DNA of 42,725 nt, taken from positions 1 through 42,725 of the forward strand of contig JADCJJ010000038.1 in NCBI GenBank assembly GCA_020247085.1. Reading direction: 5' to 3'. The position numbers and the translations under genes were made by a program. Below are positions 1 through 42,725 of the stretch, one piece after another (the first letter of the stretch is position 1; each line of letters starts with the position of its first letter). The notes under the pieces are model-generated. The model did not search any database. It was given only the letters and a program-made list of their open reading frames with translations, and was not told where the DNA came from. Source of the DNA: Myxococcaceae bacterium (GTDB lineage Bacteria; Myxococcota; Myxococcia; Myxococcales; Myxococcaceae).

Positions 1-186
1 CGGGCTCGTCGGCCGCCGCGCCTCGAGCGGCACGGCGGTCTTCGCCGAGATCCCGGGGGCGTTCGCCTCGACGCGGCTCCCCGGCTCCCAGACGATGAAC
101 GGCTCCGGGTAGCGCGCGGCGAACCCGGAGCCCAGCACGAGCGCCTGCCTGGCCAGCGTCGACAGCGGCAGCCCCGAGATTCCCAC
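1..186 (-). CDS. Partial hypothetical protein, C-terminus cut by window edge
   Basis: Minus-strand frame open from a GTG at 186 to the window edge (VGISGLPLSTLARQALVLGSGFAARYPEPFIVWEPGSRVEANAPG...). No family recognised. Confidence 0.35.
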   Translation of the reverse strand, partial: MGISGLPLSTLARQALVLGSGFAARYPEPFIVWEPGSRVEANAPGISAKTAVPLEARRPTSP

Positions 187-265
187 GATGACGAAATGCT
201 AACCGGGTGGGTGCGACGGCACCACGACGCAAGCGGCCCCGACGCAAGACGTTGCCCAACGCGCG

Positions 266-1126
266 TCACGGGGGCGTCAGGCTGTCCGTGCGGGCGAAGG
301 CGAGGAACACCTCCTCGAGCGAGAGCGGCTCCACCGAGGTGCCCTCGGGCCAGCCGGCCGACGCCCACTCCTCGGGCGCCGCTCGCAACACCGCACCGCG
401 CACCCGCTCGAAGCCCGACGGCGGCTCGAGGACGGCGCCGTCGCGCGCGCGCACCCGGCGCACCGACTCGAGCAGCCGGGGCACCTCACCCTCGATGCGC
501 ATCTTCCCCGCCTGGATGATGCCGACCCGGTGGGCGACGAGCTGCACCTCGTCGACGAGGTGCGACGAGAGGAAGGCGGTGCAGCCCCGCTCGCGGACGA
601 TGGCCGACACCAGGTCGTTGAACTCGCGCCGCGCCACCGGGTCGAGGCCCGTCGTCGGCTCGTCGAGCAGCAGCAGGTCGGGCCGCGGCGCGAGGGCCAG
701 CGCGAGGCCCAGCTTGGTGCGCGTGCCCCCAGACAGCGCCATCGCCTTCAGCTCGAGCGGCACGTCGAGCAGCCGCGCCAGCCGCTCGAACTCGGCCTTG
801 TCCCACGTCGGGTAGAACCCCGACACGAAGCGGCCCAGCTCCCACCCCGTCATCCACGGGTAGAAGTGCTGCTCCTGCGACACCGAGCCGATGCGGCGCT
901 TGAGCGCCAGCGGCACCGCCCGCACCACCTGCCCCAGCAGCTCGACGGTGCCCCCGTCGGGCCGGAGCACCCCGGTGAGGATGCGCAGCGTCGTCGTCTT
1001 GCCCGCGCCGTTGCGGCCGAGGAAGCCGTACACCTCGCCCTGGCGCACCGACAACGTCAGCCCGTCGAGGGCGACGGCCCGGCCGAAGCGCCGCCGCACG
1101 TCGGTGAGGGCGAGGGCGTTCGTCAT
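266..1126 (-). CDS. ABC transporter ATP-binding protein
   Basis: MTNALALTDVRRRFGRAVALDGL...; Walker A GRNGAGKTT; Walker B LLLLDEPTTGLDP; H-loop SSHLVDEV. Start at 1126 preferred over the longer ORF start at 1363. Confidence 0.92.
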   Translation of the reverse strand: MTNALALTDVRRRFGRAVALDGLTLSVRQGEVYGFLGRNGAGKTTTLRILTGVLRPDGGTVELLGQVVRAVPLALKRRIGSVSQEQHFYPWMTGWELGRFVSGFYPTWDKAEFERLARLLDVPLELKAMALSGGTRTKLGLALALAPRPDLLLLDEPTTGLDPVARREFNDLVSAIVRERGCTAFLSSHLVDEVQLVAHRVGIIQAGKMRIEGEVPRLLESVRRVRARDGAVLEPPSGFERVRGAVLRAAPEEWASAGWPEGTSVEPLSLEEVFLAFARTDSLTPP

Positions 1127-1659
1127 CGCGGCGTGGGCGGCTCGAGCGCGAGCGCGTCGATGACGACGATGGGCCCCTCGCAGGTCTGCTCGTGACAGGC
1201 CCGGCAGGCAGCCACCACCCCGGCGTAGGCCTCGCGGCGCCCACCGGACGCGTCGAGCGCGCGTACCTTCTCGAGGTACGCCTGCGCCATGGCGTCGTAG
1301 GCCTCGTTCCGGTCTGGCGGCGACGTCGGCCACGAACAGCGGAGCTTGCGGTGCCGGGCCCACAGCGGCGGCGCCGCCCCGCCGTCGAGCAACGCCGCCC
1401 TCGCCGCGCCAAGGTCGTCGGCCATCAGCCGCATGTGCGCCGCCAGCTCGCTGACGCCGTTGGGGTTCCGCTCCGAGGGCAGCAGGTGCCCCGGGCTGCC
1501 GGGCACCCCCGGCACCAGCGGCGTCGCCAGCGTGCAGTCGTCGAGAGCCGCGACGGCGGCGGCCGCCACGGGGCGCCCCACGTCCTCCACCCCTCCGGTC
1601 GCCCCCTTTCGGGCGCAGGCGGACTGCAGCAGCAGCGACAGCGCGAGGCGGCGCACCAT
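1123..1659 (-). CDS. Putative lipoprotein with one cytochrome c-type CxxCH motif
   Basis: MVRRLALSLLLQSACARKG (lipobox-like) and C-terminal VVAACRACHEQTCEGP; ATGA overlap with the ABC gene start. Confidence 0.65.
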   Translation of the reverse strand: MVRRLALSLLLQSACARKGATGGVEDVGRPVAAAAVAALDDCTLATPLVPGVPGSPGHLLPSERNPNGVSELAAHMRLMADDLGAARAALLDGGAAPPLWARHRKLRCSWPTSPPDRNEAYDAMAQAYLEKVRALDASGGRREAYAGVVAACRACHEQTCEGPIVVIDALALEPPTPR

Positions 1660-1778
1660 GGGGCAGGTGTTACCGCGTCTCGCCGCGACCGTCCTCCCCG
1701 ACGTGGGCGGTCCGCGCCCGTGCGCCGCGCCCCGCCGATTCCCCCGTGCGCGCCGCCCCGCTCGCGGTACAGGGGGCC

Positions 1779-2837
1779 ATGTTCCTCGACCTCCACCGGC
1801 ACCTCGAGGGCTCGCACAGCCCCGCGGCTCTCGCCCGGGTGGCGCAGCGGTTTGACGTGCGCACGCCGCTCTTCTTCGACGCCGCGACCGGCGCCTTCCG
1901 CTCACCCGACGCGCTCGCCGCCGCCCTCACCCTCGAAGGCCCGTCGGACGACGCCTCACGCTTCTACCGCTGCATCACGCTGGCGCGGCAGGCCTACGTC
2001 AGCGTCGAGGCCATCGGCGCCCTCGCCGAGGCCGCCTTCGAAGAGGCCGCCGCCGAGACCGACGGCTTCGAGCTGCGCGTCAGCCTGTTCTCGATGACGC
2101 GCGCCCTGCTCGAGAACCAGGGGCGCGCGGTTCGCGACCTCGCGCCGGTGACCTTCGCCGAGGCCTTCGCCCGGCCCGTGCTGCTGGCGGTGCTGGCCGC
2201 CCGCGACGCGGTGGCCCGCGCCACCCGCAAGCCCATGGTGGTGCGCCTGGGGCTCTCCCGAACCTTCGAGAGCGAGCCGCACTACCGCGCGATGGCCGAC
2301 GTGGCGGTCGAGCACGCGGCGGACCTCGTCGGCCTCGACGTGCTCGGCATCGTCCCACCGCCCGACCCCGAGCCGCTGCCTAGGGGCCTCCTCGCCATCC
2401 TGGAGCGGCTGCGGCGGCACCTGCCGGACCTGACGATTCACGCCGGGGAGTTCGACGGGCACGCGTCGGTCGACCGCACCCTCGCGCTCTCGCCGCGGGG
2501 CATCGGCCACGGCGTGCACGCCCTCGAGTCGCCCGCCACCCTCGAGCGCCTCGCCGAGAGCGGCGTCACCCTCGAGGTGTGCCCGACGAGCAACCACCTG
2601 TTGATTCCCACCGCGCTCGCGCGGCTCCAGCGCCTCCACGGCGCCGAGCCGATGGTCGCCCTGCAGCGCGCCCACGTGCACTGCGTGCTTGGCAGCGACG
2701 ACCCGACGCCGATGGGCACCTCGTTCACGCAGGAGCTCGCCCGCGCCCGCGCCATCGGCGTCGACCTGCCTCGTCTCGAGGCAGACATGCTCCGGCGGTG
2801 GGAGCAGATGACCGGCGCCCGCCTCGGCCCCGCCTGA
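1779..2837 (+). CDS. add: Adenosine deaminase family protein
   Basis: MFLDLHRHLEGSHSPAAL, TIHAGE, GHGVHALE, EVCPTSNHLL and LGSDDPTPMGTS motifs of the Ado/AMP deaminase family. Confidence 0.85.
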   Translation: MFLDLHRHLEGSHSPAALARVAQRFDVRTPLFFDAATGAFRSPDALAAALTLEGPSDDASRFYRCITLARQAYVSVEAIGALAEAAFEEAAAETDGFELRVSLFSMTRALLENQGRAVRDLAPVTFAEAFARPVLLAVLAARDAVARATRKPMVVRLGLSRTFESEPHYRAMADVAVEHAADLVGLDVLGIVPPPDPEPLPRGLLAILERLRRHLPDLTIHAGEFDGHASVDRTLALSPRGIGHGVHALESPATLERLAESGVTLEVCPTSNHLLIPTALARLQRLHGAEPMVALQRAHVHCVLGSDDPTPMGTSFTQELARARAIGVDLPRLEADMLRRWEQMTGARLGPA

Positions 2838-2956
2838 CGCGCGCGACCCCGGCCGGGTGACGCGCCACCAAAGCCCGCCCGCGCTCACCACGCGCGCGAG
2901 GCTGAACGGGCAGCGCGCCCGGGCCCTCCCATGGCCGGTCCTGCTGAGCCGCCGCT

Positions 2957-4705
2957 ATGCTACGCAAAGACGCGCCCGTGGCCCTCGAAGCTGGCACCAG
3001 AGTCGGTCGCTACACCATCAGCCGCCTGCTGGCGCAGGGCGGCATGGCCGAGGTGTACCGCGCCGAGCAGGAGCTCACGCAGGGCATCAGCCGGCCGGTC
3101 GCGGTCAAGGTGATTCGCCCCGAGTACTCGGAGTCGGCCGACTTCCGCGAGATGTTCCTCGACGAGGCGCGCACCGCCTGCACGCTGAGCCACCCGAACA
3201 TCGCGCAGATCTACGACGTCGGTGAGAGCGACGACGGGCTGCTCTACATGGCCATGGAGCTCGTCGCCGGCGAGACGCTCGCCACCATCAACCGCACCCT
3301 GCGCGACCAGCACGAGCGCTTCTCGAACGAGGCCCTGTTCGCCATCGGCATCTGGACGGCCAGCGCCCTCGAGCCGGTGCACGCGCTGAAGACCGAGGGC
3401 GGCGCGACGGGCCTGGTGCACCGCGACATCTCACCCCACAACCTGCTGCTGTCGGCGACGGGGAGCCTCAAGCTCATCGACTTCGGCATCGCCAAGGCCG
3501 CCACCAACCGCAACCTCACCATGCCCGGCGTCACGAAGGGCAAGGCCGGCTACTTCTCGCCGGAGCAGGCGATGGGGAAGCGGCTCGACGGGCGCAGCGA
3601 CCTCTTCTCGCTCGGCGTGACGCTCTACAAGCTGGCCTCGGGCAGCACGCCGTTCGACGACCACAAGGCGATTGGCGAGCGCCACGCCGCCCTGGTGCGC
3701 GGCCAGTGGAAGGACCTCGACGAGGTGTACCCGGGCATGCCCGGGCCCTTCTACGAGGTGGTGCGCCGCGCGCTCATGCTCAAGCCCGAGGAGCGCTACC
3801 AGACGGCGCGCGCGATGCGCGAGGCGCTCGAGGCGGCGGCCTTCGACTCGGGCCTGCGGGTCGGCCAGTCGAGCCTGCTGGGCTACGTCGACGACGACGG
3901 CGAGGTGACGGCCTCGGGCGGTACCCGCAGCTCGGCCTTCCCCGCCATCACCGCGCCGCCCACCGACACCGTGGCCAGGCCGCTCGTCACCCGGCCGCCC
4001 CCGGCGGCGCCGTCGGCGACGGCCCTCGAGCCGCTGGGGCCGGCGAAGGGCCCGCAGACCGAGCGCGTTCCGACGGCGAAGCCCGCCCCTTCCTCGCGCC
4101 GGGCGATGCTGGGGCTGGCCTTCGGCGCCGCCCTCGCCATCGGTGTCTTCGCGACGCTGCTCTTCGTCTCCGGGCCGACGCCGCCCGCGCCCCCGACGCC
4201 CGTCCCCGCGGGCCCCGCTCCAGAGGCGCCCGGCGCCGTGGCCCCGCCCGTGGTGTCACCGGCCCCGCCCCCACCCCACACGCTGGCCGATGTCCCCACG
4301 CCCACGCTGGCCGAGCCACCTGGCCTCGACCTGACGGCGCCACCCGTCCCCGGCGCGCCGGCCCGCCCGCCGTCGGTCCGCCCGAAGGCGCTGGCGGTGA
4401 AGTCACCTCCACCGGAGGTGAGAGCGCCGCCAGCGCCGCCCGCCGACGACGCCATCCCCGAGGGCATCGGCACCATTCGCATCTCGGTGCCAGGAGACTC
4501 GGGCGCAAAGGTCGTCGTGCGCAGCGCCGCGAAGAGCTACGTGCAGGACCAGCCCTTCAACGAGAAGGTGCCGTCGGGGCGCTACACGGTGACGGTGCGG
4601 CTCGCCAACGGCGACCAGTCGACCGTCTGGCGCGGCGTCGTGCGGCCAGACCAGCAGAAGAAGCTCAGCTACGACGTCGCGCAGGGCCGCTGGAACGAAC
4701 TGTGA
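2957..4705 (+). CDS. Serine/threonine protein kinase with Pro-rich linker, TM segment and PEGA-like C-terminus
   Basis: Gly-rich loop LLAQGGMAEVY, AVKVI, HRDISPHNLLLS, DFGIAKA; TM AMLGLAFGAALAIGVFATLLFV; C-terminal GTIRISVPGDSGAKVVV... Confidence 0.93.
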   Translation: MLRKDAPVALEAGTRVGRYTISRLLAQGGMAEVYRAEQELTQGISRPVAVKVIRPEYSESADFREMFLDEARTACTLSHPNIAQIYDVGESDDGLLYMAMELVAGETLATINRTLRDQHERFSNEALFAIGIWTASALEPVHALKTEGGATGLVHRDISPHNLLLSATGSLKLIDFGIAKAATNRNLTMPGVTKGKAGYFSPEQAMGKRLDGRSDLFSLGVTLYKLASGSTPFDDHKAIGERHAALVRGQWKDLDEVYPGMPGPFYEVVRRALMLKPEERYQTARAMREALEAAAFDSGLRVGQSSLLGYVDDDGEVTASGGTRSSAFPAITAPPTDTVARPLVTRPPPAAPSATALEPLGPAKGPQTERVPTAKPAPSSRRAMLGLAFGAALAIGVFATLLFVSGPTPPAPPTPVPAGPAPEAPGAVAPPVVSPAPPPPHTLADVPTPTLAEPPGLDLTAPPVPGAPARPPSVRPKALAVKSPPPEVRAPPAPPADDAIPEGIGTIRISVPGDSGAKVVVRSAAKSYVQDQPFNEKVPSGRYTVTVRLANGDQSTVWRGVVRPDQQKKLSYDVAQGRWNEL

Positions 4706-4709
4706 GGCG

Positions 4710-5504
4710 TCACCGCGGCGCGGGTGTCAGCGCGTAGCCGACGGCGGCGCCTCCGACGACGACCACGCCGGCGATGGCCCACACCCACGGCGACTGGTAC
4801 CAGCGCCGCTCCTCGACCACCACCAACTGGAACGGCGAGTCGGGCCCGCCGGCCCGGGCGACGGTGGCCTGCGCAGCGTCGAGCGCCTCGACGAAGTAGT
4901 AGGCGGTGAAGCTGGGCTCTCCGGTGGGCGACGGCAGCGCCGCCCGGCACGCGCCGGCCTCGCAGACGGCCTCGGTCGAGGTGAAGGGCCCCGCCGAGCG
5001 CGCCGACGAGCGCACCAGCACGCGCGTGACGGCGCCCTCGGGGTCTGACACCGACACCCGCACCAGCGACGCGGCATCACCGGCCTCGCGGTCCTTCACC
5101 TCGAGCCGCGCGCGCGCGAGCCACGCCTTCTTCGACCGGGCGAGGAACTCGACCTGCTTCTGCGGCGTGCCCGGCGGGAGCGACAGCTTCGGGTCGAGCT
5201 CGAGCGCCTCGACGGCCCGCTGCTGGGCGGTGACCTCGTCGCCCAGCACCAGGTGAATGAAGCCGAGCTCGAAGAGCGCCGCCGAGCGCTCGGTGAAGGG
5301 CCGCTCCGGGGTGGACAGGTACCGCTGGTACTCGACGACGGCCTCTTCGTAGCGGAGCTGCTCGGCCAGCTTGCGCGCGTCGAGCAGGCTCTGCGGCGTC
5401 CCCGCGGCGGCGGCGCCCAGCACCGAGCCGCCGGGGTCTGGCAGGACGAACAGGCGCGGCGCGTCGGGAGAGCCGGCCAGCACGAGCGCGAGCAGGAGCG
5501 TCAC
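4710..5504 (-). CDS. TPR-containing exported/membrane protein
   Basis: Hydrophobic N-terminus MTLLLALVLAGS; TPR-like ARKLAEQLRYEEAVVEYQRYLS; TM WVWAIAGVVVVGGAAVGYAL near the C-terminus. Confidence 0.75.
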   Translation of the reverse strand: MTLLLALVLAGSPDAPRLFVLPDPGGSVLGAAAAGTPQSLLDARKLAEQLRYEEAVVEYQRYLSTPERPFTERSAALFELGFIHLVLGDEVTAQQRAVEALELDPKLSLPPGTPQKQVEFLARSKKAWLARARLEVKDREAGDAASLVRVSVSDPEGAVTRVLVRSSARSAGPFTSTEAVCEAGACRAALPSPTGEPSFTAYYFVEALDAAQATVARAGGPDSPFQLVVVEERRWYQSPWVWAIAGVVVVGGAAVGYALTPAPR

Positions 5505-5571
5505 GCCGCGCTTGTCCTACGGACGGCCGGCGTTGGAAAGGGGCGTCGCGCGGTGGCCTCGCGCCTCGCCC

Positions 5572-7371
5572 TCACCGCGTGAGCGTCACGTCGAAGGTCT
5601 GCTGCAGCAGGCTGGCGCGGTGGCGGCTGGCGCTCTGGCGGTTCGCGGCGACGGTGACGAACACCTCGCCCACCCCATCGAGCGGCGGCAGGGTGGCGCG
5701 CAGCCCGGCCGCGACGACGACGTGCAGCGTCCGGCCGCTCGGGTCGGTCACCCAGACGCGGTAGTCGGTGGCGCCGGCCGAGGCCGTCCACCCGAGCTCG
5801 AGCGGGGCCCGCGCCGGGTGCGTCGCCGGCGGCGCGGTGACTGAGAAGTCCCCCGGCAGCGGCACCTCGAAGGCCCGCGCCGGCCGGTCCGGCACCGCCA
5901 CCTCGACGCGCGCGACGCCCCCCGGCGCCAGCTCGAGGGCGCCCGAGTAGCGGCGCTCCCGGGCGTCGAAGGGCAGGGCCACGCCCTCGACGGTGACGAG
6001 GGCGCCGCCGACGGGGGCCACGCCGTCGAGCACCTCGAACCACGCCCCGCCGGCCGTCTGCCCCCGGTAGCGGCTCACCAGGGCCACTCCCTCGAGCCAC
6101 ACGCCGGCGTCGGCGGGCACCGCGTCGACGACGCCGGAGCGGCTCACGTAGGCGCTGACGAGCGAGCCGCCACGCCCGTACGCGAGCGAGTTGGGCGAGA
6201 ACGCGCTCACCGTCACCTCGTGCAGGTCGTCGGCGACCAGCCCCGCCAGGCGCGCCGAGAGCGCCGCCTCGCCCGAAGCAGGCACCGCGACCGGCGGGGG
6301 CCCACCGCGCGGCGGCGTCACCCGCTCGACAGCCACCTGGTACGTGGCCGCGCCCAACGCGCGACTCCACTGCGCCACCACCGCGCTCCCCGACGTCACC
6401 CGCGCGCCCTCGAGAGGCGCGAGCAGCGAGAAGTCGCCGGGCGCCTCGACGGTGAAGACGAGGGGCGCCTGGCCCTTCGGCGCCACGCGCACGACGTTCA
6501 CCCCCGGCGCCGCCACCTGCAGGTCCCCTCCCGCGGCCGCGTAGAAGCCGCTCGCCGCGTCGAAGGGCACGGCGACGCCGTTCACCTCGACGGCGAGGCC
6601 CGGCAGCGGTGCGCGCCCGTCGGTGATGCGCAGCGAGGCGGCGGGCTGGCCGTCGCTGCGCATCACGCTGCCGATGACGCGCACGCCGCCGGTGGGCTCG
6701 ACGTCGCAGGGCAGGTCGGCGCCGACGGCGCTCCCCGTGATGAACTCCTCGCAGACGAAGAAGGCGAGCTCGCTCGTGGCGTCGAGCCGAATGGGCACCG
6801 CGGTGTCCGGTGGGACGACGGCGTGCCGGGCGCCGTCCCAGAGGTTGTAGCCCGGCGCGAAGCCCGCCCAGCGGGGCCCCGGCGCGCCGTCGACGTACGC
6901 CACCCACAGCGGCGCCTCGGCCGGCGCGCCGTTGGAGGGGTCGCCGACGCTGGTGCCGAGCACCCGGTCGACGGGGCGCGCTCCCGCGGGGATGGCGCCG
7001 AGCTGCCCGTCGCCGTCGCCGTCGACGTAGGCCAGGAGCACCCCGAAGGCGGCGCGCGTGACGTCGTCGCCGTCGCGGTACTCGACGAGCACACCAGGCG
7101 GCGGCGCGGAGAAGAAGCCGAAGCCGTAATCGAGGGGGAAGCGACCCTCGTACGCCACCTCTTGCGCGACGATGGCCCGCGGCGCGCTGCGACCGGCCTC
7201 GTCGGGGTACCAGGCGACGGCGAGGCGAATCGGCGCCGTCGGCGGCGCCCCCGGCGTGACGAGCTGCCCCTTCACCGTGAAGAGTGCCTCACCGCGGTAG
7301 CCGGGCCCGACGGCGCCGCCGGGCGTGCAGGCCCAGCCCGCCGCGGCGACGAGGGCCACGACGCCCCTCAC
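5572..7371 (-). CDS. Putative lipoprotein with FnIII/Ig-like beta domains
   Basis: MRGVVALVAAAGWACTPGG lipobox-like start; repeated LELGWTASAGATDYRVWV / AVVAQWSRALGAATYQVAV; ATGA overlap with the caspase gene. Confidence 0.7.
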   Translation of the reverse strand: MRGVVALVAAAGWACTPGGAVGPGYRGEALFTVKGQLVTPGAPPTAPIRLAVAWYPDEAGRSAPRAIVAQEVAYEGRFPLDYGFGFFSAPPPGVLVEYRDGDDVTRAAFGVLLAYVDGDGDGQLGAIPAGARPVDRVLGTSVGDPSNGAPAEAPLWVAYVDGAPGPRWAGFAPGYNLWDGARHAVVPPDTAVPIRLDATSELAFFVCEEFITGSAVGADLPCDVEPTGGVRVIGSVMRSDGQPAASLRITDGRAPLPGLAVEVNGVAVPFDAASGFYAAAGGDLQVAAPGVNVVRVAPKGQAPLVFTVEAPGDFSLLAPLEGARVTSGSAVVAQWSRALGAATYQVAVERVTPPRGGPPPVAVPASGEAALSARLAGLVADDLHEVTVSAFSPNSLAYGRGGSLVSAYVSRSGVVDAVPADAGVWLEGVALVSRYRGQTAGGAWFEVLDGVAPVGGALVTVEGVALPFDARERRYSGALELAPGGVARVEVAVPDRPARAFEVPLPGDFSVTAPPATHPARAPLELGWTASAGATDYRVWVTDPSGRTLHVVVAAGLRATLPPLDGVGEVFVTVAANRQSASRHRASLLQQTFDVTLTR

Positions 7372-8918
7372 AGCCGAACCCCCAGGCCGAGCTCACCGTC
7401 GATGCCGGGCGTCCACAGCGGGCCATCGACGACGGGCAGCGCCCGCAGCACGCCAGCCACCGCCGCGACGGCGAAGAGGGGCCCGACCAACGGCAGCTCG
7501 ACCTGCAGCTGCGGCCCCAGCGCGACGCCGAGCGTCTGCCGCGGGGAGAGCGCGGGGTACGTGCGCCGCAGCTCGTCCTCGCGGTCGCGCACGAAGGCCT
7601 GGTGCAGCCACGACAGCTCGACGACGCCGCCCAGCATCAGCACCGCCGGCCCCAGCCACACCCGCCCGCCGCCCGAGGCCCGCCAGGCGAGCCTCTGCTC
7701 GAACACGCGCAGCCCGTCAGCGGCCAGCTGCGCCGGGCTCCACGCCGCGCCGAGGGCCGCCCACGCTCCACCCAGCGCCAGCCGCCAGGCGACCCCGACG
7801 CCCGCCCGGAGCGGCCCGCCCGCCACCACCGGCGTCGCGCCGACGCCCGAGAGGCGGAGCGCGTGGGGGTGGACCTCGAGCGCCCCGCCCTTGAGCGCCA
7901 CCTCGCCGAAGTCGCGCGTCACGAAGGCGCGGCCGTCGACGCGCGCCACGCCGCCGAAGGGCAGCTCGACCTCCTGCAGGGCCACCGAGAAGCCGCGGGC
8001 CTGCCGCACCAGGTACCGCCCGGGAGGCACCGCCAGCGCCAGCGCCTGCCCGGGCAGCTTGAAGACCTCGAGCACCACGTCGGTCCGGGGCTGGCTCACC
8101 ACCACGAAGCGCCCCTCGAGGGCCTCGGCGAGCACCACCCTGGCGCGGGCGCGCCCGGGCTCGGTCACCGTCACGTCGCGCGCGCCGGCGAGGCCGACGT
8201 CGAACTGCGGGTGCTGGCCCACGCCGAGGCCGTCGGCGACCGTGCGGCGCTCTGCGTACCCGTAGGCCTCCATCAACGTCACGCGGCCGTCGCGGTCGGC
8301 GTCGGCGTCTCCGCGCAGCGCCGCCAGCAGGTGGTGCGTGAAGAGCGAGCCGCCGAGGGCCTCCCACTCTTGCGCGGCCTCGCGCGCGCCGCTCGACGAG
8401 ATGAAGACATCGCCGCTCGGCTCGGCGCGGCCCACGTCGAGCCGGTAGGCCGGCCCCCGCGTCGCGCCCTTGAGGCGCACGCCGGCCTCGCAGGCGTCGA
8501 CGACGACGACGCGCAGGGTGGCCCCCGTCGCCCGGGCCAGCGCCCTGAGCTCGACGAGCGGCAGCACGCTGCCGGCCAGGCGCAGCGCGCCGTCGCGCCC
8601 GTGGGCCGAGGCGAAGACGAAGAGCTGCGCCTCGCGCCCCGCCCCCGCCAGCTCGGCGATGCGCCCCGTCACCTCGGCGAACGCCTCGCGCACGCGGGCG
8701 GCGGTGGGCCGCGTCAACACGAAGGCGCGCCCCGGCTCGACGCCGCCGAGCTCGACGAAGACGTCGCGCACCCGCGCCGCGTCCGCCTCGGCGTGCTGCA
8801 GTAACGCGTCGTCCGCCGCGCCGAAGTTACTGCCGAGGCTCACCACCACGCGCACCGGCGCCTCGGCCCGGGCGGCGGCGGCGGCGAGCAGCACGACGAG
8901 GCAGAGCGCGCGCATCAC
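7368..8918 (-). CDS. Exported caspase-like peptidase (C14 family) with EF-hand loop and beta-rich C-terminal region
   Basis: Signal peptide MMRALCLVVLLAAAAARAEA; catalytic dyad candidates H106 (FASAHGRDG) and C143 (VVVDACEAG); DADRDGRVTLME loop. Confidence 0.85.
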   Translation of the reverse strand: MMRALCLVVLLAAAAARAEAPVRVVVSLGSNFGAADDALLQHAEADAARVRDVFVELGGVEPGRAFVLTRPTAARVREAFAEVTGRIAELAGAGREAQLFVFASAHGRDGALRLAGSVLPLVELRALARATGATLRVVVVDACEAGVRLKGATRGPAYRLDVGRAEPSGDVFISSSGAREAAQEWEALGGSLFTHHLLAALRGDADADRDGRVTLMEAYGYAERRTVADGLGVGQHPQFDVGLAGARDVTVTEPGRARARVVLAEALEGRFVVVSQPRTDVVLEVFKLPGQALALAVPPGRYLVRQARGFSVALQEVELPFGGVARVDGRAFVTRDFGEVALKGGALEVHPHALRLSGVGATPVVAGGPLRAGVGVAWRLALGGAWAALGAAWSPAQLAADGLRVFEQRLAWRASGGGRVWLGPAVLMLGGVVELSWLHQAFVRDREDELRRTYPALSPRQTLGVALGPQLQVELPLVGPLFAVAAVAGVLRALPVVDGPLWTPGIDGELGLGVRL

Positions 8919-9619
8919 CGCTTCCCGAACGAGGCCTCTTCCACGACGCAGCGCTCACACGACGGCCGGCCGCCAACCTCGAGTTGGCGCAGCAGCGGCG
9001 CCACCTCGAAGGGCACCGGAGAAAAGACGGTGACGAACGTCTCGGGGCCAGGCGCGTCGTCAATCACCGCGGAGTCGTCGAGCACCGTCGTCCCCTCGTC
9101 GATGGCCTGCGGCCGTTCGGCCCCGAAGGGCGCCACCGCCGTGACCTTCCCACGAGCGTCGCGGTCGAGCACCAGGGCGAAGCCCGGCTGGTCGACCGAG
9201 ACCGAGAAGCGCAGGGCATCACCCGCCACCAGCGCGTCGCCGGCCGCCAGCGCCCGCACGACGCCGGCGCGCTTGAGGTGGATGACCTGGAAGGGGGCGC
9301 GCGGCCCCTTGACGCGCACGCGCGGCCCGGGGCCGGGCGGCCACGCCACCAGGGCCGTGACGGCGGCGGCGCAGACGGCCACCATCGCCACCACCGGCGC
9401 GCGCCGGGGCCGCGCCGGCAGGGCACCTGCGGCCTCGACCTGGGCGAGGAAGCGGTCGACCGGCCGCGCGCGGACGAAGGCGTCGACCTCGGCGCGCAGG
9501 GCCGCCACCGCCGCGCCGCAGGCCGCGCACCCCTCGACGTGGGCGCGGGCGGTGGGGACGTCTTCTCCAGCCGCGACGCGCTCGAGCTCGAGGCGCGGGG
9601 GGCAGTCGGGGCCTCTCAT
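8915..9619 (-). CDS. Transmembrane anti-sigma factor (ZAS motif) with DUF4384-like C-terminal domain
   Basis: HVEGCAACG (HxxxCxxC); TM APVVAMVAVCAAAVTALVAW; C-terminal GDALRFSVSVDQPGFALVLDRDARGKVTAVAPFG; follows the ECF sigma gene. Confidence 0.72.
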   Translation of the reverse strand: MRGPDCPPRLELERVAAGEDVPTARAHVEGCAACGAAVAALRAEVDAFVRARPVDRFLAQVEAAGALPARPRRAPVVAMVAVCAAAVTALVAWPPGPGPRVRVKGPRAPFQVIHLKRAGVVRALAAGDALVAGDALRFSVSVDQPGFALVLDRDARGKVTAVAPFGAERPQAIDEGTTVLDDSAVIDDAPGPETFVTVFSPVPFEVAPLLRQLEVGGRPSCERCVVEEASFGKR

Positions 9620-9680
9620 GGCGCTCCTCCCCGGGCGCCCCGGGTGCCCGCCTGCGCGGCGACCGCTCCGGCAGCCCACC

Positions 9681-10169
9681 TCACGAAGGCGCTCCCCCGA
9701 GCGCCGCGCGCAGCGTCGCCTCGGCGCTCCTCAGCTTCACGCCCACCGTCTTGCGCGAGTAGCCCGTCTTCGCGGCCACCTCGTCCTGCGTGAGTCCATC
9801 GAGCCAGTGCAGCATCGCCATCTCCCGCGTCGTCTCATCCAGCACCGCCAGCTCGCTGCCCAGACACACCCGGTCCTCCACCGAGCCGGGCGCCGGGCGG
9901 TCGAGCCAGGCCGACAGGCGCCCGAGCAGCCCCACCGGCTCGGCCCGCCGGCGCTGGGCGAGCTGGTCGAAGCACACCCGCGCCGCCACCGCGTAGAGCC
10001 ACGGCAGCAGGGCCTTCACCTCGGCTCCCGGCGGGTACCGCCGAACGCGCACGAAGGTCTCCTGCAGCGCGTCGTTGGCGTCGCTGTCGGTGCCGAGGAG
10101 CGCGCGGCAACGACGGTGCACGAAGGCCCCGTAGCGCGCGTAGAGCTGCCCCAGCGCCTCGTTCGTCAC
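9681..10169 (-). CDS. ECF-type RNA polymerase sigma factor
   Basis: Sigma2-like DANDALQETFVRVRRYPP...LLPWLYAVAARVCFDQLA; sigma4-like MLHWLDGLTQDEVAAKTGYSRKTVGVKLRSAEATLR. Confidence 0.9.
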   Translation of the reverse strand: MTNEALGQLYARYGAFVHRRCRALLGTDSDANDALQETFVRVRRYPPGAEVKALLPWLYAVAARVCFDQLAQRRRAEPVGLLGRLSAWLDRPAPGSVEDRVCLGSELAVLDETTREMAMLHWLDGLTQDEVAAKTGYSRKTVGVKLRSAEATLRAALGGAPS

Positions 10170-10243
10170 GATCAGCGTCGTCTTCTAGCAGGCCCGCCCG
10201 GCCACTCCCGAAGCGGTGGCGCGCCGGCGTGACGCGCGCGCCC

Positions 10244-13009
10244 TCACGGCACCACCTGCACCATCACCGCGGCGCTGACCGCGCCCCGCACCGCGCTGAC
10301 CGAGGCGCTCCCCGGCGAGAGGCCCTTCACCTCGCCCTGCCACGGCCAGGCGTTGCTGACCGCGGCCACGCCCGGCGCGCTCGACAGCCACGTCACGTAG
10401 GGCGTGACGTCGAGCTCAGAGCCGTCCGAGAAGGTGCCCCGCGCCGAGAGCTGCCGTGTCTGCTGCGCCGGCAGCGACCCGGTTACCGGCGAGGCGATGG
10501 TGAGGCTCGCGAGGGTGGCGGCGGTGACGGTGACGGTGGTGGAGCCCTGCACGCCGCCCAGCGTCGCGGTGACGGTGGCCGTGCCGGCTTGAATCGGCTG
10601 CAGCCAGGCATACCCGCTGCTCACCGAGGCGACGCCCGGCGCGCTCGACGTCCACGACACGACACCCGTCAGGTCGCGCGTGGTGTTGTCGCTGTAGACG
10701 CCCGTCGCGCGGAGCGAGGTGTCGAACCCGACCGGCAGGCGGGGCGAGAACGGCGTCACCTGCAGCTGCCGCAGCGTGGCGCTCGTCACCGTCACCACCG
10801 TCGCCGCGGACACCCCCGCGAAGGTCGCGGTGATGGTGGCGCTGCCGGGGCGCAGCGCCGTGAGCAGGCCCTTGTCCTGCGAGCCGTTGCCGACCGTCAC
10901 CACCGCCGGGTCCGACGACGTCCACGAGGCGACGTAGCGCAGGTACTGGGTGGTGAGGTCGCTGTACACGCCCGTCGCGGCGAGCTCGGCGTACGCGCCG
11001 ACGGGGAGCGACGGCCGCGCGGGGCTGACGTCGAGCCGCGCGAGCGTCGCGCTCGTCACGGTGACCTGCACCGCCGCCGGCGGCACGCCGGGCAGCGTCG
11101 CGGTGATGGTGGTGGTGCCGGGCTGACGGCTGTCGAGGTACGCGTAGCCCTGCGACACCAGCACCTCGGCCACCGTCGCGTTCGACGACGCCCACCGCAC
11201 CTGCGCGGTGACGGGCATCGTCGAGCCGTCGGAGGAGGCGGCGGTCGCCTCGAAGCCGAAGGGCACCCCCAGCGGCACCGCCAGCACACCAGGGCTGATG
11301 GAGAGCTGCACCAGCGTGGGCGGCTCGACGCGCACCATCGCCACCGCGGTGCGCCCCTGGAAGACCGCCTGTACGCTGGCGGTGCCCGACGCCTCCCCTC
11401 GCACCAGCCCGCGGCTGCTCACCGAGGCCAGCTGGGGCGCCCGGCTGCTCCACGCCGCCAGGGCGGTGACGTCGCGCACCGTGCCGTCGGACGAGAAGGC
11501 GAGCGCCCGGAGCTGCGTGCTGCGGCCGGCCTCGACGCTGACCTGCCCGGGGGCCACCTCGAGGGCTTGCAGCGTCGCCGCCTGCACGGTGACGTCGGCC
11601 TGGGCGCGCACGCCGGCCAGCTCGGCCCGAACGCGCGTTGCGCCGCCGCCGACGCCCCGCACCTGCCCCCTGGCGCCGGCGACGTTCGACACCGCGGCGA
11701 TGGAGGGGTCCTCGCTGGTCCACAGGGCCTGCTCGCTGACGTCGGCGAAGGAGCCATCGGCGAACGACGCGCGCGCGCGCACCGAGACGACGGCGCTGCC
11801 AGCCAGGGCGAGGGTGCGCGGCGTCAGCTCGAGGGCCTGGAGCGCCGCCGCGGTGACGACGACGGGCGCGGTGGCCGACACGCCGCCGAAGCGGGCGGTG
11901 ATGGTGGCCGGGCCTGCCGACAGGCCCGAGACCACCCCGCGCGCGCCCGACGAGGCCACGCTGGCGACGGCCGGCGCCGACGACGAGAAGAGGGCCTGCG
12001 AGGTGACGTCGGCGGTCGAGCCATCGCTGAAGGTCGCGACCAGCCGGAGCGCGCCCTGGCCGCGCACGCTCAGCGTCAGCGAGGCGGGCATGAAGGTGAG
12101 CTGCCGCGCCGTCGCGTCGGTGGCCGTCAGCGTGGCCCGGCCCTCGAGGCCCTGGAGCGTCGCCGTGACCGTGGCCGCGCCCTGCGACTTCGCCACCGCC
12201 AGCCCCTGCGCGTCGACGGCGAAGCTGGGCGCGCTCGAGGCCCACGCCGCCGCGCGGGTGACGTCCACCTCGCTCCCGTCGGCGGCCCTGGCCCGGGCCG
12301 TGAGCTGGATGGCGCCGGCGACGCCGACGGCGGCCTGGCCGGGCGTCACCGCGAGCGAGAGGAAGCGCCCCGAGCGCACGGCGACGGGGGCATCGCCGGT
12401 GACGGCGCCGACGGTGGCCCGCACCGTCACCTCGCCGGGCTCGAGCGCGAGGAAGCGGCCCGGCGAGAGCGCCGCGAGCACCGCCGGGCCGCCTGCCTGC
12501 TGTTCGACGGCCCACTGCGCGGTGGCGGTGACGTCGAGGCGGCTGTCGTCGGTGAGCGTCGCCAACGCCGTGGCGTCGACGACGGCCCCCGGCAGCGTCG
12601 ACCCCTCGGACACCCCCACCTCGATGGTCCGCACCTGCGCCGGCAGCACCGTCACCGACGCCTTCGCCTCGAGCTGGTTCGCCCGCGCCGTCACCAGCAC
12701 CACGCCGGGCGCGACCGCCCGGAGCTGCCCCTGGGTCGAGGTGACGAGGCCCTCAGGCTCGAGCGACAGCGCCGCGGTGGCGGTGACGTCGACGGCGGCG
12801 CCGTCGGGCTGCACGGCCAGCACCTTCAGCGCCGCCGTCGCGCCGAGCGGCAGCACCAGGGCCGCGGGGCTGACCTCGAGCGTCGCCTGCGCGGCGCCGC
12901 CCCCCGCGCCCCCGTCACCGCCCGGCGGGAGCTCGGCGCTCGGCGTCAGACAGGCGCTCGCCCACAGCGCCACCACCACCCCGGTCATCGTCGTCGCCCT
13001 TCGTCCCAT
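10244..13009 (-). CDS. Lipoprotein with about 10 tandem bacterial Ig-like (BIG2-type) domains
   Basis: MTGVVVALWASACLTPS lipobox; about ten 85-90 aa repeats of the form L.V.P......G....L.A...SDGS..DVT....W.SS.P..A.V...G...G...G.A.VTA...G......VTVT.A.L. Confidence 0.85.
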   Translation of the reverse strand: MGRRATTMTGVVVALWASACLTPSAELPPGGDGGAGGGAAQATLEVSPAALVLPLGATAALKVLAVQPDGAAVDVTATAALSLEPEGLVTSTQGQLRAVAPGVVLVTARANQLEAKASVTVLPAQVRTIEVGVSEGSTLPGAVVDATALATLTDDSRLDVTATAQWAVEQQAGGPAVLAALSPGRFLALEPGEVTVRATVGAVTGDAPVAVRSGRFLSLAVTPGQAAVGVAGAIQLTARARAADGSEVDVTRAAAWASSAPSFAVDAQGLAVAKSQGAATVTATLQGLEGRATLTATDATARQLTFMPASLTLSVRGQGALRLVATFSDGSTADVTSQALFSSSAPAVASVASSGARGVVSGLSAGPATITARFGGVSATAPVVVTAAALQALELTPRTLALAGSAVVSVRARASFADGSFADVSEQALWTSEDPSIAAVSNVAGARGQVRGVGGGATRVRAELAGVRAQADVTVQAATLQALEVAPGQVSVEAGRSTQLRALAFSSDGTVRDVTALAAWSSRAPQLASVSSRGLVRGEASGTASVQAVFQGRTAVAMVRVEPPTLVQLSISPGVLAVPLGVPFGFEATAASSDGSTMPVTAQVRWASSNATVAEVLVSQGYAYLDSRQPGTTTITATLPGVPPAAVQVTVTSATLARLDVSPARPSLPVGAYAELAATGVYSDLTTQYLRYVASWTSSDPAVVTVGNGSQDKGLLTALRPGSATITATFAGVSAATVVTVTSATLRQLQVTPFSPRLPVGFDTSLRATGVYSDNTTRDLTGVVSWTSSAPGVASVSSGYAWLQPIQAGTATVTATLGGVQGSTTVTVTAATLASLTIASPVTGSLPAQQTRQLSARGTFSDGSELDVTPYVTWLSSAPGVAAVSNAWPWQGEVKGLSPGSASVSAVRGAVSAAVMVQVVP

Positions 13010-13190
13010 GGCCGTCCTCGTCGTCTGTGTCGGGGGCGCCGGCCGCGCCCGTGTCCCCTTCAGACCGGGCGAGGGCCTCTTTCTGGGAAGTCGCCCACAG
13101 GCCCGGCACGAGCCCCCAGCGATTCCGAAGAGATGGCCTGCGCGAGGCCAGCGGCGACTTCGCGCGCGCGGGCTGGCAACGTGGAGGCCC

Positions 13191-14774
13191 ATGAGTGCCC
13201 GCCACGCCCTCGACGGCGTCGTCACCGCGCTGCAGCTCCGAACCGACTTTCCACCCGAGGTGATGGCCGAGGCACGCGCGCTGCTCGCCGCGCCGGGCGT
13301 CGATGACCCGGCCCTCGTCGACCGTACCGACCTGCCCTTCGTCACCATCGACAGCGCCACCTCGAGAGACCTCGACCAGGCCGTCCACGTCACCGCGCAG
13401 GGCGACGGACACCTGGTGGCGTACGCCATCGCCGACGCCTCATTCTACGTGCGGCCGGGCAGCGCCCTCTTCGCCGAGGCGCTGCGGCGGGGCGCCAGCT
13501 ACTACTTCCCGGGCTTCTCGGTGCCGATGCTGCCGCGGGAGCTGTGCGAGCACCTCGTCTCGCTCAACCCCGATGGCCCGCGCCGCGCGCTGCTCTTCTG
13601 GCACGTGCTCGACGGCGCGGGGGACGTGGTGTCGACGCGCCTCGAGCGGGCCCGCGTGCGCTCGAGGGCGAAGCTGTCGTTCGGCGACGTGCAGCGCCTC
13701 ATCGACGCTCCGACGACGAGCCCGCTCTCGGGGCGCGACTTCGAGGACAGCCTGCGCCAGCTCAAGACCGTCGGGCAGCGGCGCCTGAAGCTCGCCGCCG
13801 AGCGGGGCCTGGTGCGCTACCGCCGCGAGGAGGCCTCGGTGACGCTCGACGGCGAGGGGCTGGCGTTCTCGGTGATGGAGGTGGTGCGCGACGAGGTCGA
13901 GCTGTGGAACGAGCAGGTGAGTCTGCTGTGCAACGCCGAGGGCGGGCGCGTGTTGCGCGAGTCGAACCACCCGGCGGTGCAGCCCATCTACCGCGTGCAG
14001 GGCGGGCCCGACCCGGCGCGCCTCGAGGCCCTCGCCCGCCTCACCGCCCACCTCTGCGAGCTCGAGGAGTTGCCCGCGCACCCCTGGCGGTGGGACGGCG
14101 CCACGCCGCTGTCCGACTACCTGCGGGGGCTGCCCTCGGGGCCGGCCGGCTCGCGCGACGACCGGCTCGCCCGCGCCTTGACGCGTCAGGCGCTGCTGGT
14201 GAACCTGCGCAGCGAGTACTCGACCTCGCCCGGCCAGCACGTCGGCGTCGGGGCCGAGCCGTACGCGCGCTTCTCGGCGCCGATGCGCGAGCTCGTCGGC
14301 GTCTACCTGCACAAAGAGGCCGTCGAGCTGCTGACCGGCGAGTGCCCGCCGGCCGAGGAGGACGAGCGGCTGCGCGCCGAGGTGGTGCAGGTGGCCAACC
14401 GCGCCCGGCAGACGCAGCGCAAGGTGCAGGACCTGTCGAACGAGGTGGTGCTGGACCGGCTCTTTGCGCCCGAGCTCGCCGCGCCGCGCGCCGGGCGCAC
14501 CGTCTTCACCGGCACCGTGCTGGGGCTGTCGGGCTCGAAGGTGCACGTCAAACTCGACGCGCCGCCCATCGACCTGAAGCTGCTGCTGTTCGACCTGGCC
14601 CCCTTCTTCGGCGGCGCCTGGCTCGAGGTGGCGCGTGAGGGCGCCTGCCTCGTCGCACGGGGCACCACGGCGCCGCTGCTGCGGCTCGGGCAGCCGCTGC
14701 GGCTGCGGGTGCTGCGGCGCGACGAGCGCAGCCGCCGCTGGGTCTTCGAGCCGCTCGGCGCGTTGGCCGCTTGA
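13191..14774 (+). CDS. RNB-domain (RNase II/R family) exoribonuclease
   Basis: FVTIDSATSRDLDQAVHV...YAIADASFYVRPGSALFAEALRRGASYYFPGFSVPMLPRELCEHLVSLNPD; S1-like C-terminus. The longer ORF start upstream is spurious. Confidence 0.88.
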   Translation: MSARHALDGVVTALQLRTDFPPEVMAEARALLAAPGVDDPALVDRTDLPFVTIDSATSRDLDQAVHVTAQGDGHLVAYAIADASFYVRPGSALFAEALRRGASYYFPGFSVPMLPRELCEHLVSLNPDGPRRALLFWHVLDGAGDVVSTRLERARVRSRAKLSFGDVQRLIDAPTTSPLSGRDFEDSLRQLKTVGQRRLKLAAERGLVRYRREEASVTLDGEGLAFSVMEVVRDEVELWNEQVSLLCNAEGGRVLRESNHPAVQPIYRVQGGPDPARLEALARLTAHLCELEELPAHPWRWDGATPLSDYLRGLPSGPAGSRDDRLARALTRQALLVNLRSEYSTSPGQHVGVGAEPYARFSAPMRELVGVYLHKEAVELLTGECPPAEEDERLRAEVVQVANRARQTQRKVQDLSNEVVLDRLFAPELAAPRAGRTVFTGTVLGLSGSKVHVKLDAPPIDLKLLLFDLAPFFGGAWLEVAREGACLVARGTTAPLLRLGQPLRLRVLRRDERSRRWVFEPLGALAA

Positions 14775-14840
14775 CCCAGCACCACCCGTCTGTCCGTGGC
14801 GGATGGGTGGCACGGGGGCTACGGTCCACCTCTTCTCCCG

Positions 14841-16349
14841 ATGGGCCCGACCGGCACCAGCGTCACCGCGATTCGCGACCCGCTCATCGGGGTGCGGGTG
14901 CTCGGGTACGAAATCGTCCGGGTCATCGGCCTGGGCGGCATGGGGCAGGTGTACGAGGCCGTCGAGCGCACCATCGGGCGTCGCGCCGCCGTCAAGGTGC
15001 TGCGCCCCGACGTCGCCGAGCGCAAGGACTACATCGCGCGCCTCAAGGGTGAGGCGCGCACGGCCAACGCCGTGCGGCACCGCGGCATCATCGACGTCTT
15101 CGGCTTTGCCGAGTTGCCCGATGGGCGGCAGGCCATCGTCATGGAGTACCTCGACGGCGTTCCGCTCGACGTCGAGCTGCGACGGTACGCCGACGCTGGC
15201 CGCCTCATGCCGGCGCTCGAGGTCATCAACCTCATCGACGAGCTGACGTCGGTGCTGAGCGCCGCGCACACCGCCGGCGTCGTCCACCGCGACCTCAAGC
15301 CCACCAACATCTTCCTGTCGAAGGCCCCCGACGGCACGAAGACCCTCAAGGTGCTCGACTTCGGCATCGCGAAGTTCGACGCGCATGCATCGCTCGACAC
15401 GGCCGCCAACACGGTGCTCGGCACCCCGCACTACATCGCGCCGGAGCAGGCGGCCGGGAGGCCGGCGGCGCCGTCGATGGACCTGTACGCGCTCGGCGTC
15501 ATCGCCTTCGAGCTCTTCACCGGACGCCTGCCCTTCCAGTACCGGGAGGCGATGGCGTTGCTGCTGGCGCACCAGCAAGAGGCGCCGCTGCGGCCCTCGA
15601 GCATCAACCAGAGTCTACCCGCCGTCGTCGACGACTTCGTGCTCACCCTGCTGGCCAAGCGGCCCGAGGCGCGCTTCACGTCGGCCGCCGAGGCGCGCAG
15701 CCGCCTCGCGTTGCTTCGCCGAACCCTGGGCGACACCACGGCGCGGGACACCGACCCACAGCTCGAGGCGCATGAGGAGACGCTCCGTGTCCGACGCGCG
15801 CGGCGCCGGCCGTGGACGTGGGCCGCCTTCGGCGTCGGGGTCGGCGCAGCCCTGGTGCTCGCGGTCGCCGGAGCGGTGCGCGTGGCGACGCGCCCGGAGC
15901 CCCCCCTCATCACCCCGCCGCCACCCGAGCTCGCCCCGACGAGGTCCCTCGAGCCCGTGGCCATCCCCGAGGCGCCCCCACCCGTCGAAGCGGCGCCGCC
16001 CGCTCCCGACGCGCCGCCGGCCCCGGAGCCCACGGCGGTGCCCGGTGAGCCGCCGACGCCAGCGCTGCCCCTGCCCGCGCCGACGGCGCTCGCCCGCCCG
16101 CCACAGGGCCAGGTGCAGCGGGAGCGCGTCGCGTCCGCCGAGGAGCTCCGCAAGGCGCTCCAGCGCCTCGAGCGCTTCAAGCTGCGCCTCCAGAAGGCCG
16201 AAGCCGAGGCCGATGGGCTCGAGTACGACGTCATCGACAGCACGCGTCGGCAGCTGCTCGACGAGCGCAACCCGATGACGCCCGCGGCCGTCGAGAAGGC
16301 GCTGGCCAACGTCGACGCGGTGGTCACGGCGCTCGAGGCGAACCGCTGA
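14841..16349 (+). CDS. Serine/threonine protein kinase with TM segment
   Basis: VIGLGGMGQVYEAVE, AAVKVL, HRDLKPTNIFLS, DFGIAKFD; TM TWAAFGVGVGAALVLAVAGAV. Confidence 0.93.
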   Translation: MGPTGTSVTAIRDPLIGVRVLGYEIVRVIGLGGMGQVYEAVERTIGRRAAVKVLRPDVAERKDYIARLKGEARTANAVRHRGIIDVFGFAELPDGRQAIVMEYLDGVPLDVELRRYADAGRLMPALEVINLIDELTSVLSAAHTAGVVHRDLKPTNIFLSKAPDGTKTLKVLDFGIAKFDAHASLDTAANTVLGTPHYIAPEQAAGRPAAPSMDLYALGVIAFELFTGRLPFQYREAMALLLAHQQEAPLRPSSINQSLPAVVDDFVLTLLAKRPEARFTSAAEARSRLALLRRTLGDTTARDTDPQLEAHEETLRVRRARRRPWTWAAFGVGVGAALVLAVAGAVRVATRPEPPLITPPPPELAPTRSLEPVAIPEAPPPVEAAPPAPDAPPAPEPTAVPGEPPTPALPLPAPTALARPPQGQVQRERVASAEELRKALQRLERFKLRLQKAEAEADGLEYDVIDSTRRQLLDERNPMTPAAVEKALANVDAVVTALEANR

Positions 16350-17793
16350 CGCCCCCCGCCGGCGCGGCGCGAGGCAGCGACAGCGAGAACACGGTGCGCC
16401 CCGGCCGCGAGCTGACGGCGAGGGCGCCGCCGTTGGCCTCGACGAGCTTTCGAGCGAGCGGCAGGCCCAGGCCCGTGCCCTTCTCCCGCGTGGTGAAGAA
16501 CGGCTCGAAGATTCGGGCCTGAACGTCGGGTGGAATGCCAGGGCCCTCGTCACGCACCTCGACGACGGCGACGCCCCCTTCGACGCGGCCCGAGAGCGAC
16601 ACCGTCTGCCCACGGCTCGAGGCCTGCACCGCGTTCTTCACCAGGTTCACCAGCGCGCTCGTCACCAGCGACTCGTCGGCGTCGACCGTCACGTCGGGCA
16701 CCTCGACGGCGAGCGCGACCCCGCGCCCCTCGGCCTCACCCTGCAGGTGGGCGACGGCCCCGGCGACGAAGCGGCGCAGCTCGACGGGCGCGCGCGACAC
16801 CTTCTGCTCACGCGCGAAGGCGAGGAAGTCGTCGACGATGCGGCCGAGGTAGTCGAGCTCACGGCGAATGCGCCCCAGGTGGGCCCGCGCCTCGGCCAGG
16901 TCCGGGGTCGGGGCCCGCAGCTCCTCGTCGAGCAGCCCCGAGAAGAGCTCGATGCCGCCCAGCGGGTTCTTCACCTCGTGGGCCACGCCGCCCAGCATCA
17001 GCTTGAGCTGCCGGTCGCGGCTCTCGAGGCCGGCGCGCATGGCCTCGAGCTCGTGGGCGAGCGCCAGCACCTCGCGCGCTGAGGCCGTCGAGGCGACCGG
17101 CGTCGCCAGGTCACCGCGGCCAATCTGCTGCGCGCTCCGCACCAGCACCTCGAGCGGGCGCGACACCGCCCGCGCCGACAGCACCGCCGCCGCGGCGAGC
17201 AGCACCAGCGTCACCGCCAGCAGGCCGAGGAAGGCGCGCCGCAGGTCGTCGAGCGGGCCGAAGAAGGCGGCGTTGCCCTCGACGGCCACCACCGCCACCA
17301 CCCGCCCGTCCTGCAGCAACGGGGCGTACCCTGCCTTGTAGAAGGTGCCATCCTGGCCACGGAAGAGCACCTGCGAGGCGGTGCGCGCGCCGCCGAAGAC
17401 GAGCTCGAGCTCGAGGGCGTCGCGCAGCAGGTCGGGCACCTCGGCGCCGGGTGGCAGGCCGCCCCCCACGTCGAGGCGCGCCCGGCGCTCCGCGTCGAAC
17501 ACCAGCACCCGCCGCAGCCCCGCGGTGCGGCGCACGGCCTCGAGGGTCTTCGTCAGCGCGCGGAAGGTGCGGCTGCCCTCGTCGCGCGCGTCTTCGGCCG
17601 TGAGCGCCAGCACCCGCTCGGCCGAGAGCTGCGAGGCCACCGAGGCCGCCACGTCGGCGAGCGCCTGGCCGAGCTGCTGCTCGAGCACGTTGCGGCTGGC
17701 GCTGAAGAGCAGGAAGCCGCCCAGCGACAGCACCAGCAGCGTCGGAGCCAGGAAGGCGAGCAGCAGGCGCGCGCGCAGCGTCACGCGCGGCAT
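16324..17793 (-). CDS. Membrane sensor histidine kinase (HAMP-HisKA-HATPase)
   Basis: Two N-terminal TM regions; VAHEVKNPLGGIELF (H-box); LVNLVKNAVQA (N-box); DEGPGIP and TGLGLPLARKLVEANGG (G-boxes). Confidence 0.93.
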   Translation of the reverse strand: MPRVTLRARLLLAFLAPTLLVLSLGGFLLFSASRNVLEQQLGQALADVAASVASQLSAERVLALTAEDARDEGSRTFRALTKTLEAVRRTAGLRRVLVFDAERRARLDVGGGLPPGAEVPDLLRDALELELVFGGARTASQVLFRGQDGTFYKAGYAPLLQDGRVVAVVAVEGNAAFFGPLDDLRRAFLGLLAVTLVLLAAAAVLSARAVSRPLEVLVRSAQQIGRGDLATPVASTASAREVLALAHELEAMRAGLESRDRQLKLMLGGVAHEVKNPLGGIELFSGLLDEELRAPTPDLAEARAHLGRIRRELDYLGRIVDDFLAFAREQKVSRAPVELRRFVAGAVAHLQGEAEGRGVALAVEVPDVTVDADESLVTSALVNLVKNAVQASSRGQTVSLSGRVEGGVAVVEVRDEGPGIPPDVQARIFEPFFTTREKGTGLGLPLARKLVEANGGALAVSSRPGRTVFSLSLPRAAPAGGVSGSPRAP

Positions 17794-17816
17794 TCAACCC
17801 GACGCCATGGGGCCCG

Positions 17817-18176
17817 TCAGTTCTTCTTCGCCTGCCGGCTGGCGAGAATCTCTTCCACCAGCGCCATCGACTCGTCGTCGAAGTTGACGAACTCGACGCC
17901 CATGCCCGCGACGCGCCCCTTCACGCCCGGGGGGTTCACCCGCACCACGCGCCCCATGCCCTCGATGAGCCGGCTCCCGTCGGCCAGCGTGAACTGCAGG
18001 TAGATGACGCTGCCCTCTTCTCTCGGCTCGTCGGTGCGAATGAAGATGCCGCCCATCGACAGGTTCACCGAGTACTCCGCCAGGAAGTCCTCGAAGGTGT
18101 TGAACCGGTACTGCACGAGGATGGAGAGCGGCGTGCGGGGGAACCGACGTTTCTCCGAGCCGTCGCTGTCGCTCAT
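17817..18176 (-). CDS. PilZ domain protein
   Basis: KRRFPRTPL (RxxxR) and NLSMGGIF ([D/N]xSxxG). Confidence 0.85.
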   Translation of the reverse strand: MSDSDGSEKRRFPRTPLSILVQYRFNTFEDFLAEYSVNLSMGGIFIRTDEPREEGSVIYLQFTLADGSRLIEGMGRVVRVNPPGVKGRVAGMGVEFVNFDDESMALVEEILASRQAKKN

Positions 18177-18229
18177 GACGCGACCTTAACCCTGCGGGCA
18201 GCCCCGCGCCGCAGCCTCGACACCCGGGC

Positions 18230-19015
18230 TCACCGGAAGGCGCGCAGGAGCCAGGGCAGCACCCGGCCCGTCGTCACCAGCCCCATGTGGTCGAACCGCT
18301 CCGACTGGAACGACACCAGCCGCGCCGCGCGCACCTGCGGGGGCAGCTCGTCGTACAGGTACGGCAGGTCATCGAGCCTGGCGGCCTCGGGGTGCCGGGC
18401 CAGGAACCACTCGGCGCGCTGCTGGGTGTCGAAGCCGACGAGCACGAGCTGGCGGGTCTTCGCCTCGGCGCTCGTCACCCAGGCGCGGAACTCGTCGTCG
18501 TTGCCGTAGAGGCCGTCGACGAGGATGACGCGCTCGAGCGGGGCGTGGGAGAGCCACTCGACGATGGTCTTGTAGGCGCCGCTGTGCCCGACGACGACGA
18601 GCCGGGCGGGCAGCCGCTGCTTCGTGCGCTGCGCCACCACGGCGAGCAGCTCGGTGACGTCGGGCCAGAGCACCGGGTCTCGGCCGCCGCTGCGCGCCTC
18701 GGGCACGACGAAGACGGCGTTGCGCCCCGAGTCGCGGAACTGGGTGAGCAGCTGGTGGTCGAGCACCGCCCGGTCGACGTCGGTGAAGAAGCCGTGCACG
18801 TAGACGACGGTGACGGCAGTCGCGGGCGAGAAGCGGCGCGGGCGCCAGACGTGCACCGCGCCCCGGTCCTTCGTGCCGAAGCGCCAGTGCCGCCCGTCCT
18901 CGTTGAGCTGCTCGACGTGCTCGGCCACGGTCGTCGCCCGCACCGAGGCCATGGCCGGAGAGAGCCCCTCGGCGGGCGCCTGGCACAGGGCGAGGGCAAC
19001 GACGACGGCCAGCAT
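18230..19015 (-). CDS. Putative exported alpha/beta-hydrolase-like protein
   Basis: MLAVVVALALCQAPA; TVVYVHGFF; VVVGHSGAYKTIVEWLS (GxSxG); LVDGLYGNDD. Confidence 0.75.
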   Translation of the reverse strand: MLAVVVALALCQAPAEGLSPAMASVRATTVAEHVEQLNEDGRHWRFGTKDRGAVHVWRPRRFSPATAVTVVYVHGFFTDVDRAVLDHQLLTQFRDSGRNAVFVVPEARSGGRDPVLWPDVTELLAVVAQRTKQRLPARLVVVGHSGAYKTIVEWLSHAPLERVILVDGLYGNDDEFRAWVTSAEAKTRQLVLVGFDTQQRAEWFLARHPEAARLDDLPYLYDELPPQVRAARLVSFQSERFDHMGLVTTGRVLPWLLRAFR

Positions 19016-19019
19016 CGCG

Positions 19020-20186
19020 TCAGGGCGCCGCGGCGGCGGGCGCGCGGCGCGTCACCAGCATGTGTTTCGACAGCTGCTTGTCGAGGTAGCCGTAGCGGAA
19101 CGCGAGCGGCTTCGCCGTCTTCCACAGCGCGCGAAAGTCCTCGTTGTACTGGGGGTTCGCGCCGAGGAACGACTCGGTGAAGCGGCCGAAGGCCTGCTGC
19201 TCGAAGCCCGCCGCCTTCGCGAAGCGCGGCGGAATGCCGGTCGAGTCGCTCACCATGAACTCCATGTGCGCGAGCAGGTAGTCGCGAATCACCGAGAAGT
19301 GGTCGCGCCACAGCAGGTAGCTGGCGGCCTTCGTCATCGCGACGATGCGGCCCTTCTGCTCGAGGTACTTCCGCATGCCGGTGTCCTGGCCGAAGTTCGT
19401 GTCCGAGAGGTTCTGCGCGAAGTGCCGGTGCACGCGGGCCTGCGTCTTCGGGTCCGCGCCCTTCTTGACGAAGACGAGCTCGAGGTTGTCGAAGGCCTCG
19501 GAGAAGTCGGGCGACATCCACGCCTGGTGGAGCAGCTTCGCCTGCTTCACCTCGCTCGCCGAGAGGTCGGTGGCCGTCAGGGCGCGCAGGCTGCCGTCGG
19601 CGTTCGCCTTGACGTACCGCAGCGACACCGGCTCGAAGCCGTGCACCGCGAGCCCGATGAGGAAGAATGACAGCTGGCCTGGCAGCTCGCCGCGCTGGCC
19701 CTTCATCAGGTTCTCGGTCTTCGAGTCGTTGGCCGTCAGCAGCCCCGCCGACGTGGCGCGGACGAGCGCGAGCGAGGCGGCGAGCTGCTTCGAGGTGATG
19801 GTGTCGATGCGGCGCGGGTCGCCCGCGTGCTCGAGCGACATCGTCGTGATGTCGGTCGCCTCGGGGTAGGTCGTGAGGGCCGAGATGAGGTCACCGCCGC
19901 CGAAGGGGTAGACGACGGTGGTGGGCAGGCCCGCCGGCTTGAGCGACTGGAGGAAGGGCATCGCCTCGCCGACCCAGGTCTTGCGGTACTTCTCGATGCG
20001 GCGGCGCAGCTCCTTGCAGTGGGCCTCGACGACCCTCGCGTCGAGGTGCGCGGGCACCGGCTCGTCTCCGGCGCACGCCACCACGCGGAACAGCACCTTC
20101 GCCTGCTTCGAGAAGTCGAGCGGCTCCGAGGGCGCCGGCGCCAGCTGCGCCTGGGCCAACACAAGAGAGAGAACAGTGAAGACCAT
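19020..20186 (-). CDS. Conserved-looking exported protein of unknown function
   Basis: 388 aa ORF with N-terminal signal-like MVFTVLSLVLAQAQLAPAP, high GC3, 4-bp gap to the hydrolase gene. No family recognised. Confidence 0.75.
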   Translation of the reverse strand: MVFTVLSLVLAQAQLAPAPSEPLDFSKQAKVLFRVVACAGDEPVPAHLDARVVEAHCKELRRRIEKYRKTWVGEAMPFLQSLKPAGLPTTVVYPFGGGDLISALTTYPEATDITTMSLEHAGDPRRIDTITSKQLAASLALVRATSAGLLTANDSKTENLMKGQRGELPGQLSFFLIGLAVHGFEPVSLRYVKANADGSLRALTATDLSASEVKQAKLLHQAWMSPDFSEAFDNLELVFVKKGADPKTQARVHRHFAQNLSDTNFGQDTGMRKYLEQKGRIVAMTKAASYLLWRDHFSVIRDYLLAHMEFMVSDSTGIPPRFAKAAGFEQQAFGRFTESFLGANPQYNEDFRALWKTAKPLAFRYGYLDKQLSKHMLVTRRAPAAAAP

Positions 20187-20252
20187 GCGCCCCGCCTAGC
20201 ATGGACCCGGGCGCCCGTACCCGCCCCGAAGCGCTCGACGCCGGCGCGGGCG

Positions 20253-21893
20253 TCACTGCGCGGGGAACTCGACGCGCACGTTCGACTCGCGCCCCTCCAC
20301 GACGGTCACCTTCCGCACCGCCGCGGTCCCGCCGGGCGCCCGGAAGCTGACCGTTCGCACGCCCGCCGCCACGGGGAGCCTCGCCACGGGCGTCGTGGCG
20401 ACGTGCTTGCCGTCGACGAAGACGTCGGCCCACGGCACCGCGTCGGCGGTGAGGTACCCGATGGCGGCGGCCTTCTGGTGAGGCGGAGGCGAAAGGCTCG
20501 CAGCGCGCACCCGCACGGCGCCGGCGCCTCCAACGGCGCCCCTCGCCGCCGCGACGGGCCCACCACCGCCGGCGCCACCTTCGGCCGCCGCGACGGGCCC
20601 ACCACCGCCGGCGCCACCTTCGGCCGCTGCGACGGGCCCACCACCGCCGGCGCCACCTTCGGCCGCTGCGACGGGCCCACCATCGCCGGCGGCACCTCTC
20701 CCAAGCGTGACGGCCGCGCTGCCGACGGCTCTCTCAGCCGACTCCGGCGCCCCGGCGACGCGGACCCTCTCGCTGGGGAGCGGGCCTCGCCGGGCCTCCT
20801 CCCTCGCGCGCCGCCCCCAGACGCCCGCGGCGAGCGAGACGACGATGACCGCCACCAGCGACGCCCCGGCGACGACCACCCACCGCTCCAGCCGAGGGCG
20901 TGGCGCGGACACCGAGGCGCCGCCCGCGAAGCGCCGCGTCACCCGAAGCTCCTGCAGGGCCGCGCCGGACGGGTCGAGCTGCGCCTCGTCTCGAGTCGGC
21001 ACCCTCACGCGCCGAAGGAACTCGGCCAGCTCCGGGGCGCTCGAGACCGGCCCGTCGAGGAGCGCGTCGCGAAAGCTGGCGGCGTCGGAGAACCGCTCAC
21101 CCGGCGTGCGAGCCATCGCCCGGTGCAGCGCCTGCTCGAGGCCCGGCGTGACGTCGGGCCGCAGCTCGCGCAGCGGCCTGGCCCGCCCTTCGAGAACGGC
21201 CCTGAGCGTCTCCTCCTGGGTCTCCCCGCGAAACGGGTTCACCCCGGCGATGACCTCGTAGAGCGTGACCGCGGCCGCGTAGAGGTCGGCCCGCCCATCG
21301 AGGCGCGAGGCGTGCGACAGCTGCTCCGGCGCGATGTACGCGGCCTTGCCCTTGATGACGCCAGAGCGGGTCCCCGCCTCCCCGACCCGGGCGATGCCGA
21401 AGTCGGTCAGCTGCACCGCGCCGGACGTGGACAAGAGGATGTTCGAGGGCGTGACGTCGCGGTGCACCAGCTTGAGCGGTCGCCCCTTCGAGTCGCAGAG
21501 CGCGTGCGCGTAGCCCAGGGCCTCGCAGATGCCGAGGCCGATGGCGCGCACGACGGGCAGCGGAACGCGCACGCCCTGGTCCGAAAGGGAGCGCAGGAGC
21601 TGCGCGAGGCTCACCCCGTCGACGAGCTGCATCGCGAGGAAGGGGCGCCCCTCGGCCTCGCCGACGTCGAAGACCTCGACGATGTTGGGGTGGTGCAGCC
21701 GCGCCGACAGCCGGGCCTCGTCGTAGAAGCGACTCACGGCGTCAGGCGATGTGGCGAGCTCGGCGAGCAGCAGCTTGAGCGCGACGAACTTCTCGAAGTC
21801 GCCGGCGCCCGTCTTCCTCGCGACGTACACCTCACCCATGCCGCCAGCCGCCAGCCGCCGGAGCACTTCGTAGCTGGCCGACACCCCACCCAT
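20253..21893 (-). CDS. Serine/threonine protein kinase with PEGA-type C-terminal domain
   Basis: LAAGGMGEVYVARK, ALKLL, HRDVTPSNILLS, DFGIARV; TM VVVAGASLVAVIVVSLAAGVW; C-terminal GYLTADAVPWADVFVDGKHVATTPVARLPVAAGVRTVSF. Confidence 0.93.
   Translation of the reverse strand: MGGVSASYEVLRRLAAGGMGEVYVARKTGAGDFEKFVALKLLLAELATSPDAVSRFYDEARLSARLHHPNIVEVFDVGEAEGRPFLAMQLVDGVSLAQLLRSLSDQGVRVPLPVVRAIGLGICEALGYAHALCDSKGRPLKLVHRDVTPSNILLSTSGAVQLTDFGIARVGEAGTRSGVIKGKAAYIAPEQLSHASRLDGRADLYAAAVTLYEVIAGVNPFRGETQEETLRAVLEGRARPLRELRPDVTPGLEQALHRAMARTPGERFSDAASFRDALLDGPVSSAPELAEFLRRVRVPTRDEAQLDPSGAALQELRVTRRFAGGASVSAPRPRLERWVVVAGASLVAVIVVSLAAGVWGRRAREEARRGPLPSERVRVAGAPESAERAVGSAAVTLGRGAAGDGGPVAAAEGGAGGGGPVAAAEGGAGGGGPVAAAEGGAGGGGPVAAARGAVGGAGAVRVRAASLSPPPHQKAAAIGYLTADAVPWADVFVDGKHVATTPVARLPVAAGVRTVSFRAPGGTAAVRKVTVVEGRESNVRVEFPAQ
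20545..20696. repeat. 39-bp in-frame tandem repeat, about 4 copies (GGPVAAAEGGAGG)
   Basis: GACGGG anchors at 20553, 20592, 20631 and 20670, spaced exactly 39 bp, inside the kinase gene. Confidence 0.9.
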
Positions 21894-21934
21894 CGCGTCC
21901 TACGGTAGCGCAGGTCTTGCGCAGGCGCTGGTGC

Positions 21935-22771
21935 TCAGTCGAAGCCGCACGGCCCCGCGTCGGGGGCCACGCGCCCCAAGGTCGCGTCGTCGAGCAGCAC
22001 CGAGCCGGTGACGGGGCCCGTCAGGTTCACGCGCAGCTCGACCAGCGCGCCCGGCCCCAGGCTGGTACTGAGGCAATGCGCCAGGAGCACCCACCCCCCG
22101 TCGTCGACTCGACACGAGGTCGTCAGCTCCGAGCCTGGACTGGTCCCTCCTGCGTCCCGCACGCGCTCCCGGACGACGAAATCGACGCCCGCGTCACCGC
22201 CGAGCTGCGCGTAGACCCGACCACAGAACCGCTCACCAGGCGAGGTGATGGTCGTCCGCGAGCTCAAGAGCTGGCCACCATCCGGGCTGCCCCCGTCGGC
22301 CTGGACGACGCCGAACCTCGCCGCGAACAGGCCAGACCGCGCTGCGTCCGAGCGGGTGAGGACGCCGCGCACCAGAATCCAGTCGCTCGGCAGGCCGCCG
22401 TCCCAGACCTCGAAGCCCGGGTTCTGGAGCAGGTTCCCGCTCGCACCTCCGTCCCGCCCCGCGCCGGCGTCCGAGGCGCCTCCGCCGTCGAGCGGCCCGC
22501 CTCCGTCGGCACCGGCCCCTGCATCTCCGCCGCCGTCGCGCGGCCCGCCTCCGTCGCCACCGGCCCCTGCGTCTCCGCCGGTGTCGGGCGGCTCACCGCC
22601 ATCACCCCGCCCGTCGGCCCGCTGGCACCGGCCACCGACGCACACGAGGTCTCCGCCGCACGGGCGGTCCTGGCTGCAGCGCTTTCCGGTCTCGTCGACC
22701 GGCTCCAGCTCGCACGCGAAGAACAAGAAGCACAGGGAGCCGGCGAGCCCTCTGGCGCCCGGGCTCACCAC
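21935..22771 (-). CDS. Putative lipoprotein with Gly/Asp-rich linker and carbohydrate-binding-like beta-sandwich
   Basis: SPGARGLAGSLCFLFFACELEP lipobox; low-complexity GGDAGAGGDGGGPRDGG linker; NLLQNPGFEVWDGGLPSDWILVRG. GTG start overlaps the upstream gene stop. Confidence 0.7.
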   Translation of the reverse strand: MVSPGARGLAGSLCFLFFACELEPVDETGKRCSQDRPCGGDLVCVGGRCQRADGRGDGGEPPDTGGDAGAGGDGGGPRDGGGDAGAGADGGGPLDGGGASDAGAGRDGGASGNLLQNPGFEVWDGGLPSDWILVRGVLTRSDAARSGLFAARFGVVQADGGSPDGGQLLSSRTTITSPGERFCGRVYAQLGGDAGVDFVVRERVRDAGGTSPGSELTTSCRVDDGGWVLLAHCLSTSLGPGALVELRVNLTGPVTGSVLLDDATLGRVAPDAGPCGFD

Positions 22772-23658
22772 ACGAAGAGCACCGTCGAGCCGACCGCCGC
22801 GGCGCCGGCGCCGACGAAGAGGCCGGTGGCGGCCTGGCTCTGCGCCGAGGCCTGGCGCTGCGTCGCGCGCGCCGTGTCGGCCCACTCTGCGTCACGCGCG
22901 CTCCGCTCGAGCGCGAGCGAGTCGAGCTTGAGCCCCAGCCCGATGCCGCCGGCGATGAGGGCCACGGCGCCCGTGACGAGGGCGGCGATGGTGGTGCCCT
23001 TCAAGGCCGGCGCCCCGGTGGCGGGCGGCTGCGGAGGGGGCAGCGCGTTCACCTCGACCAGCCGGGGCTGCGCGCGCGAGCCGAGCGACGCGACGGCGGC
23101 ACCCGCCGCGTCGAGCAGCTCGACGTACCACCGCACCGCGCCCTCGGCCGAGACCGGCAGCGGGAAGTCGAGCGTTCGCACCGCCACCGCGAGCGGCGCC
23201 TGAGACCACTCACCCTCCGCGCGTCGCTCGAAGAGCCGCGCGCTCGCCACGCGGCGGTAGGGGTCGACCACCTCGACGAGCACACGCCCGGGTGGGCCCG
23301 CCACCTCGACGAGGCTCACCGTGCCAGGCGGGTAGAGCCGCCGCTTCACGACGTCGAACACCTCGACGATCTTCGGTGACGTCAGCTTCCGGTCGAGCTC
23401 GAAGTCGGGCTCACGCGACAGCAGCTCGGTGAAGGCCTCCTCGGCCTGCGCCCGATCGCCCCTGGCGACATGACAGCGGGCCAGCAGCTCGAGGACCTCG
23501 GCGCGCTGCACCCGGTCCAGGCTGGGGACCTGCCGGGCGACCGCCAGCGTCTCGAGCGCCTCGGCGAACCTGGCCTCTCGCATCGACGCCCGGGCCTGCT
23601 CGAGCCACGGGTTGACGACCTGCGAGAGCAGCACCACCGTGAGGACGGACCCCAACAC
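22765..23658 (-). CDS. TPR-containing membrane protein
   Basis: MLGSVLTVVLLSQVVNPWLEQARASMREARFAEALETLAVARQ; AEEAFTELLSREPDFELD; TM GTTIAALVTGAVALIAGGIGLGLKL. Confidence 0.75.
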   Translation of the reverse strand: MLGSVLTVVLLSQVVNPWLEQARASMREARFAEALETLAVARQVPSLDRVQRAEVLELLARCHVARGDRAQAEEAFTELLSREPDFELDRKLTSPKIVEVFDVVKRRLYPPGTVSLVEVAGPPGRVLVEVVDPYRRVASARLFERRAEGEWSQAPLAVAVRTLDFPLPVSAEGAVRWYVELLDAAGAAVASLGSRAQPRLVEVNALPPPQPPATGAPALKGTTIAALVTGAVALIAGGIGLGLKLDSLALERSARDAEWADTARATQRQASAQSQAATGLFVGAGAAAVGSTVLFVW

Positions 23659-23738
23659 GAAGCGAGTAGACCATGCGCCCTGCCCCCGTCAAAACCACCG
23701 CGCCCCGCGACTGCAGGCGCTGGCGGCGACCACGCACG

Positions 23739-24497
23739 TCAGCGGCCCGCCTCCACGCCTGGCACCTCGAGGCCGAGGGCCCGCTTCACCTCGGCGATGG
23801 GCAGCCCGCCGAAGCGCGCCTTCACCTGGGGCAGCGTGCCGAAGCTCCGCGGGTGCATGCGGTCGACGTAGATGACGCCGTCGAGGTGGTCGGCCTCGTG
23901 CTGGAGGATGCGCGCCGGCCACCCCCGCGCGCGCCACGAGACGGGCGCCCCCGCCTCGTCGAGCCCCGTCACCTCGACCTCGCGCCAGCGCTCCACGAGG
24001 GCCGCGTAGCCCGACACCGACAGGCACCCCTCGAAGAAGGTGACGCGCTCGTCGCCGACGGGCTTGAGCGTCGGGTTGACGAAAACGCGCAGGGGCAACG
24101 GCACCCGCTCCCGCTCGGCGCGCTCGACTGGCGTGAGCGCGGCCTGCAGCTCGGCCCGGTCCTCGAGCACGAAGACGCGCAGCGACACCCCCAGCTGCGG
24201 GGCGGCCAGGCCGACGCCCGGCGCCTGCCGCATCGCCTCGGTCATGCGCGCCAGCAGGGCGCGGAACTCGGCCGTGCCGAGCTGCTCGGGCGTGACGTCG
24301 CGGGCGCGCTCCCGCAGCACCGGGTGACCAACCTGGACGATGGGGTTTTCCATGGGCGTTCCTGGCGGGGGCATGCCCGCGGCTGGCGAGGCGAGGCCCG
24401 GGCCGGCGCACCCGGCCAGCGCGGCCACCAGCAGCGCCGCGGCGCCAGCGCCGGGCGAGGTGAGCGCCCCACGGCCGCGTCGGCGCCGAAGCCTCAC
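23739..24497 (-). CDS. Peptide deformylase-like protein with predicted lipoprotein signal peptide
   Basis: GVGLAAPQ, EGCLS and QHEADHLDG motifs. The GTG start at 24497, overlapping the upstream TGA, gives MRLRRRRGRGALTSPGAGAAALLVAALAGC (lipobox LAGC). Confidence 0.88.
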   Translation of the reverse strand: MRLRRRRGRGALTSPGAGAAALLVAALAGCAGPGLASPAAGMPPPGTPMENPIVQVGHPVLRERARDVTPEQLGTAEFRALLARMTEAMRQAPGVGLAAPQLGVSLRVFVLEDRAELQAALTPVERAERERVPLPLRVFVNPTLKPVGDERVTFFEGCLSVSGYAALVERWREVEVTGLDEAGAPVSWRARGWPARILQHEADHLDGVIYVDRMHPRSFGTLPQVKARFGGLPIAEVKRALGLEVPGVEAGR

Positions 24498-26902
24498 GGG
24501 CCGACGAAGACCTCGACGTCGATGGTTCGCGCCGGGCCCTCGACCGACAGCGCACCGCCGGCGCCCGTCAGCGGCCCCTGCCCCTGCAAGCGAACGACGG
24601 GCCGCGGGCCGGCGCGCGCGACACACCCGCGCTGGGTGGGCGAGGCGCAGTCGGGCAGGGCGACGCCCCCCTCGGCGAAGGCCGCCTCGCCCGAGGGTGA
24701 CGACGACCACGTGGTGCCGTCGCGCTCGACGAAGCGGGCGGCCCCGCCGGGCGCCCACCACACCACCCGCTCGCGCTCGACGTCGTCGAGGTCGACCGTC
24801 GGAGGCTCCGCCGGCACCAGGGTGTCGACGCGCTCCGGCAGCCGCGGCACCACCGCGCCCCGGCGCAGCCACGCCGGAATGTCGCCGGGCCCCGCCTCGG
24901 CCGTCACGTCTGCCGGGCCCACCAACCGGCCAGCGCCCGTCAACGGCACCCACTCCCCGGCCGGCACGTGCACCGCCCGCCGCGTCGCGCCCTCGTCGAC
25001 GATGGGCGCCACCAGCAGGCTGGGGCCGAGCAGGTACTCGTCGCTCACCGTCCAGGCCAGAGCGTCGTCGGGGTGCTCGAGGAAGAGCCCGCGCATGATG
25101 GGCACGCCGGTGGCTTCGGCCTCGCGCGCCAGCCCATCGAGGTACGGGAAGAGCCCGACGTGCACCTTCGCCCACCGCTTGAAGTGCGCCAGCGTCTCGG
25201 CGTCCTTCTCGAAGCTCCAGTTGTCTCGCGGGTCGATGCCGTGGTGCGTGCGCATCACCGGCGACAGCGCGCCGAGCGTCGTCCAGCGGAAGAAGAGCTC
25301 CTTCGTCGAGTTCGGGTTCGTCGCCGACTGGTACCCGGCGATGTCGTGCGCGTACGTCGACACGCCGGCGAGCCCGAGGTTGATTCCCATGGGAATCACC
25401 GTGAAGAGCCCGTCGTCGCGTTGAAAGCTGGTGCGCTGGTCGCCGGCCCACACCACCGGCGCCAGCGAGTTGGTGCCGAACCACCCGGCCCGGGAGAAGA
25501 AGGCGAGCCGCGAGCCCGACGGGTCGCGCTCCCGCAGCACCTCGGCGTTGAGGCGCACCCACTCGGTCGGGTACCGGTTGTGCGCCTCGAGCGGGTTCTC
25601 GCCGCTGGCCAACACCGCGTCGTGCGGCAGCCACTCGCCGTAGTCCGCCATCCACCCCTTGAAGCCGACGTCGAGCGCGAGGCGCAGGTAGCGCTTCACC
25701 CACGCCCGCGTCTCGGGCCGCGACAGGTCCGCCAGCCCCGTCGGCTTGAAGGTCACGCCGTCGAAGAGATAGGGGGCGCCGCGCGCGGTGGTGACGAAGT
25801 GCCCGCCGGCGGTGGCCTCGTCGAAGATGCGCTCCTTCTCGACGATGAAGGTGTTGAAGTAGGCCTGCCAGTCGAAGCCCTGCGCCGCCAGCTCCGCCGC
25901 CAGCGCCTCGGCGCCCGGGTAGAGCGCGCGGTCCAGGTCCCACTCCTCCTCGAGCCGGTAGCCCATCGCGTTCTCCCGCCCTCCGCGGAAGTCCTCGGTC
26001 CAGATGGCTGACGAGGGAATGTCGTTGTCACGCAGCACCTTCGCGACGCGGCGCACCTCGGCCGAGCCGAAGATGGCGTCGTTCCACGGCGCGAAGGCCA
26101 TCGTCGGCGCGCGCGCTGGCCGCCCCAGCACACCCGCGGTCGCCCGCGACAGGGCCGCCTTCGGCGTCTCGCCGTGGAAGACCCACAGGGTGAAGGCGTT
26201 GCTCCACACCTCGACGCGCCAGCGGCTCGCGTCGCCGGTGCACAGCTCGAAGACGCTGCGGGCGTCGCTCTCGGCCACCGCGATGAAGCCCCGGTTCGAG
26301 AGGAAGGTGGGCATCGGGTAGCTCGAGGCGTGGCGCGTGCCCTCGAGCATCCACGCCTCGGGGTACTCATCGTCGGCGAGGCGCTTGCCGATGCCGGGCT
26401 CGCTCGTCCACAGGGCGACGGTGTGGCCCCGGTGGTCGACGCCGTCGGCCTGGCCGCCGAAGCCGAGGAAGCGGTCGGTCTCGGCGCAGGCGAAGGACAG
26501 CGAGAGGCGGTTCACCGAGGGGTCGGCCGCGCGCACCGAGAGGGCCAGCGCTCCGTCGGTCGCCGTCGCCTCGACCGCGACGACGACCGCGCCCTGGGCG
26601 TCACGGTAGCTGCCACGGCCCGCGCTCGCCGAGAGCTGGTCCCACGAGAACTGCGCGGCCTCGACCCATGGCTGGGCGCCGTCGGTGACGCGCCAGCTGC
26701 CGTACTGCATCTCGTAGCGCGCCCTCGACGTGCGGACCGCCGCCTGGGCGCCCGTCGCGCCGGTCAACAGCGTGGCGCCCCGCGCCGACACCGAGAGGAC
26801 CCCCTGCGAGACCGGCAGCTCGAAGCCACCCCACTGCGGAACGGACGGAGCACAGCCAGCCAGGACGAGCACCACGGGCACGAGACGCACGTGGTCCGTC
26901 AT
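24494..26902 (-). CDS. Glycoside hydrolase family 31 lipoprotein (alpha-glucosidase / sulfoquinovosidase-like)
   Basis: MTDHVRLVPVVLVLAGCAPS lipobox; IWTEDFRGG, GFKGWMADYGEWLPHDAV, VWAGDQRTSFQRDDGL, AHDIAGY. Confidence 0.85.
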   Translation of the reverse strand: MTDHVRLVPVVLVLAGCAPSVPQWGGFELPVSQGVLSVSARGATLLTGATGAQAAVRTSRARYEMQYGSWRVTDGAQPWVEAAQFSWDQLSASAGRGSYRDAQGAVVVAVEATATDGALALSVRAADPSVNRLSLSFACAETDRFLGFGGQADGVDHRGHTVALWTSEPGIGKRLADDEYPEAWMLEGTRHASSYPMPTFLSNRGFIAVAESDARSVFELCTGDASRWRVEVWSNAFTLWVFHGETPKAALSRATAGVLGRPARAPTMAFAPWNDAIFGSAEVRRVAKVLRDNDIPSSAIWTEDFRGGRENAMGYRLEEEWDLDRALYPGAEALAAELAAQGFDWQAYFNTFIVEKERIFDEATAGGHFVTTARGAPYLFDGVTFKPTGLADLSRPETRAWVKRYLRLALDVGFKGWMADYGEWLPHDAVLASGENPLEAHNRYPTEWVRLNAEVLRERDPSGSRLAFFSRAGWFGTNSLAPVVWAGDQRTSFQRDDGLFTVIPMGINLGLAGVSTYAHDIAGYQSATNPNSTKELFFRWTTLGALSPVMRTHHGIDPRDNWSFEKDAETLAHFKRWAKVHVGLFPYLDGLAREAEATGVPIMRGLFLEHPDDALAWTVSDEYLLGPSLLVAPIVDEGATRRAVHVPAGEWVPLTGAGRLVGPADVTAEAGPGDIPAWLRRGAVVPRLPERVDTLVPAEPPTVDLDDVERERVVWWAPGGAARFVERDGTTWSSSPSGEAAFAEGGVALPDCASPTQRGCVARAGPRPVVRLQGQGPLTGAGGALSVEGPARTIDVEVFVGP

Positions 26903-26965
26903 AGCGCAGGCGACCATCCGCGGGCGGGCCGGCGACGCGCGCACCCTCGTCGACGGCCGACAGCG

Positions 26966-27328
26966 TCACAGCTCGAGCGGCTGGCAGCGGAAGACGAGCT
27001 CGCGTGTCACATTCGCCCGCCTCGCCGCCGGGCGGGAGGCCACTGGGATGACCACCGTGGGCCCGAGCACCACCGTGGCCGTCGACACCTGGAGCGCGCC
27101 GTCATTGACCGCCTCGGCGGGTCCCCGGCAGTGCGCCTGCATCGCCGTCTCGGCCGAGCGCCGCCCCGGCGCTGAGTCCACGTACTGCACGCGATGCAGC
27201 CCCCCAACGCCGCGAATGACGAAAGCCGGCGCGGCGTCTGCACCGGGCGTGTACAGCTTCACGGGCTTGAGGCCGGCGCACCCGGCGAGGGCGAGGGCCA
27301 GCGCGACGCACGACCACGAAGAGCGCAT
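26966..27328 (-). CDS. Small putative lipoprotein
   Basis: MRSSWSCVALALALAGCAGLKPVKLYTPG lipobox; 120 aa. Confidence 0.65.
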   Translation of the reverse strand: MRSSWSCVALALALAGCAGLKPVKLYTPGADAAPAFVIRGVGGLHRVQYVDSAPGRRSAETAMQAHCRGPAEAVNDGALQVSTATVVLGPTVVIPVASRPAARRANVTRELVFRCQPLEL

Positions 27329-27551
27329 GTGTTCTCCCTTGAAGACCAACGACCGGTGTGTCGCGACGGCGCCAGTGCACGTCAAGCCAACCGGGGCCTC
27401 GCACGGGGCCGCACGGCCACCCACTCAGACGAGCGGCCCTGTCGCGCCCCCGCTCGAACGGAGCCCCCACGCAACCTTCGGCCACGATGTCAGACGATGC
27501 TGTACACCTGCCTTCATCGAGCGACAGCCATCCGTTGCCCAGGCCCGTCTG

Positions 27552-27908
27552 GTGCTCCCCTCGAGCCGTGCCCACGGGCGCGTCAGCACGCTCGAAGCGC
27601 TCACGGCGCGCCGCGTGGCCGACGTCTTCACCCACCAACCGCTCTTCCTCGGGGCCACGCGTCTGTTCGGCCGCGGCACCTCCATGCACGCGGGGATGTC
27701 GACGTTGATGGCTGAGGCGTTCGCAATCAGTCAGCTGCCCGCGCCCCTTCGACGCGCCAACGAGGTGAGCTGGGTGCTCCGCGAGACGCTGTTTCAGACG
27801 CTCTGCGCGTCACGTCTGGCGGCGCCGTCACCGGCAGCGCTGGCGAGCCGTCTCGGCCTCGCGTACGCAGGCCGCCGATGCGATGGCTCGAGTGGGTTCA
27901 GACGCTGA
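27552..27908 (+). CDS. Possible small hypothetical protein overlapping the NUDIX gene start
   Basis: GTG-start frame with high GC3 (TARRVADVFTHQPLFLGATRLFGRGTSMHAGMSTLMAEAF...). No family recognised; overlaps the next gene by 31 bp. Confidence 0.3.
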   Translation: MLPSSRAHGRVSTLEALTARRVADVFTHQPLFLGATRLFGRGTSMHAGMSTLMAEAFAISQLPAPLRRANEVSWVLRETLFQTLCASRLAAPSPAALASRLGLAYAGRRCDGSSGFRR

Positions 27909-28483
27909 CGACCGTCTCGCAGCGCGGGCTCGCGTACTCGAAGGACCCATACGACCGGGAGAACTACGAGCTGGTGCGCGCGCTGTGCGCCGAGATGATT
28001 GCCCTCGGCTCCGGCGCGCCCCTCACGGACACCCTCTCGGCCCTCACGAACCAGACCGGCTACCCCACGCCGCGGGTCGACGTGCGGGCCGCGGTGGCCC
28101 ACGACGGCCGCGTGCTGCTGGTGAAGGAGACGCAGGACGGCCGCTGGGCGCTCCCCGGCGGCTGGGCCGACCTCGGCGTCTCGCCCGCCGAGATGGCGGC
28201 GAAGGAGGTGCGCGAGGAGGCAGGCTACGAGGTGCGCGCGAGCCGGCTCCTCGGCGTCTTCGGCAAGAAGCTCGACCCGAAGAGCGTCTTCAGTGTCTAC
28301 AAGCTCGTCTTCCTGTGCGAGCGCGTCGGCGGCGAGGCCCGCGTCGGGCACGAGACGAGCGCGGTGGGCTTCTTCGCGCGCGACGCGCTGCCGCAGCTCT
28401 CCCTGCACCGCACCCACCCACGACACCTCGAGGCCGTCTTCGCCCGCCTCGACGACCCCACCCTGCCGCCCTTCTTCGAGTGA
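27878..28483 (+). CDS. NUDIX hydrolase
   Basis: Nudix box region GWADLGVSPAEMAAKEVREEAGYEV preceded by GRWALPG. Confidence 0.92.
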   Translation: MRWLEWVQTLTTVSQRGLAYSKDPYDRENYELVRALCAEMIALGSGAPLTDTLSALTNQTGYPTPRVDVRAAVAHDGRVLLVKETQDGRWALPGGWADLGVSPAEMAAKEVREEAGYEVRASRLLGVFGKKLDPKSVFSVYKLVFLCERVGGEARVGHETSAVGFFARDALPQLSLHRTHPRHLEAVFARLDDPTLPPFFE

Positions 28484-28523
28484 GCGCCCCATCGGCCGCG
28501 GCGCGCGCGGCGTCGGCGGGCCG

Positions 28524-29759
28524 TCACTCGAGCAGCGCCAGCGCGCTGGCCGTCAGCACCTCGACGCCCACGTCGATGGCAGCCTCGTCGGGCAGAAACT
28601 GCGCGGCGTGCAGCGAGGGCAACCCGTCGCCCTTCGTCGCCGCGTACGTCGCCGGCGAGACGGCCCCCACCCACAGGAGCACCGAGGGGAAGCCGCCGGC
28701 GACGCCGTAGGCCCCGAAGTCCTCTCCGGCCATCGAGCGCTCCACCGCGCGCACCGCCCCGGCGGCGAGCCGCGACGTCAACACCGGCCGCAGGCGCTCC
28801 ACCAGCGCGGCGTCGTTCACCGTCGCGTTCGCGCCGTTCTCGATTGTGATGGCGGGCGGCTTCGGCGACCGGCCACCCTCGGCCTCGGCCTTCGCCAGCC
28901 GCGTGAGGCCCTCGCGCAGCGCCTGGCGGGTGGCGTCGGTGTAGCTCCGCGCGGTCAACTGCAGCCGCACCTCGCCCGGCACGATGTTGTGCTTGGTGCC
29001 GCCGTGAATGCTGCCGACCGTCACCACCGCCGGCTCGAAGGGGCTGCGCTCCCGCGACACCAGCGTCTGCACCGCCGTCACGAAGCGCGCCGCGATGACG
29101 ATGGGGTCCACCGTCTGGTGGGGGTACGCGCCGTGTCCCGACGCGCCGAAGAAGGTGACGTCGACGTTGTCGACGTTGGCGAGCGCCGGGCCGCTGATGA
29201 GGCCGACGGTGCCCGCCGGCAGCCCCGCGTGCGTGTGCAGGGCGAGCGCCGCCACGGGCCGGGGCACCTTCGAGAGCACCCCGTCCCTCAACATCGCGCT
29301 GGCGCCCGTGCCGACCTCCTCGGCCGGCTGCGCGAGGAACACCACCGTCCCCCGCCAACCGGCCCGCTGCTCGGCCAGCGCCACCGCCGCGCCCAGCCAC
29401 GACGCCATGTGCAGGTCGTGCCCACACGCGTGCATCACCCCGGGGACCCGGCTCGCGTAGCTCGCGCCCGTCGCCTCCTGCACCGGCAGGGCGTCGAGGT
29501 CGGTCCGGAGCAGCACCGTCGGCCCGGCTCCGTTCGCCAGCACCGCGATGAACCCGGCCCCGCCCAGCTTCGCCGTCACCGCATAGCCGAGCGCCTTCAG
29601 CCGCGCCGCGAGCAGCGCCGCCGTCTTCACCTCCTGGCCCGAGAGCTCCGGCGCCGCGTGGAGCTGCCGGTAGACCGGCCGGGCCTCGGCGATGCCCTTC
29701 CCCAGGGCGTCGCCTGGGGGCACGGCGGCGAGGAGCGCGAGCGCGAGCATGGCGGTCAT
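28524..29759 (-). CDS. M20-family amidohydrolase/peptidase with signal peptide
   Basis: MTAMLALALLAAVPPGDA; RTDLDALPV, VMHACGHDLHMA, LAQPAEE, GGTKHNIVPGEV, ERSMAGEDFGAY. Confidence 0.9.
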   Translation of the reverse strand: MTAMLALALLAAVPPGDALGKGIAEARPVYRQLHAAPELSGQEVKTAALLAARLKALGYAVTAKLGGAGFIAVLANGAGPTVLLRTDLDALPVQEATGASYASRVPGVMHACGHDLHMASWLGAAVALAEQRAGWRGTVVFLAQPAEEVGTGASAMLRDGVLSKVPRPVAALALHTHAGLPAGTVGLISGPALANVDNVDVTFFGASGHGAYPHQTVDPIVIAARFVTAVQTLVSRERSPFEPAVVTVGSIHGGTKHNIVPGEVRLQLTARSYTDATRQALREGLTRLAKAEAEGGRSPKPPAITIENGANATVNDAALVERLRPVLTSRLAAGAVRAVERSMAGEDFGAYGVAGGFPSVLLWVGAVSPATYAATKGDGLPSLHAAQFLPDEAAIDVGVEVLTASALALLE

Positions 29760-30257
29760 GGGCGCGTAGCTTGCGCTGGCCCGAGGGGCGCCGTCGACAG
29801 CGCCGGCTGGCGAGTCACGCACGGCGTTGGAGGGACTCGGGGTCGCCACGACGGCGTCTGCCACCGCTCGCGACCTGCCGGGCGACGCCGTGGCGCTGGG
29901 AGCCCGTGCGCCCGAGGGCACGACCGGCGCGGAGGTGAACCAAGGCCGGGGGGCAGCCCCCCCCCGAACGGCGCGAGGCTCACCCGAACGCGGCGTGGTG
30001 GGCCCGCGCCCCAGCCGACCGACGACGTGTCGGGCGACCGGCCCCGGGCTCGGGGGGCGCTCCGAGGCCTCGGGCGACCAGGGGAAGGATGCACGCCGGC
30101 CTCGGGCGTGACGACCAGGGCCGCTGGAACGCGCTCGCCCGAGGCTGGAGCGCTCGCTCGAGGCGCGCGGGGCGACCTCGCGGCGCCCGGCGCAGACGCG
30201 GCTGCGCGCGGTGGATTTCGTGGAACCGCCCGCCGGTTTGGAGCAAGCAGGCCCGCG

Positions 30258-31877
30258 ATGCCCTGGTACCTGTGGACGCTCGCCGCGCTGGCCACCCTCA
30301 TTGCCGTGGGGTGGTTCGTCGTGCCTTCGCTGCTGCGCGCGCTCATCAAGCGGCGCCTGTCGAACTACCGCGTCGAGGTGACGGTACCCGACCCCGGCAG
30401 GCCGGAGCGCCTGACGTCACCCCGGCGGGTGGCCGTGCTCGGCGGCGGCGTCGCCGGCCTCACCGCCGCCATCACGCTGGCCCGGCGTGGCTTCGAGGTC
30501 GAGCTCTTCGAGGCCAACGCCTACCTCGGCGGCAAGCTGGGCAGCTGGAAGGTGCCCCTGCCCGGCGGCGACGAGGCCTGGGTCAGCCACGGGTTCCACG
30601 CGTTCTTTTCGAACTACTTCAACCTCAACCGCTTCCTCGACTCGCTGGGCCTGCGGCGCGAGTTCACCAGCATCGGCGAGTACGTCATCCTCGGCACCGA
30701 CGGCGCCGAGGTGCGCTTCGGCGCGCTCGACACCACGCCGGTCTTCAACCTCTTCTCCCTGGCCCGGAAGGGCGTGTTCCGCTTCCGCGACGTGCTGAAG
30801 GCGCCGGCCCGCGACGTCTTCGGCGTCTTCCTCGAGTACGACGAGCGAGAGACGTTCGCCCGCTACGATGACGTCTCGTTCGCCGACTTCGACCGCCTCA
30901 CGAAGCTGCCACCGCGGCTCAAGCTCGCCTTCAACACCTTCGCGCGCGCGTTCTTCTCCGACGAAGACAAGCTCTCGCTCGCCGAGCTCATCAAGTCGTT
31001 CCACTTCTACTACCTCGGGCAGGACGGCGGCCTCGTCTACGACTACCCGGTGCACGACTACGAGCCGCAGTTCCTCTCGCCGATGCGCCAGGAGCTCGAC
31101 CGCCACGGCGCGAAGGTGCACCTGTCGACCCGCGTCGAGCACCTCGAGGCCCTCGACAGGGGCTTCCGCGTCAACGGGAGCGCCTTCGACCGGGTGGTGC
31201 TGGCGACCGACGTGGTGGGCGCCCGCAGCGTCGTCACCGCCGCCACCGGCCTGCCCGACGCCGTGAAGGCGCCCTTCGCGCAGCTCGCCACCGGCCAGCG
31301 CTACGCCGTGCTGCGAATCTGGATCGACAAGGACGTGCGCGAGGGCTTCCCCCCCTTCGTCATCACCGACCGCGAGCAGGTGCTCGACGCCTTCGCGACG
31401 TACCACCGCTTCGAGCACGAGGCGCAGACGTGGGCAAAGAAGCACGGCGGCGCGGTGCTCGAGCTGCACTGCTACGCCGTACCCGAGGCGCTCTCGCCCG
31501 ACGAGGTGCGCACCGCGCTGCTCGGCGAGTTCGAGCGCTTCTTCCCCGAGGTGAAGGGCTTCACCCTGAAGCACGAGGTGTTTCAACTCAACCGCAACTT
31601 CACCGCCTTCCACCTCGGCATGTACCGGCACCGCCCGGGCGTCGAGAGCGGCGCGCCCGGGCTGGTGTGCGCCGGCGACTGGGTGAAGCTGCCCTTCCCC
31701 GCCATGCTCCTCGAGGCGGCCTGCGCCAGCGGGCTGCTCGCGGCGAACGCGCTCTTGCGCGAGGCAGGCCTGCGCGAGGAGCCCATCTCGTCGGTCCCCC
31801 CGCGGGGCGTGATGGCCGGCCTGCCGCAGCCCCCCGCGCGCAAGCAGCTCGTCCCCGGAGCCGGGAAGACCCCGTGA
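30258..31877 (+). CDS. FAD-dependent oxidoreductase (phytoene desaturase / amine oxidase-like) with N-terminal TM
   Basis: TM YLWTLAALATLIAVGWFVVPSLL; dinucleotide fold RVAVLGGGVAGLTAAITLARRGFEVELFEA; C-terminal VCAGDWVKLPFPAMLLEAACASG. Confidence 0.88.
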   Translation: MPWYLWTLAALATLIAVGWFVVPSLLRALIKRRLSNYRVEVTVPDPGRPERLTSPRRVAVLGGGVAGLTAAITLARRGFEVELFEANAYLGGKLGSWKVPLPGGDEAWVSHGFHAFFSNYFNLNRFLDSLGLRREFTSIGEYVILGTDGAEVRFGALDTTPVFNLFSLARKGVFRFRDVLKAPARDVFGVFLEYDERETFARYDDVSFADFDRLTKLPPRLKLAFNTFARAFFSDEDKLSLAELIKSFHFYYLGQDGGLVYDYPVHDYEPQFLSPMRQELDRHGAKVHLSTRVEHLEALDRGFRVNGSAFDRVVLATDVVGARSVVTAATGLPDAVKAPFAQLATGQRYAVLRIWIDKDVREGFPPFVITDREQVLDAFATYHRFEHEAQTWAKKHGGAVLELHCYAVPEALSPDEVRTALLGEFERFFPEVKGFTLKHEVFQLNRNFTAFHLGMYRHRPGVESGAPGLVCAGDWVKLPFPAMLLEAACASGLLAANALLREAGLREEPISSVPPRGVMAGLPQPPARKQLVPGAGKTP

Positions 31878-32722
31878 GCGCCACGCGCCCCACGATGCTG
31901 GTGACCGGCGCCAACACCGGCATCGGCCTGGCGACGGCGACCGCCCTGGCCTCGACGGGCGCGCGGCTGCTCTTCGCCGGGCGCTCGAAGGAGAAGAACC
32001 TCGCCGCCATCGCCCAGGTTCGCGCCGCCGCGGGCCACGACGACCTGCACTTCGTGCCGCTCGACCTCGCCGACCTCGCCCAGGTGCGCCAGTGCGCCGA
32101 CGCGCTGAAGGCCGCCCACGAGCGGCTCGACGTGCTGGTGCTCAACGCCGGGCTGGTGCGCGTCCGCGCGCTCACCGCCCAGGGCTACGAGATGACCTTC
32201 GGGGTCAACCACCTGGGGCACATGCTGCTGACGCTCCTGCTCGAGCCGCTCCTCGTCCGGGCGGTGCCGTCGCGCGTGGTGGTGGTGGCCAGCCGCGCGC
32301 ACGAGCGCACGCGGCGCCCCATCGACTTCGCTTCGCTCCGGCGGACGACGGCGTCGTTCACCGGGTGGCGCGAGTACCAGCAGTCGAAGCTGGCCAACAT
32401 GCTGTTCGCCTTCGAGCTGGCGCGGCGGTGGCAGTCGAAGGGCGTCACCGTGCACGCCGTGCACCCGGGCGTCATCGCCTCGGACATCTGGCGCGTCGCG
32501 CCGACGCCGCTGCGGCAGCTCGGGCGGCTGCTCATGCGCACGCCCGAAGAGGGCGCCCGCGCCAGCGTGCACTGCGCCACGTCAGCGGATGCGGGCCGGG
32601 AGACGGGCCGGTACTTCGACGAAGATGGCTCGCCCCGGCAGCCGAGCCCGCTCGCGCTCGATGTGTCCGCCCAGGCGGCGCTGTGGGCCTGGTCGATGGA
32701 GGCCCTCGCGCCCTTCCGCTGA
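31874..32722 (+). CDS. Short-chain dehydrogenase/reductase
   Basis: LVTGANTGIG, NAGLV, YQQSK catalytic motif, HPGVIASD; GTGA overlap with the preceding gene. Confidence 0.92.
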   Translation: MSATRPTMLVTGANTGIGLATATALASTGARLLFAGRSKEKNLAAIAQVRAAAGHDDLHFVPLDLADLAQVRQCADALKAAHERLDVLVLNAGLVRVRALTAQGYEMTFGVNHLGHMLLTLLLEPLLVRAVPSRVVVVASRAHERTRRPIDFASLRRTTASFTGWREYQQSKLANMLFAFELARRWQSKGVTVHAVHPGVIASDIWRVAPTPLRQLGRLLMRTPEEGARASVHCATSADAGRETGRYFDEDGSPRQPSPLALDVSAQAALWAWSMEALAPFR

Positions 32723-32738
32723 GCCGCCCTGCTCGCCG

Positions 32739-33050
32739 TCAGGGGCAGCTGCCGCCGTCGGGGCGGTCGGCGTCACAGCCGTCGGGGAGCCGGGCGAACC
32801 CGCACTTCTTCTTCCCCTCGGGGGTCTCGACGAGGCGGCAGTCGCACTCGGGCACCAGCGCCGCGCACGCCTCATTTTGCGCCGCCGTCGGGTTCGCGAG
32901 GCTCTCGGCCGTCGCCGCCCGCTGAAGGCACGTGTTGCGGTCGAAACTGCTCTGCTGACACTCGCAGAGCCGCTCGGAGAGCTGCCGACAGGGGCTCTTG
33001 CAGCCGGAGGCGGCCACGAGGACGGCGACCACGAGGAGCAGCGTCTTCAT
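32739..33050 (-). CDS. Small cysteine-rich putative lipoprotein
   Basis: MKTLLLVVAVLVAASGCKSPC lipobox; many Cys residues in about 100 aa. Confidence 0.65.
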   Translation of the reverse strand: MKTLLLVVAVLVAASGCKSPCRQLSERLCECQQSSFDRNTCLQRAATAESLANPTAAQNEACAALVPECDCRLVETPEGKKKCGFARLPDGCDADRPDGGSCP

Positions 33051-33115
33051 CAAGGCGCGCACCCTGCCACACTCCACCGGCACCGGGGCGCCGAAGTTCG
33101 GCCAGCCCTGAACGG

Positions 33116-34237
33116 TCAGCGGGGCCCCAACGCCGCCTGCACCGTCTCGCGCAGGTAGCGCGCCGCGAGGCCGACGGTGCGCTCAGCGCTCTGCGGTGTC
33201 CGGGTGAGCGACGGCGCCACCTCCATCACGTCACCACCGAGCAGGCCCACCTCGGCACCGAGCCGCCGAATCAGCGCGCACACCCAATCGGGCTCGAGCC
33301 CGCCTGGCTCCGGCGTACCCGTGGCGTCGGCCCAGGCCGCGTCGGTGCCGTCGATGTCGTTCGAGAAGAGCACCTTCGTGACGCCGCTCGCGCGCACGTG
33401 GGCCAGCACCTGGTCGAGGGCGCCGCCTGGGTCGGCCCGCACGTCGCGCGCCCAGAACTGCCGCACCCCCAGCGTCGACTCCCAGTGCGCCTGCGTACGC
33501 TGGGTGGCGCGAATGCCCACCTGCGTGAGGCGCCCCTCGCGGCCCAGCACCTCGTTCGCGTGCCAGCTCCAGGTGGCGAAGCAGTACTTCACGCCGAGCC
33601 GCTCCTCGAGCAGGTCCGTGTGCGCGTCGCTCTGCACGATGCCCCAGGGCGCCCCGCCGCGCACGGCGTTCAGCGGGCGCACCACGGGCCAGGCGGTCGA
33701 GTGGTCGCCGCCCAGCGAGAACACCTTGAGGCCCGGGTTGAGGCCCAGCAGCAACGCCCAGGCGCGCTCGGCGATGGACAGCGGCGAGACGGGCAGCGCG
33801 CCGGCCTCCGGGTGCCCCGGGTAGAGCGCCGCGCGGCTGGCGGCGAGCTGCGCCGCCGACAGCATGTCGTCGTGCAGCAGCTGCGGCACCACGAAGACGT
33901 CACCCACGTCGACGAGCCCCATCGCCTCGCAGCGGGAGGGCCAGTCGGCGTCGTCTGCGAGCAGCCGCGCCCGGATGGCCTGCGGCCCCAGGTTCGCACC
34001 CCGCTGAAACCCCGCGCCGACGTCAGAGGGAATGCCCAGCAGCACGCCCCTCGCCGTGGCGACGCGCTCGAGCGCCTCGCGAAAGCGCCGCTGCACCGCC
34101 TCGTCGGAGTCCACCCGGTACAGCGAGCGCTGCAGCGCCTGCTGCTCGGCCCGCCCGGTCGACACCAGGTACAGCCCGGCCCCGGCTGGCCTCAGGAGGG
34201 TCGCGAGCTCGTCGAGCGGCGTCATGCGCACCGTCAT
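33116..34237 (-). CDS. Arginase/agmatinase/formimidoylglutamase family (ureohydrolase) protein
   Basis: SLGGDHSTAWP, VQSDAHTDL, SNDIDGTDA metal-binding motifs. Confidence 0.88.
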   Translation of the reverse strand: MTVRMTPLDELATLLRPAGAGLYLVSTGRAEQQALQRSLYRVDSDEAVQRRFREALERVATARGVLLGIPSDVGAGFQRGANLGPQAIRARLLADDADWPSRCEAMGLVDVGDVFVVPQLLHDDMLSAAQLAASRAALYPGHPEAGALPVSPLSIAERAWALLLGLNPGLKVFSLGGDHSTAWPVVRPLNAVRGGAPWGIVQSDAHTDLLEERLGVKYCFATWSWHANEVLGREGRLTQVGIRATQRTQAHWESTLGVRQFWARDVRADPGGALDQVLAHVRASGVTKVLFSNDIDGTDAAWADATGTPEPGGLEPDWVCALIRRLGAEVGLLGGDVMEVAPSLTRTPQSAERTVGLAARYLRETVQAALGPR

Positions 34238-34460
34238 GCCGCGACGCTGGGAGGCCCACAAGAGCGCCTCGGGGCGAACGTCGCCGCGGCGCCCCGGCGC
34301 CGGGCCAGGCCTGTCCCGGGCAACCTCGCCCCCACGACGGCTGTCCCGGCGATGGCCGCGGCCCCCGTGGCGGCCGGCCGGTCACCGGTGGCCGACCCCT
34401 CGGGCCCCCGCTCGACCGCCTGACATCGCACGCGCGCAGCGCCGCCGCAGCGGAGGGCCC

Positions 34461-34510
34461 CGCCTGACTGCCCGACGCCGTCGACTCCGCAGCCGACGCG
34501 GAGTCAGGCG
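34461..34510. repeat. Overlapping inverted repeats upstream of the acyltransferase gene
   Basis: GACTCCGC (34483-34490) / GCGGAGTC (34498-34505), perfect 8 bp; CGCCTGAC (34461-34468) / GTCAGGCG (34503-34510), perfect 8 bp. Confidence 0.75.
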
Positions 34511-34519
34511 CCGCCCCGC

Positions 34520-35527
34520 ATGGAGCCCCGAGGCGGCTTCGGGTTGGCGCGCCGCTCGTGTAAGGCGGGCGCGCCCGTGGCCGAGACCGCGCCTCCCCTC
34601 AGCAAGCAGCTCAAGCGCGGCGCCCGCTACCTCGTGCTGCGCCTCGCCGCCGCCCTCACGGCGCAGCTACCGGTGCGGTGGGTGTCAGGCCTCGGCGCCT
34701 GGCTGGGGCGCGCGGCCTTTGTCGTCGCCCGCGGCGAGCGGCGCAAGGCGCTCCGCCACCTGGCCCTCGCCTTCCCCGAGAAGTCCGCCTCGGCGCGCGA
34801 CGCCATCGCCCGGGCCAGCTTCGAGCACCTCGGCCGCTGCGTCGGCGAGCTCGTCTGCGCGCGGCAGATCGACCGCCACCTCGACGAGTGGGTCGAGTGG
34901 CCCGCCGCCGACCGGGCGCTCCTCGACGCGGCGCTGGCGCGCGGGAAGGGCGTCGTCTTCGTGTCGGGGCACGTCGGCAACTGGGAGCTCACCGCCCGCG
35001 GCGTCACCGCCCGTGGCTACGACGGCGCCACCATCGCTCGCGAGGCCAGCGACCCCCGCACCACCGCGCTCATCGCGCGCCTGCGCGCCTCGGGCAACAC
35101 CGGCACCATCTGGCGCGGCCACCCGGGCGCGGCGAAGGCGATGCTGAAGCAGCTCCGCGCGGGGAAGATTTTGGGCCTGCTCATCGACCAGGACACGAAG
35201 GTGCAGTCGGTCTTCGTGCCCTTCTTCGGCCACCTCGCCTCGACGCCCCGCGCCGCGGCGGACCTCGCCCTGCGTACCGGCGCCGCCCTCGTCGTCGGCA
35301 CCTGCCCCCGCGTCGCGCCGTTCCGCTACCGCCTCTCGCTCGTCGAGGTGCCCCTCCCCGAGACCGCCGACGAGGCCGCCGTCGTCGCCCTCACCGCCAC
35401 CCTCACCCGGCGCCTCGAGGACGTCGTTCGCCAACACCCGGAGCAGTGGGTGTGGATGCACGAGCGCTGGAAGCGGCGCCCTCGAGACGAGGAGGGGCCT
35501 CACCCGGCCGCCCCGCGGCGCCCCTGA
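34520..35527 (+). CDS. LpxL/HtrB-like lysophospholipid acyltransferase
   Basis: GVVFVSGHVGNWELTARG (HxxxxE-type), LGLLIDQDTK, PEQWVWMHERWKRRP. The start may instead be the GTG at 34577. Confidence 0.85.
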   Translation: MEPRGGFGLARRSCKAGAPVAETAPPLSKQLKRGARYLVLRLAAALTAQLPVRWVSGLGAWLGRAAFVVARGERRKALRHLALAFPEKSASARDAIARASFEHLGRCVGELVCARQIDRHLDEWVEWPAADRALLDAALARGKGVVFVSGHVGNWELTARGVTARGYDGATIAREASDPRTTALIARLRASGNTGTIWRGHPGAAKAMLKQLRAGKILGLLIDQDTKVQSVFVPFFGHLASTPRAAADLALRTGAALVVGTCPRVAPFRYRLSLVEVPLPETADEAAVVALTATLTRRLEDVVRQHPEQWVWMHERWKRRPRDEEGPHPAAPRRP

Positions 35528-35556
35528 CGAGCGCCCGCCCGCCGGCCTCTCCGACG

Positions 35557-36293
35557 TCAGCCACTCGAGCGCTCGAGCCCGGCCACCAGCGCGTTGGCCT
35601 CGCCGAGCAGCGCCGCCACCGCGCCGTGGGCCTGCTGCGTCAGCGCATCCCTCGCGTCGAGGCCGAGGCCCTTCGTCTCGAGCGGCCGCCCGATGACCAG
35701 CGCCGCCGGCTTCGGGCGGATGGCGACGGTGCCCTTGGGCAGGATGGCGTGCGTCCCGCCGATGGCCGCCGGCACCAGCGGCACCTGCGCCTCGAGGGCC
35801 ATGATGGCCGCCCCCTTCTTGAAGGGCCGCAGCACCCCGTCGTCGCTGCGCGTCCCCTCGGCGAAGAAGACGACGCTGACGCGCTCCCGCACCTGCCGCG
35901 CCGCCTCGCGCAGCTTCGCCTTGTCGCCCTCGCCTCCCGTGCGGTCGACGAAGACGTTGCCGGCGCGCTCGAGCGCGTAGCCGAACACCGGCACCCGCCG
36001 GAGCTGCTGCTTCGCCACGAAGCGAAGGTGCCGCCGCACGTGGCGGTACAGCACCATCGCGTCGAAGTTCGACTGGTGGTTCACGCACAGCACGAAGTTG
36101 GAGGCCGGCAGGTGCTCGAGCCCACGGCACACCGTCTTCACGCCCGACAGCCGCAGCGCCGAGTCGGCCCAGAGGTGAATCGCCGGGTCCGGTGCGCGCT
36201 CGTCGACGTACGACAACGCCGTCACCAGCGACGAGAAGGTGCCGGTGAGGCCCACCAGCCCGGCGCCCGAGAGGGCAGTTCGAAGGAGCGCTC

Positions 36294-36297
<4 letters not shown>
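35557..36297 (-). CDS. 1-acyl-sn-glycerol-3-phosphate acyltransferase (PlsC-like)
   Basis: NHQSNFDAMVLY (HxxxxD), FAEGTRS, VPAAIGG. GTGA overlap with the upstream gene stop. Confidence 0.9.
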
Positions 36298-37286
<989 letters not shown>

Positions 37287-37380
37287 CGGGGCGCGTTTGC
37301 CACGAAGCGCCCGCCCTGACGAGCCGGCAAGCGCCTCGACAACCGACCCGGGGCTCGCCGCCCGGCCACCGCTCGGGCAT

Positions 37381-39258
37381 ATGGCCGTCCTCATGCGCCG
37401 CCCCCCGCCGCTCGCCCTCGTCACCCTCGCCTGCGCCGCCGCGCTCTCGTGCCCCAGGCCCGACGCGAGCGTGCAGCCCGACCGGGGCGCGGCGCCTCTG
37501 GACGCGGGCTCGCCCGTTGACCCGGAGCTGGTGCAGCTGCGCGCGGCCCTCCTCGGGCTCGAGCGGGACGTCGGGGCGGCGATGCGGTCGACGGACGAGG
37601 CGCTGTGGGCGCACTGGACCACCGGCGCCCGGCTCGACCTGTCGGCCGCGACGGCCGCGCGGGCCGCCCTGGTGACGCCCGAGCGCTTCGCGCTGCTCCA
37701 GCGGGCGACGGCGCGCGACGCCGACGACCCGCGCGCCCTCATGCACCTCGAGGCACACCTCTCGTCCGAGCGCGTCGCCCTCGCCCTCGCCGCCGACGGC
37801 GAGGCCCTCACCGCGCGCGAGAGCGCCCTCACCTTCTCCGTCGAGGGCAAGGAGGTGCGCTGGCGGGAGCTGAACCGCCTGCTCGCAGCCGAACGGAGCG
37901 CGCTCAAGCGCAAGGCGCTCTGGACGGCCTCGCTCACCGCCGCCGCGACGCTCGAGCGCGCGCTCGAGGCCCGCGACGCGAAGCTCGCCGCGCTGCTGGC
38001 GCCGCAGCGCCCCTTCGACGCGCTGGCGGCCCAGCGCGACGTCGAGCCAGAGGCCATGCGCCGGGTCGCCGAGGGGGTGCTGACGCTCACCGGCGAGGCC
38101 TGGCGCCTCACGCTCGAGCGCCTCAACGCCGCCGACACCAGGCTCCCCCTGGGCGCCCTCACCCGCGCCGACCTGCCGCGCCTCTTGCGCGTCCCGGCCG
38201 ACGTCGAGCTCGCCTTCGACCCGAAGGCCTTCGCGCCGCGCGCCACCTCGCTGCTCGAGGGCCTGGGCCTCGGCCGCGTCGAGGGCCTGACGCTCGACCT
38301 GGCGGAGTCACCGAAGAAGCACCCCCTGCCCCTCACCGTCGCCCCCGGCGGGCCGGCCGACGTGCGCCTCAGCGTTCGCCCACTCGGGGGCCTGCGCGAC
38401 CAGCAGCTCCTCTTCTCGGAGCTCGGCGTCGCGCTGGCGCTGCGGCATGCCGCGACGGGCCGGCTCGCCTTCGACCGCCTCGGAGACCCGGCCGTCACCC
38501 AGGTGACGGGCGAGCTGCTGGCGCTGCTGCCGCTCGAGCCCGCCTGGCTCGACGCCGTCGGAGTGCGGCCCGAGGCCCGGCAGACCGTCATCGACGCCGC
38601 CGCGGCGCAGCGGCTCTTCCTCGTGCGCCGCGCTGCCGTCACCTACCTCGCACGCCTCGACGCCGTGGAGGCTGGCGACGCCCAGGCGAGCGCCCGCGCC
38701 GCGGCCCTCTTCACTCGCGCCCTCGGCGTCCAGCACACCGAGGCCGACATGGCGCGGCTGCGCTCCGACACCGACGACGCGCTCCGCTCGGCCACGACGC
38801 TCCGGGCGATGCTCCTCGCCGAGGCCCTGCGCCAGGCGCTGGCGAACGCCTACGGCCCCACCTGGTTCCGCGAGAAGGCCACCGGCACGGCCCTCGTCGA
38901 GCTGTGGCGAGCCGGCACCTCGAGCGCCGCCGAGGAGCGGCTCGTGCCGCTGGGCGACGCGCTCACCGCCTTCTGGGAGCGCACCGTCAGCCTCACGCCG
39001 GTGGGCCTGCCCGCCGACGGGGGCGTGGTGGTGCGCCCGTGGCCCGCCCTGCGCGAGGGGCCGGAGCGGCCGATGTCGACGGCCCGCCCCTGGCCGCGCC
39101 CCATCGGCCCCCCCATCACCGACGGCGGCACGCAGGTGCGCGACTGGCCGTCGATGACGCCGCGAGCGGTCGACCTGCGCTGGGTGCCGCGGCCCTGGCC
39201 CCAGCTGCAGGAGCGCCAGGTGCAACGCGACGACGCGGGGGTCGGCCCGGCGCCGTGA
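37381..39258 (+). CDS. Putative lipoprotein resembling an M3-type peptidase with degenerate zinc site
   Basis: MRRPPPLALVTLACAAALSCPRP lipobox-like; PADVRLSVRPLGGLRDQQLLFSELGVALALRHA...LGDPAVTQVTGELLALLPLEPAWL. Confidence 0.7.
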   Translation: MAVLMRRPPPLALVTLACAAALSCPRPDASVQPDRGAAPLDAGSPVDPELVQLRAALLGLERDVGAAMRSTDEALWAHWTTGARLDLSAATAARAALVTPERFALLQRATARDADDPRALMHLEAHLSSERVALALAADGEALTARESALTFSVEGKEVRWRELNRLLAAERSALKRKALWTASLTAAATLERALEARDAKLAALLAPQRPFDALAAQRDVEPEAMRRVAEGVLTLTGEAWRLTLERLNAADTRLPLGALTRADLPRLLRVPADVELAFDPKAFAPRATSLLEGLGLGRVEGLTLDLAESPKKHPLPLTVAPGGPADVRLSVRPLGGLRDQQLLFSELGVALALRHAATGRLAFDRLGDPAVTQVTGELLALLPLEPAWLDAVGVRPEARQTVIDAAAAQRLFLVRRAAVTYLARLDAVEAGDAQASARAAALFTRALGVQHTEADMARLRSDTDDALRSATTLRAMLLAEALRQALANAYGPTWFREKATGTALVELWRAGTSSAAEERLVPLGDALTAFWERTVSLTPVGLPADGGVVVRPWPALREGPERPMSTARPWPRPIGPPITDGGTQVRDWPSMTPRAVDLRWVPRPWPQLQERQVQRDDAGVGPAP

Positions 39259-39265
39259 GCCCCGG

Positions 39266-39679
39266 GTGGGCCGCTGCGAGCCCATCGCGGCGCTCCGGGA
39301 CGACGCGCCGAACCCTCGCCGCCGCCAGCTCCGCGTGGGCCGCTGCGAGCCCATCGCGGCGCGCCGGGACGACGCGCCGGCCCCTCGCCGCCGTGAGCTC
39401 CGCGTGGGCCGCAGAGAGTCCATCGCTGCGCGCCGGGACGACGCGCTGGCCCCTCGCCGCCGTGAGCTCCGCGAAGGCCGCAGAGAGTCCATCGCTGCGC
39501 GCCGCGACGACGCGCTGGCCCCTCGCCGCCGTGAGCCCCGCGGGGGCCGCAGAGAGTCCATCGCTGCGCGCCGGGACGACGCGCTGGCCCCTCGCCGCCG
39601 TGAGCCCCGCGTGGGCCGCAGAGAGTCCATCGCGGCGCTCCGCGACGACGCGCTGGCCCCTCGCCACCGTGAGCTCCGC
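39266..39679. repeat. 69-bp tandem repeat, 6 copies
   Basis: Six direct copies of GTGGGCCGCAGAGAGTCCATCGCTGCGCGCCGGGACGACGCGCTGGCCCCTCGCCGCCGTGAGCTCCGC with few substitutions and no indels. Confidence 0.96.
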
Positions 39680-39985
39680 GTCAGCAGGCAGGTACCTCGT
39701 GATGTCCCCTGATCACGCCGCAACGCCCCACCGCCGTCCACGACGAGCGCGTGAGCCGCGAACACGTCGCATCGGCCACGGGCGACGCCGAAGGAATCTT
39801 CACACCGGGATGCTCGAGCATGACCTCGCGAGGAGGCGGACGCGGCGCGTACGGCTGGCGGCGAGGCTTTGGGGGTCGTGGCCGGTTCCCCCCGCGCCGG
39901 TCCGGTGACGCCGCCCCTGAAGCGCGCCTTCGACCGCAGCTGGTGCGCGGAACACTTCGGAGCGCCTCGCTCACCGCCCGACGAC

Positions 39986-40378
39986 TCAGCGGCGGCCGAG
40001 CAGGAACCGCGCCGCATCGGCGAGGGCGGCCACCAGGCCCTTCTGCTGAATCGCCTCGAGCTCGCCCCCATCGAGCCAGACGCCGTGGCAGTGCGCGCAG
40101 AGGTCGAGCACCACCAGGTGATCGCGCTCGCTCTGCACCTTGGCGAGGTGACGCGCGGGAACGCAGCGCGGGCACGTCAGCAGCTCGGCCTGGAGCTCCG
40201 GCGGGGGCACGTGGCGCAGCTCGATCCAGCGCACCTCCACCACCTCCTCGAGCTGGGCGAGCGCCGGCCGCTCCAGCCAGACGCCGCGGCACCGCGCGCA
40301 GCCGAGGCCAGCCACCGAGGGCGTCCTCGGGTCCGGGGTCGACGGCTCGAGGGCGAGGTCACAGCGCGGGCAGCGCAT
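39986..40378 (-). CDS. Double zf-TFIIB (zinc ribbon) domain protein
   Basis: MRCPRCDLALE...LGCARCRGVWLERPALAQLE and LTCPRCVPARH...LDLCAHCHGVWLDGGELEAI. Confidence 0.88.
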   Translation of the reverse strand: MRCPRCDLALEPSTPDPRTPSVAGLGCARCRGVWLERPALAQLEEVVEVRWIELRHVPPPELQAELLTCPRCVPARHLAKVQSERDHLVVLDLCAHCHGVWLDGGELEAIQQKGLVAALADAARFLLGRR

Positions 40379-40492
40379 GCTTGAGGGGTCTTCGCCGACG
40401 AGCCGGGAGTTCGCGTCACCGCGCGGGTGGAGCGACGCCGGACGCGGTACGGAGCGGCCCGCTCCACACGCCGGCCCCCACCCGTCGGGGCG

Positions 40493-41560
40493 TCACAGCA
40501 GCTTCATCAGCTCGGCCTTCTTGGCGGCAAACTCCTCGTCGGTGATGAGCCCCGCGCCCTTCAGCTCGTTGAGCTGCTTGAGCCGGTCCATCACCGAGGG
40601 GCCCGCCGGGGCCGCGGCCGCCTGCGGCTGCTGCGCGGCCTGCTGCTGGTTCTGATTCATGAACATCTGGGCCATGCCGAAGCCCATGCCCATGCCCATG
40701 CCCCCGAGCGCGTTCCCCGCGCCCCCGCCGCCCTCGCCGCCGCCCTTCGCCATGCCCTCGGCCGCGCCCAGCATCGCCTGGCCCTGCGCGTACTGCTGGA
40801 AGCCGCCGGCGAGCCGCGAATAGGCCACGTCCTTCGACAGCTTCTTCAACGTCGCCTCGTCCTCGGGCTTGATGCTGATGGTGAAGTTGCCGAAGGACGT
40901 AATCTTCACGCCGTAGTTCTGCGTGTGCTTGTCCATGCCGGCGATGACCTCTTCCTCGATCTCCTCGGTGTACGCGCCCGAGGTCACGTCGAGGAGCGGC
41001 CACTTCTTCTTCACCAGCAACTCGGCGATGCGGTCCTTGATGACCTTCATCACCTGGCTCTTGAACCAGCCGACGAAGCCCTCGTTGCTCGTCTTCTGCA
41101 GACCCACCATGCCGACGAGCAGCTTCTCGGGGTCGACGACGCGCTGGGCGAAGTCGCCGTACACCATCGTGCCGATGGCGAGGCCCGTCTCGGGGTCGCG
41201 CGCGTCACCGATGGGGCCGCCGAACTTGATCTGCGTGAACTCGCGCGTGCTGACGAAGTAGATCTCGGCGATGAACAGGTCGCCGCCGGTGACCTTCTCG
41301 AGCAGCTTCGACAAGAACGGAAGGTTGTTCGACTCGAGGCTGTGGCGCCCGGGGCCGAGCTTGCCGACCACCTGCCCGTCCTTGACGAAGAGGCACAGCT
41401 CGTCGGCCTGCACGGTGAGCTGGGTGAAGGCCCGGACGTTGCGCTCGGGGTACTTGTAGATGATCTGGTCCTTCGCGTCGTCGGCGCGGGCGATGAAGTT
41501 CCGCTTGGCCTCCGCTGCGGCCGACGAAGCGACGTTCTTGATCGAGTCGAAGATTCCCAT
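40493..41560 (-). CDS. SPFH (band-7/YdjI-like) domain protein with C-terminal SHOCT domain
   Basis: MGIFDSIKNVASSAAAEAKRNFIARADDAKDQIIYKYPERN...; Gly/Met/Gln-rich linker; C-terminal RLKQLNELKGAGLITDEEFAAKKAELMKLL (SHOCT). Confidence 0.9.
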   Translation of the reverse strand: MGIFDSIKNVASSAAAEAKRNFIARADDAKDQIIYKYPERNVRAFTQLTVQADELCLFVKDGQVVGKLGPGRHSLESNNLPFLSKLLEKVTGGDLFIAEIYFVSTREFTQIKFGGPIGDARDPETGLAIGTMVYGDFAQRVVDPEKLLVGMVGLQKTSNEGFVGWFKSQVMKVIKDRIAELLVKKKWPLLDVTSGAYTEEIEEEVIAGMDKHTQNYGVKITSFGNFTISIKPEDEATLKKLSKDVAYSRLAGGFQQYAQGQAMLGAAEGMAKGGGEGGGGAGNALGGMGMGMGFGMAQMFMNQNQQQAAQQPQAAAAPAGPSVMDRLKQLNELKGAGLITDEEFAAKKAELMKLL

Positions 41561-41705
41561 CCCATCCTCCTGCGTAGGGCGCCCACGGGAGGCGCACCGA
41601 AGTGACACGACGTGGCGCTCAACGAAATCGCGTTCAAACCATTGCATGGGGCCTCGGGCCGCAAAAGGCGGGAATTCCAAAGGGCCTCATGGTCAAGTCG
41701 TCACG

Positions 41706-42335
41706 ATGGACGAGCGGCTCCACAAGCACGGGCGCTTCTTCGACGTCTGGTCGCGCTTCTATCGAAGCAACCCATTCGGCCAGGAGCTCCGCCGCATTCA
41801 GCGCCTGGCCATCGAGCGGCTTCGACTGGTGCCCGGGCAGGTGGTGCTCGACCTGGGCTGCGGCCCCGGTGACGGCGCCGCCCGCATCGCCGAGCTGGGC
41901 GCCATCGCCATCGGCCTCGACTACTCGGCGGGAATGCTCGACTCCGCGCGACGCGAGCCGCGGCTCACGAACCGGCTCCTCCGGGGAGACGCCGGCCGTC
42001 TGCCCTTTCGCGACGGCGCCTTCGATAAGCTCGTCTGTACGAACTCGTTCCACCACTACCCGGACCACTTCAAGGCGCTGTGCGAGATGCGGCGCGTGCT
42101 CAAGCCCGGGGGCCTGCTGGTGCTGGTCGACCCGCGGCGCGACCACCTCTTCGGCTGGGGTGCCATCGACCTGGTCGAGAACGCCGTCTTCGGCCTCGAA
42201 GAGGTGCGCATCTTCTCGGTGACGCAGTGGTGCCAGCTGCTCGGCGAAGCCGGCTTCTCGGACTACCGCGTCGACCGCGGCCGCATCTGGAGCCCGGTCG
42301 AGTGGGCCGAGGCCTTCATTGAGGCGCGCGCCTGA
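41706..42335 (+). CDS. Class I SAM-dependent methyltransferase
   Basis: VVLDLGCGPGDGAARIAELGA; LRGDAGRLPFRDGAFDKLVC; MRRVLKPGGLLVLVD. Confidence 0.92.
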   Translation: MDERLHKHGRFFDVWSRFYRSNPFGQELRRIQRLAIERLRLVPGQVVLDLGCGPGDGAARIAELGAIAIGLDYSAGMLDSARREPRLTNRLLRGDAGRLPFRDGAFDKLVCTNSFHHYPDHFKALCEMRRVLKPGGLLVLVDPRRDHLFGWGAIDLVENAVFGLEEVRIFSVTQWCQLLGEAGFSDYRVDRGRIWSPVEWAEAFIEARA

Positions 42336-42345
42336 CGCCGGGCCG

Positions 42346-42725
42346 TCACCCCTCGAACGCGGCGCGCACGTCACGGGCCGCCTTCACGCCGGAGCGCACC
42401 GCCCCCTCCATGTAGCCCTGCGCCGAGAGGTCGGTGTGCTCGCCGGCGAAGAAGACGCGCCCCTCAGGCTCGCCCTCGCAGCCCCGGAACGCGGTGACCT
42501 GGCCGGGGCCGTAGAGCGCGTAGCCCCCCTTCGCGAGCGGCTCGTCGGACCAGGGCACCGTCACCTGCTCGCCCGGCCTCGCCGCGGCGCGCGCTCCGGG
42601 GAAGACGCGGTTGAGCACCTCGAGCATGGCCGCGCGGCTCAGGTCGTCGTCCACCTTCCCGATGAGACGCCCGTCGGTGCCGCCGATGAAGAAGGTGATG
42701 ACACCGTGCTCGCTGTCCTGCATGC
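42346..42725 (-). CDS. Flavin amine oxidase family protein, C-terminal part, truncated by window edge
   Basis: GRVFFAGEHTDLSAQGYMEGAVRSGVKAARDV is the typical FAD-binding C-terminus. Confidence 0.88.
   Translation of the reverse strand, partial: MQDSEHGVITFFIGGTDGRLIGKVDDDLSRAAMLEVLNRVFPGARAAARPGEQVTVPWSDEPLAKGGYALYGPGQVTAFRGCEGEPEGRVFFAGEHTDLSAQGYMEGAVRSGVKAARDVRAAFEG

Follow-up and report, generated by a model that had tools for sequence, protein, structure and literature searches.

Gene content of the operon and its proposed promoter

The window, a 42,725-nucleotide stretch of Myxococcaceae contig JADCJJ010000038.1, carries on its minus strand, between positions 13090 and 5572, an operon in which a repeat lipoprotein (BIG) is followed by an ECF sigma factor (SIG), a ZAS/DUF4384 anti-sigma factor (ANTI), a caspase-like protease (CASP) and a further lipoprotein (LIP). 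The features considered below are the following.

13062..13090, minus strand: ECF-type promoter motif CTTCCCA-N16-CGGTCT, 5' of BIG, proposed sigma-controlled operon promoter
10244..13009, minus strand: BIG, lipoprotein with lipobox WASAC and about 8 or more Big_2 Ig-like repeats
9681..10169, minus strand: SIG, ECF sigma factor, 162 aa, GTG start
8915..9619, minus strand: ANTI, with ZAS domain, TM helix 75-92, linker 93-110 and periplasmic beta-sandwich/DUF4384 domain from residue 111
9305..9310, minus strand: K104-G105 of ANTI, in the linker past the TM helix, where site-1 cleavage is proposed
7368..8915, minus strand: CASP, with signal peptide, protease domain (about 20-236), beta domain (about 237-335), linker 341-348 and predicted 8-stranded outer-membrane barrel 351-514; GTG 8918 is an alternative start
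8601..8603, minus strand: catalytic His105 of CASP
8490..8498, minus strand: D140-A-C142 of CASP, acidic S1-pocket Asp and catalytic Cys
8466..8471, minus strand: K149-G150 of CASP (site K1), 7 residues past Cys142, where self-cleavage is proposed to activate the enzyme
7887..7892, minus strand: K342-G343 of CASP (site K2), in the linker joining protease part and barrel, proposed as the point of release
5572..7371, minus strand: LIP, putative surface lipoprotein, beta-rich
4710..5504, minus strand: TPR/TM protein across a 67-bp gap, judged to lie outside the system

All five open reading frames of the original prediction, from SIG to the TPR/TM protein, were recovered on the minus strand in the order and with the ends it gave, and SIG, ANTI, CASP and LIP were confirmed as operon members. 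The TPR gene, a weak match to TPR_2 (E 0.02), was excluded because every orthologous locus inspected lacks it, and the first gene of the operon had been overlooked. This gene, BIG (Pfam Big_2 E 5e-45 over 8 stretches, start at ATG 13009 or 12988), occupies the same place upstream of sigma in four orthologous loci (L043-L046), and is the first operon gene in the host genus. The two junctions taken for ATGA overlaps actually read GTGATG between anti-sigma and caspase (start at GTG 8918 or ATG 8915) and GTGA between caspase and lipoprotein. LIP is exported as predicted, although its lipobox is poor in the window protein (GWAC) and better in orthologs. It lies 3' of CASP in 38 of 104 loci, and in relatives it is frequently preceded by a separate copy of the promoter motif, found between CASP and LIP in L047, L051, L053, L055, L058 and L062.

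Assignment of SIG as an ECF sigma factor was borne out by matches over cut-off to Sigma70_r2 (E 9e-10, 38.6 bits against 24) and TIGR02937 (57 bits against 42.9), with Sigma70_r4_2 falling just under (23.8 against 25.7); a protein of 162 aa with regions sigma2 and sigma4 only belongs to the ECF (group IV sigma-70) class. The start of SIG, GTGACGAACGAGGC, is kept in orthologs. The promoter motif CTTCCCA-N16-CGGTCT has a single exact match in the 7.36-Mb host genome, before this operon (its reversed control has 0), and recurs at the same position in four same-genus orthologs, while a related motif, [GC]TTCCCA-N16-18-GTC, precedes sigma in 19 of 93 triads, where shuffles predict 0.11. Directly 5' of sigma in the window the promoter search found no motif, the motif being situated upstream of BIG.

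Architecture and conservation of the sigma/anti-sigma/caspase triad

ANTI is a membrane ZAS anti-sigma factor as originally described, in which the zinc motif HVEGCAAC (HxxxCxxC) followed by one TM helix (residues 75-92) defines a ZAS/class I protein, and its DUF4384 match exceeds the Pfam cut-off (28 bits against 27). The AF2 model is confident (pLDDT 90), and a fold search with it returned weak beta-sandwich matches, none under E 0.001. The His and both Cys ligands are each present in 75 of 99 relatives, so that part of the family has lost its zinc ligands. Within the host genome the window anti-sigma is the sole Pfam DUF4384 match, which makes this model unusable for counting the family. 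ANTI would bind and inhibit SIG, its putative partner by gene order and co-evolution.

Prediction of CASP as an exported caspase-like protein with a signal peptide stands, but an outer-membrane barrel in its last 165 residues had been missed. Sequence detection is weak: a PDB sequence search found no usable relative, PF00656 leaves the window protein unmatched (six paralogs match above cut-off), and NF047832 (caspase, EACC1-associated) scores 45.1 bits against a cut-off of 140. The AF2 model (pLDDT 91.9), on the other hand, places it in the caspase/haemoglobinase fold, with Foldseek matches to caspase-8, caspase-3, legumain and metacaspase at probability 1.00. Residues 351-514 are modelled as eight strands forming a barrel of the OmpA/NspA/OmpX type (OmpA/NspA probability 1.00; TMt 0.75 for NspA and 0.67 for OmpX), and many orthologs end in GWRF or GVRF, a C-terminal beta-signal. 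This predicted barrel could be a passive anchor. H105, C142, D45 and D140 are each invariant (101 of 101 triads), giving a His/Cys dyad with a DxC motif. D140 is matched by position by Asp462 of MALT1 and Asp211 of TbMCA2, and acidic S1 residues characterize metacaspase and MALT1, enzymes that cut after Lys/Arg (PMC4357240). D45 and D140 correspond to these S1 residues, and CASP is predicted to be specific for Lys/Arg.

The condition named at the outset as refuting the idea, that most caspase homologs lack sigma and anti-sigma, did not hold: of 104 non-redundant caspase loci with at least 1300 bp of upstream sequence, 92 have the pair immediately 5' of the caspase gene, an association beyond chance. 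Several of the exceptions have a sigma/anti-sigma pair nearby, and at L150, L164, L166, L169 and L170 no recognised pair was found at the caspase locus. Distance matrices of sigma and caspase protease correlate with r = 0.92, while the genes downstream of the caspase vary among loci. The host genome holds at least six such triads, and relatives occur in Fibrobacterota, Spirochaetota and other phyla.

Basic-glycine sites in predicted linkers

What is new here is a near-invariant [K/R]-G dipeptide at three aligned positions: the ANTI linker, the CASP loop following the catalytic Cys (K1) and the CASP linker preceding the barrel (K2). At the ANTI site, covered by the stretch PRVRVKGPRAPF, [K/R]G is present in 95 of 99 triads, Gly in 97 and Gly/Ser in all 99, making this Gly the most conserved position of the protein, above the ZAS Cys (75/99). 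The dipeptide is found in 100 of 101 caspases at K1 and in 99 of 101 at K2, where the aligner may have helped line up the site; the background frequency is 1.4% per dipeptide. In models that are confident elsewhere, each of the three sites lies in a linker of low confidence, the loop 141-160 around K1 having low pLDDT and segment 341-348 at K2 being the sole part of the CASP model under pLDDT 50.

The ANTI site and K1 moreover share a consensus, R-x-K|G, with Arg at P3 in 70 of 99 and 78 of 99 cases, respectively. Its presence at the two sites is associated (65 + 16 concordant and 13 + 5 discordant cases), and in L042 both read TERG. By covariation K1-P3 ranks 5th of 495 caspase columns, a rank corrected for phylogeny by sequence weighting only (Neff 56) and resting partly on single clades. 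Covariation of P1 of the ANTI site with caspase columns S176 and G107 is suggestive, but a few clades dominate it, and it was therefore left out of the main evidence.

The motif is present in the anti-sigma factors of 14 of 14 further triads, in 0-1 of 10 DUF4384 proteins lacking sigma and caspase, and in 2 of 11 ZAS anti-sigmas of the genus, one of them resembling a triad anti-sigma; since this last comparison has too few independent cases, the DUF4384 proteins were taken as the main control. Three sigma/anti-sigma pairs of one clade that have no caspase have lost the motif, L267 and L269 have kept it although no caspase is adjacent, and five anti-sigmas of divergent or rearranged operons retain it. 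Four anti-sigmas of one clade carry M-G instead, and most of their caspases retain a basic K1. LIP was also considered as a third substrate on account of its N-terminal TVKGQ, but judged by eye relatives differ in the residue before Gly (K, R, E, Q, G and others), so that this is not a conserved site.

A candidate signalling circuit and its relation to known systems

The core of the original idea, an envelope caspase linked to a transmembrane sigma/anti-sigma system, is supported. The direction it implied, with the caspase as output under sigma, is likely only half of the story, as the matching Lys-Gly sites in caspase and anti-sigma suggest control in the reverse direction too. We consider it probable, if by no means certain, that the operon encodes a self-contained, self-amplifying envelope-signalling circuit, in which the caspase frees itself, cuts the anti-sigma as a site-1 protease and induces its own operon. 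Exported CASP would be held in the outer membrane through the 8-stranded barrel at its C-terminus, with the protease domain in the periplasm, and a signal would activate it through self-cleavage after K149, a further self-cut after K342 releasing it from the barrel. Freed CASP is assumed to diffuse to the inner membrane and would there cut ANTI after K104, between TM helix and periplasmic domain, leaving a general site-2 (M50) protease, genes for which are present in the host genome, to complete its breakdown. Released SIG would then read essentially one promoter, that of its own operon (plus that of the lipoprotein gene in relatives), yielding more caspase and surface lipoproteins. Of this, the genes and their order, the preservation of the triad, of the three K/R-G sites and of the catalytic and pocket residues, and the single promoter motif are shown; barrel, linkers and Lys/Arg specificity are predicted, while cleavage, its sequence of steps, the direction of signalling and the signal are inferred. 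The M-G anti-sigmas, the motif in L267 and L269 and the five caspase loci with no recognised pair speak against the circuit. A bolder version, put forward tentatively and with less confidence than the circuit itself, makes the barrel-anchored caspase an outer-membrane sensor, transmitter and site-1 protease in one (cutting K342|G343 and K104|G105), with several such circuits running in parallel in myxobacterial genomes and the caspase fold employed for transcriptional signalling rather than cell death.

The principal alternative, though an unlikely one, is that the caspase is output only, acting on envelope proteins in stress response or cell death, with the anti-sigma governed by an ordinary site-1 protease or a DUF4384 ligand. 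The caspase does belong to a sigma-driven operon, a cell-death role has been proposed for such genes (PMC3501461), and DUF4384 may bind ligands, given that it is also seen in proteins with neither sigma nor caspase. However, this scheme leaves unexplained both the self-cleavage consensus of the caspase within the anti-sigma linker and the loss of the motif in the caspase-less clade, and it expects the caspase to be as exchangeable as the downstream lipoproteins, whereas it is as constant as sigma. It is more doubtful still that the dipeptides serve structure or folding, as signals of a domain start, rather than being cleavage sites: Gly is indeed better conserved than the basic residue at the ANTI site and K2, and one clade has M-G, but all three sites lie in predicted disordered linkers, that of ANTI being variable in length, DUF4384 domains without caspase mostly lack the dipeptide, and the five anti-sigmas of divergent or rearranged operons carry it. 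Negative feedback, in which the caspase would clear sigma-induced envelope proteins or the released anti-sigma domain with no part in switching on, fits both sigma-driven co-transcription and the anti-sigma sites, but seems quite improbable, since a cut just past the TM helix is the usual site-1 position, as in the RIP pathways of RseA and RsiW, and normally activates sigma. Regulated lysis or kin discrimination, suggested originally and favoured only by the caspase and a host group of predatory and social myxobacteria, can be set aside as the least credible reading, as nothing was found pointing to either and several parallel copies per genome, occurrence in non-social phyla and an operon free of toxin, immunity or lysis genes speak against it.

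The proposed circuit can be placed against several known systems, and the initial statement that it matched no recognised named system calls for a correction. The text of an earlier survey (Asplund-Samuelsson et al. 2012, PMC3501461) records the same sigma/metacaspase gene association, with sigma-70 genes in metacaspase operons of M. xanthus, Anaeromyxobacter, Haliangium, Sorangium, Ralstonia and Fibrobacter, including four of the five metacaspases of Myxococcus xanthus; it suggests a cell-death role and mentions no anti-sigma, cleavage motif, barrel, promoter or mechanism. The role of bacterial metacaspase-like proteins is largely obscure, and where myxobacteria carry them this has been read as a possible sign of programmed cell death. 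The present evidence suggests another task, in which the caspase relays an envelope signal through cleavage of a particular Lys-Gly bond in an anti-sigma. If true, this would account for the position of four of five M. xanthus metacaspases beside sigma genes, and would amount to a compact self-amplifying circuit that is built on one promoter and occurs several times per genome. The open-access papers searched do not describe any caspase that targets an anti-sigma.

A caspase-type protease has been proposed as controller of an ECF sigma in ECF54, with its CHAT/protease neighbours (PMC8999054), but there without an anti-sigma, which here would be the middle partner. In its His/Cys dyad, acidic S1 residues at alpha1 and L4, and likely Lys/Arg specificity and self-processing, CASP resembles metacaspases and the paracaspase MALT1 (C14B, PMC4357240), from which it differs in being secreted, in its beta domain and predicted outer-membrane barrel, and in its weak sequence detection. 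As to the circuit, an outer-membrane barrel as possible sensor, an envelope anti-sigma, an ECF sigma and a small regulon recall FecR/FecI cell-surface signalling, which is built of the same elements; there is no TonB-dependent receptor here, however, and the barrel protein itself is the protease. A further parallel is the RseA-SigE/DegS-RseP system of E. coli, in which a site-1 protease first cleaves RseA close to the membrane and a site-2 M50 protease cuts next. ANTI is likewise a membrane anti-sigma with a periplasmic domain for which successive site-1 and site-2 M50 cuts are proposed, but in place of a PDZ serine protease the site-1 enzyme would be an operon-encoded, outer-membrane-tethered caspase and, if so, a new class of site-1 protease for ECF signalling.

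Gene content and conservation of the caspase operon

The five open reading frames of the original prediction are present at their positions in the window, but the junctions it described as ATGA overlaps are GTGA-type instead, and the TPR gene is not conserved as a member of the cluster. Domain scans bore out the ECF sigma factor (Sigma70_r2 and TIGR02937 above cut-off) and placed a DUF4384 domain in the anti-sigma factor; the exported caspase, with dyad motifs SAHG and DACEAG, gives a weak sequence signal (45 bits to NF047832, whose cut-off is 140), and the same scans gave no match to PF00656. Its AlphaFold2 model, built on 69 sequences, is confident (pLDDT 91.9) and predicts a signal helix, a caspase domain, a beta domain and eight long strands (351-514), the first part matching caspases, legumain and metacaspases in Foldseek and the last OmpA, NspA and OmpX. 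A conserved stretch of the caspase (DADxxxDGxVxxxEaY, window 8258-8303, minus strand) resembles an EF-hand calcium loop, with weak matches to calcium-binding proteins; calcium control, as in metacaspases, is possible. The window also encodes three Ser/Thr protein kinases (2957-4705 and 14796-16349, plus strand; 20253-21893, minus strand), one of them weakly matching PEGA at its C-terminus, and a histidine kinase (16324-17793, minus strand).

The caspase family is represented in 92 of the 96 genomes from the taxonomic family and in 161 of the 195 from the phylum, many of them holding several members; the genome of origin (7.36 Mb in 641 contigs) has seven. In neighbourhoods annotated with our own gene caller and jackhmmer profiles, the order sigma, anti-sigma, caspase is kept at nearly every locus inspected. 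For the proposed conservation check, six-frame HMM scans covered 104 non-redundant loci whose upstream sequence was at least 1300 bp long, and both partners were directly upstream at 92 of them. Among the 12 exceptions, two (L132, L165) matched the anti-sigma profile, one (L089) has a divergent sigma/anti-sigma pair adjoining the caspase, and four (L139, L140, L148, L168) carry the pair downstream, in the order caspase, exported protein, sigma, anti-sigma; no pair was recognised at L150, L164, L166, L169 and L170. Five of the six paralogs in the genome of origin form complete triads, and the sixth (L040) lies close to a contig end, with no anti-sigma within the short remaining sequence. Distance correlations are 0.92 between sigma and caspase-protease, and 0.82 between sigma and anti-sigma. 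Contigs labelled Fibrobacterota, Spirochaetota, Eisenbacteria and Latescibacterota also carry homologous triads; a myxobacterial-type triad in a contig labelled as a Klebsiella pneumoniae MAG (L179) probably reflects a binning error. Genes following the caspase vary, comprising the lipoprotein family of the window, a second lipoprotein family or others. This second family (CGNWSNxDLxFxNALPxR..., about 310 aa) takes the same place in another set of triads (L038, L072, L073, L075, L141, L155, L156 and others). Upstream of sigma, the window's genus carries a Big_2 lipoprotein gene.

Lys-Gly sites in caspase and anti-sigma factor

A Lys-Gly pattern, first noticed on visual inspection of aligned caspases (12) and anti-sigmas (about 38), was evaluated in 101 non-redundant triads that include those first sequences. 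The anti-sigma site (K104-G105; K 86, R 9, M 4, followed by G 97, S 2; n=99) is the most conserved place in this protein despite the varying length of the surrounding linker. In the caspase, K1 (K149-G150), seven residues past Cys142, is K in 97, R in 3 and L in 1, with G next in every case, and K2 (K342-G343), ahead of the barrel, is KG in 81, RG in 18 and KS in 1, one being unaligned. The consensus sequences, a slash marking the putative cut, are V-R-L-K/G-G (anti-sigma), T-R-L-K/G-G (K1) and V-A-L-K/G-G (K2). With phylogeny only partly controlled, Arg at P3 of the anti-sigma site is associated with Arg at P3 of K1, a column ranking 5th of 495 in the caspase for this association. K1 and K2 map to the two least confident stretches of the modelled caspase (pLDDT <50 at 341-348 only, 141-160 next), and the anti-sigma site in the weak linker (93-110) of a model (pLDDT 90) with helices at 9-65, a TM helix at 75-92 and a beta-sandwich from 111.

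Four caspase residues, D45, D140, H105 and C142, are invariant. In metacaspase TbMCA2 and in MALT1, the positions equated with D45 and D140 by motif and topology are acidic and form the S1 pocket (PMC4357240), which favours Lys/Arg at P1. One anti-sigma clade (L081, L082, L084, L132) has M-G replacing K/R-G, and the L132 caspase has L-G at K1; specificity may have shifted to a hydrophobic residue in this clade.

DUF4384 proteins from 146 phylum genomes served as controls, with a scan of the first 40 residues downstream of the best TM segment. [K/R]G is missing in nine of the ten such proteins lacking adjacent sigma and caspase (some without a clear TM segment), and stands at position 34 in the tenth; it is present in 14/14 triads not previously used. 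A natural control is provided by three conserved, one-clade pairs without an adjacent caspase, in which the linker is shortened:

Caspase-less sigma/DUF4384 anti-sigma pairs that have lost K/R-G
L268: 6890-8112
L270: 6702-7924
L271: 7646-8877

The site is retained in L267 (KG) and L269 (RG) though no caspase is adjacent. The five anti-sigmas of divergent or rearranged operons also retain K/R-G after the TM helix, although four (L139, L140, L148, L168) are too diverged for the profile.

A putative promoter motif of the operon

Of 93 triads, 19 carry the motif [GC]TTCCCA-N16-18-GTC between 21 and 86 bp ahead of the sigma gene, compared with 0.11 expected from shuffled sequence; at several loci it recurs between the caspase and the following lipoprotein gene. 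In ten genomes of 9-14 Mb, a stricter form, GTTCCCATTTY-N11-15-GTC, has 0-3 copies per genome, mostly in the triad locus, and its reversed pattern has no match. The version of the window's genus lies upstream of the Big_2 lipoprotein gene:

Promoter motif in the window
13062-13090, minus strand: CTTCCCA-N16-CGGTCT, single exact match in the genome of origin

A chance match is expected when the window alone is searched with two mismatches allowed; the argument for this motif comes from its genome-wide uniqueness and its positional conservation, with copies at the equivalent place in G090, G091, G092 and G095. Together, these sequence patterns suggest that the sigma factor is dedicated to its own operon. 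In G043, an unlinked putative lipoprotein gene (L221:750-1469, minus strand) is preceded, at a distance of about 59 bp, by an exact copy of the motif, which may mark a second target of the sigma factor.

Proposed mechanism and relation to known systems

Since the three sites share a bond type and the enzyme is co-inherited with the sigma/anti-sigma pair, they are most simply explained by one protease, for which we infer cleavage, direction and signal. The caspase would cut its own activation loop (K1), its own barrel tether (K2) and the anti-sigma linker. Eight-stranded barrels have both termini on the periplasmic side, so that the protease part would be able to meet the periplasmic linker, and cleavage at K2 would bridge the distance from outer to inner membrane. 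A second cut in the anti-sigma might then be made by an M50 protease; such proteases are encoded in the genome of origin.

Sigma/metacaspase operons were already pointed out in 2012 (PMC3501461), and CHAT proteases occur in the gene context of ECF54 (PMC8999054). No caspase linked to an anti-sigma as its substrate was found in the open-access literature searched, and we therefore regard the sigma, anti-sigma and caspase system as a putative new form of ECF signalling controlled by regulated intramembrane proteolysis.

Follow-up and report, generated by a model that had tools for sequence, protein, structure and literature searches.

Deformylation is taught as a cytoplasmic step linked to the ribosome. 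Eukaryotic PDF1A, like the peptide deformylase (PDF) described here, also has an N-terminal targeting sequence. Membrane proteins with N-termini that leave the cytoplasm probably retain the formyl group, being out of reach of any deformylase (PMC5454389). In a 2025 survey of accessory PDFs, lipoproteins go unmentioned and signal peptides come up solely in connection with substrate proteins (PMC12690207). Literature text searches, with most subscription journals outside their scope, found no lipoprotein or periplasmic deformylase. In Salmonella, internal starts in PagC, OmpX, and YfhG give short forms that lack the signal (PMC11005335). The gene described here lies in a 42,725-nucleotide stretch of DNA from a member of the Myxococcaceae, hereafter called the window. 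Its family marks the product as a deformylase and its signal as a lipoprotein, and the gene probably has two products.

A deformylase gene with a predicted lipoprotein signal

The open reading frame on the minus strand (24497–23739) starts with GTG and encodes, in the translation of the window, 252 amino acids with the N-terminus MRLRRRRGRGALTSPGAGAAALLVAALAGCAGPG. Judging by sequence, it is a PDF1A-type deformylase with intact motifs, preceded by a signal peptide of the lipoprotein type. The GTG start and the TGA stop of the gene before it share a four-base overlap (GTGA), and the start is homologous to the ATG or GTG starts of congeners. All three motifs of the PDF family (G-phi-G-phi-A-A-X-Q, EGCLS, and QHEXDH) are present. 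Translation and alignment place motif I (GVGLAAPQ) at 24218–24195, motif II (EGCLS, with metal-ligand Cys158) at 24032–24018, and motif III (QHEADHLDG, with His200, catalytic Glu201, and His204) at 23903–23877. The original prediction had called these motifs intact, with a slightly short range for motif III (23885–23904), and had described the GTG start at 24497, the lipoprotein signal, and the LAGC lipobox; the reading frame agrees with it on each, with coordinates right to within a few bases.

The predicted signal peptide (residues 1–29; 24497–24411) has a basic n-region, RLRRRRGR, which is unusually long and Arg-rich, and a hydrophobic h-region, AAALLVAALA, a type of signal that is kept across the clade. 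The lipobox LAGC (24419–24408), of the form [LVI][ASTVI][GAS]C, ends in Cys30 (24410–24408), the residue that would be acylated at +1, and is followed at +2 by Ala, with no Asp. A linker, translated as AGPGLASPAAGMPPPGTP (24407–24354) and of low confidence in the structural model, connects the Cys to an inner ATG (Met49; 24353–24351), one of two in-frame internal ATGs in the frame, at 24374 and 24353. The deformylase domain and its C-terminal tail occupy residues 51–252 (24347–23742), match Pfam Pep_deformylase (PF01327) at 3.1e-45, and are modeled by AlphaFold with a pLDDT of 92–99 over about residues 51–240. In a fold search, the best PDB matches are plant and human mitochondrial PDF1A (E 8.5e-24); AtPDF1A (1zxz) and the human enzyme (3g5k) have ∼50% domain identity, a TM of 0.89–0.92 (target length), and the same three catalytic motifs. 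We are confident that the domain has the PDF fold and is nearest to type 1A by sequence and predicted fold. The domain is under purifying selection (pN of 0.10–0.17 versus pS of 0.36–0.46 in window pairs), and all 17 orthologues compared retain the full set of catalytic motifs.

The upstream, overlapping gene (24494–26902, minus strand) encodes a YihQ-type, alpha-glucosidase/sulfoquinovosidase-like GH31 protein, itself predicted to be a lipoprotein (MTDHVRLVPVVLVLAGC), and the two genes are presumably translationally coupled. This gene adjoins the deformylase gene in congeners G002–G006; it is not at that place in G001 or in other genera. GH31 and the deformylase are probably a pair of envelope enzymes in one transcript. 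Elsewhere in the window, 20253–21893 (minus strand) encodes a Ser/Thr kinase that matches PEGA weakly and has a linker made up of near-identical GGPVAAAEGGAGG repeats.

The window's gene is neither the only def of its genome nor the fmt-linked one. The original prediction had raised a second, housekeeping def beside fmt. A standard PDF1B-type def with intact motifs does exist (G000:C445:33649–34104), but in this assembly it has no fmt next to it: fmt lies on a different contig (C101) and is truncated at the contig edge. Because a PDF1B-type def is present elsewhere in the genome, cytosolic deformylation need not depend on the gene in the window. The gene that follows the standard def (L128; G000:C445:34277–36043) is not fmt; its product resembles outer-membrane assembly proteins and reads by eye like POTRA/Omp85.

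Distribution and history of the signal

Orthologues were gathered at the levels of genus, family, order, and phylum, and their upstream frames were read. In 19 orthologues, all members of a single clade, the domain has an in-frame lipobox before it; 17 of them belong to the order of the window and two to other families within the phylum. The signal-bearing orthologues, most of which start with ATG, represent at least seven genera within the order, plus two further families. A fixed rule (a start codon, a basic n-region, a hydrophobic stretch, and a lipobox 8–40 codons before the domain) was applied to 127 loci. In frame 0, it was satisfied by 16 of the 127, all within the clade; no locus outside the clade scored and, across the 127 loci, none did in frames +1 and +2. 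Clade members that the strict rule missed have visible lipoboxes (VVSC in L091, LSAC in L092, and CASC in L151). No lipoprotein PDF was present among the loci from other phyla that served as outgroups (L004–L082). The signal sequences themselves, for example MRLLVIVAVFATAC, MRYLIIIAVFTTAC, VRVALVALVVLSGC, MNFEIRNIALLGVLLVGC, and MRFTLAFSLLLCASC, are very divergent while their type is retained, as expected of a signal peptide.

The pattern is not explained by a chance lipobox in a GC-rich frame, which is ruled out by its clade-wide occurrence and by the frame controls. In the window and five congeners (G002–G006), the outer start sits in an identical ATGA/GTGA overlap with the GH31 lipoprotein gene. 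Constraint from this overlapping gene is likewise ruled out as the reason for conservation, as the signal is present in G001, which lacks GH31 and has an outer ATG start with its own GAGGAGGGG, and in GH31-less genera, where it is retained despite unrelated gene neighborhoods. Between G002 and G004, the closest pair, changes in the signal region are synonymous only (2 S, 0 N). We therefore regard the lipoprotein form, as read from these frames, as very probably a real and conserved genetic feature. In genus g16 (L114, L115, and L154), the outer start is near a divergently oriented gene. A TAGTGT ∼6 nt upstream of the ATG in L114 and L154 suggests that the long form is translated without a leader.

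A maximum-likelihood tree was computed from 69 domains with the N-terminal extension excluded. The 17 lipoprotein forms included fall in one group (support of 88/91), together with L095 (G008) and L155 (G123), two clade members on longer branches that have no lipobox. Three state changes are required on this tree, consistent with one gain of the lipoprotein state and two losses. L095 and L155 are apparent cases of secondary loss of the export signal, and thus the signal can be lost.

The nearest related clade consists of Myxococcus-type cytosolic PDF1A-like proteins (L096–L127), which have 52–58% identity and come from the same family of genomes. Unlike the lipoprotein form of the window, they have no signal peptide and start directly at the domain. 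According to the original prediction, relatives lacking an N-terminal extension would speak against a lipoprotein. Such homologues do exist, but those of Myxococcus-like genera (MVLKIVQ...) are a separate group in the tree, and the others are the apparent losses in L095 and L155. Genomes of the family have one copy each at a stringent threshold, and lipoprotein and cytosolic types never occur together. Because of this, they appear to be alternative versions of one accessory gene. Among plasmids, the protein of the window has matches in 845 records, all below 60% identity.

A probable inner start

The original prediction had treated the GTG at 24497 and an internal ATG as alternatives. An inner start is indeed possible, but it is probably additional, as both it and a Shine-Dalgarno-like sequence before it are conserved. 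The inner ATG of the window would yield a 204-amino-acid cytosolic PDF that starts with MENPIVQVGHPVLR. All 17 lipoprotein orthologues from the order have an ATG or GTG 3–7 codons before the domain, compared to 38% of five-codon windows in the domain. The position of the start varies within these limits while its upstream spacing is kept. In most of these orthologues, the preceding codons form a Shine-Dalgarno-like sequence, as in TCA GGA GGC TCC ATG, CCC GGA GGT CCC ATG, CCG GGA GGC AAG GTC ATG, and CCG GAG GCA CGC ATG. Shine-Dalgarno energies of −6 kcal/mol or below were found for 13 of 17 inner starts versus 48 of the 308 ATG/GTG codons that lie in frame within the domain (p = 1.5e-7; species are related and counts are not independent). 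With the same caveat of kinship, energies reach −9 in nine of 17 inner starts versus four of 308 in the domain, and this strongest class is present in three of seven genera. Most orthologues have GGAGG or AGGAG. The window has only AGGA (24363–24360), located 6 nt 5' of the inner ATG within CCA GGA ACG CCC ATG, and the site is weak (−4.3 kcal/mol), with 38% of domain positions equally strong. No convincing inner site was found in L151, L152, and L153.

The chief competing interpretation of the inner site is a Shine-Dalgarno-like pause. If the outer start alone is used, the protein would be purely envelope anchored, the inner ATG would be a relic of an ancestral cytosolic start, and the GGAGG-like sequence would either stem from a Gly-rich linker or act as a translation pause that aids export. 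The domain begins where cytosolic relatives begin and hence an inherited Met is expected. However, the start codon shifts 3–7 codons before the domain and retains its upstream spacing, which counts against this reading. Synonymous recoding of each linker singly gave p values that are individually modest (0.02–0.45), because Pro-Gly-Gly-type linkers already favor GGAGG. Yet the rare Gly codon GGA is concentrated exactly at the inner site, where it accounts for 15 of 22 Gly codons, whereas it accounts for none of eight elsewhere in the linkers and for 19 of 281 (7%) in the domain.

A general codon bias of lipoprotein linkers is insufficient as a source of GGA, as judged from 29 control lipoproteins taken from gene neighborhoods in the same genomes. 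Their linkers use GGA in eight of 69 Gly codons, and only four of the 29 have an inner Shine-Dalgarno-like sequence plus start, versus 13 of the 17 deformylase orthologues. Early Shine-Dalgarno-like elements in mRNAs of Escherichia coli membrane proteins do cause pauses, but in periplasmic proteins early pauses are apparently depleted, not enriched (PMC4359368). L151 and L152, with a lipobox and no inner site, fit exclusive use of the outer start. On balance, we consider exclusive use of the outer start unlikely. Given the kinship of the species, the recoding p values, and the AGGA that is all the window offers, we hold internal initiation to be somewhat more likely than not in the clade, and a little less likely in the window itself. 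Our preferred reading, which these patterns make likely, is an envelope lipoprotein deformylase that probably also has a cytosolic form produced by internal initiation.

A proposed envelope enzyme and its relation to known systems

From sequence, we infer a scheme of lipidation, location, use of both starts, extracytoplasmic activity, and substrate. Ribosomes starting at GTG 24497, coupled in the genus to the end of the GH31 gene, would make a Sec-exported precursor, which Lgt and LspA would process at Cys30 into a lipid-anchored enzyme. This form is probably located in the outer membrane, the most likely destination given Ala at +2. The +2 rule comes from E. coli and may differ in myxobacteria. 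The same mRNA probably serves the start at 24353, with the Shine-Dalgarno-like sequence inside linker codons, to give a soluble cytosolic enzyme of ordinary size (204 residues). Iron-form PDFs are oxygen sensitive, a point against the scheme that concerns the metal used in the periplasm. An enzyme in the envelope would need a formylated substrate beyond the cytoplasm, for which the original prediction had offered secreted formylated peptides or signals as examples. The likeliest substrates would be formyl-Met ends that escape cytosolic deformylation, as on membrane proteins with an N-out topology, or else formyl-peptides set free by lysed prey or neighbors. Periplasmic formyl-Met on N-out membrane proteins has been proposed (PMC5454389); prey formyl-peptides may be a second candidate for a predatory lineage. 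We put forward, as a credible but still tentative model, that one gene supplies a cytosolic and an outer-envelope PDF via two conserved starts, and that the latter removes formyl groups outside the cytoplasm, either from the formyl-Met termini of exported proteins or N-out membrane proteins, or from formyl-peptides released by prey.

Alternatively, the envelope form could be a decoy or resistance factor that, outside the cytoplasm, binds natural PDF inhibitors of the actinonin kind or tolerates them, rather than acting on formylated substrates. Accessory PDFs give resistance to actinonin, and residue 97 (Arg/Tyr) is decisive in Def1 and Def2 of Vibrio cholerae (PMC12690207). At the position of Arg97, the protein of the window has Ala165, and its relatives have Ala, Ser, or Thr. 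But the Arg is missing in the cytosolic myxobacterial clade as well, and its loss is thus not tied to export. Furthermore, a weak binder would be a poor decoy, and no biosynthetic or resistance genes were recognized adjacent to the gene, among neighbors that were not exhaustively annotated. We judge a decoy or resistance role to be quite improbable. As an observation in its own right, the absence of the actinonin-linked Arg97 equivalent from both the lipoprotein and the cytosolic (L096–L127) clades suggests naturally reduced sensitivity to inhibitors.

That the inner start alone is used, making an ordinary cytosolic accessory PDF below a GC-rich accident, would suit the AGGA 6 nt before ATG 24353, which is better spaced than the GAGG 13 nt before GTG 24497, and the choice of the inner ATG in the window by coding-potential gene calling, but it is highly improbable given a lipobox with a basic and hydrophobic signal in 19 clade members and in no shifted frame or other tested locus, the conserved position of the outer start codon, and a signal region free of nonsynonymous change in the closest pair, G002 and G004.

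In a predatory bacterial group, a conserved deformylase anchored in the envelope would overturn the assumption that no deformylase has access to exported N-termini, and would offer a direct genetic handle on the role of formyl-Met outside the cell. The dual start, if true, would be an evolutionarily conserved case of one bacterial gene serving two compartments.

Among known systems, plant and human mitochondrial PDF1A differ in that the targeting sequence of the window protein is a bacterial lipoprotein signal and its predicted destination is the envelope; unlike PDF1A, it has Ala165 at the position equivalent to Arg97. V. cholerae Def2 and integron PDFs are likewise encoded by a second def besides that of the standard PDF and have a changed Arg97 equivalent, but in contrast to these accessory PDFs (PMC12690207), the enzyme of the window itself bears an export signal, and this signal is conserved. 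In pagC, ompX, and yfhG of Salmonella, internal initiation likewise drops the signal peptide (PMC11005335). There, it was seen by ribosome profiling in one species, whereas for the deformylase, it is suggested by conservation across genera and concerns an enzyme normally confined to the cytoplasm.
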